Origin: Succinatimonas hippei YIT 12066
GTDB lineage: Bacteria > Pseudomonadota > Gammaproteobacteria > Enterobacterales > Succinivibrionaceae
Assembly (NCBI RefSeq): GCF_000188195.1
Contig: NZ_GL830944.1
Span: 1-49,129 of the forward strand
Length of the DNA: 49,129 bases
Direction: 5' to 3'
The first letter of the stretch is position 1. Each line of letters opens with the position of its first letter. The position numbers and the translations under genes were made by a program. The notes under the pieces are model-generated. The model did no database searches. It was not told the DNA's origin and saw only the letters and a program-made list of their open reading frames with translations. Shown piece by piece: positions 1 to 49,129 of this stretch.

Positions 1-204
1 TAACCTGTAAATCGGTAAGAGTTTTGGCTATTTTGGGCATTTTGTCTATCATTAAATTAAAATTCTATTTATGACTATCATCCTGACCATCAAAAAAGTC
101 AAGATTGTATTAGATAAAATGAGATGGTGTTAGATAAAATTTACAGATAGTTGATTGAAATAATTTGAGTATTAGATGGGATTAGACGATGTGAAATTGC
201 TGCG
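1..204. repeat. AT-rich flank with short direct repeats downstream of tRNA-Ser
   Basis: No gene is visible here. The 11-mer TTAGATAAAAT occurs at 110-120 and again at 130-140 (period 20), followed by the related ATTAGATGGGATTAGACGATG around 173-190. The 10-mer AAATTTACAG at 137-146 also occurs twice in the tandem repeat at the other end of the window, again next to a tRNA gene. This is the 3' side of the minus-strand tRNA-Ser, a usual place for integration scars, but no integrase or att duplication can be shown. Confidence 0.45.
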
Positions 205-298
205 TGGCGGAGAGAAAGGGATTCGAACCCTCGATACGACTTTTTAGTCATATGCTCCCTTAGCAGGGGAGTACCTTCAGCCTCTCGGTCATCTCTCC
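205..298 (-). tRNA. tRNA-Ser(GCU)
   Basis: Read on the minus strand, the acceptor stem GGAGAGA at 298-292 pairs with TCTCTCC, followed by discriminator G and an encoded CCA (205-207). The anticodon loop sits in a CCCT...AGGG stem and reads GCT. The long variable arm (TATGACTAAAAAGTCGTA) is typical of class II serine tRNAs. The T-arm contains GGTTCGAATCC. It lies directly downstream of csrA, the same order as csrA-serV in E. coli, so readthrough from csrA is possible. Confidence 0.96.
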
Positions 299-337
299 GC
301 AGCTGGTGCTGTAGTATGCAATCTTAAAAGCTTAAAG

Positions 338-544
338 TCAAGAACTTTTTGTCTTATCTTTAACGGACTCGACTAAAACAGCTTTTTCTTTACGGTTTTT
401 CTCATCAGCCATTCTTTCTATAGGGACAGCGGCAGGAGCGGATATACCTATGCTGACTCTGCCGTTTTTAATATCTAAAATAGAAATGGTTATATCCCGT
501 CCGATACGGATTTTTTCTCCTTCTTTACGGGATATAACTAGCAT
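338..544 (-). CDS. csrA: Carbon storage regulator CsrA
   Basis: A 68-residue RNA-binding global regulator of the CsrA/RsmA family. It acts as a dimer that binds GGA motifs in mRNA leaders and blocks or stabilises translation. The N-terminus MLVISRKEGEKIRIG gives the first beta strand with the RNA-contacting basic pair R6-K7, and the second contact appears as R44 in VPIERM. Residues 1-50 are the conserved fold; the lysine-rich tail (51-68) is slightly longer than in the 61-residue E. coli protein. The ATG starts 2 nt after the alaS stop, so it is probably cotranscribed and translationally coupled with alaS, as at the alaS-csrA locus of other gammaproteobacteria. tRNA-Ser follows. Confidence 0.95.
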   Translation of the reverse strand: MLVISRKEGEKIRIGRDITISILDIKNGRVSIGISAPAAVPIERMADEKNRKEKAVLVESVKDKTKSS

Positions 545-546
545 GA

Positions 547-3171
547 TTAAAGTTTCTCCGTAAGGAAAGTGCGAGCTTTCTCGAGGGCTTCATCAAGACC
601 TTCAGGCTTGGTGCCACCGGCCTGAGCCATATCGGGACGCCCGCCGCCTTTACCGTTAACGCAGCTTGCCGCAACGTTAACAAGCTCTCCTGCTTTAACT
701 TTAGAGGTCAAGTCTTTGGATAGAGCGGCAATCAGGCTTACTTTTTCGCCTTCAACAGTACCTAAAACTATAGCGCAGCTCTTGAGATGGTTTTTAAGCT
801 CATCAACAGCAAGACGCAGTTCACGGGCATTGTAAGAGTCAACTTTAGCTATAACTATCTTGATGCCGTTGATCTCAACTGCATCATAAGCTAAAGCTTT
901 GGCATCCATATGCACGATCTTCTCCTTAAGCAGCATATTTTCATGCTCAAGGGATTTGGTGTTGTTGATAAGACCTTTTACTTTCTCAAGAACGGAGAAG
1001 TTATCGGTTTGCAGCATAGTGCTGGTGTAGGCAAGCATACGAGCCAAGTGCTGCTGATATTCAATTGCAGCTTCGCCGGTTAAAGCTTCGATACGGCGAA
1101 TACCTGATGCAATACTTTCGTCACTGATGATGATAAAGTATCCGAGATCTCCGGTACGTGCAACGTGGGTACCGCCGCACAATTCTTTGGATACTTCGCC
1201 CATTGAAACAACGCGGACTTCACCTTCGTATTTTTCATCAAATAATGCCATGGCTCCTGAGAGTTTGGCTTTATTTAAATCCATAACTTCGGTGGTAACC
1301 GGATAGTTTTCGCGGATAGCCTTATTTACTAAAGCGCTAACCGCTTGTCTTTCATCAAGGGATAAAGGATGCGGGTGCGAGAAGTCAAAGCGCAGACGAT
1401 CAGGTCCTACGGATGAACCTTTTTGGAAGACATGATCACCTAATACTTTACGTAATGCAGCATGCAGTAAGTGCGTGGCGCTATGGTGGGATGCAATGTC
1501 CTTGCGGCGCTGCGCATCTACTTCTGCAGTTACGGTCTGACCTACCGAGAACTGTCCTAACTCGACACGGCCTACATGAATGATAGCTTTGCCGACGTGT
1601 TTGGTGTTTTCGACTATAAAGAGATTATGTCCGCATCTTAAAGTTCCGGTGTCACCGATCTGTCCGCCCATCTCTCCATAGAAAGTAGTCTTATCCAAAA
1701 CGATAATGACTTCCTCATCAGTTGAGGCGGATTCAATAGGTTCGGAACCTTTGAACATAGAGACAATCTTGCCTTCACAGCTTAAATGATTATATCCGTC
1801 AAAGATAGAGATGTCGCTTAACTTAAGCTCTTTGTTATAGTCGATACCGAAAGTTGAAGCTGACTTGGCGCGTTCACGCTGCTTGGTCATTTCCTTTTCA
1901 AAGCCGTCCATATCAACGATGTAGCCGCGATCGCGAACTACGTCTTGAGTAAGATCGGCAGGGAAGCCGTAGGTATCATAAAGTTTAAATACCACTTCGC
2001 CCGGAATAGTTCTATTTGCTCCCAACTTGTCAAGTTCGGAGTCAAGCATGGCAAGGCCTCTGTCTAAAGTATTGAGGAACTGCTCTTCTTCTTTCTTTAA
2101 AGTTTTTTCGATGAGCTGACGCTGTTCGATAAGTTCAGGGTAGGCTTTACCCATTAATTCGCACAAAGTGCCGACAAGCTTATAGAAGAAAACGTCTTTT
2201 GCTCCCATAAGGCGTCCGTGACGCACTGCGCGGCGGATGATACGGCGCAATACGTAGCCGCGGCCTTCATTTGACGGTAAGACACCGTCGGCAATGAGGA
2301 ATGAGCAGGAACGGATATGATCTGAAATAACGCGCAGTGATTTTTCGGATAAATCGCTGACATTTAAGATTTCAGCCGTTTTGGCAATAAGGGTACGGAA
2401 CAAATCGATATCGTAATTTGAATGTACACCTTGTAAAACTGCGGCAATACGTTCGAGACCAAGACCATTGTCGATCATCGGTTTCTTTAATTTCTCAAAA
2501 GTACCGTCGGCCTTACGGTTGTACTGCATGAACACGATGTTCCAAATTTCGATGAAACGATCACCGTCTTCCTCAGGAGATCCCGGAGGTCCTCCCCAAA
2601 CGCCGGGACCGTGATCGTAGAAAATTTCAGAGCACGGACCGCACGGACCGGTATCACCCATCTGCCAGAAATTGTCTGAGTTGAATGCTCCGCCCTTGTT
2701 GTCGCCGATGCGGATGATTTTTTCTGCAGGAAGTCCGATAACGTTTTTCCAAATGTCATAAGCTTCGTTGTCGTCGGCATAGACGGTTACGGTTAAAGAT
2801 TCTTTAGGCAATTTAAAGCCTTCGGTCAAAAGAGTCCATGCGTAATAAATAGCCTCTTTTTTGAAATAATCGCCGAAGCTGAAGTTACCTAACATCTCAA
2901 AAAATGTATGGTGGCGGGCAGTATAACCGACGTTATCTAAGTCATTCTGCTTTCCGCCTGCGCGTACGCATTTTTGAGCAGTGGTGGCGCGCAGATAAGG
3001 ACGGGTCTCCTTGCCTAAGTAGATGTCCTTGAACTGGTTCATGCCGGCATTGGTAAAAAGTAATGTCGGATCGTTATACGGTACAAGAGAGCTTGATCGC
3101 ACTACCTCATGACCGTTTTTACGGAAGAATTCGAGGTACGTAGAACGTATCTCATCGGTAGTCATGTACAT
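547..3171 (-). CDS. alaS: Alanine--tRNA ligase
   Basis: Class II aminoacyl-tRNA synthetase that charges tRNA-Ala and edits mischarged Ser/Gly. The catalytic core shows [17 protein letters not shown] and [11 protein letters not shown]. The editing domain carries the zinc site [12 protein letters not shown] and CGGTHV, and the C-Ala domain ends in a glycine-rich [14 protein letters not shown] segment. I chose the ATG at 3171 (874 aa): it gives an N-terminus MYMTTDEIR that lines up residue for residue with E. coli MSKSTAEIR, and GGAA sits 9 nt upstream. An in-frame TTG at 3186 and another ATG at 3165 are possible. csrA follows after 2 nt; recX-recA lie upstream on the same strand. Confidence 0.97.
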
Positions 3172-3215
3172 ATTAAATAATTCCAAGACTTTCTAAATTA
3201 AGAATTAATCGTCAA

Positions 3216-3704
3216 TTATACATTGTCAGACGGTACGGATCCAAAGAGTTTTAAAGCTCCGATGCATTGGTTCGGCGTAAAACCGCGTCTGTATAAAAAA
3301 CTCAGAGCTTTCTGTTTTTTTTCGGGATCTCTAAGATCGTCTGCTGAATATTTTTTTTGTAAAGCTGCAAGAGCAGTTTGCACCCAGTCCGTTTCTTCAT
3401 CTTCTACTGCATGTTCTATATAACAAAGGTCGATGTGCTTTTGCCTGGCAAGGAGGCTTAGCTTCAGCGGGCCGTAATACGAAAAGACGCAATGACGCAG
3501 CAGCATCTGAGCACAGCGTTTTTCGCTCTGCCATCCTTCATTGATGCATTTTGTCAGGGCAGTGTTTACGGCATCATGCGTAAAACGGGGTAAAAGTTTT
3601 ACTTTTAATTCGTAAAGAGAATATTCACGGCGGGTTAAAAGACGCAGCGCAGCGTTTAGCGCCAGAGCTGCGTCTTCACTTTTTGCAATTTTTTTGTTAA
3701 ACAT
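3216..3704 (-). CDS. recX: Regulatory protein RecX
   Basis: A 162-residue RecX-family protein, an all-helical modulator that binds RecA filaments and limits their extension. It consists of three-helix tandem repeats, seen as repeated stretches such as LRLLTRREYSLYELKVKL, CINEGWQSEKRCAQMLLRH and FLYRRGFTPNQCIGALKLF. Length is normal for the gammaproteobacterial form. Its ATG overlaps the recA stop by one base (TAATG), which implies translational coupling to recA. That gene order is the main support beyond the sequence pattern. Confidence 0.93.
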   Translation of the reverse strand: MFNKKIAKSEDAALALNAALRLLTRREYSLYELKVKLLPRFTHDAVNTALTKCINEGWQSEKRCAQMLLRHCVFSYYGPLKLSLLARQKHIDLCYIEHAVEDEETDWVQTALAALQKKYSADDLRDPEKKQKALSFLYRRGFTPNQCIGALKLFGSVPSDNV

Positions 3705-4870
3705 TAAAGATCATCAGGTATTTCGGTGATGAGATCGGAGTCATCAATGTCGGGCAATGAATCGACAGGAGATTTTTCTGCTTCCGCAGCTCCGAGATCT
3801 GCCGTGGCCGAGTAATCGTTAACGTTCTTAAAGTATTCACGGATCTTAGCTTCAATTTCATCGGCAACTTCAGGATGCTCATCTAAAAAGCGCATAGCAT
3901 TGACTTTACCTTGACCGATTTTATTGCCGTTGTAGCTGAACCAGGCACCGGTTTTCTCGACAATACGGGCCTGAACGCCCAAATCGATGAGCTCACCGTT
4001 TTTGGCAATACCGTAATTAAAGAGAATTTGGAAGTTTGCCTGTTTAAACGGAGGTGCGACTTTGTTTTTAACTACTTTAACTTTGGTTTCGTTACCGATG
4101 ACTTCTTCTTTGTCTTTTATCGGAGATCCTTTGCGGATATCCAGGCGGACGGAGGCATAATATTTAAGTGCGTTACCGCCGGTGGTGGTTTCAGGATTGC
4201 CGAACATCACGCCAATCTTCATACGCAGCTGGTTAATGAACACGACCATGCAGTTTGCCTGCTTGATAATGCCGGTGAGCTTGCGCAAGGCTTGCGACAT
4301 AAGACGGGCCTGCAGTCCGACGTGGTTATCTCCCATGTCTCCTTCAATTTCGGCTTTAGGTACCAGCGCGGCGACCGAGTCGATGACTACAAGATCGATT
4401 CCTCCCGATCTTACGAGAGTTTCGCAGATTTCAAGAGCCTGCTCACCGGTATCGGGTTGGGAAATAAAGACGTTTTCAACCTGTACTCCGAGTTTTTTGG
4501 CATAGACGGGGTCAAGAGCGTGCTCTGCGTCGATAAAAGCACAGATTTTTCCTTTCTTTTGAGCTTGGGCGATAAGTTCTAAGGTTAAAGTGGTTTTTCC
4601 TGAGGATTCCGGACCGTAAATCTCGATGATTCGTCCCATCGGCAGACCACCGATGCCTAAAGCGATATCCAAGGATAAGGAGCCGGTTGAAATAGCTTCA
4701 ATGTCGTCGATTTCACTTTGGCCAAGGCGCATGATGGCACCTTTTCCGAATTGCTTCTCGATTTGTTCCATAGCCATTTCAAGGGCTTTTTGACGTTTGG
4801 CATCAGTAGTGAGATTTGCGACTAAACTGTTGGCTCCGTCCTCTTTTTTAGCTTTGGCGCGTTCTGCCAT
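3704..4870 (-). CDS. recA: Recombinase A
   Basis: DNA strand-exchange ATPase and SOS co-protease. The Walker A motif GPESSGKTT is at about residues 86-94; further hallmarks are [28 protein letters not shown], and the L2-loop region [20 protein letters not shown]. The 388-residue protein is longer than E. coli RecA (353) because of an 18-residue N-terminal extension before the conserved [19 protein letters not shown], and an acidic C-terminal tail ending [19 protein letters not shown] lies 8 nt before the ATG. No CTG-N10-CAG LexA box is present upstream; instead a large palindrome covers the likely promoter. Confidence 0.98.
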
Positions 4871-4915
4871 AAAGATCTCCGTATTGTTGTAATGTTTGTT
4901 AATAAATATTTTATA

Positions 4916-4958
4916 TAAGCGTATAATAATTATACGCTTATTTGACGATAAAGCTCAA
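4916..4958 (-). promoter_or_regulatory. Likely recA promoter overlapped by a 25-bp palindrome
   Basis: On the minus strand TTGAGC (4958-4953), an 18-nt spacer and TATAAT (4934-4929) form a good sigma-70-type promoter for recA. The -10 hexamer lies inside a palindrome at 4916-4940 whose 12-nt arms, TAAGCGTATAAT and ATTATACGCTTA, are perfect around one central base. Such a placement suits an operator where a dimeric repressor would block RNA polymerase. It is not a canonical LexA site. The promoter call is from pattern alone. Confidence 0.6.
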
Positions 4959-4980
4959 TTTTTCTTAAAAAAGAAAAATT
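4957..4980 (-). terminator. AT-only stem-loop abutting the MFS stop codon
   Basis: AATTTTTCTT and AAGAAAAATT form a perfect 10-bp stem around AAAA, beginning directly after the stop of the upstream exporter gene. Having no G-C-rich stem or clear U-tract, it would be a weak terminator at best; it also overlaps the -35 region of recA. Confidence 0.3.
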
Positions 4981-6177
4981 TTACGCTGTAATTTTTTCTT
5001 TAACCGGTCTATTAACAATCGGCACGACGAAAGATAACAGTGCGGAAAGTCCGGTTAAGCACACTACCGCAAGCATCGTAGCATCAAGTCCGAATTTGTC
5101 TCCCAGATTTCCAAGAACCGGGGCGATGATTCCGCCGAAGCTGATGCCGAGACCTATCGTAATGCCGGTCGCCATACCGACGTGCTGGGGCAGCATTTTT
5201 TGTCCGATAACAACAATCGGGGACATGGCCGCATAATAAAAGAGTGCAAGCGGAATTAAAGCGGCAACTGACAACAGCGGATTATGGGTCAAAATAAACA
5301 ATACTCCAAAAGGAACGCATACTACTGAAGTAAAGCGTACCCATTGAGTAAAGCCGAAGCGATCAGCCATCGGGCCTCCGATTAAAGTTGCAATTGCACC
5401 GGCTCCTGCAACAATGGTGTTGGCAAGAGTTGATACTTCTTCTTTTTGACCAAGTTCGTGCATGAAATACAAAGGTAAAAATGTCGTTAAGCTGAACATA
5501 GCGGCAGAACGGGCAAAGACCAGCAGGACTAAAAGGAAAGTGCCGAAATAATTGTCTTTGACGGCTGCGTCATTCAGGCGGCGTCTCGTTCTTGCTTCGG
5601 TTCTCTTTGAGTAAATAAGATATTTACGATTGCGCCTAATGAAGATAAAAGCCATGATTAAAGCCGGGATTAAAATCAAAATCGTAGCTTTAAGGCCGAA
5701 CAGCATATATCCGGCAGTAAAGTACAAAGGGCCGATTGCGTAACCGATATTTCCTCCTACTGAAAAAATACTCATTCCTCGTCCGACTTTTTTACCGGCA
5801 AAAATGTTGGCAAGTTTACCGGCGGACGGATGGAAGGTGGCGACGCCGATACCGTTTACCGCTACTGCGGCGCATAATAGCAAGTAATTATCAATAAAGC
5901 CTATAAAGGCAACGCCCAATGCTGCGATGAGCATGCCCAGGCACATAAGGTACGGACGCGGTTTTTTATCGGAAAGATAACCCGTAAGCGGCTGAGCTAT
6001 CGCGTTTACGATGGTAGTTGCCATAATAAGAAAGGCAACGTCGGCATATGAGGATAATTTACCTTCCTGATACATAAAAGCCAAAATGGCAGGCAGTGAA
6101 CCTTGGCAAAGATCGTCTGCCAGATGACCTCCCATGATAAGGAGGTTCTCTTTATAAGAATGGTTTTGATAATTCAT
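4981..6177 (-). CDS. MFS exporter, fosmidomycin-resistance (Fsr)-like
   Basis: A 398-residue major facilitator protein with about 12 hydrophobic segments. The N-terminus GGHLADDLCQGSLPAILAF, then QPLTGYLSDKKPRPYL and VATFHPSAGKLA, match the Fsr subfamily of MFS efflux proteins (family knowledge). The A-loop motif appears as GYLSDKKPR and again as GPMADRFGF between helices 8 and 9. A basic stretch (KRTEARTRRR) marks the central cytoplasmic loop. Its ATG lies 3 nt after the rnb stop, so it is probably cotranscribed with rnb. The real substrate cannot be read from sequence; drug export or export of a metabolite is inferred. Confidence 0.82.
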   Translation of the reverse strand: MNYQNHSYKENLLIMGGHLADDLCQGSLPAILAFMYQEGKLSSYADVAFLIMATTIVNAIAQPLTGYLSDKKPRPYLMCLGMLIAALGVAFIGFIDNYLLLCAAVAVNGIGVATFHPSAGKLANIFAGKKVGRGMSIFSVGGNIGYAIGPLYFTAGYMLFGLKATILILIPALIMAFIFIRRNRKYLIYSKRTEARTRRRLNDAAVKDNYFGTFLLVLLVFARSAAMFSLTTFLPLYFMHELGQKEEVSTLANTIVAGAGAIATLIGGPMADRFGFTQWVRFTSVVCVPFGVLFILTHNPLLSVAALIPLALFYYAAMSPIVVIGQKMLPQHVGMATGITIGLGISFGGIIAPVLGNLGDKFGLDATMLAVVCLTGLSALLSFVVPIVNRPVKEKITA

Positions 6178-6180
6178 GTT

Positions 6181-8181
6181 TTAGCGTTTATTTCTCTGAT
6201 CATCTGGATTAGGCAGAACGACACCCGGGAGACCTACGGTAGGAGCTCCGACAATAGAGCGGGTTTCTTTATTGACGGAAAGAATTCTGACTTTTATTTC
6301 ATCGCTAAGACGCCAGGTAGGTTTGCCGCCTACAAAAATAATGCCGTTTTGTCCGTCAAAATCGACATCGTTTTTGTTGTCGGCAATTAAGGAAGCAGGA
6401 ATAAAAATCATGGCGCCGTTTTCTTTAAGCGAGACGCGCAAACCTCCGCGGACAATGTCAAAAATTTCTCCGGTAAATTCGGTTTTTTTAGCGATATCTC
6501 CTTCAAGATAATCGACATACAGCCAATCTTTAACGTCGCGCTCTGCCATACGATTGATGCGGCGGGCCTGATTCATTGTCTGAAGCGTTGCATCATCAGG
6601 CAGCGTCGGATGATCAGAGTGCAAAATCAGCGCCTTAAGCAAGCGATGGTTGACCATATCGCCGTACTTGCGGATAGGTGATGTCCAGGTGGCGTAATTG
6701 TTCACTCCTAAAGCAAAATGCGGAGCTGGTGTAATACTTATTTGGGAATAATCCTGCAATTTACGGATCCTGGCATCAAGGTAACCTGAATCCATTGCGT
6801 TTGCATAACGCCGAATGGCGCTGAATTCTTGCATATCTTTAAGATTTTCCGCATCAGCACCTTTAAAGCCTTCACTTTCAAGTAAGGACAAGATCTCATT
6901 TGCGGCACTTAAGTCAAAACCTTTATGACTGTTAAAAACGCCGGCATTGAATTTGGCCGCCAGAATATCACCGGCAGCGATATTGGCGCTAATCATCGCT
7001 TCTTCAACAATTTGATTGGCAATGCGGCGGTAATTTACTTCAATATGATCAAGAGCCCCGTCTTCTGTTAAAACAAAGTCATAATCGGGACGGTTTTTAA
7101 AAGAAGCGGCATGAGTTGAGCGGTAGTTGTCGCGTAATTTGGCAAATTCGACTAATTTATTAAGGATATCCTTGATTTCATCAGTCGGAACAAAATTATC
7201 GCTTGCGCCTTTTTCCAGAAAATCGGATACGTAGTTATAAACCAATTTGCCGTGAGATTTGATGCGGGCGAGCTTAAATTCGGTATTAAGAGAATCAACG
7301 GTACCGTCGGATAAAATAGGAATAATACCGACCAGAGCCTGGCGTTCCTCATTTTCTTTCAATGAGCAAAGATCATCTGACAATTCGCGAGGCAGCATCG
7401 GAATATCGCGTCCCGGCAGGTAAATGGAAAAAGCACGGGAAGCGGCGCTTTTGTTTAAGGGTGAATCCTCTCCTATATAAGCTGTAGGATCGGCAATGGC
7501 TACATAAAGCTTAAATGAGTTGTCACTGTTTTTTTCTATATATAAAGCGTCGTCCATATCTTTAGTTTTGGCACTGTCGATAGTGACAAAAGGAATTGCG
7601 GACATATCTTCACGTAAAAGATCCGCTTCGTGGTTGGTAAACTCATGGAACGACGGCGGCTCAAGCGGCAAATCAAGCCCGCGCAATACAACAGTCCAAG
7701 GAACTTTCGGATCTTTTGCGTCAGTAATGCGCTCTATAAGCTCGGCTTTAAAATTGCCGTCCTTTAAAGCATGTTTTACTAAGTTGCAGATAACCCAATC
7801 GCCGTTTTTTAAAGCTATGCTCTGATCTTGACGTTTATCAACCGTAAAAACGGGCAAAGATACGTTAGGGAGATCGGGAATAACCTGAATTTTGTTTTTA
7901 TTAAGTCTAACTCTGCCGACGAAACGGGATAAAACAGGAACAACTAATTTTTCAGGAACGGCCTGCTGTTTGCCCTTGTCATCGCTTTCAATTACGGCGC
8001 TTATGCGATCGCCGTGCATGATGCTGCGCATATTGTTGGGGGTTATGAAATAAGATTCTTTATCTGAGGCCTCAAGGAAGCCGAAACCGCGATCAGTTGC
8101 TCTTACCGTACCTTCTTTACGAATTTTTTCCTGATTGAATTTTTGTTTTAACTGACGCAAAGCGGGATCGTCAAATAACAT
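6181..8181 (-). CDS. rnb: Exoribonuclease II
   Basis: 3'-to-5' processive exoribonuclease of the RNB family. The N-terminal cold-shock domains include GFGFLEASDKESYF and HGDRISAV. The catalytic centre TIDSAKTKDMDDAL supplies aspartates D202, D208, D210 and D211, equivalent to E. coli D201, D207, D209 and D210. RNB-core signatures PGRDIPMLPRELSDDLCSL, RIANQIVEEAMI and ATWTSPIRKYGDM are present, and the C-terminal S1 domain starts around residue 565 (GEIFDIVRGGLRVSL). The 666-residue length and the N-terminus MLFDDPALRQLKQ identify RNase II rather than RNase R. CGGAG precedes the ATG. Confidence 0.96.
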   Translation of the reverse strand: MLFDDPALRQLKQKFNQEKIRKEGTVRATDRGFGFLEASDKESYFITPNNMRSIMHGDRISAVIESDDKGKQQAVPEKLVVPVLSRFVGRVRLNKNKIQVIPDLPNVSLPVFTVDKRQDQSIALKNGDWVICNLVKHALKDGNFKAELIERITDAKDPKVPWTVVLRGLDLPLEPPSFHEFTNHEADLLREDMSAIPFVTIDSAKTKDMDDALYIEKNSDNSFKLYVAIADPTAYIGEDSPLNKSAASRAFSIYLPGRDIPMLPRELSDDLCSLKENEERQALVGIIPILSDGTVDSLNTEFKLARIKSHGKLVYNYVSDFLEKGASDNFVPTDEIKDILNKLVEFAKLRDNYRSTHAASFKNRPDYDFVLTEDGALDHIEVNYRRIANQIVEEAMISANIAAGDILAAKFNAGVFNSHKGFDLSAANEILSLLESEGFKGADAENLKDMQEFSAIRRYANAMDSGYLDARIRKLQDYSQISITPAPHFALGVNNYATWTSPIRKYGDMVNHRLLKALILHSDHPTLPDDATLQTMNQARRINRMAERDVKDWLYVDYLEGDIAKKTEFTGEIFDIVRGGLRVSLKENGAMIFIPASLIADNKNDVDFDGQNGIIFVGGKPTWRLSDEIKVRILSVNKETRSIVGAPTVGLPGVVLPNPDDQRNKR

Positions 8182-8341
8182 AAAAGCTCCGAATATTTTA
8201 TTTTTCTATTCAAATTTTCACATGATTCAAAAAGCGCTTAGATTATACCTTAGGCTTTTACTCTTTTTCTTCGCTTCTCGGTTAAAATACACAACGATTT
8301 GTTTACATTAGTTTTTCCCTTTCCGATAAAGAGCTTGTTTT

Positions 8342-9280
8342 ATGTTTGATTTGTGGGTTAATGAAATTAGACCGAAAACTTTACTGCTTGCGGCAAGCAA
8401 TTGCGCGGTCGGGTGCTTTTTAGGTTTGTATTACGGGGAGATCTCTTTTTATACGATTGTCCTGATGCTTTTGATTATTCTCACCGGAGTATTGCTGCAG
8501 ATTGTCTCTAATCTTGCCAACGACTACGGAGATGCCTGCAAGGGGGCAGACGGTGCGGCGCGAGTCGGACCGATTCGTGCGGTAATGTCGGGAGGACTGT
8601 CGCTTACGCAATTAAGAAAAGGGATTGGAGTTGCGATTCTGCTTGCCGTTATTGTCGGTGCCGTAGCAGTCGGGATGTCTTTTTTCAACAATATAAACGC
8701 TCTTGCCTGGTTCCTGTTTTTAGGCGCCGTATCTATTGTTGCCGCTCTTTTGTATACCGTAGGTATGGCATACGGATATAAAGGTCTTGGTGATCTGTCG
8801 GTATTTATTTTCTTCGGCATTCTTGCCGTTGTAGGTCCGCAGATCATGTTAAGCAACGCCAGCGATTTGGGCGTGGCCGTATATCCTGATACGATTTTAT
8901 TATGCATAAGCGTAGGCGCATCTTCCGTAATGGTTTTACATGTTGCCAATATGCGTGATATTGATGAGGATTTTCTTAACGGCAAGAAGACGATAGCCGT
9001 TCGCTTGGGCCGGAAAATGGCCGGTTTTTATCACGCTTTCCTGTTTATCATTACTGTGATTTTTTCTCTTACAGCCTGCTGTTTGTCGCATCGGGCATGG
9101 GAGTGCGCAATTTTGCTTGTCGGGCTTATTCCTTTGTTTTTATCGGCATTTCGCGCAATAAATCACGTTAAAGATCCGCTTCTTGTGGCTAAAGAACTAA
9201 AGCATACGCTTATCGGCTGTTTTTGCCATAATGTAGCTTGGATAATAGTGATTTGCGTGGATTTTGTTCTGTACATTTAA
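8342..9280 (+). CDS. menA: 1,4-dihydroxy-2-naphthoate polyprenyltransferase MenA
   Basis: Membrane UbiA-family prenyltransferase that joins a polyprenyl chain to 1,4-dihydroxy-2-naphthoate, giving demethylmenaquinone. The 312 residues contain about eight to nine hydrophobic helices. The two aspartate-rich motifs are SNLANDYGDACKG, followed by GPIRAVMSGG, and NMRDIDEDFLNGKKT. RPKTL near the N-terminus is characteristic of MenA. It stands alone, divergent from rnb and convergent with trkH, with no other men gene nearby. Its presence indicates menaquinone-based anaerobic respiration. Confidence 0.94.
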   Translation: MFDLWVNEIRPKTLLLAASNCAVGCFLGLYYGEISFYTIVLMLLIILTGVLLQIVSNLANDYGDACKGADGAARVGPIRAVMSGGLSLTQLRKGIGVAILLAVIVGAVAVGMSFFNNINALAWFLFLGAVSIVAALLYTVGMAYGYKGLGDLSVFIFFGILAVVGPQIMLSNASDLGVAVYPDTILLCISVGASSVMVLHVANMRDIDEDFLNGKKTIAVRLGRKMAGFYHAFLFIITVIFSLTACCLSHRAWECAILLVGLIPLFLSAFRAINHVKDPLLVAKELKHTLIGCFCHNVAWIIVICVDFVLYI

Positions 9281-9284
9281 TTAG

Positions 9285-9313
9285 TTAGGTGATGACTGTC
9301 GGTTGTCACCTAA
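9285..9313 (+). terminator. Stem-loop after menA
   Basis: TTAGGTGA (9285-9292) pairs with TCACCTAA (9306-9313) just after the menA stop. No U-tract follows, so it could terminate weakly or protect the 3' end. Confidence 0.4.
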
Positions 9314-9529
9314 TTGACATTATTCCCCAGTCTAAAGGTCGAAGAGCCTACCGCTAAACAACAATACGGCTACCGCTGTAAGCTTCGGTATGTTTCTGCT
9401 GCCGAGCTCATTCGTAAGCGTAATAAGCCGACTGTTAGATCTAAACTGCGGGAAATTGCATTCCGTTTGCTATCTTTTTTACTTCCTCATGCGGTGTGCT
9501 CCCATATCCCGGATCCGAAAATATATTAA
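9314..9529 (+). pseudogene. Coding-like remnant, copy A of a dispersed fragment
   Basis: An open frame of 71 codons without a convincing start or ribosome site. Its first third (LKVEEPTAKQQYG, then RCKLRYVSAAEL) resembles the fragment at 16090-16174 (LKDKEPTVKQQY, CRFRRVLASEL). Many DNA differences between the two fall at third codon positions, which suggests that both descend from a real coding sequence. The parent gene is not recognised; the C-terminal end of a TnpB-like transposase is one weak possibility. The rest of this 362-nt gap holds only two stem-loops. Confidence 0.4.
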
Positions 9530-9550
9530 CCGGCAGAAAACGCCGGATTA
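9526..9550. terminator. GC-rich stem-loop between menA and trkH
   Basis: CCGGC (9530-9534) pairs with GCCGG (9542-9546), and flanking TTAA bases can extend the stem with one bulge. It lies in the convergent gap between menA and trkH and may act on either strand; no long U-tract is present on either side. Confidence 0.35.
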
Positions 9551-9642
9551 AAAACTGAGCTTTTCCTTGCGAAGATTTCCGTCCTAAAAAACGGGGTATT
9601 AGCCGCTGATCCTTTTAGATAAATAAGAAATTTCTCTTGTGA

Positions 9643-11094
9643 TTATTTGCGCCAGAAGAAACGGGTAAAGCATAAAAGCACCGGAATGATCTCAAGACGG
9701 CCAAGCAGCATGTCGATAGAGAACAGCAGATGCAGCGGGCCTGATACGGATGCGAAGTTGGCGGAATTAGGCAGTACTACGTCACCCATGGTCGGACCGA
9801 TGTTTGAAAGGCAGGTGAGAGTTGCGGTAAAAGCATCGGTGATAGGAAGTCCCATTAAGGTAGCGGCCAGTGTGGAACAGAAAGTGACGAGAATATATGC
9901 AACAAGAAAACTTACTACTGAAAACGAGGTCATGGAGTTGATTTCAGTACCGTTGAATCTTGGAAAGATCACGCCGTGCGGGTGCAGGCTTCTTAACATA
10001 TTGCATTTGAGCATACGGTAGCAGACCTGAATACGGAAAATTTTTATGCCGCCGGATGTTGATCCGGAGCAACCGCCTATAGCAAAAATACTAAGGAAGA
10101 TAACACTGGCAAAAGAGTTCCATTTAGAGAAATCTTCAAGAGAAAATCCGGTACTGGAAATAATTGACGTTACGTTAAAAAGACCGATGCGTATCGCTCG
10201 TTCGACATCATATCCGTTATAGAAAATCAAAGATAAAATTACCGCAGCAGAGAAAAATACGATAATGAGAAACAGACCTCTTATCTGCTCGTCTTTAAAA
10301 AATAATGATCGGCTTTCGGTAAAAGAAGCGAGGATTATAAGAAACGGACAGGAGCAGATGAACATAAAGACAATAGCACTGTAATGAACACCGGCGGGAA
10401 GACCGTTCATTGATGCGTCAATCGGCATCATTCCACCGGTTGCTACCGTGCACATGGCGGCGTTAATTGCCAGGAAAATATCAAGACCGAAGAAGATGTA
10501 GCATCCGGTACACAGTATGAGCAGCACGATATAGAACATCAATAAAGCAAAAGCCATGGTTTTTATGTGCGGAGTCAGCTTTGTTCTTCCGTCAATTGAT
10601 TCGGTTTTAAACAGATTCATACCGCCCAAGGCAAGAGTCGGCAGTACCGCAATGCCGATTACTACGAATCCTATTCCTCCTAAATACTGCAGTATTGATC
10701 GCCATAGCAATATAGAAGGCGGACGCACATCAAGATTATTTATAACGGTAGCACCGGTGGTTGATAGAGATGAAACTGACTCAAAAAGACCCGCTAAAAA
10801 GTCAATGTCCTCAAGCTGAATAAAAAAAGGAAGAGATGCGATGAGCGCTAAAATGCTCCATAAGAGAAAAGTAAATAAAAACAACTCTCTTAGAGCTATG
10901 AGGTTAGGTGAGTTTTTGCCGATAATTCTAAGGATGTTTCCGATAGCTACGGCTAAGATGGTAACGGAAATAAAGCTGAAGGCTCCGGGTGTCCCTGAAA
11001 TTAACGCATATATGGCAGGAATAAGAGCAATTACCCCGAATCCGGTAACGGCCGGGCTTAACATTTTAGCGATGATGCGGATATTTACTACCAT
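9643..11094 (-). CDS. trkH: Trk potassium uptake channel subunit TrkH
   Basis: Integral membrane K+-translocating subunit of the SKT superfamily, 483 residues. Four filter-loop segments can be seen: SLSTTGATVI, CTVATGGMMP, SIISSTGFS and LSNIGPTMGD. These form the quasi-fourfold pore; GGCSGSTSGGIKIFR is the TrkH signature following the third repeat. The ATG overlaps the trkA stop by 7 nt, so channel and gating-ring subunit are translationally coupled. In E. coli trkH is unlinked to trkA, so this arrangement is more compact. Confidence 0.95.
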   Translation of the reverse strand: MVVNIRIIAKMLSPAVTGFGVIALIPAIYALISGTPGAFSFISVTILAVAIGNILRIIGKNSPNLIALRELFLFTFLLWSILALIASLPFFIQLEDIDFLAGLFESVSSLSTTGATVINNLDVRPPSILLWRSILQYLGGIGFVVIGIAVLPTLALGGMNLFKTESIDGRTKLTPHIKTMAFALLMFYIVLLILCTGCYIFFGLDIFLAINAAMCTVATGGMMPIDASMNGLPAGVHYSAIVFMFICSCPFLIILASFTESRSLFFKDEQIRGLFLIIVFFSAAVILSLIFYNGYDVERAIRIGLFNVTSIISSTGFSLEDFSKWNSFASVIFLSIFAIGGCSGSTSGGIKIFRIQVCYRMLKCNMLRSLHPHGVIFPRFNGTEINSMTSFSVVSFLVAYILVTFCSTLAATLMGLPITDAFTATLTCLSNIGPTMGDVVLPNSANFASVSGPLHLLFSIDMLLGRLEIIPVLLCFTRFFWRK

Positions 11095-12473
11095 GACGGG
11101 ATCCAGAATGAACGAGGTCTGAACAGCTTGGTTAAATGGCGCAGCTGCTTATGATCGGTAAGGAAGGCGATAAGATGATCGCCGTCCTCAAAACGCAGAT
11201 CTTTATCAATTTTCAATACTTTATTGCCGCGGGTGATAAGACCTAAGGTTACTCCTTTGGGCAAATTGATGTCGTCGATTTTTTTACCGATGACTCTTGA
11301 GCTTAGGCGTGAGCCGCGGATTGCAAGTTCAACGCCTTCTGCCAAACCGTGGCGGAACAGATAAGTTTTTTCCAAACCGTCTTGGCGGATATTGGATAAA
11401 AGTTCGGAAATCGTCGCATCTTTAGGGGACACAATGGTGTCAATTTCGCGAGATGAAGCTAAAGTTAAATAGCTTTCGTTGCGGATGATGGTGAAAGTTT
11501 TGGCGTGATTGGTCCGTTTTATCATAAATGATGAAATAATGTTGGTTTCATCATCATTGGTCGCGGCAATAAAATAATCTGAATCGTAAATATGTTCTTC
11601 CAGAATAAAGTTGATGTCGCTCGGGTTGGAACAGAAAATTTCAACTTCAGTATCTTGAAGACTGTCGGCTACGCGTTTGGCTCTTTGCGGATCCGATTCG
11701 ATTAGTTTTACTCTAAAGCGGCGGGAAAGCCTGCGCGCAAGCTCGTCTGAAATATGCGATCCGCCCGCAATGGTTATGGTTTTTACGCATTGATCGATAG
11801 GAAGAATACCGCCTAATACGCTAAGAGAGCGGGACTTTTCGCAGCAAAAATAAATTTCATCGCTTTCGCATAATTCGGCATTGAGAAAATCTTTTACCGG
11901 TTGTTCATTGCGGTAAAGTGCTAAAACACTGACTTTTGCCCCGAAATCCTCAAGTTTTGAAACCTTTTGTCCCAGAAGTTTTCCGCCTCTTGAACATTTG
12001 GCAGCAGCGATAACAAGCCGTCCTGCACAATAGTTTGAAACCGATAAAGCTCCCGGCAAATCGATTAGATCCATGATGAAGTCGGCGATAAGATGTTCAG
12101 GTGCAATAATGTGGTCGATAGGAATTGCGTGCGGTCCGAAAATCTCATCAGCTTCAGTCAGGTAATCAGGTGTCCTGATGCGGGCGATTTTACGCGGGAT
12201 TTGAAATAAGGCGCCCGCAATAGAACAGGCGGCCATATTAATTTCATCAATATTGGAGGTAGCAACAAGCAATTCGGTATTTTCTGCTCCGGCGCTGCGC
12301 AGCACGGAAGGACGCGAAGGCATTCCCTGGACGACTCTTAAGTCCAGGCGATTGCCGATTTGCGATAATTCTTCTGACGGCGTATCAATTAATGTTACGG
12401 CATGTCCGCTTCCGACCAGATATTCGGCAAGTCCGATACCCGCAGTTGTTGCCCCGATAATGATGATTCTCAT
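11088..12473 (-). CDS. trkA: Trk potassium uptake regulatory subunit TrkA
   Basis: Peripheral cytoplasmic ring subunit that binds nucleotide and gates TrkH. The 461 residues contain two RCK units (N-terminal Rossmann plus RCK-C each); NTELLVATSNIDEINMAA and the second half starting at about residue 230 (ITIAGGSHISDELARRL) show the duplication. Both glycine-rich loops are altered: the first reads GATTAG instead of GxGxxG, and the second reads GGSHIS. Nucleotide binding may therefore differ from E. coli TrkA. It overlaps rsmB by 4 nt (ATGA) and trkH by 7 nt, inside the def-fmt-rsmB-trkA-trkH operon. Confidence 0.93.
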   Translation of the reverse strand: MRIIIIGATTAGIGLAEYLVGSGHAVTLIDTPSEELSQIGNRLDLRVVQGMPSRPSVLRSAGAENTELLVATSNIDEINMAACSIAGALFQIPRKIARIRTPDYLTEADEIFGPHAIPIDHIIAPEHLIADFIMDLIDLPGALSVSNYCAGRLVIAAAKCSRGGKLLGQKVSKLEDFGAKVSVLALYRNEQPVKDFLNAELCESDEIYFCCEKSRSLSVLGGILPIDQCVKTITIAGGSHISDELARRLSRRFRVKLIESDPQRAKRVADSLQDTEVEIFCSNPSDINFILEEHIYDSDYFIAATNDDETNIISSFMIKRTNHAKTFTIIRNESYLTLASSREIDTIVSPKDATISELLSNIRQDGLEKTYLFRHGLAEGVELAIRGSRLSSRVIGKKIDDINLPKGVTLGLITRGNKVLKIDKDLRFEDGDHLIAFLTDHKQLRHLTKLFRPRSFWIPSW

Positions 12474-13801
12474 GAGTTTTTAATCATCCTTGCATAGAAA
12501 AATCCGTCCGCGTCATCATCTCCCGGCAAGTGTTGAAAAGTGCCGCCAGACTGACCGAAAATATTAAACGGCAACAATTTGGCATCGGCATGGCGCGATA
12601 AAAAGGCTTCAATTTGTTCGGAGTTTTCCTCAGGTAAAATCGAGCAAGTGGTATAAAGCAAAATACCGCCTTTTTTAAGTTTGGAAAAAGCACTGTCTAA
12701 AATTTTAGCTTGAATCGCGGTTAAATTAGCGATATCTCCTTCACGTCTTAACCATTTTATGTCAGGGTGACGTCTTATGACTCCGGTTCCTGAGCATGGA
12801 GCGTCGACGAGAATACGGTCAAACTCACCTTCAAGCGAGGATAGATCTTGAGCATCAAGCATCTTGAAAACAGCATTGCGCTGCAGGCGCGCAAGGTTTT
12901 CTTTTGCACTTGCAAGCCGTTTTTCATCGCTATCAAGAGCGGTTAATTCTACAGTAGGCTCCAAATCAAGGATGTGCGCGCTTTTACCGCCGGGAGCCGA
13001 ACAGGTGTCAAGCACCCGCATCTGCGGCTTTAGATCAAGAAGCGGTGCTGCAAGCTGGGCAGCTAAATCCTGAACGCTTACCCGTCCGCGCTTGAATAAC
13101 GGAAGTTTTTCCGTGATTACCGGCTCTTCAAGCTGCAAGGCACTACTGCAAAACGGTGTTCTTACAGCAAAGATATCGCACTTTTCAAGCAAAACTAAAT
13201 AATCATCAGTTCCGATTTTTGAATTCTCAACGCGCAGCCACATCGGTGCATGCTCGTTGGAAGCTTTAAGAATGGCCTTGGTTTTGTCGCCATAGGCGTT
13301 TTTAATTTTGTTATAAAGCCAATCCGGAAAAGAAAATTCTATAGCCTCTTCGGTACTGTGCTGTAAGTGGGCTCCTTCACGTAAAAAACGTCTTAATACC
13401 GCATTTACCATGCCGGTAAAAGATTGGCACTTGCACAAAGCACAAGCGCCGACTGTCGACGCGACAACGGCATGCGGAGGAGTACGCATGAAAACTATCT
13501 GATAAATAGCACTTAAAAGTAAAGTATTTACTTCACGGTATTTGGAACTTAGCTTGTGATCTAAAAGCGGATGCAGGCTTAGATTCAAAAGCCTTCTGTG
13601 TCTTAAAGTTCCGTGAACTATTTCGCTTACTAAAGCACGATCGCGCAAATCAAGCTCGGCGGTAAAACGCGGCATCAAATCGCTAAGCGATAGTCCGGTT
13701 TCAACGCCCGCAAGAATTTTTGCGGCGGCGGCTCGACTTTGCGACCCCTGACCTATGACGGCTTGTTTACCGTTATTGCGCGGTTTGTAAAATTTACTCA
13801 A
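12470..13801 (-). CDS. rsmB: 16S rRNA (cytosine(967)-C(5))-methyltransferase RsmB
   Basis: SAM-dependent m5C methyltransferase acting on C967 of 16S rRNA. Residues 1-140 form the NusB-like RNA-binding domain; the C-terminal Rossmann fold has LDTCSAPGGKSAHIL for SAM and the two cysteine motifs DAPCSGTGVIRRHPD and YTTCSILPEEN, the second carrying the nucleophile. The start codon is TTG at 13801, within the end of fmt (8-nt overlap), and yields a normal 443-residue protein. No strong Shine-Dalgarno is visible, consistent with coupling to fmt. Confidence 0.95.
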   Translation of the reverse strand: MSKFYKPRNNGKQAVIGQGSQSRAAAAKILAGVETGLSLSDLMPRFTAELDLRDRALVSEIVHGTLRHRRLLNLSLHPLLDHKLSSKYREVNTLLLSAIYQIVFMRTPPHAVVASTVGACALCKCQSFTGMVNAVLRRFLREGAHLQHSTEEAIEFSFPDWLYNKIKNAYGDKTKAILKASNEHAPMWLRVENSKIGTDDYLVLLEKCDIFAVRTPFCSSALQLEEPVITEKLPLFKRGRVSVQDLAAQLAAPLLDLKPQMRVLDTCSAPGGKSAHILDLEPTVELTALDSDEKRLASAKENLARLQRNAVFKMLDAQDLSSLEGEFDRILVDAPCSGTGVIRRHPDIKWLRREGDIANLTAIQAKILDSAFSKLKKGGILLYTTCSILPEENSEQIEAFLSRHADAKLLPFNIFGQSGGTFQHLPGDDDADGFFYARMIKNS

Positions 13802-14732
13802 ACTTCTTACCTACTGAAAAAATATCGCTTCTTGAGCGGGCAAAATCTGCAGCGTTGACGCGGCCTTTTCCTGGAGCCTGTATGATTTCAAGACAAACGG
13901 CGCCCTCGGCGCAGGCAACTGAAATCCCTTTTTTGTCGACAGAGATTATGGTTCCGGGTTCCTTACCCTGGTTGTCGTTTAAAACTTTAGCTTTAAAAAT
14001 TTTAAACACGATGTTGTCTATTGATGCGTTGGCAATCGGCCACGGATTAAGTCCGCGGATCTTAAGATTGCAGTTTTCGGCACTGTCGTTAAAATTAAGT
14101 CGTGCTTCTTCTTTAGTTATTTTTTTTGCATAAGTTGCTAAAGAAGGATCCTGCTTTTTAGCCGTTATTTTTTCTGCCAGAATGTCAGGAAGATTATCTA
14201 CCAATGTTTTGGCGCCTAAAGATGCCAGTTTGTCAAAAAGTGATCCTGACGTGTCGTCAGCGCTAATCGGGATTTCAGCCTTGATAAGCATGTCTCCTGC
14301 ATCAAGTTCTTTTACGATCTTCATGATGGTAACGCCGGTACGATCGTTGCCGTCTAGAAGAGCTCTTTGAATCGGAGCGGCACCGCGATAAGCAGGCAGA
14401 AGAGATCCGTGTACATTGATGCAGCCAAGCTTCGGCCCGTGAACGATACTATCGGGCAAAATCACGCCGTAAGCAACGACAATAGCCAGGTCGGCATTAA
14501 AACTTAAAAATTTATCTACGTCTTCTTTGTTTTTAAAGTTTTCAGGGGTCAAGACTTCAATATTGTGTAAAAGAGCAAGCTCTTTTACCGGGCTCGGCGT
14601 AAGCTTATGTCCGCGCCCTGCAGGACGGTCGGGCTGAGTGTAAACTGCGCAGGGAATTATTCCGGCATCAATTAGTGCCTTAAGGTGAACTGCCGCAAAA
14701 TCAGGAGTTCCGGCAAAAATAATCTTACTCAT
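13794..14732 (-). CDS. fmt: Methionyl-tRNA formyltransferase
   Basis: Formylates Met-tRNA(fMet) with 10-formyl-THF for initiation. The catalytic motif HGSLLPAYRGAAPIQRA supplies the conserved N and H (INVHG), and ELDAGDM supplies the aspartate. The C-terminal OB-fold domain occupies about residues 205-312 with the conserved GLNPWPIA. Length 312 aa is typical. The ATG overlaps the def stop by 8 nt (ATGAGTAA), the classic def-fmt pairing. Confidence 0.97.
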   Translation of the reverse strand: MSKIIFAGTPDFAAVHLKALIDAGIIPCAVYTQPDRPAGRGHKLTPSPVKELALLHNIEVLTPENFKNKEDVDKFLSFNADLAIVVAYGVILPDSIVHGPKLGCINVHGSLLPAYRGAAPIQRALLDGNDRTGVTIMKIVKELDAGDMLIKAEIPISADDTSGSLFDKLASLGAKTLVDNLPDILAEKITAKKQDPSLATYAKKITKEEARLNFNDSAENCNLKIRGLNPWPIANASIDNIVFKIFKAKVLNDNQGKEPGTIISVDKKGISVACAEGAVCLEIIQAPGKGRVNAADFARSRSDIFSVGKKFE

Positions 14733-15252
14733 GAGCGCGGGCTTGCTCCTTTTTAAGCTTACGGTATTTGGTCAGAAGACGATCTCTTTTCAATCTTGAC
14801 AGGTAATCAATGAAAAGTTTTCCGTCCAAGTGGTCAAGTTCGTGCTGCATGCAGATAGCAAGAAGACCGTCAGCCTCATAGATTTGTTTTTGACCGTTAA
14901 GATCCTGACATTCTAAAGTGATCTTTTCATACCGCTTTATTTCGGCACGGTATTCAGGTACTGAAAGGCATCCTTCTTCTGAGGCCACTTCTCCTTCTTT
15001 GGCGGTGATTTTGGGATTTATAAGCACGAGTTTATTCTTTCCCTGTTTCCCGTCTTCTTCCGGGATATCAATAACGACGATGCGCTTTTCGATACCGATT
15101 TGCGGAGCGGCAAGTCCGATGCCTTCATCGTCATACATGGTTTCAAACATATCGTCGGTAAGTTCTTTTAAGGCTGCGTCAAATTCCGTTACCGGAGCAC
15201 AAATTTGTCTTAATCTTTCATCGGGAAAAGTGACTATTTCACGGATGGCCAT
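14725..15252 (-). CDS. def: Peptide deformylase
   Basis: Metal hydrolase removing the N-formyl group from nascent proteins. All three motifs are present: GIGLAAPQIG (motif 1), EEGCLSVP (motif 2, metal Cys) and QHELDHLDG (motif 3, two metal His and catalytic Glu). 175 aa, type I. AAGGAG lies 6 nt before the ATG, a strong ribosome site. It heads the operon def-fmt-rsmB-trkA-trkH and is divergent from yrdD. Confidence 0.97.
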   Translation of the reverse strand: MAIREIVTFPDERLRQICAPVTEFDAALKELTDDMFETMYDDEGIGLAAPQIGIEKRIVVIDIPEEDGKQGKNKLVLINPKITAKEGEVASEEGCLSVPEYRAEIKRYEKITLECQDLNGQKQIYEADGLLAICMQHELDHLDGKLFIDYLSRLKRDRLLTKYRKLKKEQARAHE

Positions 15253-15467
15253 TTTTTCTCCTTAAAGCGGCATCTTTAAATTCGCTAAATAATATTTAAA
15301 GCAAACATACGTAAGCAGAATTTTACCACGGAGTAGATTTTTACGCATTTTTAGGCTGTTTTACATGGCAGGCAAATTAAAAAAACTTACATTCAACAGA
15401 TCATGTTGAAAATTAGGTATTTTTTTGATTTTCAGTTACAATTGCACCTCTTTTTTGAGGTCAAAAA

Positions 15468-16061
15468 ATGCAAGATAAGCAAAAAGAACTTGAAGATCAA
15501 TGTAAAGCAGATGACGGTTTAGATGTAGGTGATCCTTGCCCTAAATGCGGATCGCCTTTAGTTTTGCGCCAATCTTCTCATGGTGAGTTTTTAGGCTGTT
15601 CAGACTTCCCTTCCTGTAAGTTCGTACAGTATTCGCATTTTAAGCATTCGGTAATGACTTTGTTAAGACTTGATGCTCCATGCCCTCAGTGCGGATCACC
15701 TTTGGAAGTAAAAAAAGGCCGTTACGGAATGTATATAGGTTGTTCTGATTACGAAAACTGTAATTTTATTTATTCGGAAGCGGAAAAAACGCTTATTACT
15801 TGTCCGGTTTGTAAAAAAGGCAAATTGATTGAAAGAAGCAGTAAAACCGGGAGAAGATTTTTCGGTTGCTCAAATTATCCTGAGTGCGGTTTTTCCGTGC
15901 CGGGAGAGCCTGTTGAAAGCGTCTGCATACATTGCGGTTTTCCGCTTAAGTTTAAGAAAAAGATTAAAGACGGAAGAATTGTTTTAAAGTGCGGCAACCC
16001 GGTTTGCTCTTCCCGCAGATCTCGAAAATATGAGTTTTTTGTTGAGGAAAAAGTAGTTTAA
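15468..16061 (+). CDS. yrdD: YrdD-like protein with topoisomerase I C-terminal zinc ribbons
   Basis: A 197-residue protein made of four cysteine ribbons. Three are of the topoisomerase I C-terminal kind: CPKCGSPLVLR..FLGCSDFPSC, CPQCGSPLEVK..YIGCSDYENC and CPVCKKGKLIE..FFGCSNYPEC. The fourth, CIHCGFPLKFK...CGNPVC, is divergent. There is no catalytic topoisomerase domain. The family is predicted to bind single-stranded nucleic acid; its role is not established. The context (opposite def-fmt, upstream of tsaC-aroE) is that of E. coli yrdD. GAGG lies 7 nt before the ATG. Confidence 0.88.
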   Translation: MQDKQKELEDQCKADDGLDVGDPCPKCGSPLVLRQSSHGEFLGCSDFPSCKFVQYSHFKHSVMTLLRLDAPCPQCGSPLEVKKGRYGMYIGCSDYENCNFIYSEAEKTLITCPVCKKGKLIERSSKTGRRFFGCSNYPECGFSVPGEPVESVCIHCGFPLKFKKKIKDGRIVLKCGNPVCSSRRSRKYEFFVEEKVV

Positions 16062-16089
16062 TCTGTTATTGCAGCATTTAACGCTCTCA

Positions 16090-16174
16090 CCGTCCTAAAG
16101 GATAAAGAACCTACTGTTAAACAACAGTACTGCTCTTGTTGCAGGTTTCGGCGGGTTCTTGCTTCTGAACTCTT
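16090..16174 (+). pseudogene. Coding-like remnant, copy B of a dispersed fragment
   Basis: Reads LKDKEPTVKQQY...CRFRRVLASELL and then stops; similar to the fragment at 9327-9410, about two thirds identical in DNA by eye. It is the only structured part of the 359-nt gap between yrdD and purE (16062-16420). Farther on, 16313-16340 contains overlapping short inverted repeats (AAGCA/TGCTT and CAAGG/CCTTG). No start codon or complete gene can be assigned. Confidence 0.38.
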
Positions 16175-16420
16175 GTGAGACAATCTATCCGGCTAATAAA
16201 GTCGTCAAATGAAGTTACGGCAAGCGGCAGCTTAGTTAAATCAATCATTTTTCCGTGAGCCTATTTTAATAGCTTATAGTGTATATTAGGTTAAAGAATC
16301 ATTCCTCACAAGGAATTCAAGCAGGGAGCCTTGCTTAAGTAAAATCAATAGCTCAAGTTTTTAGAATAAGATGTTAAAATTATTCTCCCGTTTTTATTGC
16401 AGCTTCTCATGGAGTTAATG

Positions 16421-16921
16421 ATGTCAAAACATTTCGTAGCTATTTTGATGGGTTCTGATTCTGATTTGCCTTTAGTCCAGAATACTATCGATATCTTAAA
16501 GAGCTTTAACATTAAAGTAGAAATTCGCGTGGCTTCAGCCCATCGTACTCCTGATGTTGTTTCTTCTTTTGTACAGGACAGTGAAAAGCGCGGATGCGGC
16601 GTTTATATTTGTGCCGCAGGTCTCGCCGCACATTTAGCCGGAGCCGTTGCTGCCCGTACTACGCGTCCTGTTATAGGCATTCCGGTTGACGGCGGTCCTT
16701 TAAAGGGGGTTGATGCTTTATATTCAACCGTAATGATGCCTGGCGGAATCCCTGTTGCTACTGTTGCAGTAGGCAAAGCCGGTGCTAAAAATGCCGCATA
16801 TCTTGCAGCTCAGATTTTAGCTTTGACCGATCCTGAGCTTGATGCTTTGGTTAAAGCCGATCGTGAAAAGGCAGCCCGGGAAGTTATGGCTAAAGACGCG
16901 GCATTGCAGGAAAAACTTTAA
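16421..16921 (+). CDS. purE: N5-carboxyaminoimidazole ribonucleotide mutase PurE
   Basis: Class I PurE converts N5-CAIR to CAIR in purine synthesis. Signature motifs are [15 protein letters not shown], and [10 protein letters not shown] with the [12 protein letters not shown] segment. I chose ATG at 16421 because GGAG lies 6 nt upstream and the protein then begins [15 protein letters not shown], giving a normal 166 residues; the frame is open back to a TTG at 16397. No purK is beside it. It sits between yrdD and tsaC, which normally are close neighbours, suggesting insertion of purE into that cluster. No PurR-like box was seen upstream. Confidence 0.95.
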
Positions 16922-17491
16922 GTGGACGATCCTAAGATCGTAAAGGCAGCAGAGATTTTAAAACAAGGCGGGGTGGTGATTGCCCCGACCGAAGGTCTTT
17001 ACGGAGTAAGCTGTCTTGCTTCAAATGATAGGGCGGTTGAAAGAGTAATAAAGGTTAAAGAACGTTCAAGCGCAAAAGGTCTTATCGTCGCGGTATCATC
17101 TTTTGAAATGGCGCAAAGCCTTATTGACTTTTCAAAGCTCAGCTCCGGAAATATTGATTTTATGCTTAGTATGTGGCCCGGTCCTCATACTTTTATCGTG
17201 CCTGCGGCAAAAAGCGTGTCATCGCTTGTAACCGGAGGCAGGGATAATATTGCTTTGCGCTTTACCGCGTTTTCGACATTGCAAAGATTATGTGAGTTAA
17301 GCGGCGGCCCTTTAATTTCAAGCAGCGCTAATATTTCGGGGCAGCCTCCGCTTATGACTCTTTCCGATCTTAATGCCGTTTTCGGCGGTAAAGTTGATTA
17401 TATTCTTGATTTACCCTGTCAGGGTCTGAAAGGTCCCAGCTCTATTCATGATGCGATAACCGGAAAATTATTGCGTAAAGGCGGGGTATGA
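16922..17491 (+). CDS. tsaC: Threonylcarbamoyl-AMP synthase TsaC
   Basis: YrdC-fold enzyme making threonylcarbamoyl-AMP for the t6A37 modification of ANN-decoding tRNAs. Motifs: PTEGLYGVSC near residue 22, KxRxxxKGL as KERSSAKGLIVAV, MWPGPHTFIVPA, and SSANISGQPP. At 189 aa it is the short TsaC form without the Sua5 C-terminal domain. The start is GTG, immediately after the purE stop, so translation is likely coupled. TcdA, a later enzyme acting on the same tRNA base, is encoded at the far end of the window. Confidence 0.93.
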   Translation: MDDPKIVKAAEILKQGGVVIAPTEGLYGVSCLASNDRAVERVIKVKERSSAKGLIVAVSSFEMAQSLIDFSKLSSGNIDFMLSMWPGPHTFIVPAAKSVSSLVTGGRDNIALRFTAFSTLQRLCELSGGPLISSSANISGQPPLMTLSDLNAVFGGKVDYILDLPCQGLKGPSSIHDAITGKLLRKGGV

Positions 17492-17503
17492 CGGTGATTT
17501 TTT

Positions 17504-18325
17504 ATGTCAGATAAGTACGCAGTTTTCGGCAACCCGATTGCTCACTCTCTTTCTCCCTTGATTCATACCTTTTTTGCCAATACTTTAAATGAAGATATTG
17601 AATACGGCAGAGTTTTGGTAGAAGACGGCGGTTTTGTTAAAGCGGCAGAAGCGTTTAAAGCATCGGGCGGTAAGGGATTTAATGTTACGGCTCCTTGTAA
17701 AATCGATGCGTTTAATTTCGTTGATAAATTGTCTGATGCAGCGAAAACTGCAGGCGCCGTTAATACAGTTAAATTCACTAGTGACGGAGTTTTAGGCGAT
17801 AACACTGACGGCGTCGGTTTTATTTCCGATCTTAAAAGACTACAAGTAAAGCTTGAAGGGGCCGATGTCCTGTTAATCGGAGCAGGCGGAGCAGCACAGG
17901 GAATTTTATATCCTTTAGTTAAGTCTGAAGCCGCAAAGATTACGGTGGTAAACCGTACGGCAAGCAAAGCTTTATCTTTAGCACAGAAAGTCAATTCCGA
18001 TAAAGTAGAAGCTAAAGGTTTTGATTCGCTTTGCGGTGATTTTTCGATAATTATTAATGCCAGCTCTTCAAGTCTGTTTAAGGAGCTGCCGCCTCTTGAC
18101 GATTCTTTTATCAAAAAAGCGGAGTTTGTTTACGATCTTGCTTACACAAAAGAAGGTTCGACCGTGTTTACGCAAAAGGCTCAAAGTCTTGGTGTGAGCT
18201 CGGCTTTTGACGGCCTTGGCATGCTGATTATGCAGGCTGCCGCAAGCTATGAAATTTGGCGCGGCGTTTGCCCTGACGTTGAGGCAACTATAACCTATAT
18301 GCGTTCTGTTTTGAGCTCGCGTTAA
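17504..18325 (+). CDS. aroE: Shikimate dehydrogenase (NADP+)
   Basis: Reduces 3-dehydroshikimate to shikimate in aromatic amino acid synthesis. Substrate site: FGNPIAHSLSPLIH with the two serines, GFNVTAPCK with the catalytic lysine, and DNTDGVGF with the catalytic aspartate. NADP site: GAGGAAQG followed by NRT. 273 aa, standard AroE. Starts 12 nt after tsaC and runs directly into rsmJ. Confidence 0.96.
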   Translation: MSDKYAVFGNPIAHSLSPLIHTFFANTLNEDIEYGRVLVEDGGFVKAAEAFKASGGKGFNVTAPCKIDAFNFVDKLSDAAKTAGAVNTVKFTSDGVLGDNTDGVGFISDLKRLQVKLEGADVLLIGAGGAAQGILYPLVKSEAAKITVVNRTASKALSLAQKVNSDKVEAKGFDSLCGDFSIIINASSSSLFKELPPLDDSFIKKAEFVYDLAYTKEGSTVFTQKAQSLGVSSAFDGLGMLIMQAAASYEIWRGVCPDVEATITYMRSVLSSR

Positions 18326-19069
18326 ATGTTGACGGTTAAACGTTATCCTGATTCACATATCGTTTTAAGTGACGATCTTGAAAAGCAGCTTGAAGAGATA
18401 AAAAACTTTCAAGTTACAGAGAACGTCACTTTGCATATTGCCGATAAAGTTTTTCTGTCTTTGGACTCTGAGCCTAAACTAAAGCCTTTATGCTTTGATT
18501 TTTTATCCGATAAACTTATCTATCGCATAAATCACGGCGGTAAACATAAAGAAAATGTGGCTAAGGCGGTAACGTCCGGTCTTAATCATCCGATCGTTTT
18601 TGATGCAACGGCGGGGATGGGCAGAGACTCTTTTATTTTGCAGTGCTCAGGATGCCATGTTTGCATGTTCGAACGCAATCCGCTTATTTGGCTGCTGTTA
18701 AGCGATGCTTTAAACAGGGCACAAAATTCTTCTTACTTAAAATCTTTGCCAAACGGTATCCCTGCTTTGATGCCATGCGGTGAGGCGCGCAATTATAAAG
18801 GGGAAATTATTCCTGATGTTATTTACTACGATCCTATGTTCCCCGAGCGCAAAAAAAGTGCCTTAGTAAAAAAAGAAATGCGGATTTTTAAAGCGCTTAT
18901 CGGCGCTGATGAAGATATTGAAAGTACTCTCTTAGCTCTTATCAATATGGCAAGACATAAAGTTATTTTAAAGCGGCCGCAAACGGCAGCACCAATCGTT
19001 TTTCAAGGTATTAAGCCTATCGGTTCGGTAGAGGGCGGTGCTTGCCGATTTGATATTTATATGCACTGA
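18326..19069 (+). CDS. rsmJ: 16S rRNA (guanine(1516)-N(2))-methyltransferase RsmJ
   Basis: SAM-dependent m2G1516 methyltransferase. The SAM-binding stretch FDATAGMGRDSFIL and the catalytic region YYDPMFPERKKSALVKKEMR are diagnostic of RsmJ (YhiQ). 247 aa, normal length. The ATG follows the aroE stop with no intervening base, so translation reinitiation is likely. It ends the yrdD-purE-tsaC-aroE-rsmJ run. Confidence 0.92.
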   Translation: MLTVKRYPDSHIVLSDDLEKQLEEIKNFQVTENVTLHIADKVFLSLDSEPKLKPLCFDFLSDKLIYRINHGGKHKENVAKAVTSGLNHPIVFDATAGMGRDSFILQCSGCHVCMFERNPLIWLLLSDALNRAQNSSYLKSLPNGIPALMPCGEARNYKGEIIPDVIYYDPMFPERKKSALVKKEMRIFKALIGADEDIESTLLALINMARHKVILKRPQTAAPIVFQGIKPIGSVEGGACRFDIYMH

Positions 19070-19121
19070 CTATTTCTTTTTGAGTAAGTTTTAGCAACTT
19101 TCACTCAAATATAAAAAATTT

Positions 19122-19131
19122 TTTGCGCAAA
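19122..19131. promoter_or_regulatory. Candidate operator upstream of the LacI-type regulator
   Basis: The palindrome TTTGCGCAAA lies 80 nt before the start of the regulator gene; the same sequence with the same two following bases (TA) lies at 20274-20285 before the transketolase/TRAP operon. Sharing between regulator and target is typical of autoregulated LacI-family systems. A possible -10 (TATACT) is at 19149-19154; no good -35 is seen. Confidence 0.5.
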
Positions 19132-19210
19132 TAATATTAAAATTTTTGTATACTAAAAATGTTGTTCTGGTAAAAGTGTATTTTTTTGCGTCAATTTGCG
19201 GTAAAAAATT

Positions 19211-20203
19211 TTGGTTAGTATTGTTGATATCGCCAAAGAGTGCGGGGTTACTCCTTCAACCGTTTCGCGTGCGTTAAACGGTAAAGACGGCGTATCTGAA
19301 GCATTACGGGATAAGATCATCAAAACGAGCGTTGATCTCGGATATGAATCAAATGAAAAAGCCCGCTGGCTTGCTACCAAGGAAAGCAGGCAGATAGGAT
19401 TGATTCTGCCGGATATAACTTCACCATATTATGCTGCGATTGCTAAAGGCGTTTGTGATTATTTAAGACCGCTTGGCTACAGCGTTCTTTTGTGCAATTC
19501 TTCTCGCGATCGCCATGAAGAAAAAGAAAATATTAAAATGCTGCAGCGTCAAAGGGTTGACGGGGTAGTGGTAATTTCGGTTACGGCAAAAGAAGAAGAT
19601 CTTTTTCCGTTGCTAAACAGCGGAATTAAAGTCGTTGCGGCAGATGTGGAAATAGGCCCGGCGTTTTCAAGTGTTGTTAATGACAATTATCAAGGCGCAT
19701 TGATGCTGTTTAGGCATATGATAAAGTGCGGAAGCAGAAACATCGGCTGCATTTTAGGGGAGGCGCAGTCCCAAACTACGGTTGATCGCTTGAACGCACT
19801 GAAACGAGTGCTTGAAGAAAATTCAATTGAGTTTAATAAAGACAATGTCGTTTATACCGATGCGACATTTGAAAACGGTTATAAAAAAGCAAAAATGCTT
19901 ATAAGCAAAAAAATAGATTCTCTGTTTGCCATTAATGATACCGTTGCTTTGGGCGTGATTAAGTATTGTCAGGATCACGGTATTAATATACCTCATGATC
20001 TGAAAGTAGCAGGTTATGACGATCTGGAAATCGGCAGTATGATAGAAGTTCCTTTAACTACGGTTCATCAGCGCAAAGTGTTGCTTGGCAGAAAAGCTGC
20101 AGAGTTATTACTTCAAGAGATCAAATCTCATTCAGAGCCGCTTAAGATTGTTTTGGCGCCTAAGCTTACCGTGCGTTCTTCGTGTGGGGAAAATTTTCTT
20201 TAA
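19211..20203 (+). CDS. LacI/GalR-family transcriptional regulator
   Basis: A 330-residue LacI-type regulator. Residues 2-25 form the helix-turn-helix (IAKECGVTPSTVSRALNG), followed by the hinge helix (NEKARWLATKESRQIGLI) and a periplasmic-binding-protein-like effector domain (IGLILPDITSPYY, DGVVVIS, FAINDTVALGV, VAGYDDLEIG, VPLTTVHQ). The only in-frame start is TTG at 19211. The operon directly downstream (split transketolase plus TRAP transporter) is the obvious target; the effector would be a sugar or sugar acid handled by it (inference). Confidence 0.92.
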   Translation: MVSIVDIAKECGVTPSTVSRALNGKDGVSEALRDKIIKTSVDLGYESNEKARWLATKESRQIGLILPDITSPYYAAIAKGVCDYLRPLGYSVLLCNSSRDRHEEKENIKMLQRQRVDGVVVISVTAKEEDLFPLLNSGIKVVAADVEIGPAFSSVVNDNYQGALMLFRHMIKCGSRNIGCILGEAQSQTTVDRLNALKRVLEENSIEFNKDNVVYTDATFENGYKKAKMLISKKIDSLFAINDTVALGVIKYCQDHGINIPHDLKVAGYDDLEIGSMIEVPLTTVHQRKVLLGRKAAELLLQEIKSHSEPLKIVLAPKLTVRSSCGENFL

Positions 20204-20245
20204 AGAATAGCTGATTGCGGATCTATTCTGAAAAAAGTCCGCAAT
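20204..20245 (+). other. Potential H-type pseudoknot after the regulator stop
   Basis: AGAATAG (20204-20210) can pair with CTATTCT (20223-20229), while ATTGCGGA (20214-20221), within that loop, can pair with TCCGCAAT (20238-20245). The two stems either coexist as a pseudoknot or are alternatives. It begins immediately after the regulator stop and lies upstream of the likely operon promoter, so it belongs to the regulator mRNA 3' end. Without a U-tract it is not a standard terminator. Confidence 0.4.
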
Positions 20246-20254
20246 TTGTGATAG

Positions 20255-20302
20255 TTGTCACTGTAGTCAAACGTTTGCGCAAATATACTCAAATTATATA
20301 GT
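20255..20302 (+). promoter_or_regulatory. Promoter/operator region of the transketolase-TRAP operon
   Basis: Two overlapping palindromes, CAAACGTTTG (20268-20277) and TTTGCGCAAA (20274-20283), lie about 50-60 nt before the first gene. A plausible promoter is TTGCGC (20275-20280), 16 nt, TATAGT (20297-20302); the operator would then cover the -35. TATACT at 20284-20289 is an alternative -10 without a matching -35. The 12-mer TTTGCGCAAATA is shared with the region before the LacI-type gene. Confidence 0.55.
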
Positions 20303-20332
20303 CCAGTAATTGTTTTTCATGTCGGAGTATGT

Positions 20333-21142
20333 ATGCAAGCTGATTTACAGCAAATTGCCGCTAAATTACGCGGCTTGGCATTGGAAGCTATATTTGCCGG
20401 CGGATCAGGACATCCGGGCGGCTCTTTGTCTTTAGGCGAAATTATGGCGGCTTTATATTTTGAGGCTGCAAATATTAATGAAAAAGATCCTAAAGATCCT
20501 AAGCGTGATCGCGTTGTTTTAAGTAAAGGTCATGCCTGTCCGATTTTGTACGCGGCTTTATGCCTTAAGGGCTTTATCACCAAAGAGCAGTTGCTGTCGC
20601 TTCGTCATACAGACAGTTTCCTGCAGGGACATCCCGATATGAAAGGAACTCCCGGCGTTGATATGTCAACCGGATCTTTAGGTCAGGGCATTTCCGCAGC
20701 CTGCGGTATTGCGATGGGCGCTAAGCTTAAAAAAGAAGATTTTCATGTCTATGCCATATTGGGTGACGGAGAACTTGACGAGGGACAGGTCTGGGAAGCC
20801 TTGATGTTTGCCGCCCACTATAAGCTTGATAACTTGACCGTAATCGTTGATCACAACGGCTTGCAAATTGATGGTCCTAACAGTGAGGTTATGGATCTTG
20901 CCAATCTGAAAGCGCGTTTTGATGCTTTTGGTTTAAATACAATTGAAATTGACGGCAATAATCTTAATGAGGTAAGGCAATCTCTTGCTCTTGCTCGTGA
21001 AGTAAAAGGTAAACCTACTCTTATCCTTGCCAATACCGTAAAGGGTAAAGGCGTAAGTTTCATGGAAAATCAGGTAGGTTGGCACGGTAAGGCACCGAGC
21101 AGAGAAGATTTAGACAAGGCATTGGCAGAGTTGGGAGTTTAA
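20333..21142 (+). CDS. Transketolase, N-terminal (ThDP-binding) subunit
   Basis: A 269-residue N-terminal half of a split transketolase. It holds the thiamine-diphosphate/Mg site GDGELDEGQVWEA with the later asparagine-containing loop VDHNGLQIDG, and the substrate-side GSGHPGGSLS, SKGHACPILY and TGSLGQGIS. CGGAG precedes the ATG. The other half follows after 6 nt. The pair would transfer a two-carbon ketol unit. Split forms are common in catabolic clusters (for instance apulose-4-phosphate transketolase), so this is likely a pathway-specific enzyme under the upstream LacI-type regulator, not the general pentose-phosphate enzyme (inference). Confidence 0.93.
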   Translation: MQADLQQIAAKLRGLALEAIFAGGSGHPGGSLSLGEIMAALYFEAANINEKDPKDPKRDRVVLSKGHACPILYAALCLKGFITKEQLLSLRHTDSFLQGHPDMKGTPGVDMSTGSLGQGISAACGIAMGAKLKKEDFHVYAILGDGELDEGQVWEALMFAAHYKLDNLTVIVDHNGLQIDGPNSEVMDLANLKARFDAFGLNTIEIDGNNLNEVRQSLALAREVKGKPTLILANTVKGKGVSFMENQVGWHGKAPSREDLDKALAELGV

Positions 21143-21148
21143 TAAGAA

Positions 21149-22063
21149 ATGAAAGCAAATCGACAAGCATTCGGTGAGGCTTTGGTAGAGCTGTACAAAT
21201 CAAAGCCCAATATCGTCTCCCTTGACGCTGATTTGGCTGCAGCCACTTACAGTGCTGTCTTCAAGAAAGAGCATCCTGAGGCTTTTATCGACTGCGGTAT
21301 TGCCGAGCAGAATATGATGACTGTGGCGGCAGGTCTTTCTACTGTCGGGCTTATCCCTTTTGTCAGCACTTTTGCCGTTTTTGCAAGCCTGCGTGCCGGC
21401 GAGCAATTTCGCAACAGTATTTGTTATCCGCATCTTAATGTCAAAGTGGTAGGAACTCATGCCGGCATCGAATGCGGCGCAGATGGCGCCACCCATCAGG
21501 CACTTGAGGATATTGCTTTGATGCGTACAATCCCGGGGACCGTTGTTTTGGCTCCGGCTGACGCTTATGCCACTCGTGCTCTTGTTTTTGCAATGGCTGA
21601 CCATGTCGGTCCTTGCTATATGCGTGTAGGCCGTGACAAGGTAGAGGAAATTTATGACGCTGGAACTAAATTTACAATCGGCGGATCGCATTGTCTGCGT
21701 AAAGGAAATAAAGCTGCGATTTTAGCGGCTGGCGACAGAGTGCAAAGCGCCCTTGAGGCAGCAGATATTCTTGAAAAAGAAGGTATTAAGGTAAGCGTAT
21801 ACGATATGTACTCTATTAAGCCTTTAGATGAAAATGCCGTTAAGGAAGCTGCTGAATGCGGATTAATCGTGACGGTTGAAGATCATCAGAAAGTTGGCGG
21901 ATTAGGCAGTGCAGTTTGTGAGTGCGTATGCCGTAACAAGCCGTGCAAAGTCGTAACCATGGGCATGGAGAGTTTCGGACGCTCTGGGCCTTCTTCAGAA
22001 CTATTCAAACTTTACGGTTTGGATGGTGCATCAATTGCCGCTATTGTTAAATCAAATCTTTAA
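21149..22063 (+). CDS. Transketolase, C-terminal (pyrimidine-binding) subunit
   Basis: A 304-residue partner covering the pyrimidine-binding and C-terminal domains of transketolase. IDCGIAEQNMMTVAAGLS carries the glutamate that activates ThDP; GTHAGIECGADGATHQALEDIA and the C-terminal VTVEDHQKVGGLGSAV are family hallmarks. It cannot function without the 269-residue N-terminal subunit encoded just upstream. The gene is followed by dctP after about 35 nt, placing the enzyme in one unit with a TRAP importer; no kinase or other catabolic enzyme is encoded here. Confidence 0.93.
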   Translation: MKANRQAFGEALVELYKSKPNIVSLDADLAAATYSAVFKKEHPEAFIDCGIAEQNMMTVAAGLSTVGLIPFVSTFAVFASLRAGEQFRNSICYPHLNVKVVGTHAGIECGADGATHQALEDIALMRTIPGTVVLAPADAYATRALVFAMADHVGPCYMRVGRDKVEEIYDAGTKFTIGGSHCLRKGNKAAILAAGDRVQSALEAADILEKEGIKVSVYDMYSIKPLDENAVKEAAECGLIVTVEDHQKVGGLGSAVCECVCRNKPCKVVTMGMESFGRSGPSSELFKLYGLDGASIAAIVKSNL

Positions 22064-22098
22064 TTTAGGACAGGTTTTACCAAAGTAAGGAGATGAAC

Positions 22099-23094
22099 AT
22101 GAAAGTTAAAACTATGTTGGGTGCAGCTTTAGCTGCCGCTTTAATGGCTAATGCCGCAGCCTCTTATGCAGATGACGTCATTAATATGCGTTTTGCCAAC
22201 GCTACCAACCAGGCGGCAAAAGACGCAGCTGTAGCAATGATTGACGTGGTACAGAAAGAATCTGGCGGTACCATTCAAATCAAACATTTCCCTGACAATA
22301 TGTTAGGTGATGATCGTGTTGCTATCGAGTCCACCATTATGGGTGATATCGATATCGTTTTGGCACAGCCTTCAACTTTAACTTCATTTATTCCTGACGT
22401 TTATTTGTGGGACGCTCCGTTCCTGTTTGCTACCGCTGAAGATGCAATCCGCTGCTTTAACAGCGATATAGGCAAGACCATTAACGGTAAAGTAGAAAGC
22501 CGCAATCTTCATTATTTCACCATGGTAGGCAACGGCTTCCGTCACTATACCAACAATAAAGTTGCAGTAAAGGTTCCTGCTGACGTCGCAGGTGCTAAGG
22601 TTCGTGTACAGGAATCTGAAATTCAGATGGCTCAGTGGAAAGCCTGGGGTGCAAATCCTACCCCGATGGCCTTTGCTGAAGTATTGCCGGCTTTGCAGCA
22701 GGGCACTATCGATGCTCAGGAGAACCCTCTTGCCATTATCGATGCCAACAAGCTTTATGAAGTTCAGCACTATATTTCATTGACCGGTCATCAGTACAGC
22801 CCGCAGATCCTGCTTATGAATAAAGCACGCTGGGAGTCTTTGTCCGATGCTCAGAAGAAGGCCATGAACGACGGTGTAGAAACCTTCATTAAAGTTCAGC
22901 GCGAGCGTTCTATTGAACTTGACGCTCTTTCCGAGAAGAAGTTCAAGGACGCAGGCTGCGAAATCATTACTCTTACCGATGCTGAGCGCCAGCAGTGGAT
23001 TGACAAAGCCAAAGAGGGCGGTGTTTATGACTTGGTCAAGAGCATGATGGATACTCCTGAGTACGTTGACCGCGTCTTGAATAAAGACTACTAA
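22099..23094 (+). CDS. dctP: TRAP transporter substrate-binding protein, DctP family
   Basis: Periplasmic solute-binding subunit. Residues 1-24 are a typical signal peptide ending ASYADD. The binding core shows GFRHYTNNK, GAKVRVQES with the arginine that usually clamps a substrate carboxylate, and GANPTPMAFAEVLPALQQGTIDAQENP. The second of two in-frame ATGs (22099) is chosen since AAGGAG lies 6 nt before it; the first ATG touches the ribosome site. Substrate is likely a sugar acid or other carboxylate, given the family and the linked transketolase, but cannot be named. Confidence 0.93.
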   Translation: MKVKTMLGAALAAALMANAAASYADDVINMRFANATNQAAKDAAVAMIDVVQKESGGTIQIKHFPDNMLGDDRVAIESTIMGDIDIVLAQPSTLTSFIPDVYLWDAPFLFATAEDAIRCFNSDIGKTINGKVESRNLHYFTMVGNGFRHYTNNKVAVKVPADVAGAKVRVQESEIQMAQWKAWGANPTPMAFAEVLPALQQGTIDAQENPLAIIDANKLYEVQHYISLTGHQYSPQILLMNKARWESLSDAQKKAMNDGVETFIKVQRERSIELDALSEKKFKDAGCEIITLTDAERQQWIDKAKEGGVYDLVKSMMDTPEYVDRVLNKDY

Positions 23095-23105
23095 TCCCTC
23101 TATTT

Positions 23106-23129
23106 AAGCCTCCACGTTCGTGGAGGCTT
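23106..23129 (+). terminator. Stable stem-loop between dctP and dctQ
   Basis: AAGCCTCCAC and GTGGAGGCTT form a 10-bp stem with loop GTTC, 11 nt after dctP. Only three U residues follow. Its position suggests partial termination or 3'-end protection, keeping the binding protein more abundant than the membrane subunits, as often seen in transport operons. Confidence 0.6.
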
Positions 23130-23168
23130 TAACTTAGCCTCAGTCTGTTCCCTAAATTCTGCGGTTTT

Positions 23169-23681
23169 ATGATGAAAATATTAGATTTTTTAAATAATAA
23201 ATTAGAGATGTGGATTTGCGTGATCCTGATGTCGGCTATCGGTATCGTACTCAGCTTCCAGGTTATCATGCGCTATATTTTCCATTCATCTTTAGGCTGG
23301 TCAGAAGAACTTGCACGTTATATGTTCGTGTGGCTTGTTTTTATCGGCATCAGCTATGGTGCCAAAGTCATGCGTCATATTAAGATTGATGCCTTTTTAT
23401 TTTTGTTCCCTAAAATTCTTCGTCCGTACATAGTTATCTTAGGTGACGTTCTTTCATTGGTTTTTGCTATAGCCGTAATTTATTTAGGTTGGGGCATGGT
23501 TCAGACTCAGCTTATGATTGGACAGTTGTCACCTGCAATGCGTATTCCTATGTGGATTGTGTATTTAGCTCCGATTGTAGGCTTCGGATTGGCATCCATT
23601 CGCCTGATTCAGGGAATTATTTACCATATTAAGCATTTAAAAGACGGCGAAGGTGATCCTAATGCCGAGATTGAGCAGTAG
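23169..23681 (+). CDS. dctQ: TRAP transporter small permease, DctQ family
   Basis: A 170-residue protein with four hydrophobic helices and the DctQ hallmark VIMRYIFHSSLGWSEELARY followed by VWLVFIGISYGAK. It forms the membrane complex with the DctM subunit encoded 11 nt downstream. A second ATG directly after the first (23172) is an equally possible start. Separated from dctP by a stem-loop. Confidence 0.93.
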   Translation: MMKILDFLNNKLEMWICVILMSAIGIVLSFQVIMRYIFHSSLGWSEELARYMFVWLVFIGISYGAKVMRHIKIDAFLFLFPKILRPYIVILGDVLSLVFAIAVIYLGWGMVQTQLMIGQLSPAMRIPMWIVYLAPIVGFGLASIRLIQGIIYHIKHLKDGEGDPNAEIEQ

Positions 23682-23692
23682 GGAGTAGCAAG

Positions 23693-24973
23693 ATGGCATC
23701 AACAGTTCTTTTAGTTTCTCTTGCGATCTTTTTGATCTTAAATATGCCGGTCGGTCTTGCAATCGGCTTGTCCACTCTTGCGGCTTTACTTACCGGAGAG
23801 ACATTAAGCCTTAATGCTCTTTCTCAGCAGATGGTAATTAGCTGCGATTCTTTCCCGATTCTGGCTGTTCCTTTGTTTATTTTGGCTGGCGACTTGATGG
23901 GCGCCGGCGGCGTATCCCGCAGAATTTTAAATGTCTGTAACGTCTTTTTCGGACGCATCACCGGCGGTCTTGCAATCGTTACCGTTTTAGTCTGCATGTT
24001 CTTTGCCGCAGTTTCAGGCTCCGGTCCTGCAACCGTGGCTGCCGTAGGATCCATGGTTATTCCTACCATGATCGAGCTTGGTTATAAGCGCTCTTTCGTT
24101 TTGGCCTTGGTCGCGACAGCCGGAACTATCGGCGTAATTATTCCGCCGTCAATTCCGATGGTGCTTTACGGTGTTTCTACCGGAACTTCCGTTACCTCTT
24201 TGTTTATGGGCGGATTCCTTCCCGGTTTATTAATCGGCGGCGCTTTGATGCTTTACTCTTATATTTACTGCAAAGTAAAAGGATATAAGGGACACAGTGA
24301 GCCGTTCTCCGGTAAAAAAGCGTGGGATGCTGTATGGGAAGCCAAATGGGCTTTAATTAACCCGATCATCATTTTGGGCGGTATTTACGCCGGTATTTTC
24401 ACCCCGACCGAAGCTGCCGCAATCGCCGCTTTGTATGCATTTATTTGCGGTGCCTTCATTCACCGCGAGCTTGATGCAAAAGGTTTATTTAAAGCAATTG
24501 CCACTTCATGCTGCACGACCGGTACCGTTATGGTGATTTTGGCATGCGCGACCGGTTTTTCCAAGATTTTAACTGTAGAGCAGGTTCCGCAGCTTGTAAC
24601 TCAAACATTGCTTGAGATCACCGACAGCAAGATTGTCTTGTTAATTTTGATTAACATCATGCTGCTTATCGTCGGATGCTTCATGGATCAGACCCCTGCA
24701 ATTTTGATTTTGGCTCCGATCCTTTTACCGGTTGCCGTTTCTTTAGGTCTAGATCCGGTTCACTTCGGTCTTATCATGGTTGCAAACCTTGCCATCGGCT
24801 TTATTACTCCGCCTTTGGGCATGGCGCTCTTCGTGGCGGCTCGTATTTCCAATACGAAGCTTGAAGTCGTGTTAAAAGGCATCGTTCCGTTTATCTTCCT
24901 GATTATCGGTACTTTGACTTTGATTACTTTCATTCCGCAGATCACTATGTTCCTGCCGAATTTGATGAAGTAA
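23693..24973 (+). CDS. dctM: TRAP transporter large permease, DctM family
   Basis: A 426-residue membrane protein with about 12 hydrophobic segments, the ion-coupled translocation subunit. Family signatures are PVGLAIGLSTLAAL, FPILAVPLFILAGDLMGAGG, VSGSGPATVAAVGSMVIPTM, GTIGVIIPPSIPMVLYG, IFTPTEAAAIAALYA and ITPPLGMALFVAAR. GGGAG lies 7 nt before the ATG. It ends the transketolase-dctPQM operon; two near-identical 15-nt direct repeats and a terminator follow. Confidence 0.95.
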   Translation: MASTVLLVSLAIFLILNMPVGLAIGLSTLAALLTGETLSLNALSQQMVISCDSFPILAVPLFILAGDLMGAGGVSRRILNVCNVFFGRITGGLAIVTVLVCMFFAAVSGSGPATVAAVGSMVIPTMIELGYKRSFVLALVATAGTIGVIIPPSIPMVLYGVSTGTSVTSLFMGGFLPGLLIGGALMLYSYIYCKVKGYKGHSEPFSGKKAWDAVWEAKWALINPIIILGGIYAGIFTPTEAAAIAALYAFICGAFIHRELDAKGLFKAIATSCCTTGTVMVILACATGFSKILTVEQVPQLVTQTLLEITDSKIVLLILINIMLLIVGCFMDQTPAILILAPILLPVAVSLGLDPVHFGLIMVANLAIGFITPPLGMALFVAARISNTKLEVVLKGIVPFIFLIIGTLTLITFIPQITMFLPNLMK

Positions 24974-25007
24974 TAGATAGTTAATTAATAGATAGTTAAG
25001 AAAATTT

Positions 25008-25043
25008 AAAACCGATCTTGCGTAAATGTAGGGTCGGTTTTTT
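25008..25043 (+). terminator. Rho-independent terminator of the transketolase-TRAP operon
   Basis: AAAACCGATC pairs with GGTCGGTTTT (one G-U) around a loop of about 14 nt, followed by a run of Us. Located 35 nt after the dctM stop. Confidence 0.8.
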
Positions 25044-25199
25044 GTTGGATTGCACTACGGTTTTTATCTGATAAAAAAGCTCCTAATGTTAATAGTGCTC
25101 TTTAGATTGGATAATTTCACAGCAATTGTTTTTTACAACGAAAACGAAGCGATGTTTTAAATCACCATCCTATATATCGGTAGGCTTTAGTTATACAGG

Positions 25200-25500
25200 T
25201 TAAGTATTTGGCGCAGAGGCAAGAGATGCTGTAAATCTGATACCTAATGCATTTAAAATCTGCATAAGAGTTTTAATGCCGGGATTGCCTTTGTGGCTTA
25301 GAGCCTTATATAAATAAGCCCTATCAACAGTACTTTTTTTTAGACACATCAGATAATCCTTTACGTTTGGCATAGACTCCTAAAACATCTAATAAATAAC
25401 CGGCATCATTTGATGCTAAAGCGTCGTTCAATAAAAAAACTAATTCATCATCAGAAGTTACAAAATTATTTAAATCAAATTCTTTAAATGTCTCCGCCAT
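25200..25500 (-). pseudogene. Frameshifted addiction-module antidote (HI1420-type)
   Basis: Minus-strand gene of 301 nt. Frame 0 gives MAETFKEFDLNNFVTSDDEL... through about residue 55, then hits a run of eight A residues (25341-25334 on the minus strand) and stops at TGA. Skipping one base restores STVDRAYLYKALSHKGNPGI and a helix-turn-helix to the end LASAPNT. This matches the putative addiction-module antidote family (Xre-like HTH, about 99 aa). The start is well supported: AAGGAG lies 7 nt upstream. It may be a true pseudogene, or the A8 run may slip during transcription and restore product. The partner toxin gene upstream is truncated. Confidence 0.78.
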
Positions 25501-25538
25501 TTAAGTACTCCTTTGCTATTTTCTCTGCATTAAGAATA
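25484..25538 (-). pseudogene. C-terminal stub of the toxin partner
   Basis: Reads ILNAEKIAKEYLNGGDI and then stops, overlapping the antidote start by 17 nt. In this toxin-antidote family the RelE-like toxin precedes the antidote and overlaps it in this way. The rest of the gene is missing; the miniature IS element starts exactly at this stub. Assigned from position and helical, lysine-rich tail only. Confidence 0.5.
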
Positions 25539-25726
25539 GGGGATGCGGACAAAATCCTGGACAAAAACCGGAATAAAAGATTTTATCTTAAGTCTTGATA
25601 AATACCTTCATTGGTATAACGAGCATAGAATCAAGGCAAGTTTGGGATATAAAAGTCCGGTGCAATATCGGCAATCTTTAGGTATTATGAACTGAAAATC
25701 ATGTCCAACTTTTTGTCCGCACCCCC
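25539..25726. mobile_element. 188-bp IS3-derived miniature element with terminal inverted repeats
   Basis: The left end GGGGATGCGGACAAAA (from 25539) and the inverted right end GGGGGTGCGGACAAAA (from 25726) match at 15 of 16 bases, and the similarity continues inward through TGGACA. Between them lies only the C-terminal tail of an IS3-family OrfB transposase. This is an internally deleted IS, non-autonomous. No convincing target duplication flanks it (ATA versus TTT). It interrupts the toxin gene of a toxin-antidote pair. Confidence 0.8.
25600..25695 (+). pseudogene. IS3-family OrfB transposase, C-terminal remnant
   Basis: Reads KYLHWYNEHRIKASLGYKSP and ends VQYRQSLGIMN, then TGA. The pattern YxxWYNxxRIxxSLxxxSPxxYR is the C-terminal signature of the IS3-family DDE integrase domain. 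All catalytic residues upstream except this tail are gone. The same frame continues open upstream to the element end (IKDFILSLD). Confidence 0.85.
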
Positions 25727-25854
25727 TTTGTAGGTTTAGCAAAATATTAAATATACCAAGAAATTTTGATATAAAGATGAGCCCTACATGATAGTTAAGG
25801 CTCAAAGAAATATGATGTCTGTTTTTAACATTTAAGCGGTTGTCAATTTACTTT

Positions 25855-26664
25855 TTATTTGCTTTGCCAGCCCGGCAAACGTAAATCAATCTGTCCCGTT
25901 TCCGTAGGATTTAACGATCCGAAACCGAAAGCTTCGAGCAAGGTTTGCGCTTCATCATTTTCTCTTAAAAAGCGGGTAAAGGCTAAAGCGTCATTGCGTT
26001 TTGTCGATTCATCGATAATTAAAGTGTAGTAGAAAATATCAGGATAATATTCGCGCGGGACTATCCAGTATGATCCGTTTACCATTTTGGTTTTGGAGCT
26101 TATTAAGGGTAGTGTGATAAATCCTGCTTCCACATTTTGGTTTGCAACCATGGAGTGGACCTGGTATTCGTGTTCGGGGTAGAAGATCTTGTCTTTAAGA
26201 TAGTCTGTCGGAAATCCTTTGTTAGCGACGATTTGCTTTGCCGCAAAGCCGACTGGAGTAAGTCTCGGATCAGGAATTGCCAGGGACTTTAGTTTTTTAG
26301 TATAGATTGCAGAGATATTACCGTTAAATAAGCGCGGATTAGCGGACCACAAAATAAGTTTAGCACGGGTAAAAGGAATAAATGAGGCAGGAGAGGTCTT
26401 ATTTAAACGAATAAGACTTATCGGTAGTCTTTCATCAGGACTGATTATGACATCGCACTTTAACTTGTTATTGATAATTCCGGTATAGATATTAGATGCG
26501 GTAGTGTAATGAGCATCAAATTCAACCGGAATTTTGGGAGTAAGAGCTTCAAGAGCGCTGTACATTTGCGTGGTAGCACAAACCTGCAGCTTTTGTTCTG
26601 CAGCTTGAGTGCAAAAAGATACAGATACTATGGCAGCTAAGGCAATAAATTTTTTAAACAACAT
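25855..26664 (-). CDS. ModA-like periplasmic substrate-binding protein
   Basis: A 269-residue protein with a signal peptide (MLFKKFIALAAIVSVSFCTQA) and a type II periplasmic-binding fold resembling molybdate-binding ModA: LQVCATTQMYSALEAL, CDVIISPDERLP, LAIPDPRLTPVGFAAKQIV and FTRFLRENDEAQTLLEAFGF. By eye, the first oxyanion-binding serine of ModA is replaced (TTQMY where ModA has AASLT), so the ligand may not be molybdate. I chose the ATG at 26664, 7 nt after the stop of the fused transporter gene; the frame is open further upstream but inside that gene. No ABC permease or ATPase is nearby, which is unusual. Confidence 0.72.
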   Translation of the reverse strand: MLFKKFIALAAIVSVSFCTQAAEQKLQVCATTQMYSALEALTPKIPVEFDAHYTTASNIYTGIINNKLKCDVIISPDERLPISLIRLNKTSPASFIPFTRAKLILWSANPRLFNGNISAIYTKKLKSLAIPDPRLTPVGFAAKQIVANKGFPTDYLKDKIFYPEHEYQVHSMVANQNVEAGFITLPLISSKTKMVNGSYWIVPREYYPDIFYYTLIIDESTKRNDALAFTRFLRENDEAQTLLEAFGFGSLNPTETGQIDLRLPGWQSK

Positions 26665-26671
26665 AAAATAA

Positions 26672-28516
26672 TTAATCAAAATGTTGAGCATAACGGGCAA
26701 TTCGCGTAACCACTTCGCGTGCGGTTCCGGCGTGGCGAAGCGAATCGGCAAACCCTTGCTCGTTTAAAACCAAAGACAAACGGCCTAAGAGATTTAAATG
26801 TGTTTGTCCGTCATCAGGACTGGCGATTAAGAAGATAAGATCACATTTTTTACCGTCAAAAGATCCTAAATCAAGAGGTTTTTCCAAAACGGCAATGGCG
26901 ATCGCAGGTCGTTTCACGCATTCACCGCGGGCGTGGGGAATCGCAATTCCTTCAGCAATGCCGCAAGGCGTGACTTTTAGTCTTCTATTAAGCTCGGATC
27001 TGAATTCTGAAATAGAAGAAATAATGCCGCTGCGGGCAAGACATGAGACAAGCGGACTTAAAACTTCCTCTAAGGTTTCTCCCTTAAGTTTTAGCAGCAC
27101 ATTACTTTCGTCAATTGCATAACGGATAAGCTTTTGAGTATCGTGAATCATCCCGTCTGACGTCCTGAGCTTCTCAAGGGTAGACAACATGGATTTAAAT
27201 AGAATGCCGTTTAGCTTGTAGTAGCGGCTGTAGATCCACAGAGAAAGCAAAATAAGCAGACAGACTATGACAAGAGCAAGCCGGAAACTGAATTCCTGAT
27301 GAACGAAAGTTATTTCACGGGGAATATAAGCTGCGGCAGATATCGAAAGACCTGACATGAAAAGGGCAATGCCGGTACCTAATTTGGCGGAGAACGTTTG
27401 CAGTGAAAAAATTAAGGCCTCAGATCGAATGCCGTTTTTAAATTCACCGTAATCCACGCAGTCGGCAAGCATGGAAGTCGTAAGTCCAATCATAAGAGCC
27501 ATGCCGCAGTTGGCAAAGCAGAAACTTATGCAGAGGATTATGGGGTTTCCGGTTGTGAGCGACAGGAAGATCATGGAAATAAAGCCGCATAGCATCAATA
27601 TGCCGGATATATAAAATGCGGCTTTGCGGGAAATGAGGCCGATTATTTTAGGCAGCAGAATGTAAGTTAAAAATTGAATGACCGCTCCGCCTGACATAAT
27701 GATAGTGAAGTGCTTGGCGGTAATTACATGTTCTTGAAGGAAGTAGAAAATAAGAGAACTATTAACGATACCGATAGCGATTTGCTGCAAAACCATAATA
27801 GAGATAGTGGCAAGCAGTTGATCGTTTTTGCTTATAAGTTCAAAGGCTTTACTTATTGAGAATTTAGCGTATTTAAATTTTTGGCGGCGCGTTTTAAGGG
27901 TAAAGCACATTACAAGCTGGGTTATTAAGAAAAATAATGCACAGCCTGCAGCCAGCATGAAAAAGCCTTCAGATAAGTCATGCTGTGAATTAAACGTAAG
28001 TTTCCTGATTAAAAACAGTCCGAAAATAAGGATGAATTGTCCGCCGACTACTGTCATGGCGCGGGGGATCGCGGTCATGATCAGGCGATCTTTACCTACC
28101 GTACCGAAATTAGGAATTAACGACCAAAACGGGATGTCCATCAGCGAATAGGCGATGATGGTAAGAAAATAAAAGCCAAGTCCGTATAAAGCAAGATCGG
28201 ATCCTTGAAGATTAGGTTTATAAAACAGACATGTGACAGTCACTGCCGTTAACAGACTGCCGACGATGATCCAAGGCTTGAATTTACTAAAGCGTGTAGT
28301 GGTGTTATCTATCGCATATCCTAAAAAAGGATCGAGAAATGCGTTGGCAATTTTGCCTATTAATAAAATAAAACCGATAAATGCTGCCGACATACCGTAA
28401 AAATCGGTAAGGTACAGCATCAAATAAGCGCCTATGAACCAATAAATGATGTCTTTGCTCATGGCACCTAAACTGAAAGTGATTTTTTCGCTTAAAGATA
28501 TATGGGATTCTTTCAT
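26672..28516 (-). CDS. GPH-family sugar transporter fused to a PTS EIIA (fructose/Ntr-type) domain
   Basis: A 614-residue fusion. Residues 1 to about 450 are a 12-helix glycoside-pentoside-hexuronide:cation symporter (EKITFSLGAMSKDIIYW, DPFLGYAIDNTTTRFSKFKPWI, SMLADCVDYGEFKNGIRSEA). Residues about 470-614 are an EIIA domain of the fructose/mannitol/PtsN class, with the phosphorylation site GIAIPHAR (H528) and the second conserved histidine GQTHLNLL (H573). Known GPH-EIIA fusions such as LacS carry a glucose-type EIIA, so this pairing is uncommon. The EIIA probably controls transport through PTS phosphorylation (inference). The ModA-like gene follows after 7 nt. Confidence 0.85.
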   Translation of the reverse strand: MKESHISLSEKITFSLGAMSKDIIYWFIGAYLMLYLTDFYGMSAAFIGFILLIGKIANAFLDPFLGYAIDNTTTRFSKFKPWIIVGSLLTAVTVTCLFYKPNLQGSDLALYGLGFYFLTIIAYSLMDIPFWSLIPNFGTVGKDRLIMTAIPRAMTVVGGQFILIFGLFLIRKLTFNSQHDLSEGFFMLAAGCALFFLITQLVMCFTLKTRRQKFKYAKFSISKAFELISKNDQLLATISIMVLQQIAIGIVNSSLIFYFLQEHVITAKHFTIIMSGGAVIQFLTYILLPKIIGLISRKAAFYISGILMLCGFISMIFLSLTTGNPIILCISFCFANCGMALMIGLTTSMLADCVDYGEFKNGIRSEALIFSLQTFSAKLGTGIALFMSGLSISAAAYIPREITFVHQEFSFRLALVIVCLLILLSLWIYSRYYKLNGILFKSMLSTLEKLRTSDGMIHDTQKLIRYAIDESNVLLKLKGETLEEVLSPLVSCLARSGIISSISEFRSELNRRLKVTPCGIAEGIAIPHARGECVKRPAIAIAVLEKPLDLGSFDGKKCDLIFLIASPDDGQTHLNLLGRLSLVLNEQGFADSLRHAGTAREVVTRIARYAQHFD

Positions 28517-28542
28517 TACACCTTATTAACGTTAAATTTATG

Positions 28543-28591
28543 AAAAAGCGCATAATTCTACCGTAGAATAGGAAAGAACCTGCGCTTTTTT
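28543..28591 (-). terminator. Terminator after glmS
   Basis: AAAAAGCGCA and TGCGCTTTTTT form a long stem enclosing a second hairpin (ATTCTA/TAGAAT). On the minus strand it begins 11 nt after the glmS stop and ends in UUUUU. It separates glmS from the fused transporter gene. Confidence 0.75.
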
Positions 28592-28601
28592 AGTTTTTTC
28601 A

Positions 28602-30431
28602 TCACTCAACTGTGACGGACTTCGCTAAATTGCGAGGTTGATCAACGTCCGTACCGTTAATTAGTGCTACATGGTACGCAAGCAGTTGGAGCGGTATGGT
28701 GTAAATCACGCTTTGCAGATATTGTCCTGACACTTTAAGTTTGATGACGCGGGTGGTAGCGTCTTCTTTGATGGCAGTTTTATCTGACGTGAAGATATAT
28801 AAAATACCGCCGCGGGCTTTTACCTCTTCAATGTTTGACTTAAGTTTGCCGATAAGCTCGTTGTCAGGAGCAACTACGACAACCGGCATTGAAGCGTCGA
28901 TAAGAGCAATCGGTCCGTGCTTTAATTCGCCTGCAGCATAGCCTTCTGCGTGGATGTAGCTTATTTCTTTAAGCTTTAACGCGCCTTCAAGAGCTATAGG
29001 GTACATTTCTCCGCGGCCCAAGAAGAGGCAGTGATGTTTGCCGGCAAATTCTTCGGCAAGTTTCTCAACGGTTGCGGCAGTCTTAAGTGCGCTGCTGATT
29101 TCATCAGGGATCTTCTTAATCTCTTTAATGATTTCTGCAGCCTGCTCTTTAGTTAAAGTTCCTTTTACGCGTCCGATGCGGATAGCAAGAAGAATAAGTG
29201 CAATAAGCTGAGTAGTAAAAGCCTTGGTTGAGGCAACGCCGATTTCTGCTCCGGCTCTTGTCAAAAATACGTAGTCGGATTCTCTTACAAGTGAGGATCC
29301 CGGAACGTTGCAGATAGCAAGTGAACCTTTATATCCTGAATTCTTGGCTTTTCTTAAAGCGGCAAGAGTATCGGCGGTTTCTCCTGATTGGGATAATGTT
29401 ACTAAAAGAGAGTTTTGCAAAGTCACGCTGTTGCGGTAACGGAATTCTGAAGCGATTTCCACTTCGGTATGGACTTTAGCGAGATTCTCAAGGAAGAATC
29501 TTCCGACAAGTCCTGCATGATATGAGGTTCCGCAAGCGACAATCTGAATGTTGTCGATATCTTTAAAGCTGTCTTCATCGGTACCGAGGAATGCCTCGAA
29601 ACTGACGTTATCTTCTTCAATGCGGCGCTCAAACGTATCGGCAACGGCTCGAGGCTGTTCAAAAATTTCTTTTTGCATGAAGTGGCGGTACGGGCCTTTT
29701 GATACCGAGTAGACGTCAAGCTCGCTTTCTTTGACGGGTTTTGTGACGGAATTTAAGTCCTTATCGTAAATCTTAAGTTCTTTGCGCTTTAAAACGGCGA
29801 TTTCATCATCGTCAAGATAGATAAAGCGCTGCGTGACCGGCAGCAACGCTAATACGTCCGAAGCGACGAAGTTTTCACCGAAGCCTAATCCGATAACGAT
29901 AGGAGAGCCTTTCCGGGCGGTATATAAAGTATCGGGCTCCTGCTTATTGATAAGTGCAATGCCATAGGTTCCTTCGACATCGTTTAAAGCAAGACGCAAT
30001 GCCTTTTTGGTGTCGGATTCGGTTTTAGCGTAATAAGAAATCAAATGAGCTAAGACTTCGGTGTCGGTTTGAGATTTAAACTCAAAACCTTCTTTTTCAA
30101 GTTTGGCTTTAATTTCTTTAAAGTTTTCAATAATGCCGTTATGCACCAGAGCAAAGTTACCGCTTATATGCGGATGGGCGTTTTCAACCGAAGGACGGCC
30201 GTGGGTTGCCCATCTGGTATGAGCTATGCCTAAGGTTCCTGCAAAAGACTCTTTGCCTACAGCTTCTTTTAATGACGATACTTTGCCAGTGACGCGGACA
30301 CGCTTGAAATCATTATCATGAATGACGCAAAGCCCTGCCGAGTCATATCCGCGGTATTCAAGACGGGATAGACCTTCAAGCAAAATATCTACGATATCTC
30401 TTTGAGCTATGGCTGCAACAATTCCGCACAT
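28602..30431 (-). CDS. glmS: Glutamine--fructose-6-phosphate aminotransferase (isomerizing)
   Basis: Makes glucosamine-6-phosphate from fructose-6-phosphate and glutamine. The class II glutaminase domain starts with the nucleophile C2 (MCGIVAAIA) and contains LEYRGYDSAG, HTRWATHG and HNGIIENF. Two SIS domains follow (CGTSYHAGL, SQSGETADT, STKAFTTQ, HAEGYAAGELKHGP) and the C-terminal tail DQPRNLAKSVTVE is typical. 609 aa. It lies 18 nt downstream of glmU, so the two UDP-GlcNAc enzymes are cotranscribed. No glmS ribozyme or leader is present between them. Confidence 0.97.
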   Translation of the reverse strand: MCGIVAAIAQRDIVDILLEGLSRLEYRGYDSAGLCVIHDNDFKRVRVTGKVSSLKEAVGKESFAGTLGIAHTRWATHGRPSVENAHPHISGNFALVHNGIIENFKEIKAKLEKEGFEFKSQTDTEVLAHLISYYAKTESDTKKALRLALNDVEGTYGIALINKQEPDTLYTARKGSPIVIGLGFGENFVASDVLALLPVTQRFIYLDDDEIAVLKRKELKIYDKDLNSVTKPVKESELDVYSVSKGPYRHFMQKEIFEQPRAVADTFERRIEEDNVSFEAFLGTDEDSFKDIDNIQIVACGTSYHAGLVGRFFLENLAKVHTEVEIASEFRYRNSVTLQNSLLVTLSQSGETADTLAALRKAKNSGYKGSLAICNVPGSSLVRESDYVFLTRAGAEIGVASTKAFTTQLIALILLAIRIGRVKGTLTKEQAAEIIKEIKKIPDEISSALKTAATVEKLAEEFAGKHHCLFLGRGEMYPIALEGALKLKEISYIHAEGYAAGELKHGPIALIDASMPVVVVAPDNELIGKLKSNIEEVKARGGILYIFTSDKTAIKEDATTRVIKLKVSGQYLQSVIYTIPLQLLAYHVALINGTDVDQPRNLAKSVTVE

Positions 30432-30449
30432 GGTTTTTTCCTTTTTGTA

Positions 30450-31835
30450 TTATTTCTTGTTTTTGACAGGACGCTGGTAATTTTTAAAGTAAATAGGTCT
30501 TACGCGCGTAATGACCAAAGCTTTTTCGGGAACTTCCTTAGTTACGGTGGTTCCGGCGCCGATTGTGGCTCCTTTGCGCACGGTAACCGGTGCTACAAGC
30601 TGGGTGTCGGATCCGACGAACACATCATCCTCAATGGTGGTACGGTGCTTGTTGGCTCCGTCATAATTGCAGGTGATTGTTCCGGCACCGATATTGACGT
30701 CGGTCCCGATGTCGCTGTCACCTAAATAGCTTAAATGACCTGCTTTAGTTCCAAAACCTATATGAGAATTTTTTACCTCTACGAAATTGCCGACGTGTAC
30801 TTCGTCTTCAAGTACGTTGCCCGGGCGCAGTCTTGCAAAAGGTCCTATGGTTGTGTGACGCTTGAGCTCTGATTTTTCTATTACGGTATAAGGGGAAATA
30901 ATACTGTTATCGCCGATTGATACGTCTTTTAACACGCAGCCTGCACCGATGCTGACGTTGTTTCCCAGGGTTACGCTGCCTTCAATAATGACATTTATGT
31001 CGATGAAAACGTCTTTGCCGTGAATTAAAGTGCCGCGTAAGTCAAAACGTTTCGGGTCGGCAAGAGTGACGCCCTCTTCAAGCAGGGATTTTGCTGCTCG
31101 TTCCTGATAGAGTCTTTCGATAAAGCTAAGCTGGATCTTATTGTTAACGCCGCATAATACTGAAAAGTCAGGAGCTTTTACCGGATTTACCTCTTTACTG
31201 TCACGGCGAAGGAGTGCGACTAAATCGGTAAGATAATATTCACCTTGGGTATTCTCGTTATTAAGTTTTGGCAAATACTCATTAAAAACAGCGGCAGGGG
31301 CTGCCATCATGCCGGTATTTACTTCATTTATGAGTTTTTCTTGAGCATTTGCGTCTTTTTCTTCAACGATTTTTTCAATTTGCCCGTCGCTGTTTCTTAT
31401 GATGCGTCCGTATCCGAAAGGATTATCGGCGATAGCGGTAAGAAGACTCATGCCGTTTTTCGGACAAGCGTTAAGCAAAGCTTTGAGATCGTTTGTTGGC
31501 GTAAGCGGCGTATCTCCGTAAAGAACGATGACCATTGAATCTTTTTGCACATAAGGCATGGCGGTATTAACGGCATGCCCGGTACCTAATTGCTCTTTTT
31601 GCTCGACTATGTTTATTTTTGAGAAAATCTCTTTCGGTAAGGAGGTCAGAGACTGTCTTACAATTTCTCCGCCATGTCCTACTACAACATGGATTTTAAG
31701 CGGATCTAAAGTTAAAGAGGTGTCGATTACATGCCTAAGCATGCTTTTGCCGGCAACTTTATGTAAAACTTTAGGCAAGTCGGAATGCATGCGTTTGCCT
31801 TTGCCTGCTGAAAGAATAACGATTTCAAGGGACAT
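30450..31835 (-). CDS. glmU: Bifunctional UDP-GlcNAc pyrophosphorylase / GlcN-1-P acetyltransferase
   Basis: Catalyses the last two steps to UDP-N-acetylglucosamine. The N-terminal uridyltransferase has LSAGKGKRMHSDLPKVLH and VLYGDTPLT; the C-terminal left-handed beta helix has repeated hexapeptides (VTLGNNVSIGAGCVLKDVSI) and the acetyltransferase site (FARLRPGN, EVKNSHIGFGTKAGHLSYLG, GAGTITCNYDG). 461 aa, normal. Starts 12 nt after the lgt stop and is followed by glmS. Confidence 0.97.
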   Translation of the reverse strand: MSLEIVILSAGKGKRMHSDLPKVLHKVAGKSMLRHVIDTSLTLDPLKIHVVVGHGGEIVRQSLTSLPKEIFSKINIVEQKEQLGTGHAVNTAMPYVQKDSMVIVLYGDTPLTPTNDLKALLNACPKNGMSLLTAIADNPFGYGRIIRNSDGQIEKIVEEKDANAQEKLINEVNTGMMAAPAAVFNEYLPKLNNENTQGEYYLTDLVALLRRDSKEVNPVKAPDFSVLCGVNNKIQLSFIERLYQERAAKSLLEEGVTLADPKRFDLRGTLIHGKDVFIDINVIIEGSVTLGNNVSIGAGCVLKDVSIGDNSIISPYTVIEKSELKRHTTIGPFARLRPGNVLEDEVHVGNFVEVKNSHIGFGTKAGHLSYLGDSDIGTDVNIGAGTITCNYDGANKHRTTIEDDVFVGSDTQLVAPVTVRKGATIGAGTTVTKEVPEKALVITRVRPIYFKNYQRPVKNKK

Positions 31836-31847
31836 GTTGTTACCTTC

Positions 31848-32624
31848 TTAATTTAGACGCTTGTGTCGTGAATAGATAATAAGGATTATTCCTAAAATAA
31901 TAAACGGAATACTTAGAAGCTGCCCGACATTTAGGGCGATTCCGGTGGTGTAATCCGCTTGCTCAACTTTAAATGGCTCTATGATAAAGCGGGCAGAGAA
32001 TATTAATATGAATAAAAACCCGAGGATGAAACCCGGTCCGCGCTTTTTAACATAAAAATATGCAAGAGTCAGAATTATAAAGATTATAAAGTAGGCAAAA
32101 GCTTCAAAAAGCTGTGCAGGATAGCGCGGCATAGTGTCACCGATGCGGGCAAATACGATGCCTAAGGGGCTGTCGGTGTACTTGCCTAAAATTTCCGAGT
32201 TCATGAAGTTGCCGAGTCGAATGAAAGTGCTGACGAGGGCAACGGGAATGCACAGCATGTCGGCGATGGTTAAAAAACGGTAATTGCAACTCTTGGTAAA
32301 AAGGTATATGGCTAAAAGAACTCCCAAAGTTCCGCCGTGACTTGCAAGACCGCCGTGCCAGATTTTTAAAATCTCAAGAGGATGGGATAAGTAAAACTGC
32401 GGCTCATAAATAAGGCAGTGACCTAAACGTGCACCGATTATCGTGCCGATGAAAAGAAAAGTTAAAAGCTTATCTAAATCTTCAGTCTTATACCCTGCTC
32501 TTTTGAACAGAAACTGCATGATGAAATAACCGATAATAAAGCCCGATGCAAAAAATAATCCGTAGTAACGGATCACAACGGGACCTATGGAAAAAGCAAT
32601 CGGATCGGCATTCCAGACTAACAT
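31848..32624 (-). CDS. lgt: Prolipoprotein diacylglyceryl transferase Lgt
   Basis: Inner-membrane enzyme adding diacylglycerol to the lipobox cysteine of prelipoproteins. About seven helices. Motifs: IRYYGLFFASGF, GARLGHCLIYEP, WHGGLASHGGTLG, the signature arginine region RLGNFMNSE, and PRYPAQLFEA. 258 aa, a little shorter than E. coli Lgt (291). First gene of lgt-glmU-glmS, a link between lipoprotein maturation and amino-sugar supply; in E. coli lgt pairs with thyA instead. Confidence 0.95.
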   Translation of the reverse strand: MLVWNADPIAFSIGPVVIRYYGLFFASGFIIGYFIMQFLFKRAGYKTEDLDKLLTFLFIGTIIGARLGHCLIYEPQFYLSHPLEILKIWHGGLASHGGTLGVLLAIYLFTKSCNYRFLTIADMLCIPVALVSTFIRLGNFMNSEILGKYTDSPLGIVFARIGDTMPRYPAQLFEAFAYFIIFIILTLAYFYVKKRGPGFILGFLFILIFSARFIIEPFKVEQADYTTGIALNVGQLLSIPFIILGIILIIYSRHKRLN

Positions 32625-32697
32625 CGATTTGTCCTAATTAACTGTTTTAAATGCTATACTTATAAAAGTTATCATAGCAAAAAAAGGCATGTTTTTT

Positions 32698-33111
32698 ATG
32701 ATATTAGCAGCCGAAAGCTTCTTTTTCTATTCAGGCGCCTGCCTTTTTGTTTTAGGCATTATCACCTGCTTTATTCCCCGGCATATGCGTCTTGGCATTG
32801 TAAGCATGTTAATCGGTGATGCGCTTTTTGCTGCAGGAATCGCTTTTTTGGTAAAAAGTACCGATATTCTTATTAGCCTCGGGCTTGAGACTGATTTGTT
32901 TATTCAGCATAATTCGATTTTTGCCGTAGTTTTCTCCATTATTCTTTATGTCGTTATGTTTGCCGTCTTCGTGAAGTTTTTTAAGCGGAAAAAGAAATTA
33001 ACAGCAGAAAAAGATATGGAATCTCATGAAAATCAAAATCTCTCTTTAAAAAAAGAGACTACGGACGATGCCGCTATTTTTGCTAATGTAGGCAAAGAAA
33101 ACAAGGAATAG
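32698..33111 (+). CDS. Hypothetical small membrane protein
   Basis: Not recognised. The 137 residues have three hydrophobic helices within the first 100 residues (around FFYSGACLFVLGIITCF, GIVSMLIGDALFAAGIAFLV and IFAVVFSIILYVVMFAVFV), then a basic KFFKRKKK stop-transfer and a polar, charged cytoplasmic tail of about 35 residues. I prefer the ATG at 32698 because AAAAAGG lies 10 nt before it; an ATG at 32689 is only one base from that site. It is divergent from lgt and ends 7 nt before the phosphopantetheinyl transferase gene, so the two are probably cotranscribed. Confidence 0.7.
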   Translation: MILAAESFFFYSGACLFVLGIITCFIPRHMRLGIVSMLIGDALFAAGIAFLVKSTDILISLGLETDLFIQHNSIFAVVFSIILYVVMFAVFVKFFKRKKKLTAEKDMESHENQNLSLKKETTDDAAIFANVGKENKE

Positions 33112-33118
33112 ACGTAAA

Positions 33119-33820
33119 GTGCAAGTAATCATTTCTACTTTAGACAGTCTTCTTGCGTCAGTCGATTCCTTACCTCAAAGCGATCATGATGTTGCTCGAG
33201 ATTTTCAATCTAAAAAGAAAATGACTTTTTTAGCAAGCCGCGTGTTGCTGCGGCTTGCTTTAAAGTCGTTTTATGCTTTGGATGAAGTTCCCTCGCTGTC
33301 TTTCGGTTCTCACGGTAAGCCTTATTTTGATCCGGACCTTTCTTTATTTTTTAATTTCTCGCACTCGGGAAATTATATCGGAGCAGCCTTCGGCAGCACC
33401 GAAATGGGGTTTGATATCGAATGCGTTAAAGATCGTAAAAATTTTCAGGGATTATGTAAAAAGGTTTTAACCGATCCTGAAAAAAACTATATTTTCAAGC
33501 TTTCTGAAAAGGATCAAAGAGAGTTTTTTACATTGTTGTGGACGGTTAGGGAATCATTGTTAAAAGATTCGGGTCTTGGTTTGGTGGGATTATCTAAATT
33601 ATGCATCGATCCTGAGCAAAATTGCGGAACTGCTCCTGATAATCCCACTCTTTGCGTTCATTCTTATAACATTGCCTCACTTTTTCCAAGCACCTTTGAA
33701 AAAGCTTTTTTTTCGTTAACTGCTAGAGTTTTTGACAAGATTGAGTTTTTTACGATTGAAGGAATTACTTTAAAGAAGCTTAATAACGTACAGACAGAAC
33801 GCATAATCAAAATTAACTGA
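33119..33820 (+). CDS. 4'-phosphopantetheinyl transferase (Sfp/AcpT type)
   Basis: Transfers phosphopantetheine from CoA to a serine of carrier proteins. Family signatures are HGKPYF, FNFSHSGNYIGAAF, GFDIEC (Mg-binding Asp and Glu) and WTVRESLLKDSGLGL (the WxxxEsxxK motif, with R-E where K-E is usual). 233 aa, similar in architecture to E. coli AcpT. The start is GTG; AAGGA lies 11 nt upstream. Targets are unknown: no carrier protein or synthase gene is adjacent, and a separate AcpS for fatty-acid ACP would be expected elsewhere. Confidence 0.85.
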   Translation: MQVIISTLDSLLASVDSLPQSDHDVARDFQSKKKMTFLASRVLLRLALKSFYALDEVPSLSFGSHGKPYFDPDLSLFFNFSHSGNYIGAAFGSTEMGFDIECVKDRKNFQGLCKKVLTDPEKNYIFKLSEKDQREFFTLLWTVRESLLKDSGLGLVGLSKLCIDPEQNCGTAPDNPTLCVHSYNIASLFPSTFEKAFFSLTARVFDKIEFFTIEGITLKKLNNVQTERIIKIN

Positions 33821-33924
33821 AAACAGCAAATTAAAACAATCTTTGAAGTGAAAATATTGTCGGATATCTCTCACATTGCAGCTACTGTCAGGCAGATAGG
33901 TCTTTAAGCAGTCAAAAATTTCTC

Positions 33925-33949
33925 CTCCCGGCTCTCTATAGAGCGGGAG
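33925..33949 (-). terminator. Strong stem-loop in the acpT-dnaE gap; dnaE terminator or IS200/IS605-type end
   Basis: CTCCC-G-GCTCT (33925-33935) pairs with AGAGC-GGGAG (33940-33949), a 10-bp stem with one bulged G and loop CTAT. On the minus strand a short U-run (AUUUUU) follows 7 nt later, so it could terminate dnaE. Its form, GGGAG hairpin then GGAG and TTTTGAC, also resembles the right end of IS200/IS605 elements. No transposase reading is found in the surrounding 220 nt (33821-34040), which otherwise appears empty. Confidence 0.5.
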
Positions 33950-34040
33950 TTCCTAAGACTACGAATTTCTCTATGTTTCATGAAATTTTGCCTCAGCGGC
34001 CTTATTTGCATTTATAGCAAAATTTAATACAAACGCTAAA

Positions 34041-37000
34041 TCAGTAACTGATGCTTACTGCATTGTTTCCCGCAATTTCTCTGAGTGAATCCAGAAGATC
34101 GTCACTAGGATCGTAACGGTTGACGCTATTGGTAAAGCGCAGCAGAGTGTTTCCGAGCATTAAGTTAAAGGAACAACCTTTACATTCATCGCTTTCTGTT
34201 TGGCCTATTGGATAGCGCTGGGCAGTATTCATCATGCTGTTATTTTGTACGGCAATTACGTTATTAAGTAGCGCCGAGCTTAATTCATTAAAATTCTTGG
34301 AAAGTTGATCTTCACTTAAGCGCAAGGTTAAGTTTTTGGCGTTTTTACGCCTGATGCTTTCAAGAGTTTTGATTTCCCTAACTCTAAGGCGCGTGATATT
34401 GTCCTCTGTAAGCGACAGCATGCCGCTTACGATTAAAACCAAAGGTGACGGGATGGTTTTGGACGGATCGGTTTCCTGCATTGCTTTTTGTTTTTGCAGC
34501 TTGGCTCTTTCATATAAAATCGCCCCGTATTGCTCAGCCACGGATCCGTACAGTGAAAATTCAAGCTGAGAGGTTCCGTCATCCAAGATCAGAATATAGA
34601 ATTTGCTGCCGTCATTTTTAGATGTACGCTCGGTGCTTGAAATCACGATGCCGTAGAAGGTAACGGGGTTAGGTCGTTGGGCGGTGCCGGGACGCAGTGT
34701 GCTTATCGTGCTGCGATAGTTGCGTGTTAACTCATCAATATAAATATTTATAGGATGTCCTGAAAGATAAAGGCCTAATACGTTCTTTTCCAGATAAAGG
34801 CGATATTTTTCCGACCAAGGGCGGCATGCAACAAAAGTAGGCGCTGTAGTTTCACTTATTGCTGCAAAGAGATCAAGCTGGCCAGATGCAGCATCGGAAC
34901 TCTCCTGTACGGCATATTTCATGGCGGTTGGAATAGAAGCCATCATTTGCGCACGGGATGGCCCTAATTTATCAAGGGCACCGCTTGCAACCAAGGCTTC
35001 AAAGGTTCTGCGGTTTAAGTGCTTGGGACCGACGCGCTTAACAAAGTCAAAGAAGTCCTTAAACGGTTTTTGAGCCCTTTCTTTAATGATATCCTCTACA
35101 ACATCTTCACCGATGCCTTTGACTGCACCGATACCGTAAATAATTTCTCCGGCGTCATTTACCGTAAAGTTAAATAGGCCCTCGGTTACATCAGGCGGGT
35201 TAACTTTGATTTTTAAGCGATTGCACTCTGCAATATATGACACCAGTTTTTCGACTCTCTGACGGTCAGCAGTCATCATAGCGGCAAGGAATTCGGCCGG
35301 ATAGTGAGTTTTTAGCCATAATGTCCACCAAGCGACTAGTGCGTAAGCTGCTGAATGGGACTTGTTAAAACCGTATTCGGCAAACTTTTCCACCTGATCG
35401 AAAATCTTCATCGCGATATCGGTGTCTTTGCCTTTTTTGCCAGCGCCTTCTTTAAAAACGCTGCGCTGGCCGGCCATTTCGGCAGGATTCTTCTTACCCA
35501 TAGCACGGCGCAGAATATCAGCACCGCCTAATGAGTATCCGGCAAGAACCTGTGCAATTTGCATTACTTGCTCTTGATAAACGATAACTCCGTAAGTTGA
35601 GTCAAGGATTGGTTTTAGGTCAAGATCCTGAAAGTCAGGGGAAGGATAAGCAACTTCTTCCTTGCCATGTTTACGCTGCACGAAGTGATCGACCATGCCG
35701 CTTTTGATAGGTCCTGGGCGATATAGCGCTACAAGAGCGATTAAGTCGTCGAAACGGTCAGGCTGCATTTGTCCTATAAGTTTGCGCATACCGGCAGATT
35801 CAAGCTGGAAGACAGCTGTGGTTTCGCACTGCTGCAGTACCGCAAATGATTCAGGATCTTCATACGGTACGGCGTGTATATTTACGGGAGGCTCATGATG
35901 TTTTGCTTTGCGAGCATTAATCATAGTAAGAGCATCGTCAATAATGGTAAGCGTGGTAAGCCCCAAGAAGTCGAATTTTACAAGACCCGCATGCTCAACG
36001 TCTTTTTTGTCAAATTGAGTAATTGAGTTACCGTCAGAATCAAGCATTAAAGGCGAGAATTCTGCAGTTCGGGTAGGGGAAATAACTACGCCTGCTGCGT
36101 GTTTGCCGATATTACGGATAACGCCTTCAAGGCGCAGGGCAATATGGATAAGCTCAACGCGTTGCCTATCGTCATCCTGCAATGCTTTTTGGTAAAGATT
36201 TACAAAATCAGGGGCTAAAGGATCGCAGGGTTTGCCGTCTTTACCGATGCCCATCGCGGCTTTAAAGGTAAGTCCGGGCTGCGTCGGCAGCTGTTTTGCC
36301 ACAAAATCAACGGCGCCGTAGCCCATGCCCAAGGCGCGTCCGGCATCTTTAATGGCGGCTTTTGGTGCCATGGTACCGAAAGTGGCGATTTGGGATACTG
36401 CGTTATTGCCGTAGCGATTTTTTACGTGTTCAAGGGTTTTTTCACGGTTTCTCTGGCAGAAGTCGACGTCAAAGTCTGGCATGGAGATACGCTCTGGGTT
36501 TAGGAATCGCTCAAAGAGTAAGTCAAAGCGTAAAGGATCAAAATCGGTGATTTTAAGCGAGTAGGCAACAAGCGATCCGCCGCCAGAGCCGCGACCTGGC
36601 CCAACCGGTACGCCGTGCTCTTTAGACCATTGGATAAATTCCATAACGATGAGGAAGTATCCTGGGAAGTCCATATTGATGATAACGTCAAGCTCGGTAT
36701 TTAAGCGATCAACATAAGTCTGACGCTTTTCATTCCTTTCTTTTTCATCCGGATAAAGAAATTCAAGGCGCTCTTCAAGGCCTTCAGCCGCCTTTTTCCT
36801 TAAATATTCGGCCGGGGATAAATCACCTGTCGGGTAACGTGGCAGGCGGGGGTGGTCGAGCTCAATTTCAATGTTGCAGCGCTCGGCAATGTTTCTCGTG
36901 TTCTGTAAAGCTTCAGGAATATCGGCAAACAACGCTTCCATTTGCTCGGGTGTTTTTAAATACTGTTCTTTTGAGTATTTGCGTGCCATTTCTTTATTGC

Positions 37001-37712
37001 CGCGTTGACAGCCTGCCTGAATCGAGACGCGGACGTCATGGATCTGATAATCGGAAAATCCGTCTTTTCCGACGTTGTCTTCACCGAAAAGAAAAACGGT
37101 ATCGTTGGTGGCTACAGGAGCAATGTTGTACTCAACGCATAAATTTAAAGCAAAGTTTTCAAATTCGCTTTCTCCGATACGGTTAGTGCGAGTTATTTCA
37201 AAGCAGAAACGATCGTTAAAGTTTTCTAAATAGAATTTAAGTCTGGCTCTTATAGCTTTGGAATCTTTTCTTTGCGCCATGGCGGCGATATCACCGCGAA
37301 ATCCGTCAAGAATTATGATGCCTTCACTGTATTTTTTTAAGTCGGCAAGCGATGTTTTTGCGTTAAAAGCTCCGGCATCTGATCGCAGCCATGCGTCTGA
37401 CAAAATATCATAAAGGTTTTGCTGACCTACCCGATCCATGGCAAGGAGCGTTAATTTAAAGGATGTGGCCTTTTCTCCAGGTTTTACTTCTTCTTCGACT
37501 TCAATATCAGCTCCCATGATGGGCTTGATTCCGGCACTTTTGCAGGCGGTATAAAATTTGATGAAACCGCAGATGTTGGATATATCGGTGATGGCAAGAG
37601 CGGGGATTTTAAGCGCAGCGGCACGCTTTACTATAGCGCCGACGCTTTCAAGACCGTCCATAATCGAGTAGTCTGAATGCACATGAAGCGGAATATAAGT
37701 GATGTTAGGCAT
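34041..37712 (-). CDS. dnaE: DNA polymerase III subunit alpha
   Basis: Replicative polymerase catalytic subunit, 1223 aa (E. coli 1160). The PHP domain opens the protein (PLHVHSDYSIMDGL, ALAITDISN). The polymerase core shows PVGPGRGSGGGSLVAY, the catalytic aspartates in SMPDFDVDFC near residue 410, and KFDFLGLTTLTIID. The fingers and beta-binding regions follow (GYSLGGADILRRAMGKKNP, FNKSHSAAYALVAWWT), then helix-hairpin-helix (YGIGAVKGIGE) and the OB domain around residue 1000. AAGGA lies 4 nt before the ATG. Not in an operon; in E. coli it lies in the lpx-accA cluster, so the locus has moved. Confidence 0.97.
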   Translation of the reverse strand: MPNITYIPLHVHSDYSIMDGLESVGAIVKRAAALKIPALAITDISNICGFIKFYTACKSAGIKPIMGADIEVEEEVKPGEKATSFKLTLLAMDRVGQQNLYDILSDAWLRSDAGAFNAKTSLADLKKYSEGIIILDGFRGDIAAMAQRKDSKAIRARLKFYLENFNDRFCFEITRTNRIGESEFENFALNLCVEYNIAPVATNDTVFLFGEDNVGKDGFSDYQIHDVRVSIQAGCQRGNKEMARKYSKEQYLKTPEQMEALFADIPEALQNTRNIAERCNIEIELDHPRLPRYPTGDLSPAEYLRKKAAEGLEERLEFLYPDEKERNEKRQTYVDRLNTELDVIINMDFPGYFLIVMEFIQWSKEHGVPVGPGRGSGGGSLVAYSLKITDFDPLRFDLLFERFLNPERISMPDFDVDFCQRNREKTLEHVKNRYGNNAVSQIATFGTMAPKAAIKDAGRALGMGYGAVDFVAKQLPTQPGLTFKAAMGIGKDGKPCDPLAPDFVNLYQKALQDDDRQRVELIHIALRLEGVIRNIGKHAAGVVISPTRTAEFSPLMLDSDGNSITQFDKKDVEHAGLVKFDFLGLTTLTIIDDALTMINARKAKHHEPPVNIHAVPYEDPESFAVLQQCETTAVFQLESAGMRKLIGQMQPDRFDDLIALVALYRPGPIKSGMVDHFVQRKHGKEEVAYPSPDFQDLDLKPILDSTYGVIVYQEQVMQIAQVLAGYSLGGADILRRAMGKKNPAEMAGQRSVFKEGAGKKGKDTDIAMKIFDQVEKFAEYGFNKSHSAAYALVAWWTLWLKTHYPAEFLAAMMTADRQRVEKLVSYIAECNRLKIKVNPPDVTEGLFNFTVNDAGEIIYGIGAVKGIGEDVVEDIIKERAQKPFKDFFDFVKRVGPKHLNRRTFEALVASGALDKLGPSRAQMMASIPTAMKYAVQESSDAASGQLDLFAAISETTAPTFVACRPWSEKYRLYLEKNVLGLYLSGHPINIYIDELTRNYRSTISTLRPGTAQRPNPVTFYGIVISSTERTSKNDGSKFYILILDDGTSQLEFSLYGSVAEQYGAILYERAKLQKQKAMQETDPSKTIPSPLVLIVSGMLSLTEDNITRLRVREIKTLESIRRKNAKNLTLRLSEDQLSKNFNELSSALLNNVIAVQNNSMMNTAQRYPIGQTESDECKGCSFNLMLGNTLLRFTNSVNRYDPSDDLLDSLREIAGNNAVSISY

Positions 37713-37787
37713 ACTATCCTTTTTATTTATATGTTTTTTATCGTTTTATTAAGAAAGAAGCGTGATATTTAGGCCTTTAAAATATAG

Positions 37788-39164
37788 TCATATTACAACA
37801 TTATTTTTCTTTTTGATGTAAATTAATCCGGCAAAACAGAAAGCGCAGCCGATGATAGCAATTAATGCTGAAATCATGAAAGAAAACGAAATTGCATTGC
37901 TTAGTTCATGAGTATAGAGTTTAGTTCCATGAGGAGTGTCAATATAGCTGTTTAGTATTGTGGTAAGAATTGCCATGCAGCAGGCCATCCCTACGGTTCT
38001 TGTAATAGCCTGCAGCGCGGAAGCTAAAGCAAGCTGCTCTCGCTTTACCGAGCTCATGACTATGGTTGTGTTAGGGGCAGAGAATAAGCCGAAACCAATA
38101 CCAGCGATAATTTGGCAAATTATCATATGGTAAAGAGAGCTTTCAGGATGAAGGAAGTGCAGGAGCACTAGTGCCGAGAAAATGAGTATCATTCCGATAC
38201 TTCCTGAGGTATGCGCGTTCATATATTTGGCGATTTTGCCGGCACAAGATGACAGAACCATCATTATGGCAGGCTGAATCACCAGGAACACTCCGGTATG
38301 CGATGCGGAAAAACCAAGGATAAATTGCATATGAAGAGCAAGCAGCAGGCTGATGCTGAAATTTGACATATAGTTAAAGGCAGAAGCTCCTAATGCTAAT
38401 GTTAAAGTCTTATTTCCTATCACAAGACCAATCGGGAATACCGGATGTCTTGATCTGCTTTCAAAGACGAGATAAGCACTTAAAAAAGCAATTCCGCAAA
38501 TGACAAGAATTAAGGCGGGGATATGATAAGACGCAATGGAAAAAGACAGTAAAATTAAAGCTATGCCTAAAAAACACAAGCTCATTTTAGGTAAATTGAA
38601 ATGACGGGAGTTAGGCAGATCTTTTAAAACCTTTCTAACCAGTATGCCTGCGGTAAATAAGCCTATAACCGTGACGAAGAAAATTGATCGCCAGCCTAAA
38701 GAATCTGCAATCACTCCTGCAATGAGCGGAGATAATGAAAGCCCGGCGTAAACGGCTCCGACTGCAAAACCAATAGCAGTTGCGCGTTTTTCTTTGTCGA
38801 TTTTGTCAACAAGCAGCGCCATTGAGCTGCAAAATACCATCGAAAGACAAATTCCTTGCATGACTCGAGCAAATAACAGAATGCTGAAAGTCGGGCTTAA
38901 AGGGACAGCAAGAGTTGCAGCTGAAGCTAAAAGACAGCCTGAAAAATAAAGATTTCGATAACCGAAAAAATTGGCAAGAGCGGTTGCCGGCAGTAAAAAA
39001 GATGCCGTCGCAATCATGTAAACGTTCATTACCCATGTGATGTTTTCAGGAGATGTTGCATATTCAGAGGAGAGCGCGGGAACGGCGATATTAAGCGAGT
39101 TTCCCATAAAGGGACAAAAAAATTGGATTAAGCATACGCTTAAGATTAGAAGTCTTTGCTGCAT
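37788..39164 (-). CDS. MFS drug-efflux-type transporter (DHA2-like)
   Basis: A 458-residue MFS protein with around 14 hydrophobic helices, typical of the DHA2 drug:proton antiporters (EmrB/QacA group). Signatures: LNIAVPALSSEY in helix 1, ITWVMNVYMIATA, ARVMQGICLSM, and GFAVGAVYAGLSLSPLIAGVIAD in helix 5 (antiporter motif C region). Immediately downstream of the aldolase gene but separated by a terminator, so probably its own transcript. Substrate unknown. Confidence 0.8.
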   Translation of the reverse strand: MQQRLLILSVCLIQFFCPFMGNSLNIAVPALSSEYATSPENITWVMNVYMIATASFLLPATALANFFGYRNLYFSGCLLASAATLAVPLSPTFSILLFARVMQGICLSMVFCSSMALLVDKIDKEKRATAIGFAVGAVYAGLSLSPLIAGVIADSLGWRSIFFVTVIGLFTAGILVRKVLKDLPNSRHFNLPKMSLCFLGIALILLSFSIASYHIPALILVICGIAFLSAYLVFESRSRHPVFPIGLVIGNKTLTLALGASAFNYMSNFSISLLLALHMQFILGFSASHTGVFLVIQPAIMMVLSSCAGKIAKYMNAHTSGSIGMILIFSALVLLHFLHPESSLYHMIICQIIAGIGFGLFSAPNTTIVMSSVKREQLALASALQAITRTVGMACCMAILTTILNSYIDTPHGTKLYTHELSNAISFSFMISALIAIIGCAFCFAGLIYIKKKNNVVI

Positions 39165-39241
39165 TTATTTCTCCGAATTTCGTCGGGGGACAATTATGCC
39201 TTTCTTTTATGTATTGTGCATATTATTTAAAGGCAATTTTT

Positions 39242-39279
39242 GAAAAAAAAGAAACTCCCCGATGAAAGGAAGTTTCTTT
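39242..39279 (-). terminator. Terminator after the aldolase gene
   Basis: On the minus strand AAAGAAACT pairs with AGTTTCTTT (a further GG/CC pair can extend it across a mismatch), loop about 11 nt, followed by a run of Us. It lies 31 nt after the aldolase stop and isolates that gene from the MFS gene. Confidence 0.78.
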
Positions 39280-39309
39280 AATTCCGGAGTTAATGTTTAA
39301 AAGCAGAAT

Positions 39310-40221
39310 TTATTTGATAAGTCCGATGTTTAAGAGTTTTTCTTTTAAAAGTTCCTTCTTTTCCTCCGGCAAAGGTAAAGACGGCGGCAGCACTACGGTG
39401 CTGATGTCTTTTAAAGCACAGAGTTTGGTTGCCTCCTTGACGACATTGACAAAAGGATTGTCCAGTGCGTACAGATCGGGCATTTTCATCAATGTGGCGA
39501 AAGTTTTACAGGCATTTGCAATATCGCCTTCTTTAAAATATTTATAAGTAGCAACTGAGTAATAAGGGGCAAAGTTGCCGCTTGCCGAAATCATGCCGGC
39601 ACCGCCTGCCATAAGATTGGTAAGGAAGTGATTGTCAAAACCGTTGAAGACGGCAAAGTCGGGTTTAACTGCACAGACAGTATTAATCATGGATGTGATA
39701 TGTCCGATGCTGTCGATGGTTTCTTTAATGCCGACGACGTTTTGGTTATTAACTACGACTTCTTTAACGAATTCAGGATCAAGATCTTGCCCGGTAAGTC
39801 CCGGGAAGTTGTATAAGATAAGCGGCAGAGGGGCGATATTTTTTGCTATTTGTGAAAAATAGTTTAAAAGCTTTTCGCGACTTACTTTCCAATAATAAGG
39901 GTTAATTGCAACTACTCCGTCGGCACCGTATTCTTTGGCATGAACTGCAAGGTCGACAGCTTCACGCATGTTGGTTGATCCGACACCGATAAGTACTTTT
40001 ACGCGTTTGTTGACGTACGGCACGACAAATTCGGCAACTTCCTTTCTTTCCGCGGCGGACATTTGTGAAAACTCCCCGCCCGTGCCCAAAAAGAATATGC
40101 CGTTTACTCCGTTCTCAATTAAAAAGTCGATTTGCTTTTTATAGCTTTCTTTATCGATTTTAAAATCAGGAGTAAAGAAAGAAGAAATCGGTGGAATGAT
40201 GCCTTCAAAAGCGCGTTCCAT
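39310..40221 (-). CDS. 2-keto-3-deoxy-sugar-acid aldolase (YagE/YjhH-like, DHDPS family)
   Basis: Class I lyase of the DapA/NanA fold, 303 aa. FEGIIPPISSFFTPDFKIDK, NGIFFLGTGGEFSQ, GADGVVAINPYYWKVS, LYNFPGLTGQDLDP, GIKETIDSIGHITSM and LDNPFVNVVKEA follow E. coli YagE/YjhH closely. The Schiff-base lysine is in GIKETID. Such enzymes cleave 2-keto-3-deoxygluconate or 2-keto-3-deoxypentonate to pyruvate plus an aldehyde. I chose the ATG at 40221: GGGGAG lies 5 nt before it and the protein begins MERAFEGIIPP, as in relatives. It is preceded by a large palindrome and an IclR-type gene on the same strand. Confidence 0.88.
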   Translation of the reverse strand: MERAFEGIIPPISSFFTPDFKIDKESYKKQIDFLIENGVNGIFFLGTGGEFSQMSAAERKEVAEFVVPYVNKRVKVLIGVGSTNMREAVDLAVHAKEYGADGVVAINPYYWKVSREKLLNYFSQIAKNIAPLPLILYNFPGLTGQDLDPEFVKEVVVNNQNVVGIKETIDSIGHITSMINTVCAVKPDFAVFNGFDNHFLTNLMAGGAGMISASGNFAPYYSVATYKYFKEGDIANACKTFATLMKMPDLYALDNPFVNVVKEATKLCALKDISTVVLPPSLPLPEEKKELLKEKLLNIGLIK

Positions 40222-40245
40222 AGTAACTCCCCTTATGTAAGATTT

Positions 40246-40285
40246 TATTTCAATATATGGAACAATAATTCTATATATTGAAATA
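40246..40285. promoter_or_regulatory. Palindromic operator upstream of the aldolase gene
   Basis: Perfect 13-nt arms TATTTCAATATAT (40246-40258) and ATATATTGAAATA (40273-40285) flank a 14-nt centre that itself contains GGAA-N6-TTCT, reminiscent of the TGGAA-N5-TTCCA pattern bound by IclR proteins. It lies 25 nt before the aldolase ATG, between it and the IclR-family gene, which makes that protein the likely ligand. Confidence 0.65.
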
Positions 40286-40356
40286 GTCAAATAAAAGATA
40301 AAAAAAGTTACGTGACGATCACGCTTTAAATCAGAATTTGATTTGTGTGTTGGGTT

Positions 40357-41121
40357 TTAGTCTGATGCTTTAAGACTAATAGCTGCGGCTGCTTCTTTAA
40401 GACGTTCGACAAATTTTTCCATAGGCATTTTGTCATACTGCGCTAATACGCCTGACATGCTGATTGCTGCAAGCAATTCACCTTTGCGATTTAATATCGG
40501 GGCAGCAAGACAAAATATCCCTTTGGCATCTTCTTCATCGTCTATGGCATAACCGCGGTCTTTTATTTCTTTTATCTGTTCAAACAAAAGCTTATCGTCG
40601 GTTATGGTATTCGGAGTAAATTTAGGTAAAGGCTGCTGCAGGGCAAGCAGTTCCCGGGTTTTTTGCTCGGGAGAAAAAGATAAGAATATTTTTCCTAAAG
40701 CAGAACTGTTAAATGAGAGTCTTTTTCCGATCCAACTGTTGATGATTACGGGATAAGAACTTTCTATTTTAAGTAAGTAGACAGGATTGGTTCCTTCAAG
40801 GATACCAAGATGACATGTCAGATCCGTATCATCTCTAAGCTTCTTTAGAACCGGCAGGGCAAATTCCTTTATATCAAAATGGGCAAAGGCATAACTGCCG
40901 ATTTCATAAAGCCTAAGGCCAAGATCGAATTTATCATGATCCTGCCGCAGCAACTTATGCGCAAGCATGCTGTTTAAAAGTGTCGAGGTCGAGCTTTTGG
41001 GTAAAGCCAGACTTTGGTAGATGGTACTGAACGTCTGCGGACCGTTATGGGCGATAAAATCTATGATAAGCATGATTTTATCAAGAGCTGGAGTGGCAGT
41101 TTTAACCGTCGTAGTACTCAT
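40357..41121 (-). CDS. IclR-family transcriptional regulator
   Basis: A 254-residue regulator: N-terminal winged helix (ALDKIMLIIDFIAHNG, then LALPKSSTSTLLNSML as recognition region) and the C-terminal IclR effector domain (YLLKIESSYPVIINSWIGKR, FNSSALGKIFLSF, DRGYAIDDEEDAKGIFCLAAPI, LAAISMSG). The ATG at 41121 has AGG 9 nt upstream; a TTG at 41130 is the alternative. Located just upstream of the aldolase gene on the same strand, it most likely controls that gene in response to a sugar-acid intermediate (inference). Confidence 0.9.
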   Translation of the reverse strand: MSTTTVKTATPALDKIMLIIDFIAHNGPQTFSTIYQSLALPKSSTSTLLNSMLAHKLLRQDHDKFDLGLRLYEIGSYAFAHFDIKEFALPVLKKLRDDTDLTCHLGILEGTNPVYLLKIESSYPVIINSWIGKRLSFNSSALGKIFLSFSPEQKTRELLALQQPLPKFTPNTITDDKLLFEQIKEIKDRGYAIDDEEDAKGIFCLAAPILNRKGELLAAISMSGVLAQYDKMPMEKFVERLKEAAAAISLKASD

Positions 41122-41227
41122 ATATTTCAACCTGATTTAAGACACTTATAGAATATATCTTACTCACTTGACCTAAGAGAATCAAAGGAGTGAATTGATT
41201 CTGTTAAGCGCCTTTTGGTATTTGACT

Positions 41228-42157
41228 TTAATTTTCACCTACCTTTCTGCTGGTTAAATCAGGGGCGAAAGTCGGAGACAATTTCAGAGCAAGCTCTTTT
41301 ACCGCACTTATAGTGCGATTATGTTCTTTTTCTTTTAAATAACATAGTGCCACGTTAAATCCGGTGTCGGGTAAAGTTTTTAAAATGTTAACGTCATTTT
41401 TAAACGGTGACAGGTCAAGTACGAGTTTAGGAACAATAGAAACCCCGAAGCCTAAAGCAGTCATGCTTACAATTGATTCATGTCCTGCAATTTCCGCATA
41501 AGTAATGGGTTTAATTTTTTGTTTTTTAAAGAACCTGTCGACCTCGGTTTTAAGCTGTCCTTTTTCAGGCATAATAAAAGGTACTTTACTTAAATTCGGG
41601 TTTTCGTTATTAAGATCAAGCGGTCGGTAGGCCGGAGTTTTAGGGGTGATTAACACCAGAGGAAAAGATACTAGATGTACGTAATTTACGTTATCCGGGA
41701 TGTTGTCGGGAAGAGCGGAAATCACGAAATCGGTATCAGGATCTTGTAAATGATCCAAAGCTTCGGCAGCATCGCCGGTTTCAAGACGCAGCTCAAGTTT
41801 AGGATAAGAAAGCCTGAGTTCGCTTAAAAGACGCGGAATAAAAATATAGCTTGCAGTAACTGAGCAATAAATTTTGATGCTTCCGCCTATTGTTGAGCTT
41901 TCCTGTTTCAATTCTGCCTCTAGGGCTTTGAAGTCGGCAATAGCCTTTCTTGCATAGTCTGCAAAACGCTTGCCGGCTTTAGTAATGGAGATCCCTTTTT
42001 GGTCCCTGACGCATAAGGTGGTTCCTAAGTCTTCTTCAAGCTTTGATACAGTGCGGCTTAGTGTCGAAGGGCTTACTGAAGATAAGGCTGCGGCACGCGT
42101 AACGTTTTCCGTTTCGCACAAGCGCAGGAAAAAAGCTGCATCTTTTAAATCAATCAT
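41228..42157 (-). CDS. ilvY: LysR-type activator IlvY
   Basis: A 309-residue LysR-family protein with N-terminal helix-turn-helix ([20 protein letters not shown]) and effector domain. [59 protein letters not shown] and [19 protein letters not shown] parallel E. coli IlvY. It is transcribed away from ilvC, the conserved arrangement in which IlvY activates ilvC in response to acetolactate or acetohydroxybutyrate and represses itself. No Shine-Dalgarno is obvious before the ATG. Confidence 0.92.
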
Positions 42158-42184
42158 GGTTTTTTATACAAAAAATTAGAAGTG

Positions 42185-42245
42185 TGTTGCATATTTTGCA
42201 ATATACAACATTTTGTGTGTCATTTTCTAAAATATCTGTTATTAT
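42185..42245 (+). promoter_or_regulatory. IlvY operator and ilvC promoter region
   Basis: TTGCATATTTTGCAA (42187-42201) is a near-perfect inverted repeat and the larger TGTTG...CAACA pair (42185-42189/42206-42210) encloses it, fitting LysR-type T-N11-A sites. Downstream, an extended -10, TGTTATTAT (42237-42245), with a poor -35 (GTGTCA, 17-nt spacer) suggests an activator-dependent ilvC promoter. ilvY starts 28 nt to the left, so the operator also covers its promoter. Confidence 0.65.
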
Positions 42246-42313
42246 GTTTTCACGCTGTGATAACGGCCAAAAAGAATTCCTTTAAAAGATATAGAAATCG
42301 TGGAAGATTGAAA

Positions 42314-43795
42314 ATGGCAAATTACTTTAATACTTTAAATTTAAGACAGAAACTTGCACAGCTCGGCTGCTGCGAATTAATGGACAGAAGCGAATTTGCA
42401 GACGGCTGCAATTTCCTTAAAGGCAAAAAGTGCGTAATTATCGGCTGCGGTGCTCAGGGCTTAAACCAGGGACTCAATATGCGTGATTCAGGCCTTGATG
42501 TAAGCTATGCACTCCGTCCTGCAGCAATCGCTGAAAAGCGTGCTTCTTTTAAGCGCGCTACCGAAAACGGTTTTAAGGTCGGAACTTATGAAGAATTAAT
42601 TCCGACTGCCGATTTGGTTATCAACTTGACCCCCGATAAACAGCACTCTAATGTTGTTGAGTCTGTTATGCCGCTTATGAAGCCGGGTGCAGCTTTAGGT
42701 TATTCCCATGGCTTTAATATCGTTGAAGTAGGACAGCAGATCCGTAAAGACATTACCGTTGTCATGATGGCACCTAAAGCTCCCGGTACTGAAGTACGTG
42801 AAGAGTATCGCCGCGGTTTCGGCGTCCCGACCTTGATTGCTGTTCATCCTGAAAACGATCCTAACGGCGAAGGTTGGGCAATTGCCAAAGCTTGGGCCAG
42901 CGCAACAGGCGGTGATCGCGCAGGTGTTTTGCGTTCATCTTTCGTTGCTGAAGTTAAGTCTGATCTTATGGGTGAGCAGACCATTTTGTGCGGTGTTTTG
43001 CAGGCTGCATCAATTCTCTGCTTTGACCGTATGGTTGAGCTCGGTATGGACAAAGCTTATGCCTGCAAACTGATTCAGTACGGTTGGGAAACCGTTTGTG
43101 AGGCTTTAAAGCAAGGCGGCATCACCAATATGATGGATCGTTTGTCAAATCCTGCAAAGATCCGTGCTTGTGAGCTTGCTGATGAACTTAAGTGCATCTT
43201 AAAAGATTTGTACTTAAAGCACATGGATGATATTGAGAGCGGAGAGTTCTCTCGCGTCTTGATGGAAGACTGGGCTAACGGTGACGTCAAACTTTTGACC
43301 TGGCGTGAGAATTTTGCAAAGTGCGGCTTTGAAAATGCTCCGCAGTGTGACACCAAGATCACCGAGCAGGAATACTTTGATAAGTGCATTTTATTGGTTG
43401 CTTTCGTCAAGGCAGGTATTGAGTTGTCCTTTGAAACCATGACTCATTCAGGCATTTACCCTGAGTCTGCTTACTACGAGTCATTACATGAGCTTCCTTT
43501 GATTGCCAACTTGATTGCTCGCCGTCGTCTTTATGAGATGAATGTGGTTATTTCCGATACCGCCGAGTATGGTGATTACCTCTTTGCCAATGCTGCAATT
43601 CCTCTTTTAAAGGACTTTATGTCCAAGATTAATCTGGATGTTATGGGCAAAGGTCTTGAGGGGGATAATGCCGTCGATAACATTGAGCTTATACGTATCA
43701 ATGACAAGATCAGAAATCATCCGATTGAAATCGTTGGACGCAAGCTTCGTGCCTACATGTCAGACATGAAGGAAATTGCCGTAGGCAATAACTAA
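42314..43795 (+). CDS. ilvC: Ketol-acid reductoisomerase (class II)
   Basis: NADP-dependent second enzyme of branched-chain amino acid synthesis. The 493-residue length and N-terminus [19 protein letters not shown] are those of the long class II form of enterobacteria. The nucleotide loop [56 protein letters not shown] and the duplicated C-terminal knotted domain ([26 protein letters not shown]) are all present. ATG at 42314 is preceded by GGAAG at 7 nt; upstream in-frame codons are noncoding leader. Single gene with its own terminator. Confidence 0.98.
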
Positions 43796-43820
43796 TATTT
43801 TGTAAAGAAATAAATAAAGA

Positions 43821-43849
43821 AAAACCTCTCACTTCAATGAGAGGTTTTT
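43821..43849 (+). terminator. Rho-independent terminator of ilvC
   Basis: AAAACCTCTCA pairs perfectly with TGAGAGGTTTT around CTTCAA, then U residues. It lies 25 nt after ilvC. The A-run on its other side would let it work toward the convergent rep operon as well. Confidence 0.9.
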
Positions 43850-44059
43850 AGATCTTAATTAGGATATGCCTTCTGAAAAAATTATTTTTCTGTATAGTTT
43901 TCAAATTTATCTTTAAATACGGATAAAAACATATAAGTTTTCCGTTTTGGTTAATTTGCCTAATAAATTTACCTAACCTCGTAAACCATCTAGAATTTCC
44001 AATATTTATTATTTGAATCAAAATTTTTAACGTATACGTAATGTTTACGGGTAGTTTCG
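43850..44059. other. AT-rich convergent gap between ilvC and rep, no gene seen
   Basis: About 210 nt without a plausible reading frame. It includes a 10-bp palindrome ACGTATACGT at 44030-44039, and GTTTAC (44043-44048) can pair with GTAAAC (44065-44070) across the rep stop. No clear terminator for rep is visible. Confidence 0.5.
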
Positions 44060-46075
44060 TTACAGTAAACCTTTTAACATATCAAGACCTCTATCAAGCA
44101 TCATGGCGCTTTCTTCTTTATCAATTTTTTTAGGGGCACCTAAGAATTCGCGGGCAAGATCTTCTTGCGGCATTTCGGCTATAAAACGGCTAGGTTCATT
44201 TGCAGTTGCTTCACGCCCCTTTTTTCTTTCGCGACAATAGGTAATGGTAAGTTCTACTTTAGCGCGGGTAACACCGACGTAAGCAAGACGTCTTTCTTCT
44301 TCAATGCCGTTTGGCATATCAAGACTGTTGCGGTGCGGCAGAATCCCTTCTTCCATGCCGATTAAAAATACGTACGGAAATTCAAGACCTTTGGCTGAAT
44401 GTAAAGTCATAAGCTGGACAGCGTCATTTTCAGATCCGTCTTCATTTTTATCCATCATTTCGCGAAGCCCAAGCTTATCTACGGCTTGTGAGAATAATAA
44501 AGGAGGCTCTCCGCGGCGCCCTTTTACTAAATCTTCAATCCAACTCATAAGAGTACGGACATTTTTGATTTTGACTTCTACGCTTTTATCGTTAGCTCCG
44601 GTACCTCTCAGATAGCCTTCGTAGCCGATAATATCAATAAGTTTTTGTGCAAGCTGTAAATCCTGATGAGCTTTCAGCAGATTTTTTAGACTGTTATACA
44701 GCTCTAAAAAGGAAGTAATAGATTTATTTTGACCGGATGAAAGTTTTGCGTAAAGCTGCTTTGAACGTAAAGCGGTGTATAGATTTACAGAATACTCAGA
44801 GGCAACAGAAGCTATAGTACTTAAAGTTTCAGCTCCTATACCGCGGCGGGGAATATTGATAATTCTAAGTAACGCAGCATTATCTCCTTCATTTGACAGT
44901 AAGCGGCACCAGGCAAGGATATCTTTTACTTCCATCATGTCAAAAAAGCTGTTTCCCCCGGTTATAACGCACGGAATTCTGGCGGAGCGGAACGCTTTTT
45001 CAATACTGCGTGATTGAGTATTGCTGCGATAGAGTACGGCATAATCACGCCACGGTTTACGATATAAATAGCGGTGCTTTAATATTTCGGAAGCGACGCG
45101 CTCACTTTCGGCGTTTTCATCCTGTACTTCAATGACGGCGATTTTTTTGCCTTCATCCAGGTTTGAAAATAATGATTTTTTAAATAGGTGTTCGTTGTTT
45201 TCAATGATTTTGTTTGCACAATGCAGGATCCTTCCTGATGAACGATAGTTTTGTTCAAGTTTAATAACTTTAAGATCAGGAAAATCATGCGCTAATATAT
45301 TGATGTTTTCAGGACGTGCTCCGCGCCATGAATAGATTGACTGATCGTCATCTCCTACGACGGTGAAGCGGCGTCTTTTGCTTACCAACACTTTTAGCAG
45401 CTCATATTGAGTAGTGTTGGTATCTTGATACTCATCGACAAGAACATAGCGAAAATAGTTTTCCCATTTGCTGGCTGTTTCCGGATCGCTTTTCAGAAGT
45501 TTAGTGGTTAAAAAAATCAAATCATCAAAGTCAGCGGCATTGCATGCTTTAAGGTAAGTCTGATATTCTTCATAAAGGGAAGAAAGTGTTGTCTTTGGGG
45601 TAATATCTTGAGGAGCTCTCAATTCTCCTTTCCATAAAGATATTTGCTGCAAAGCGTCAAAAATGCAGTCACGTTCTGCTTTACCGTCAAGCATTAACGG
45701 ATATTTTTCACGAATAAGATCACGCACAATTTTAAATTGATCCGACTCATCAAATAAAGTGAAATTACGCTTAAGTCCGACTTTATTATGTTCAATGCGC
45801 AAGATGCCAAGACCTAAGGAATGAAAGGTAGAGATCCAAATCTCTTTTGCACAGTCCTGTCCTAACTCCTGAGCTACACGCTCTCGCATTTCTGCAGCTG
45901 CTTTATTAGTGAAAGTGACGGCACAGACGGTTTTTGCAGGAAGCTTATGACCTGTTATCAGGTTAACAATTTTGGCGGTAATTACTCTGGTCTTTCCGGA
46001 TCCCGCTCCGGCCAGAACCAGACAAGGCCCGTCAATATAAGTGACGGCCTGTTGTTGAGCATCGTTAAGTCGCAT
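44060..46075 (-). CDS. rep: ATP-dependent DNA helicase Rep
   Basis: Superfamily 1A 3'-to-5' helicase, 671 aa (E. coli Rep 673). N-terminus MRLNDAQQQAV matches Rep rather than UvrD. Motifs in order: LAGAGSGKTR (I, residues 21-30), VTFTNKAAAEM (Ia), VDEYQDTN (II), GDDDQSIYSWRGA (III), LEQNYRSS (IV), LMTLHSAKGLEF (V), AYVGVTRAK (VI). Rep removes proteins ahead of the replisome and helps restart forks. The start lies 1 nt after the stop of the primase-like gene, implying one transcript. Confidence 0.96.
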   Translation of the reverse strand: MRLNDAQQQAVTYIDGPCLVLAGAGSGKTRVITAKIVNLITGHKLPAKTVCAVTFTNKAAAEMRERVAQELGQDCAKEIWISTFHSLGLGILRIEHNKVGLKRNFTLFDESDQFKIVRDLIREKYPLMLDGKAERDCIFDALQQISLWKGELRAPQDITPKTTLSSLYEEYQTYLKACNAADFDDLIFLTTKLLKSDPETASKWENYFRYVLVDEYQDTNTTQYELLKVLVSKRRRFTVVGDDDQSIYSWRGARPENINILAHDFPDLKVIKLEQNYRSSGRILHCANKIIENNEHLFKKSLFSNLDEGKKIAVIEVQDENAESERVASEILKHRYLYRKPWRDYAVLYRSNTQSRSIEKAFRSARIPCVITGGNSFFDMMEVKDILAWCRLLSNEGDNAALLRIINIPRRGIGAETLSTIASVASEYSVNLYTALRSKQLYAKLSSGQNKSITSFLELYNSLKNLLKAHQDLQLAQKLIDIIGYEGYLRGTGANDKSVEVKIKNVRTLMSWIEDLVKGRRGEPPLLFSQAVDKLGLREMMDKNEDGSENDAVQLMTLHSAKGLEFPYVFLIGMEEGILPHRNSLDMPNGIEEERRLAYVGVTRAKVELTITYCRERKKGREATANEPSRFIAEMPQEDLAREFLGAPKKIDKEESAMMLDRGLDMLKGLL

Positions 46076-46076
46076 A

Positions 46077-48008
46077 TTAGTAAATAGAGAATTTCTGATC
46101 TCGTCCTAAAAGATCATAGGTAAAGAAACTAAGATCGTTTTTATCATTCATTGAAACTTCTATATTCTGCAGTGCATAAGCCTCAGCTGTAAGTGTTTCA
46201 TTTTCATTGCAAAGACTTATAAACGGTGTTTTTAATTTTGCACTTAGTGAAGAAAGATTCATTAAGCAATTTCTTAGTTCTGATGAAGTTAAACCGGTTA
46301 AGTCTATTATCGGACAGAAGTTTTTTTCTCCCTGAAGATATAAAGCGCCGACAGCTTCTTCAATAGCTTGGGGCAGATTATCCGTGTTTTGTATTTCAAG
46401 GAGTTTGGCTCTGTTCCATGGAGCAAAAACCGCTCCGTCATCATAATGCTCACGGCGTTTTAACAAAGAACAAACCATATTCCATTGTTCTTTGGTCCCG
46501 ACATAAATGATGCGCATATCGGTTTGTACTTTGGCACTGATTATTTCAGCGACAAGGCGTTTTAAGATTACGCTTCGTCCTGACAAAGAGTAAAGACATG
46601 GAGATAATTGCAGGGAGTACAAAGAAACTGCAGATAATATAGGGGAGTATGTTTTAGGCTGCAGCGGTACGGTTTGCAAAGAGAAAGATAACAGTCTTTC
46701 AAGATTGTTAAGTCTTGTAAGTAATGTTTCTCTATCTTTACATAGTGCTTCATTCGGATCTTTATACGGAAAAGCAAGATTAATCCGCTTAAACGGAATA
46801 TGCAGATATTCAAGACCTTGTGCCAGCGAGGCGGCTGCTTCTGTGCCGGATTTGTCGTCATCAAGTGCGATATAGAACATTCTTTCATAGACAGGATGTT
46901 CTTGAATATAGTCAAGAAGTTTACGGGTATTTGAAACTCCGCCTAAGCTTACTGCACTGTAGCCTAAAGTTTCGATGCTTAAAGCGTCAAATTCGCCTTC
47001 GGTAATAAAAATTAATCCTGGCTTATCCAGAGCATTTTGATTGAAAATTCCGGCAGACCCCTGTTTTCTTATGCGATCTTTACTGCGTGAATCAGTATTT
47101 CTGGCCATATAGGCAGATTCGCTGTAAGGAATGATTACCGCTTGCCAAACAATTTTATCTCCGGTTCGAGGATCGATTCCTGCAGTGAAGTCGCTGTCAA
47201 AGCCAAGACGGAATTTCTCAGCTACCGTTTCTGAAATTCCTCTTAACCTGAAATAGTCGGTTTGTAAGCGCCTATTTGCGCATTGTTTGAGATATTCGCT
47301 GTAATTGTGTCTTATTTCCACTCTAAAATCGGAAAAGTGGTTATCGTTTTGACTAAATGAATTTTTACTTCCAGATCCTATATCGTTAAAATCATTTCTT
47401 ATGCCGAAAACTGCTCCTTGGGTCGGATGAAAAGGACTGCGAGGTAGATTATTAAGATTTTGAGAATCTTCGTTTAGCGGATCAAATTTATGGAATAAAG
47501 GGTCTTCTTCATCTTTTTTAAGGATGGAAAAGTTATTAAAAGAAATATTATTTGCCTTGCCACCATCGTCACGAAAATTACTGTCGGCAATACCGAAGCT
47601 TACCGGTCCGGGGCTTTTCTCTGAAGCAAAATCAAGATGATCTTCTTTGTTATTATCCTGAAGTCTGAAATCATTTTGTTTTTCTTGTCCGCTAAAATCG
47701 TCGTTTGCTTCGATAAACTCGTTATCTCCGGTACTTAAGAATAGTTCACAGGCCTTGTTGAATTGATCTTTAAAATCGGAGAGCCCAAAATCCAAGCCGA
47801 TAATTCCGAAAATATCGTAGGTTGCATTGCAGCTAAAGCAATGTACGGTTTGGTTTTGGTGGTTATAGCTCATGCTGGGATGGATATCGTGGTGATTCGG
47901 GTTTAAGCAATGAAAAGGAGCATTAATATTAATTCCTTTGTTGCGCAGGTATTCCGGAAGCTGTGCTTTAAGATATTCTTTGGTTTTGGCAAAATCGTTG
48001 TATAACAT
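46077..48008 (-). CDS. CHC2-Toprim primase-like protein with degenerate DnaB-type C-terminal domain
   Basis: A 643-residue protein. Residues 30-72 form a CHC2 zinc finger of the plasmid/phage sort (C34 and H39 in CLNPNHHD, PSMSY, C57 and C60 in HCFSCNATYDIFGIIG). Residues 95-225 are a low-complexity N/D/S/F-rich linker. A primase/Toprim core follows, with FITEGEFDALS (catalytic Glu near 337) and YIALDDDKSG (Asp pair near 382-384). The C-terminal part (about 465-643) resembles the RecA-fold of DnaB/Twinkle helicases, including CLYSLSGRS at the Walker A place and PIIDLTG at Walker B, but the GKT is missing. It is not the housekeeping DnaG. Stop and start abut rep (1 nt) and tcdA (2 nt). Confidence 0.75.
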   Translation of the reverse strand: MLYNDFAKTKEYLKAQLPEYLRNKGININAPFHCLNPNHHDIHPSMSYNHQNQTVHCFSCNATYDIFGIIGLDFGLSDFKDQFNKACELFLSTGDNEFIEANDDFSGQEKQNDFRLQDNNKEDHLDFASEKSPGPVSFGIADSNFRDDGGKANNISFNNFSILKKDEEDPLFHKFDPLNEDSQNLNNLPRSPFHPTQGAVFGIRNDFNDIGSGSKNSFSQNDNHFSDFRVEIRHNYSEYLKQCANRRLQTDYFRLRGISETVAEKFRLGFDSDFTAGIDPRTGDKIVWQAVIIPYSESAYMARNTDSRSKDRIRKQGSAGIFNQNALDKPGLIFITEGEFDALSIETLGYSAVSLGGVSNTRKLLDYIQEHPVYERMFYIALDDDKSGTEAAASLAQGLEYLHIPFKRINLAFPYKDPNEALCKDRETLLTRLNNLERLLSFSLQTVPLQPKTYSPILSAVSLYSLQLSPCLYSLSGRSVILKRLVAEIISAKVQTDMRIIYVGTKEQWNMVCSLLKRREHYDDGAVFAPWNRAKLLEIQNTDNLPQAIEEAVGALYLQGEKNFCPIIDLTGLTSSELRNCLMNLSSLSAKLKTPFISLCNENETLTAEAYALQNIEVSMNDKNDLSFFTYDLLGRDQKFSIY

Positions 48009-48010
48009 TT

Positions 48011-48742
48011 TTAAGCCTGTTTAACTATTTTATTTAAAAGCCAAGAAGCCATCAAAAGCCCTGCAGAAGCAGTTACCGCCATTGCGGCACCGAATTTAGG
48101 CAGGTCAGCATCATCATTGTCTGAATAAATGGGATCTTCACATGAATATGTGCAGAATATTCCCATTTTTTCTCCGCCTTTAGGAAAATTATAGTGTCGC
48201 CTTAATTCAGTTCTAAGTCTTGAGATTAACGCATCTCCGTGAGCGTTTGCAATATCATCGATTTTTAATTTTCTGGGATCGACTCGTCCGCCTGCACCGC
48301 CTGAGACAATAAAAGTTTTATTCTTTTTATAAAGATAGTCAACTAAAAAAGCTTTTGCTTGCAAATCGTCAATGGCATCGGCGATAAATTGCGGACAGTC
48401 TTTTAAAATTTCCGGAATATTTTCTTTTGTAAGTGTTATTTCAAGCGTATGGATTTTAATCTCAGGATTAATAGTAATTAGTCTGTTTTTTAATGCTCTG
48501 ACTTTATACTGGTTTATGGTCAAATCTGTTGTATGCAATTGACGGTTAGTGTTTCCTATCTCCACTGTATCAGGATCTATCAAGGTCAAGGTTCCGACTC
48601 CTGAACGGCATAAAGCTTCCGTAATCCAAGAACCGACCCCACCGCATCCAATGACCATGACATGGGCATTTTGTAATTTTTTAAAACCTTCTTCACCGTA
48701 AAGGGCGCGGATCCCCCGAAAGCGTACAGATAATTCGTGCAA
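48011..48742 (-). CDS. tcdA: tRNA threonylcarbamoyladenosine dehydratase TcdA (CsdL)
   Basis: E1/ThiF-like ATP-dependent enzyme that cyclises t6A37 to ct6A37 in tRNA. RFRGIRALYGEEGF, then VIGCGGVGSWITEAL (nucleotide loop), LIDPDTVEIGNTNRQLH, FIADAIDDLQAKAFL and SGGAGGRVDPRKLKIDDIA are diagnostic. I chose TTG at 48742 (243 aa): AAGGA lies 8 nt before it and the N-terminus then matches relatives; the frame extends to another TTG at 48787. First gene of tcdA-primase-like-rep, divergent from the tRNA genes. Its substrate pathway begins with TsaC at 16922. Confidence 0.92.
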   Translation of the reverse strand: MHELSVRFRGIRALYGEEGFKKLQNAHVMVIGCGGVGSWITEALCRSGVGTLTLIDPDTVEIGNTNRQLHTTDLTINQYKVRALKNRLITINPEIKIHTLEITLTKENIPEILKDCPQFIADAIDDLQAKAFLVDYLYKKNKTFIVSGGAGGRVDPRKLKIDDIANAHGDALISRLRTELRRHYNFPKGGEKMGIFCTYSCEDPIYSDNDDADLPKFGAAMAVTASAGLLMASWLLNKIVKQA

Positions 48743-48807
48743 AATGAGTATCCTTGTTGTTCTATTTAATTGTGAGCATTTTAACAAAAGATTTTTGAAA
48801 ACTTAGC

Positions 48808-48835
48808 TTCACAAAACTAAATATCCTGATATAAT
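48808..48835 (+). promoter_or_regulatory. Promoter of the tRNA-Arg/tRNA-Leu unit
   Basis: TTCACA (48808-48813), 16-nt spacer and TATAAT (48830-48835), with an upstream TG giving an extended -10. The following GTGCGC is a GC-rich discriminator typical of stringently controlled stable-RNA promoters. It starts transcription about 25 nt before tRNA-Arg. Confidence 0.75.
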
Positions 48836-48865
48836 GTGCGCACTTGACTACCGAATGTATCGAAC

Positions 48866-48942
48866 GGTCCCGTAGCTCAGTTGGATAGAGTATCGGTTTC
48901 CGAAGCCGAGGGTCATGAGTTCGAATCTCATCGGGATCGCCA
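48866..48942 (+). tRNA. tRNA-Arg(CCG)
   Basis: 77 nt. Acceptor GGTCCCG pairs with CGGGATC (one G-U), discriminator G, CCA encoded at 48940-48942. The anticodon stem TCGGT/GCCGA encloses TTCCGAA, anticodon CCG. D-arm AGCTCAGTTGGATAGAG and T-arm GAGTTCGAATCTC are canonical. It reads CGG codons. Same transcript as the tRNA-Leu 16 nt downstream. Confidence 0.96.
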
Positions 48943-48958
48943 GTCATGCTTCTCTAAT

Positions 48959-49043
48959 GCGAAAGTGGCGAAATTGGTAGACGCGCTAGCTTCAGGTGCT
49001 AGTACCGCAAGGCGTGAGGGTTCGAGTCCCTCCTTTCGCACCA
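48959..49043 (+). tRNA. tRNA-Leu(CAG)
   Basis: 85 nt. Acceptor GCGAAAG pairs with CTTTCGC, discriminator A, CCA encoded at 49041-49043. Anticodon stem CTAGC/GCTAG encloses TTCAGGT, anticodon CAG. The long variable arm (TACCGCAAGGCGT) and D-loop GGTAGACGC mark a class II leucine tRNA. It reads CUG codons. Confidence 0.96.
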
Positions 49044-49054
49044 TCTTAACCCCA

Positions 49055-49129
49055 AAATTTACAGTCTAGGTAAAATCGTCTTAAGACTTTTTCAATCCTA
49101 AATTTACAGTCTAGGTAAAATCATCTTTA
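49055..49129 (+). repeat. Tandem repeat after tRNA-Leu, cut by the window end
   Basis: An identical 23-nt core, starting AAATTTACAGTCTAGG and ending TAAAATC, lies at 49055-49077 and again at 49100-49122; the next bases (TCTT) also agree apart from one change. The period is 45 nt. More copies may follow beyond the window. The period and the short interval do not fit a CRISPR array. Confidence 0.7.

Follow-up and report, generated by a model that had tools for sequence, protein, structure and literature searches.

A GPH sugar carrier fused to a fructose-type EIIA domain forms two sister lineages in the Succinivibrionaceae

In Succinatimonas hippei YIT 12066, a MelB-like sugar carrier of the GPH family and a fructose-type EIIA domain are encoded as one protein. 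This is the known GPH-EIIA principle with another type of EIIA, and the finding is real. In the samples taken, the combination of a GPH carrier with a PF00359-type EIIA is confined to one family, the Succinivibrionaceae, where it exists as two lineages, A and B. We tentatively favour the view that the fusion is a PTS-switched sugar-binding membrane protein, which would follow the LacS principle with the other EIIA, and that lineage B may be drifting from symporter to sensor.

The window, i.e. the whole stretch of 49,129 nucleotides that was analysed, holds the fusion gene at 26672..28516 on the minus strand, with an ATG start and 614 codons for amino acids (Pfam, NCBIfam, AlphaFold2, Foldseek). 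These coordinates are those of an earlier, sequence-only reading; the strand has to be specified as minus, the plus-strand frame being full of stops. The GPH/MFS_2 domain (27209..28477, minus strand, residues 14-436, delimited by Pfam and the site alignment) is matched by PF13347 with 188.5 bits (E 2e-55, cut-off 27), and the 279.8 bits obtained with TIGR00792, above its cut-off of 231.35, place the protein in the GPH family. It is followed by a linker (27116..27208, minus strand, residues 437-467; pLDDT below 50 at residues 454-460) and by the EIIA domain (26696..27115, minus strand, residues 468-607), which PF00359 matches with 95.1 bits (E 5e-27, cut-off 27). This score and the conserved phospho-histidine assign the domain to that EIIA family. 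The predicted phosphorylation site, His528 (26933..26935, minus strand), is kept in 34 out of 34 fusion proteins, and the second active-site histidine, His573 (26798..26800, minus strand), in 32 of them, with a tyrosine in L056 and L090. With the NCBIfam models, the C-terminal part scores 94.7 bits for the fructose-specific EIIA (TIGR00848), near but below the cut-off of 103.5, and 44.1 bits for PtsN (TIGR01419, cut-off 138.7): the fused EIIA is nearer to the fructose type than to PtsN, and reaches the cut-off of neither model.

The AlphaFold2 model of the fusion (mean pLDDT 84.2) has 12 long helices and a mixed alpha/beta domain starting around residue 463. Its top Foldseek matches are MelB structures (7l16, TM 0.90 by target length, 27% identity), and no EIIA structure stands among the best 50 matches listed, so that the assignment of the EIIA fold rests on sequence. 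The nearest solved chains by sequence are MelB (1.6e-52) and PtsN 2a0j (1.6e-8). An assembly join or a frameshift is ruled out by the same open architecture in 17 further genomes of the family. Most of the sequence-only reading thus holds: both domains in one frame, a single genuine gene, a transporter of 12 helices (with a MelB-type fold), both histidines at the positions claimed, and an EIIA whose fold is the fructose/Ntr one and not that of glucose-type EIIA.

Among known systems, LacS of streptococci and lactobacilli has the same layout, a GPH carrier with a C-terminal EIIA. The EIIA of LacS is, however, of the glucose type, PF00358, a family absent from the Pfam matches of the fusion, whose own EIIA is PF00359. 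FruA (fructose PTS EIIA) provides the best-scoring EIIA model for the fusion and shares the two active-site histidines, but the fusion stays under the cut-off of that model, lacks the EIIB that an EIIA-EIIB protein of the source genome does have, and is joined to a secondary carrier. PtsN (EIIA-Ntr), a regulator of K+ transport and of GlmS, belongs to the same Pfam family and gave the 2a0j match; if the fusion regulated something and passed no phosphate on to a sugar, it would resemble PtsN in this too. The PtsN match is nevertheless the weaker one (44.1 vs 94.7 bits for the fructose type), and the EIIA of the fusion is tethered to the membrane. As for regulation, transport by LacS is controlled by HPr-dependent phosphorylation, according to PMC10710835.

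The distribution of the architecture was followed by a protein search in 59 genomes: the source genome, 34 others of Succinivibrionaceae and 24 same-order genomes of other families. Together with locus inspection, it identified 24 full fusions, which come from 18 of the 35 Succinivibrionaceae genomes and from 7 of 14 genus groups, and no two-domain match was listed in the 24 genomes outside the family. Besides the source genome, there was none among the matches listed for 274 Gammaproteobacteria, nor among those for 398 Pseudomonadota, the best 3-4 candidates per genome being scored in both (the distribution samples overlap). Phyla beyond Pseudomonadota were sampled by a GTDB r220 scan alone, in which 31 of the best 80 loci (of 225 confirmed) span both domains, L099 among them being aligned only from residue 176; one more locus, L081, is interrupted at the edge of its contig. 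The 32 loci comprise 29 assigned to Succinivibrionaceae or to genera placed there (Avisuccinivibrio by name); L084 and L099 are each given as Aeromonadales bacterium, and L077 as gamma proteobacterium. The EIIA domain is absent from nine inspected GTDB matches outside the family, including the furthest-running ones, L097 and L104. An earlier GTDB scan with a single protein as query found no relative. That the architecture is a common one is ruled out by the genome samples, which hold no two-domain match outside Succinivibrionaceae among the matches listed. No published account of it was found in the open-licence literature; Willson 2019, reportedly a survey of MFS fusions, may list it.

In a membrane-domain tree of 46 rows, built without L022, lineages A and B form supported sister groups, and the two sister lineages stay when nearer unfused carriers are added (54 rows, L022 included). 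SH-aLRT supports in the 46- and 54-row trees are 99 for B, 98 and 99 for A together with two nested unfused proteins, and 99 for A and B joined, several lineage B rows being long branches with unusual composition in both carrier trees. The source-genome fusion falls in lineage B; regarding it as a lone case was therefore incomplete. Anaerobiospirillum succiniciproducens DSM 6400 also has a gene of lineage B (L093). Lineage A was found in six genomes of the 59-genome search, and all six also hold lineage B. In an EIIA tree (without L029, L032 and L033), lineage B is supported at 99/97 and lineage A less strongly, at 84/91. As this tree unites all fusions into one clade in just 21% of bootstraps, a single fusion event rests on the membrane-domain trees. 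Ten of the 31 fusions from the GTDB scan were added to the alignment and 20 others were already represented; L066, whose final 200 residues are the same as those of L039, was not added. Taken with the distribution, the carrier trees would fit a fusion that arose in an ancestor within Succinivibrionaceae, the gene splitting later into lineages A and B.

Some members depart from the standard layout. L085 and L087, from Anaerobiospirillum sp., are unfused carriers nested in lineage A, with a serine at the D19 equivalent; they are apparent losses of the EIIA inside that lineage. Five lineage B proteins of Anaerobiospirillum (L049, L051-L054) have inserts of about 90-320 residues in the central carrier loop, of low complexity by eye, and L048 and L050 have long linkers ahead of the EIIA. 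No Pfam domain was found in these inserts and linkers at E 0.001.

The two halves of the protein are conserved in opposite order in the two lineages. Mean identity within lineage A is 74.0% for the carrier and 53.6% for the EIIA, the EIIA being higher in 0 of 36 pairs, whereas within lineage B it is 26.3% for the carrier and 49.1% for the EIIA, the latter being higher in all 300 pairs (pairwise comparisons are not independent of each other). The six genomes with both lineages (15 pairs) give 73.0/50.8 for carrier and EIIA in A and 25.1/52.7 in B, and comparing inside these genomes controls for divergence time. All 25 lineage B proteins have one full-length open frame, and their EIIA, His528 included, is conserved across strongly diverged genera. 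The better conservation of the EIIA in lineage B suggests a carrier that is becoming a switch or a sensor. Relaxed selection could also account for the drift of the carrier.

We next consider the residues of the carrier's two sites, positions being those of MelB residues named in PMC8329300. The comparison set was made of 20 unfused carriers, 12 rows of one alignment and 8 carriers of the later tree. The cation-site residues D55, D59 and T121 were complemented with N58, a further cation-site position of MelB; since just 12 of the 20 carriers in this set have it, little can be concluded where it is missing. D55, D59 and T121 are all kept in 20/20 unfused carriers and in 9/9 lineage A proteins. 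In lineage B (n = 25), D55 is found in 11 proteins, D59 in 10 and T121 in 6. The D59 position is a glutamate in seven of the B proteins, which is a mild change, and nine have none of the four cation-site residues. The eight polar residues of the sugar site (K18, D19, Y120, D124, W128, R149, T373, K377) are complete in 9/9 lineage A proteins, which all have a leucine at position W342, and in 9/9 chosen MelB-like unfused carriers (a set that omits L085, L087, L059 and L022). Among the 25 lineage B proteins, D19 is present in 16, D124 in 22, R149 in 17 and K377 in 15. Most sugar-site positions also differ in six unfused carriers from other GPH subgroups (L059, L023, L150-L153), so that a lineage B protein with an altered sugar site may have changed its substrate and not lost its function. 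The seven Anaerobiospirillum proteins of lineage B retain none of the four cation-site and 3 to 5 of the eight sugar-site residues, and L056 retains none of either.

The source-genome fusion may be compared directly with MelB, the Na+/melibiose symporter (GPH, 2.A.2), which is inhibited in trans by EIIA-Glc. It shares the MelB fold in its membrane domain and all eight polar sugar-site residues, but differs in having its own EIIA attached, isoleucine and alanine at the W342 and V376 equivalents, and a cation site reduced to one residue of four: D62 (equivalent to D59) is kept, and D55, N58 and T121 are replaced by Asn, Leu and Ser. Judging by these residues, this protein is likely at an early or intermediate stage of the change, sugar binding being probable, and it is unlikely to be Na+-coupled in the MelB manner.

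The proposal of an uptake under the control of a different PTS signal suits lineage A, whose six loci are those of lactose or galactose use: galK adjoins the fusion in three (in one of them with galT and galE), and a divergent lacZ is present in three. For lineage B it is uncertain whether there is uptake to control, given the eroded cation site and an EIIA better conserved than its carrier. It is possible, though on balance unlikely, that both lineages are ordinary H+ sugar symporters gated in cis by the PTS as LacS is, B having changed its substrate and its ion. The source-genome fusion speaks for it with its complete set of polar sugar-site residues and D62, and so do the MelB fold, the sugar-site differences seen anyway between GPH subgroups, and two precedents from the literature, the LacS regulation (PMC10710835) and Asp59 as the protonation site favoured by the MelB authors (PMC8329300). 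It would leave unexplained, however, why 300/300 lineage B pairs show lower conservation in the carrier than in the EIIA, and why 9 of 25 B proteins lack all four cation-site residues when D55, D59 and T121 are present in 20/20 unfused carriers. Nor was any sugar hydrolase or galactose gene seen directly beside the source-genome fusion.

The genes that do surround the source-genome fusion are of another kind. Names in the neighbourhood were given by eye from ORF starts, except for Pfam, NCBIfam or blastp assignments. Upstream on the same minus strand are glmS (28602..30431, 85 nt from the fusion; Pfam, NCBIfam), glmU (30450..31835, named from its nucleotidyl transferase and hexapeptide Pfam domains) and lgt (31848..32624, PF01790). 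Downstream, also on the minus strand, a ModA-like periplasmic binding protein is encoded at 25855..26664, with a likely ATG, picked by eye, 7 nt past the fusion stop. No minus-strand terminator was found in either gap around the fusion by a consensus scan, whose matches were at chance level overall. From this layout, glmS, the fusion and the binding-protein gene are likely to share one transcript. Elsewhere in the window, a TRAP set (DctP, DctQ, DctM) follows the N-terminal half of a transketolase on the plus strand (20333-24973), and an ORF resembling the other transketolase half precedes the TRAP set.

This arrangement recurs in lineage B. The ModA-like gene lies downstream of the fusion in 18 genomes out of 18. 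With each ORF counted from its earliest possible start, the two genes overlap or are no more than 34 nt apart in 13 of these. Upstream, lgt-glmU is present in 15 of the 18, and glmS is directly upstream in nine. L042 has no adjoining glm gene, L043 stops at a contig edge, and L050 has glmS only; in L054, a 145-aa ORF without Pfam match separates the fusion from the binding-protein gene. In seven other genomes of the family (L172-L178), a cluster composed of glmU, in some cases glmS, an AP endonuclease-like gene and a binding-protein gene is followed by an HPr-like gene. The HPr-like genes of these clusters have a GLHVRP or GLHIRP motif, PF00381 being confirmed for 4/7, and the one of G008 is the only HPr found in that genome. 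The binding proteins of these clusters are related to the neighbour of the fusion (120-148 bits; frame interrupted in G005). In G009, a binding-protein gene comes after glmU, with neither fusion nor HPr-like gene. Overall, this locus was inspected in 26 family genomes, and in 25 of them the binding protein is adjoined by a PTS-type protein.

A membrane-anchored regulator of amino-sugar synthesis could be imagined on this basis, in which the lineage B EIIA would act on GlmS (or GlmU) and the carrier would serve as anchor or ligand sensor. The glmU/glmS neighbourhood and the HPr-like gene found in place of the fusion at the same glmU-(glmS)-binding protein locus in seven genomes would both agree with it. 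In Salmonella, moreover, GlmS is bound and inhibited by EIIA-Ntr, which belongs to the same Pfam family, and phosphorylation of EIIA-Ntr strengthens the binding (PMC5024086; a 2026 review, PMC13104625, agrees). Neighbourhood is however no proof of interaction, 9 of the 18 genomes do not have glmS directly upstream, and the fused EIIA is closer to the fructose type than to PtsN, so that we regard such a regulator, taken as the whole role of the protein, as improbable.

The ModA-like protein reaches 80.1 bits with TIGR01256 (modA), above the cut-off of 62.5; its fold is that of molybdate-binding ModA (7t4z, TM 0.89-0.90 by target length; profile match 1atg, 1.3e-21). It differs from ModA in two invariant cysteines, and Gln33 and Glu166 are also invariant. 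At the positions that we take to be the oxyanion ligands of ModA, residues look replaced in the alignment. No modB- or modC-like gene was noticed by eye in lineage B loci, and the protein is thus without a noticed ABC partner. In two other genomes, by contrast, the gene of a ModA homologue adjoins one for a TOBE-domain ABC ATPase. One could therefore think of a binding-protein-dependent secondary carrier, to which the ModA-like protein would deliver its ligand, as its gene is downstream in all 18 lineage B genomes and mostly close or overlapping. Yet in seven family genomes the binding-protein locus has an HPr-like gene but lacks a carrier, and the binding protein of G009 adjoins neither, which makes delivery to the carrier very improbable. 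Finally, that lineage B descends from a duplicate of a lactose carrier, is now in decay and has been retained by chance would agree with the loss of cation- and sugar-site residues in many members but is hardly credible in view of 25/25 full-length frames and a conserved EIIA, His528 and locus order.

The source genome has several possible partners for a PTS-switched protein. It encodes three EI-type proteins (558, 764 and 555 aa), two HPr-type proteins, two EIIA-Glc (PF00358) domains located away from the fusion, a 633-aa protein with both EIIA and EIIB, and a PtsN-like EIIA that stands alone. Given this inventory, the phosphate for the fused EIIA could come from the sugar or from the Ntr branch. 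Among the family genomes tested, EI is present in 26/26 and HPr in 22/24. In G017, which has a lineage B fusion, HPr was not found (genome 96% complete); this either counts against HPr as a universal donor or reflects a gap in the genome.

Other PTS genes of these genomes call for a few remarks. On G000:C44 (L165), an EIIA-Glc gene adjoins a gene for an EI-like protein of about 554 aa, whereas that genome has its remaining EI genes on C8 and C22 and its HPr genes on C109 and C28. In four genomes (G012:C75, G022:C58, G027:C226, G024:C89), a stand-alone EIIA-Glc gene is directly beside an unfused GPH carrier, the two matches overlapping in G024; such neighbour pairs are the split counterpart of LacS. 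By eye, L058 (G000:C105) shows lptB, then hpf, ptsN and rapZ, with no rpoN between lptB and hpf. The rpoN loss suspected from this ptsN locus is ruled out, the gene being on another contig.

Returning to the PTS-switched sugar-binding protein that we tentatively favour, its working might be as follows. An HPr-type protein would hand phosphate to His528 of the fused EIIA, and this phosphorylation would set the state of the MelB-type carrier in cis, by analogy with LacS. Lineage A would have remained a cation/galactoside symporter at its lactose and galactose loci. Lineage B would have settled between glmU/glmS and the binding-protein gene; its cation site, and often its sugar site too, would have eroded while its EIIA stayed under selection. 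The source-genome fusion would then be a PTS-switched carrier, proton-coupled or uncoupled, en route to a sensor (transceptor), and may work with the binding protein, tied to amino-sugar or envelope supply. A second output in lineage B, the EIIA acting on GlmS, is plausible from synteny and homology, as an analogue of EIIA-Ntr in Salmonella. A bolder version, which we think rather doubtful, is that lineage B proteins are PTS-wired transceptors that have lost pumping and would report a periplasmic or membrane ligand, with the aid of the ModA-like protein, via the EIIA to GlmS or GlmU, the EIIA protein being replaced by an HPr-like protein in sister genera.

If the PTS-switched reading is confirmed, these bacteria would offer a further case of this kind of control, in which the EIIA belongs to another family and six genomes hold an intact lineage together with an eroding one. 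This pairing makes the transition from carrier to sensor directly testable. A link between the PTS and the supply of cell-wall sugars would also follow for this bacterial family of the rumen and gut.
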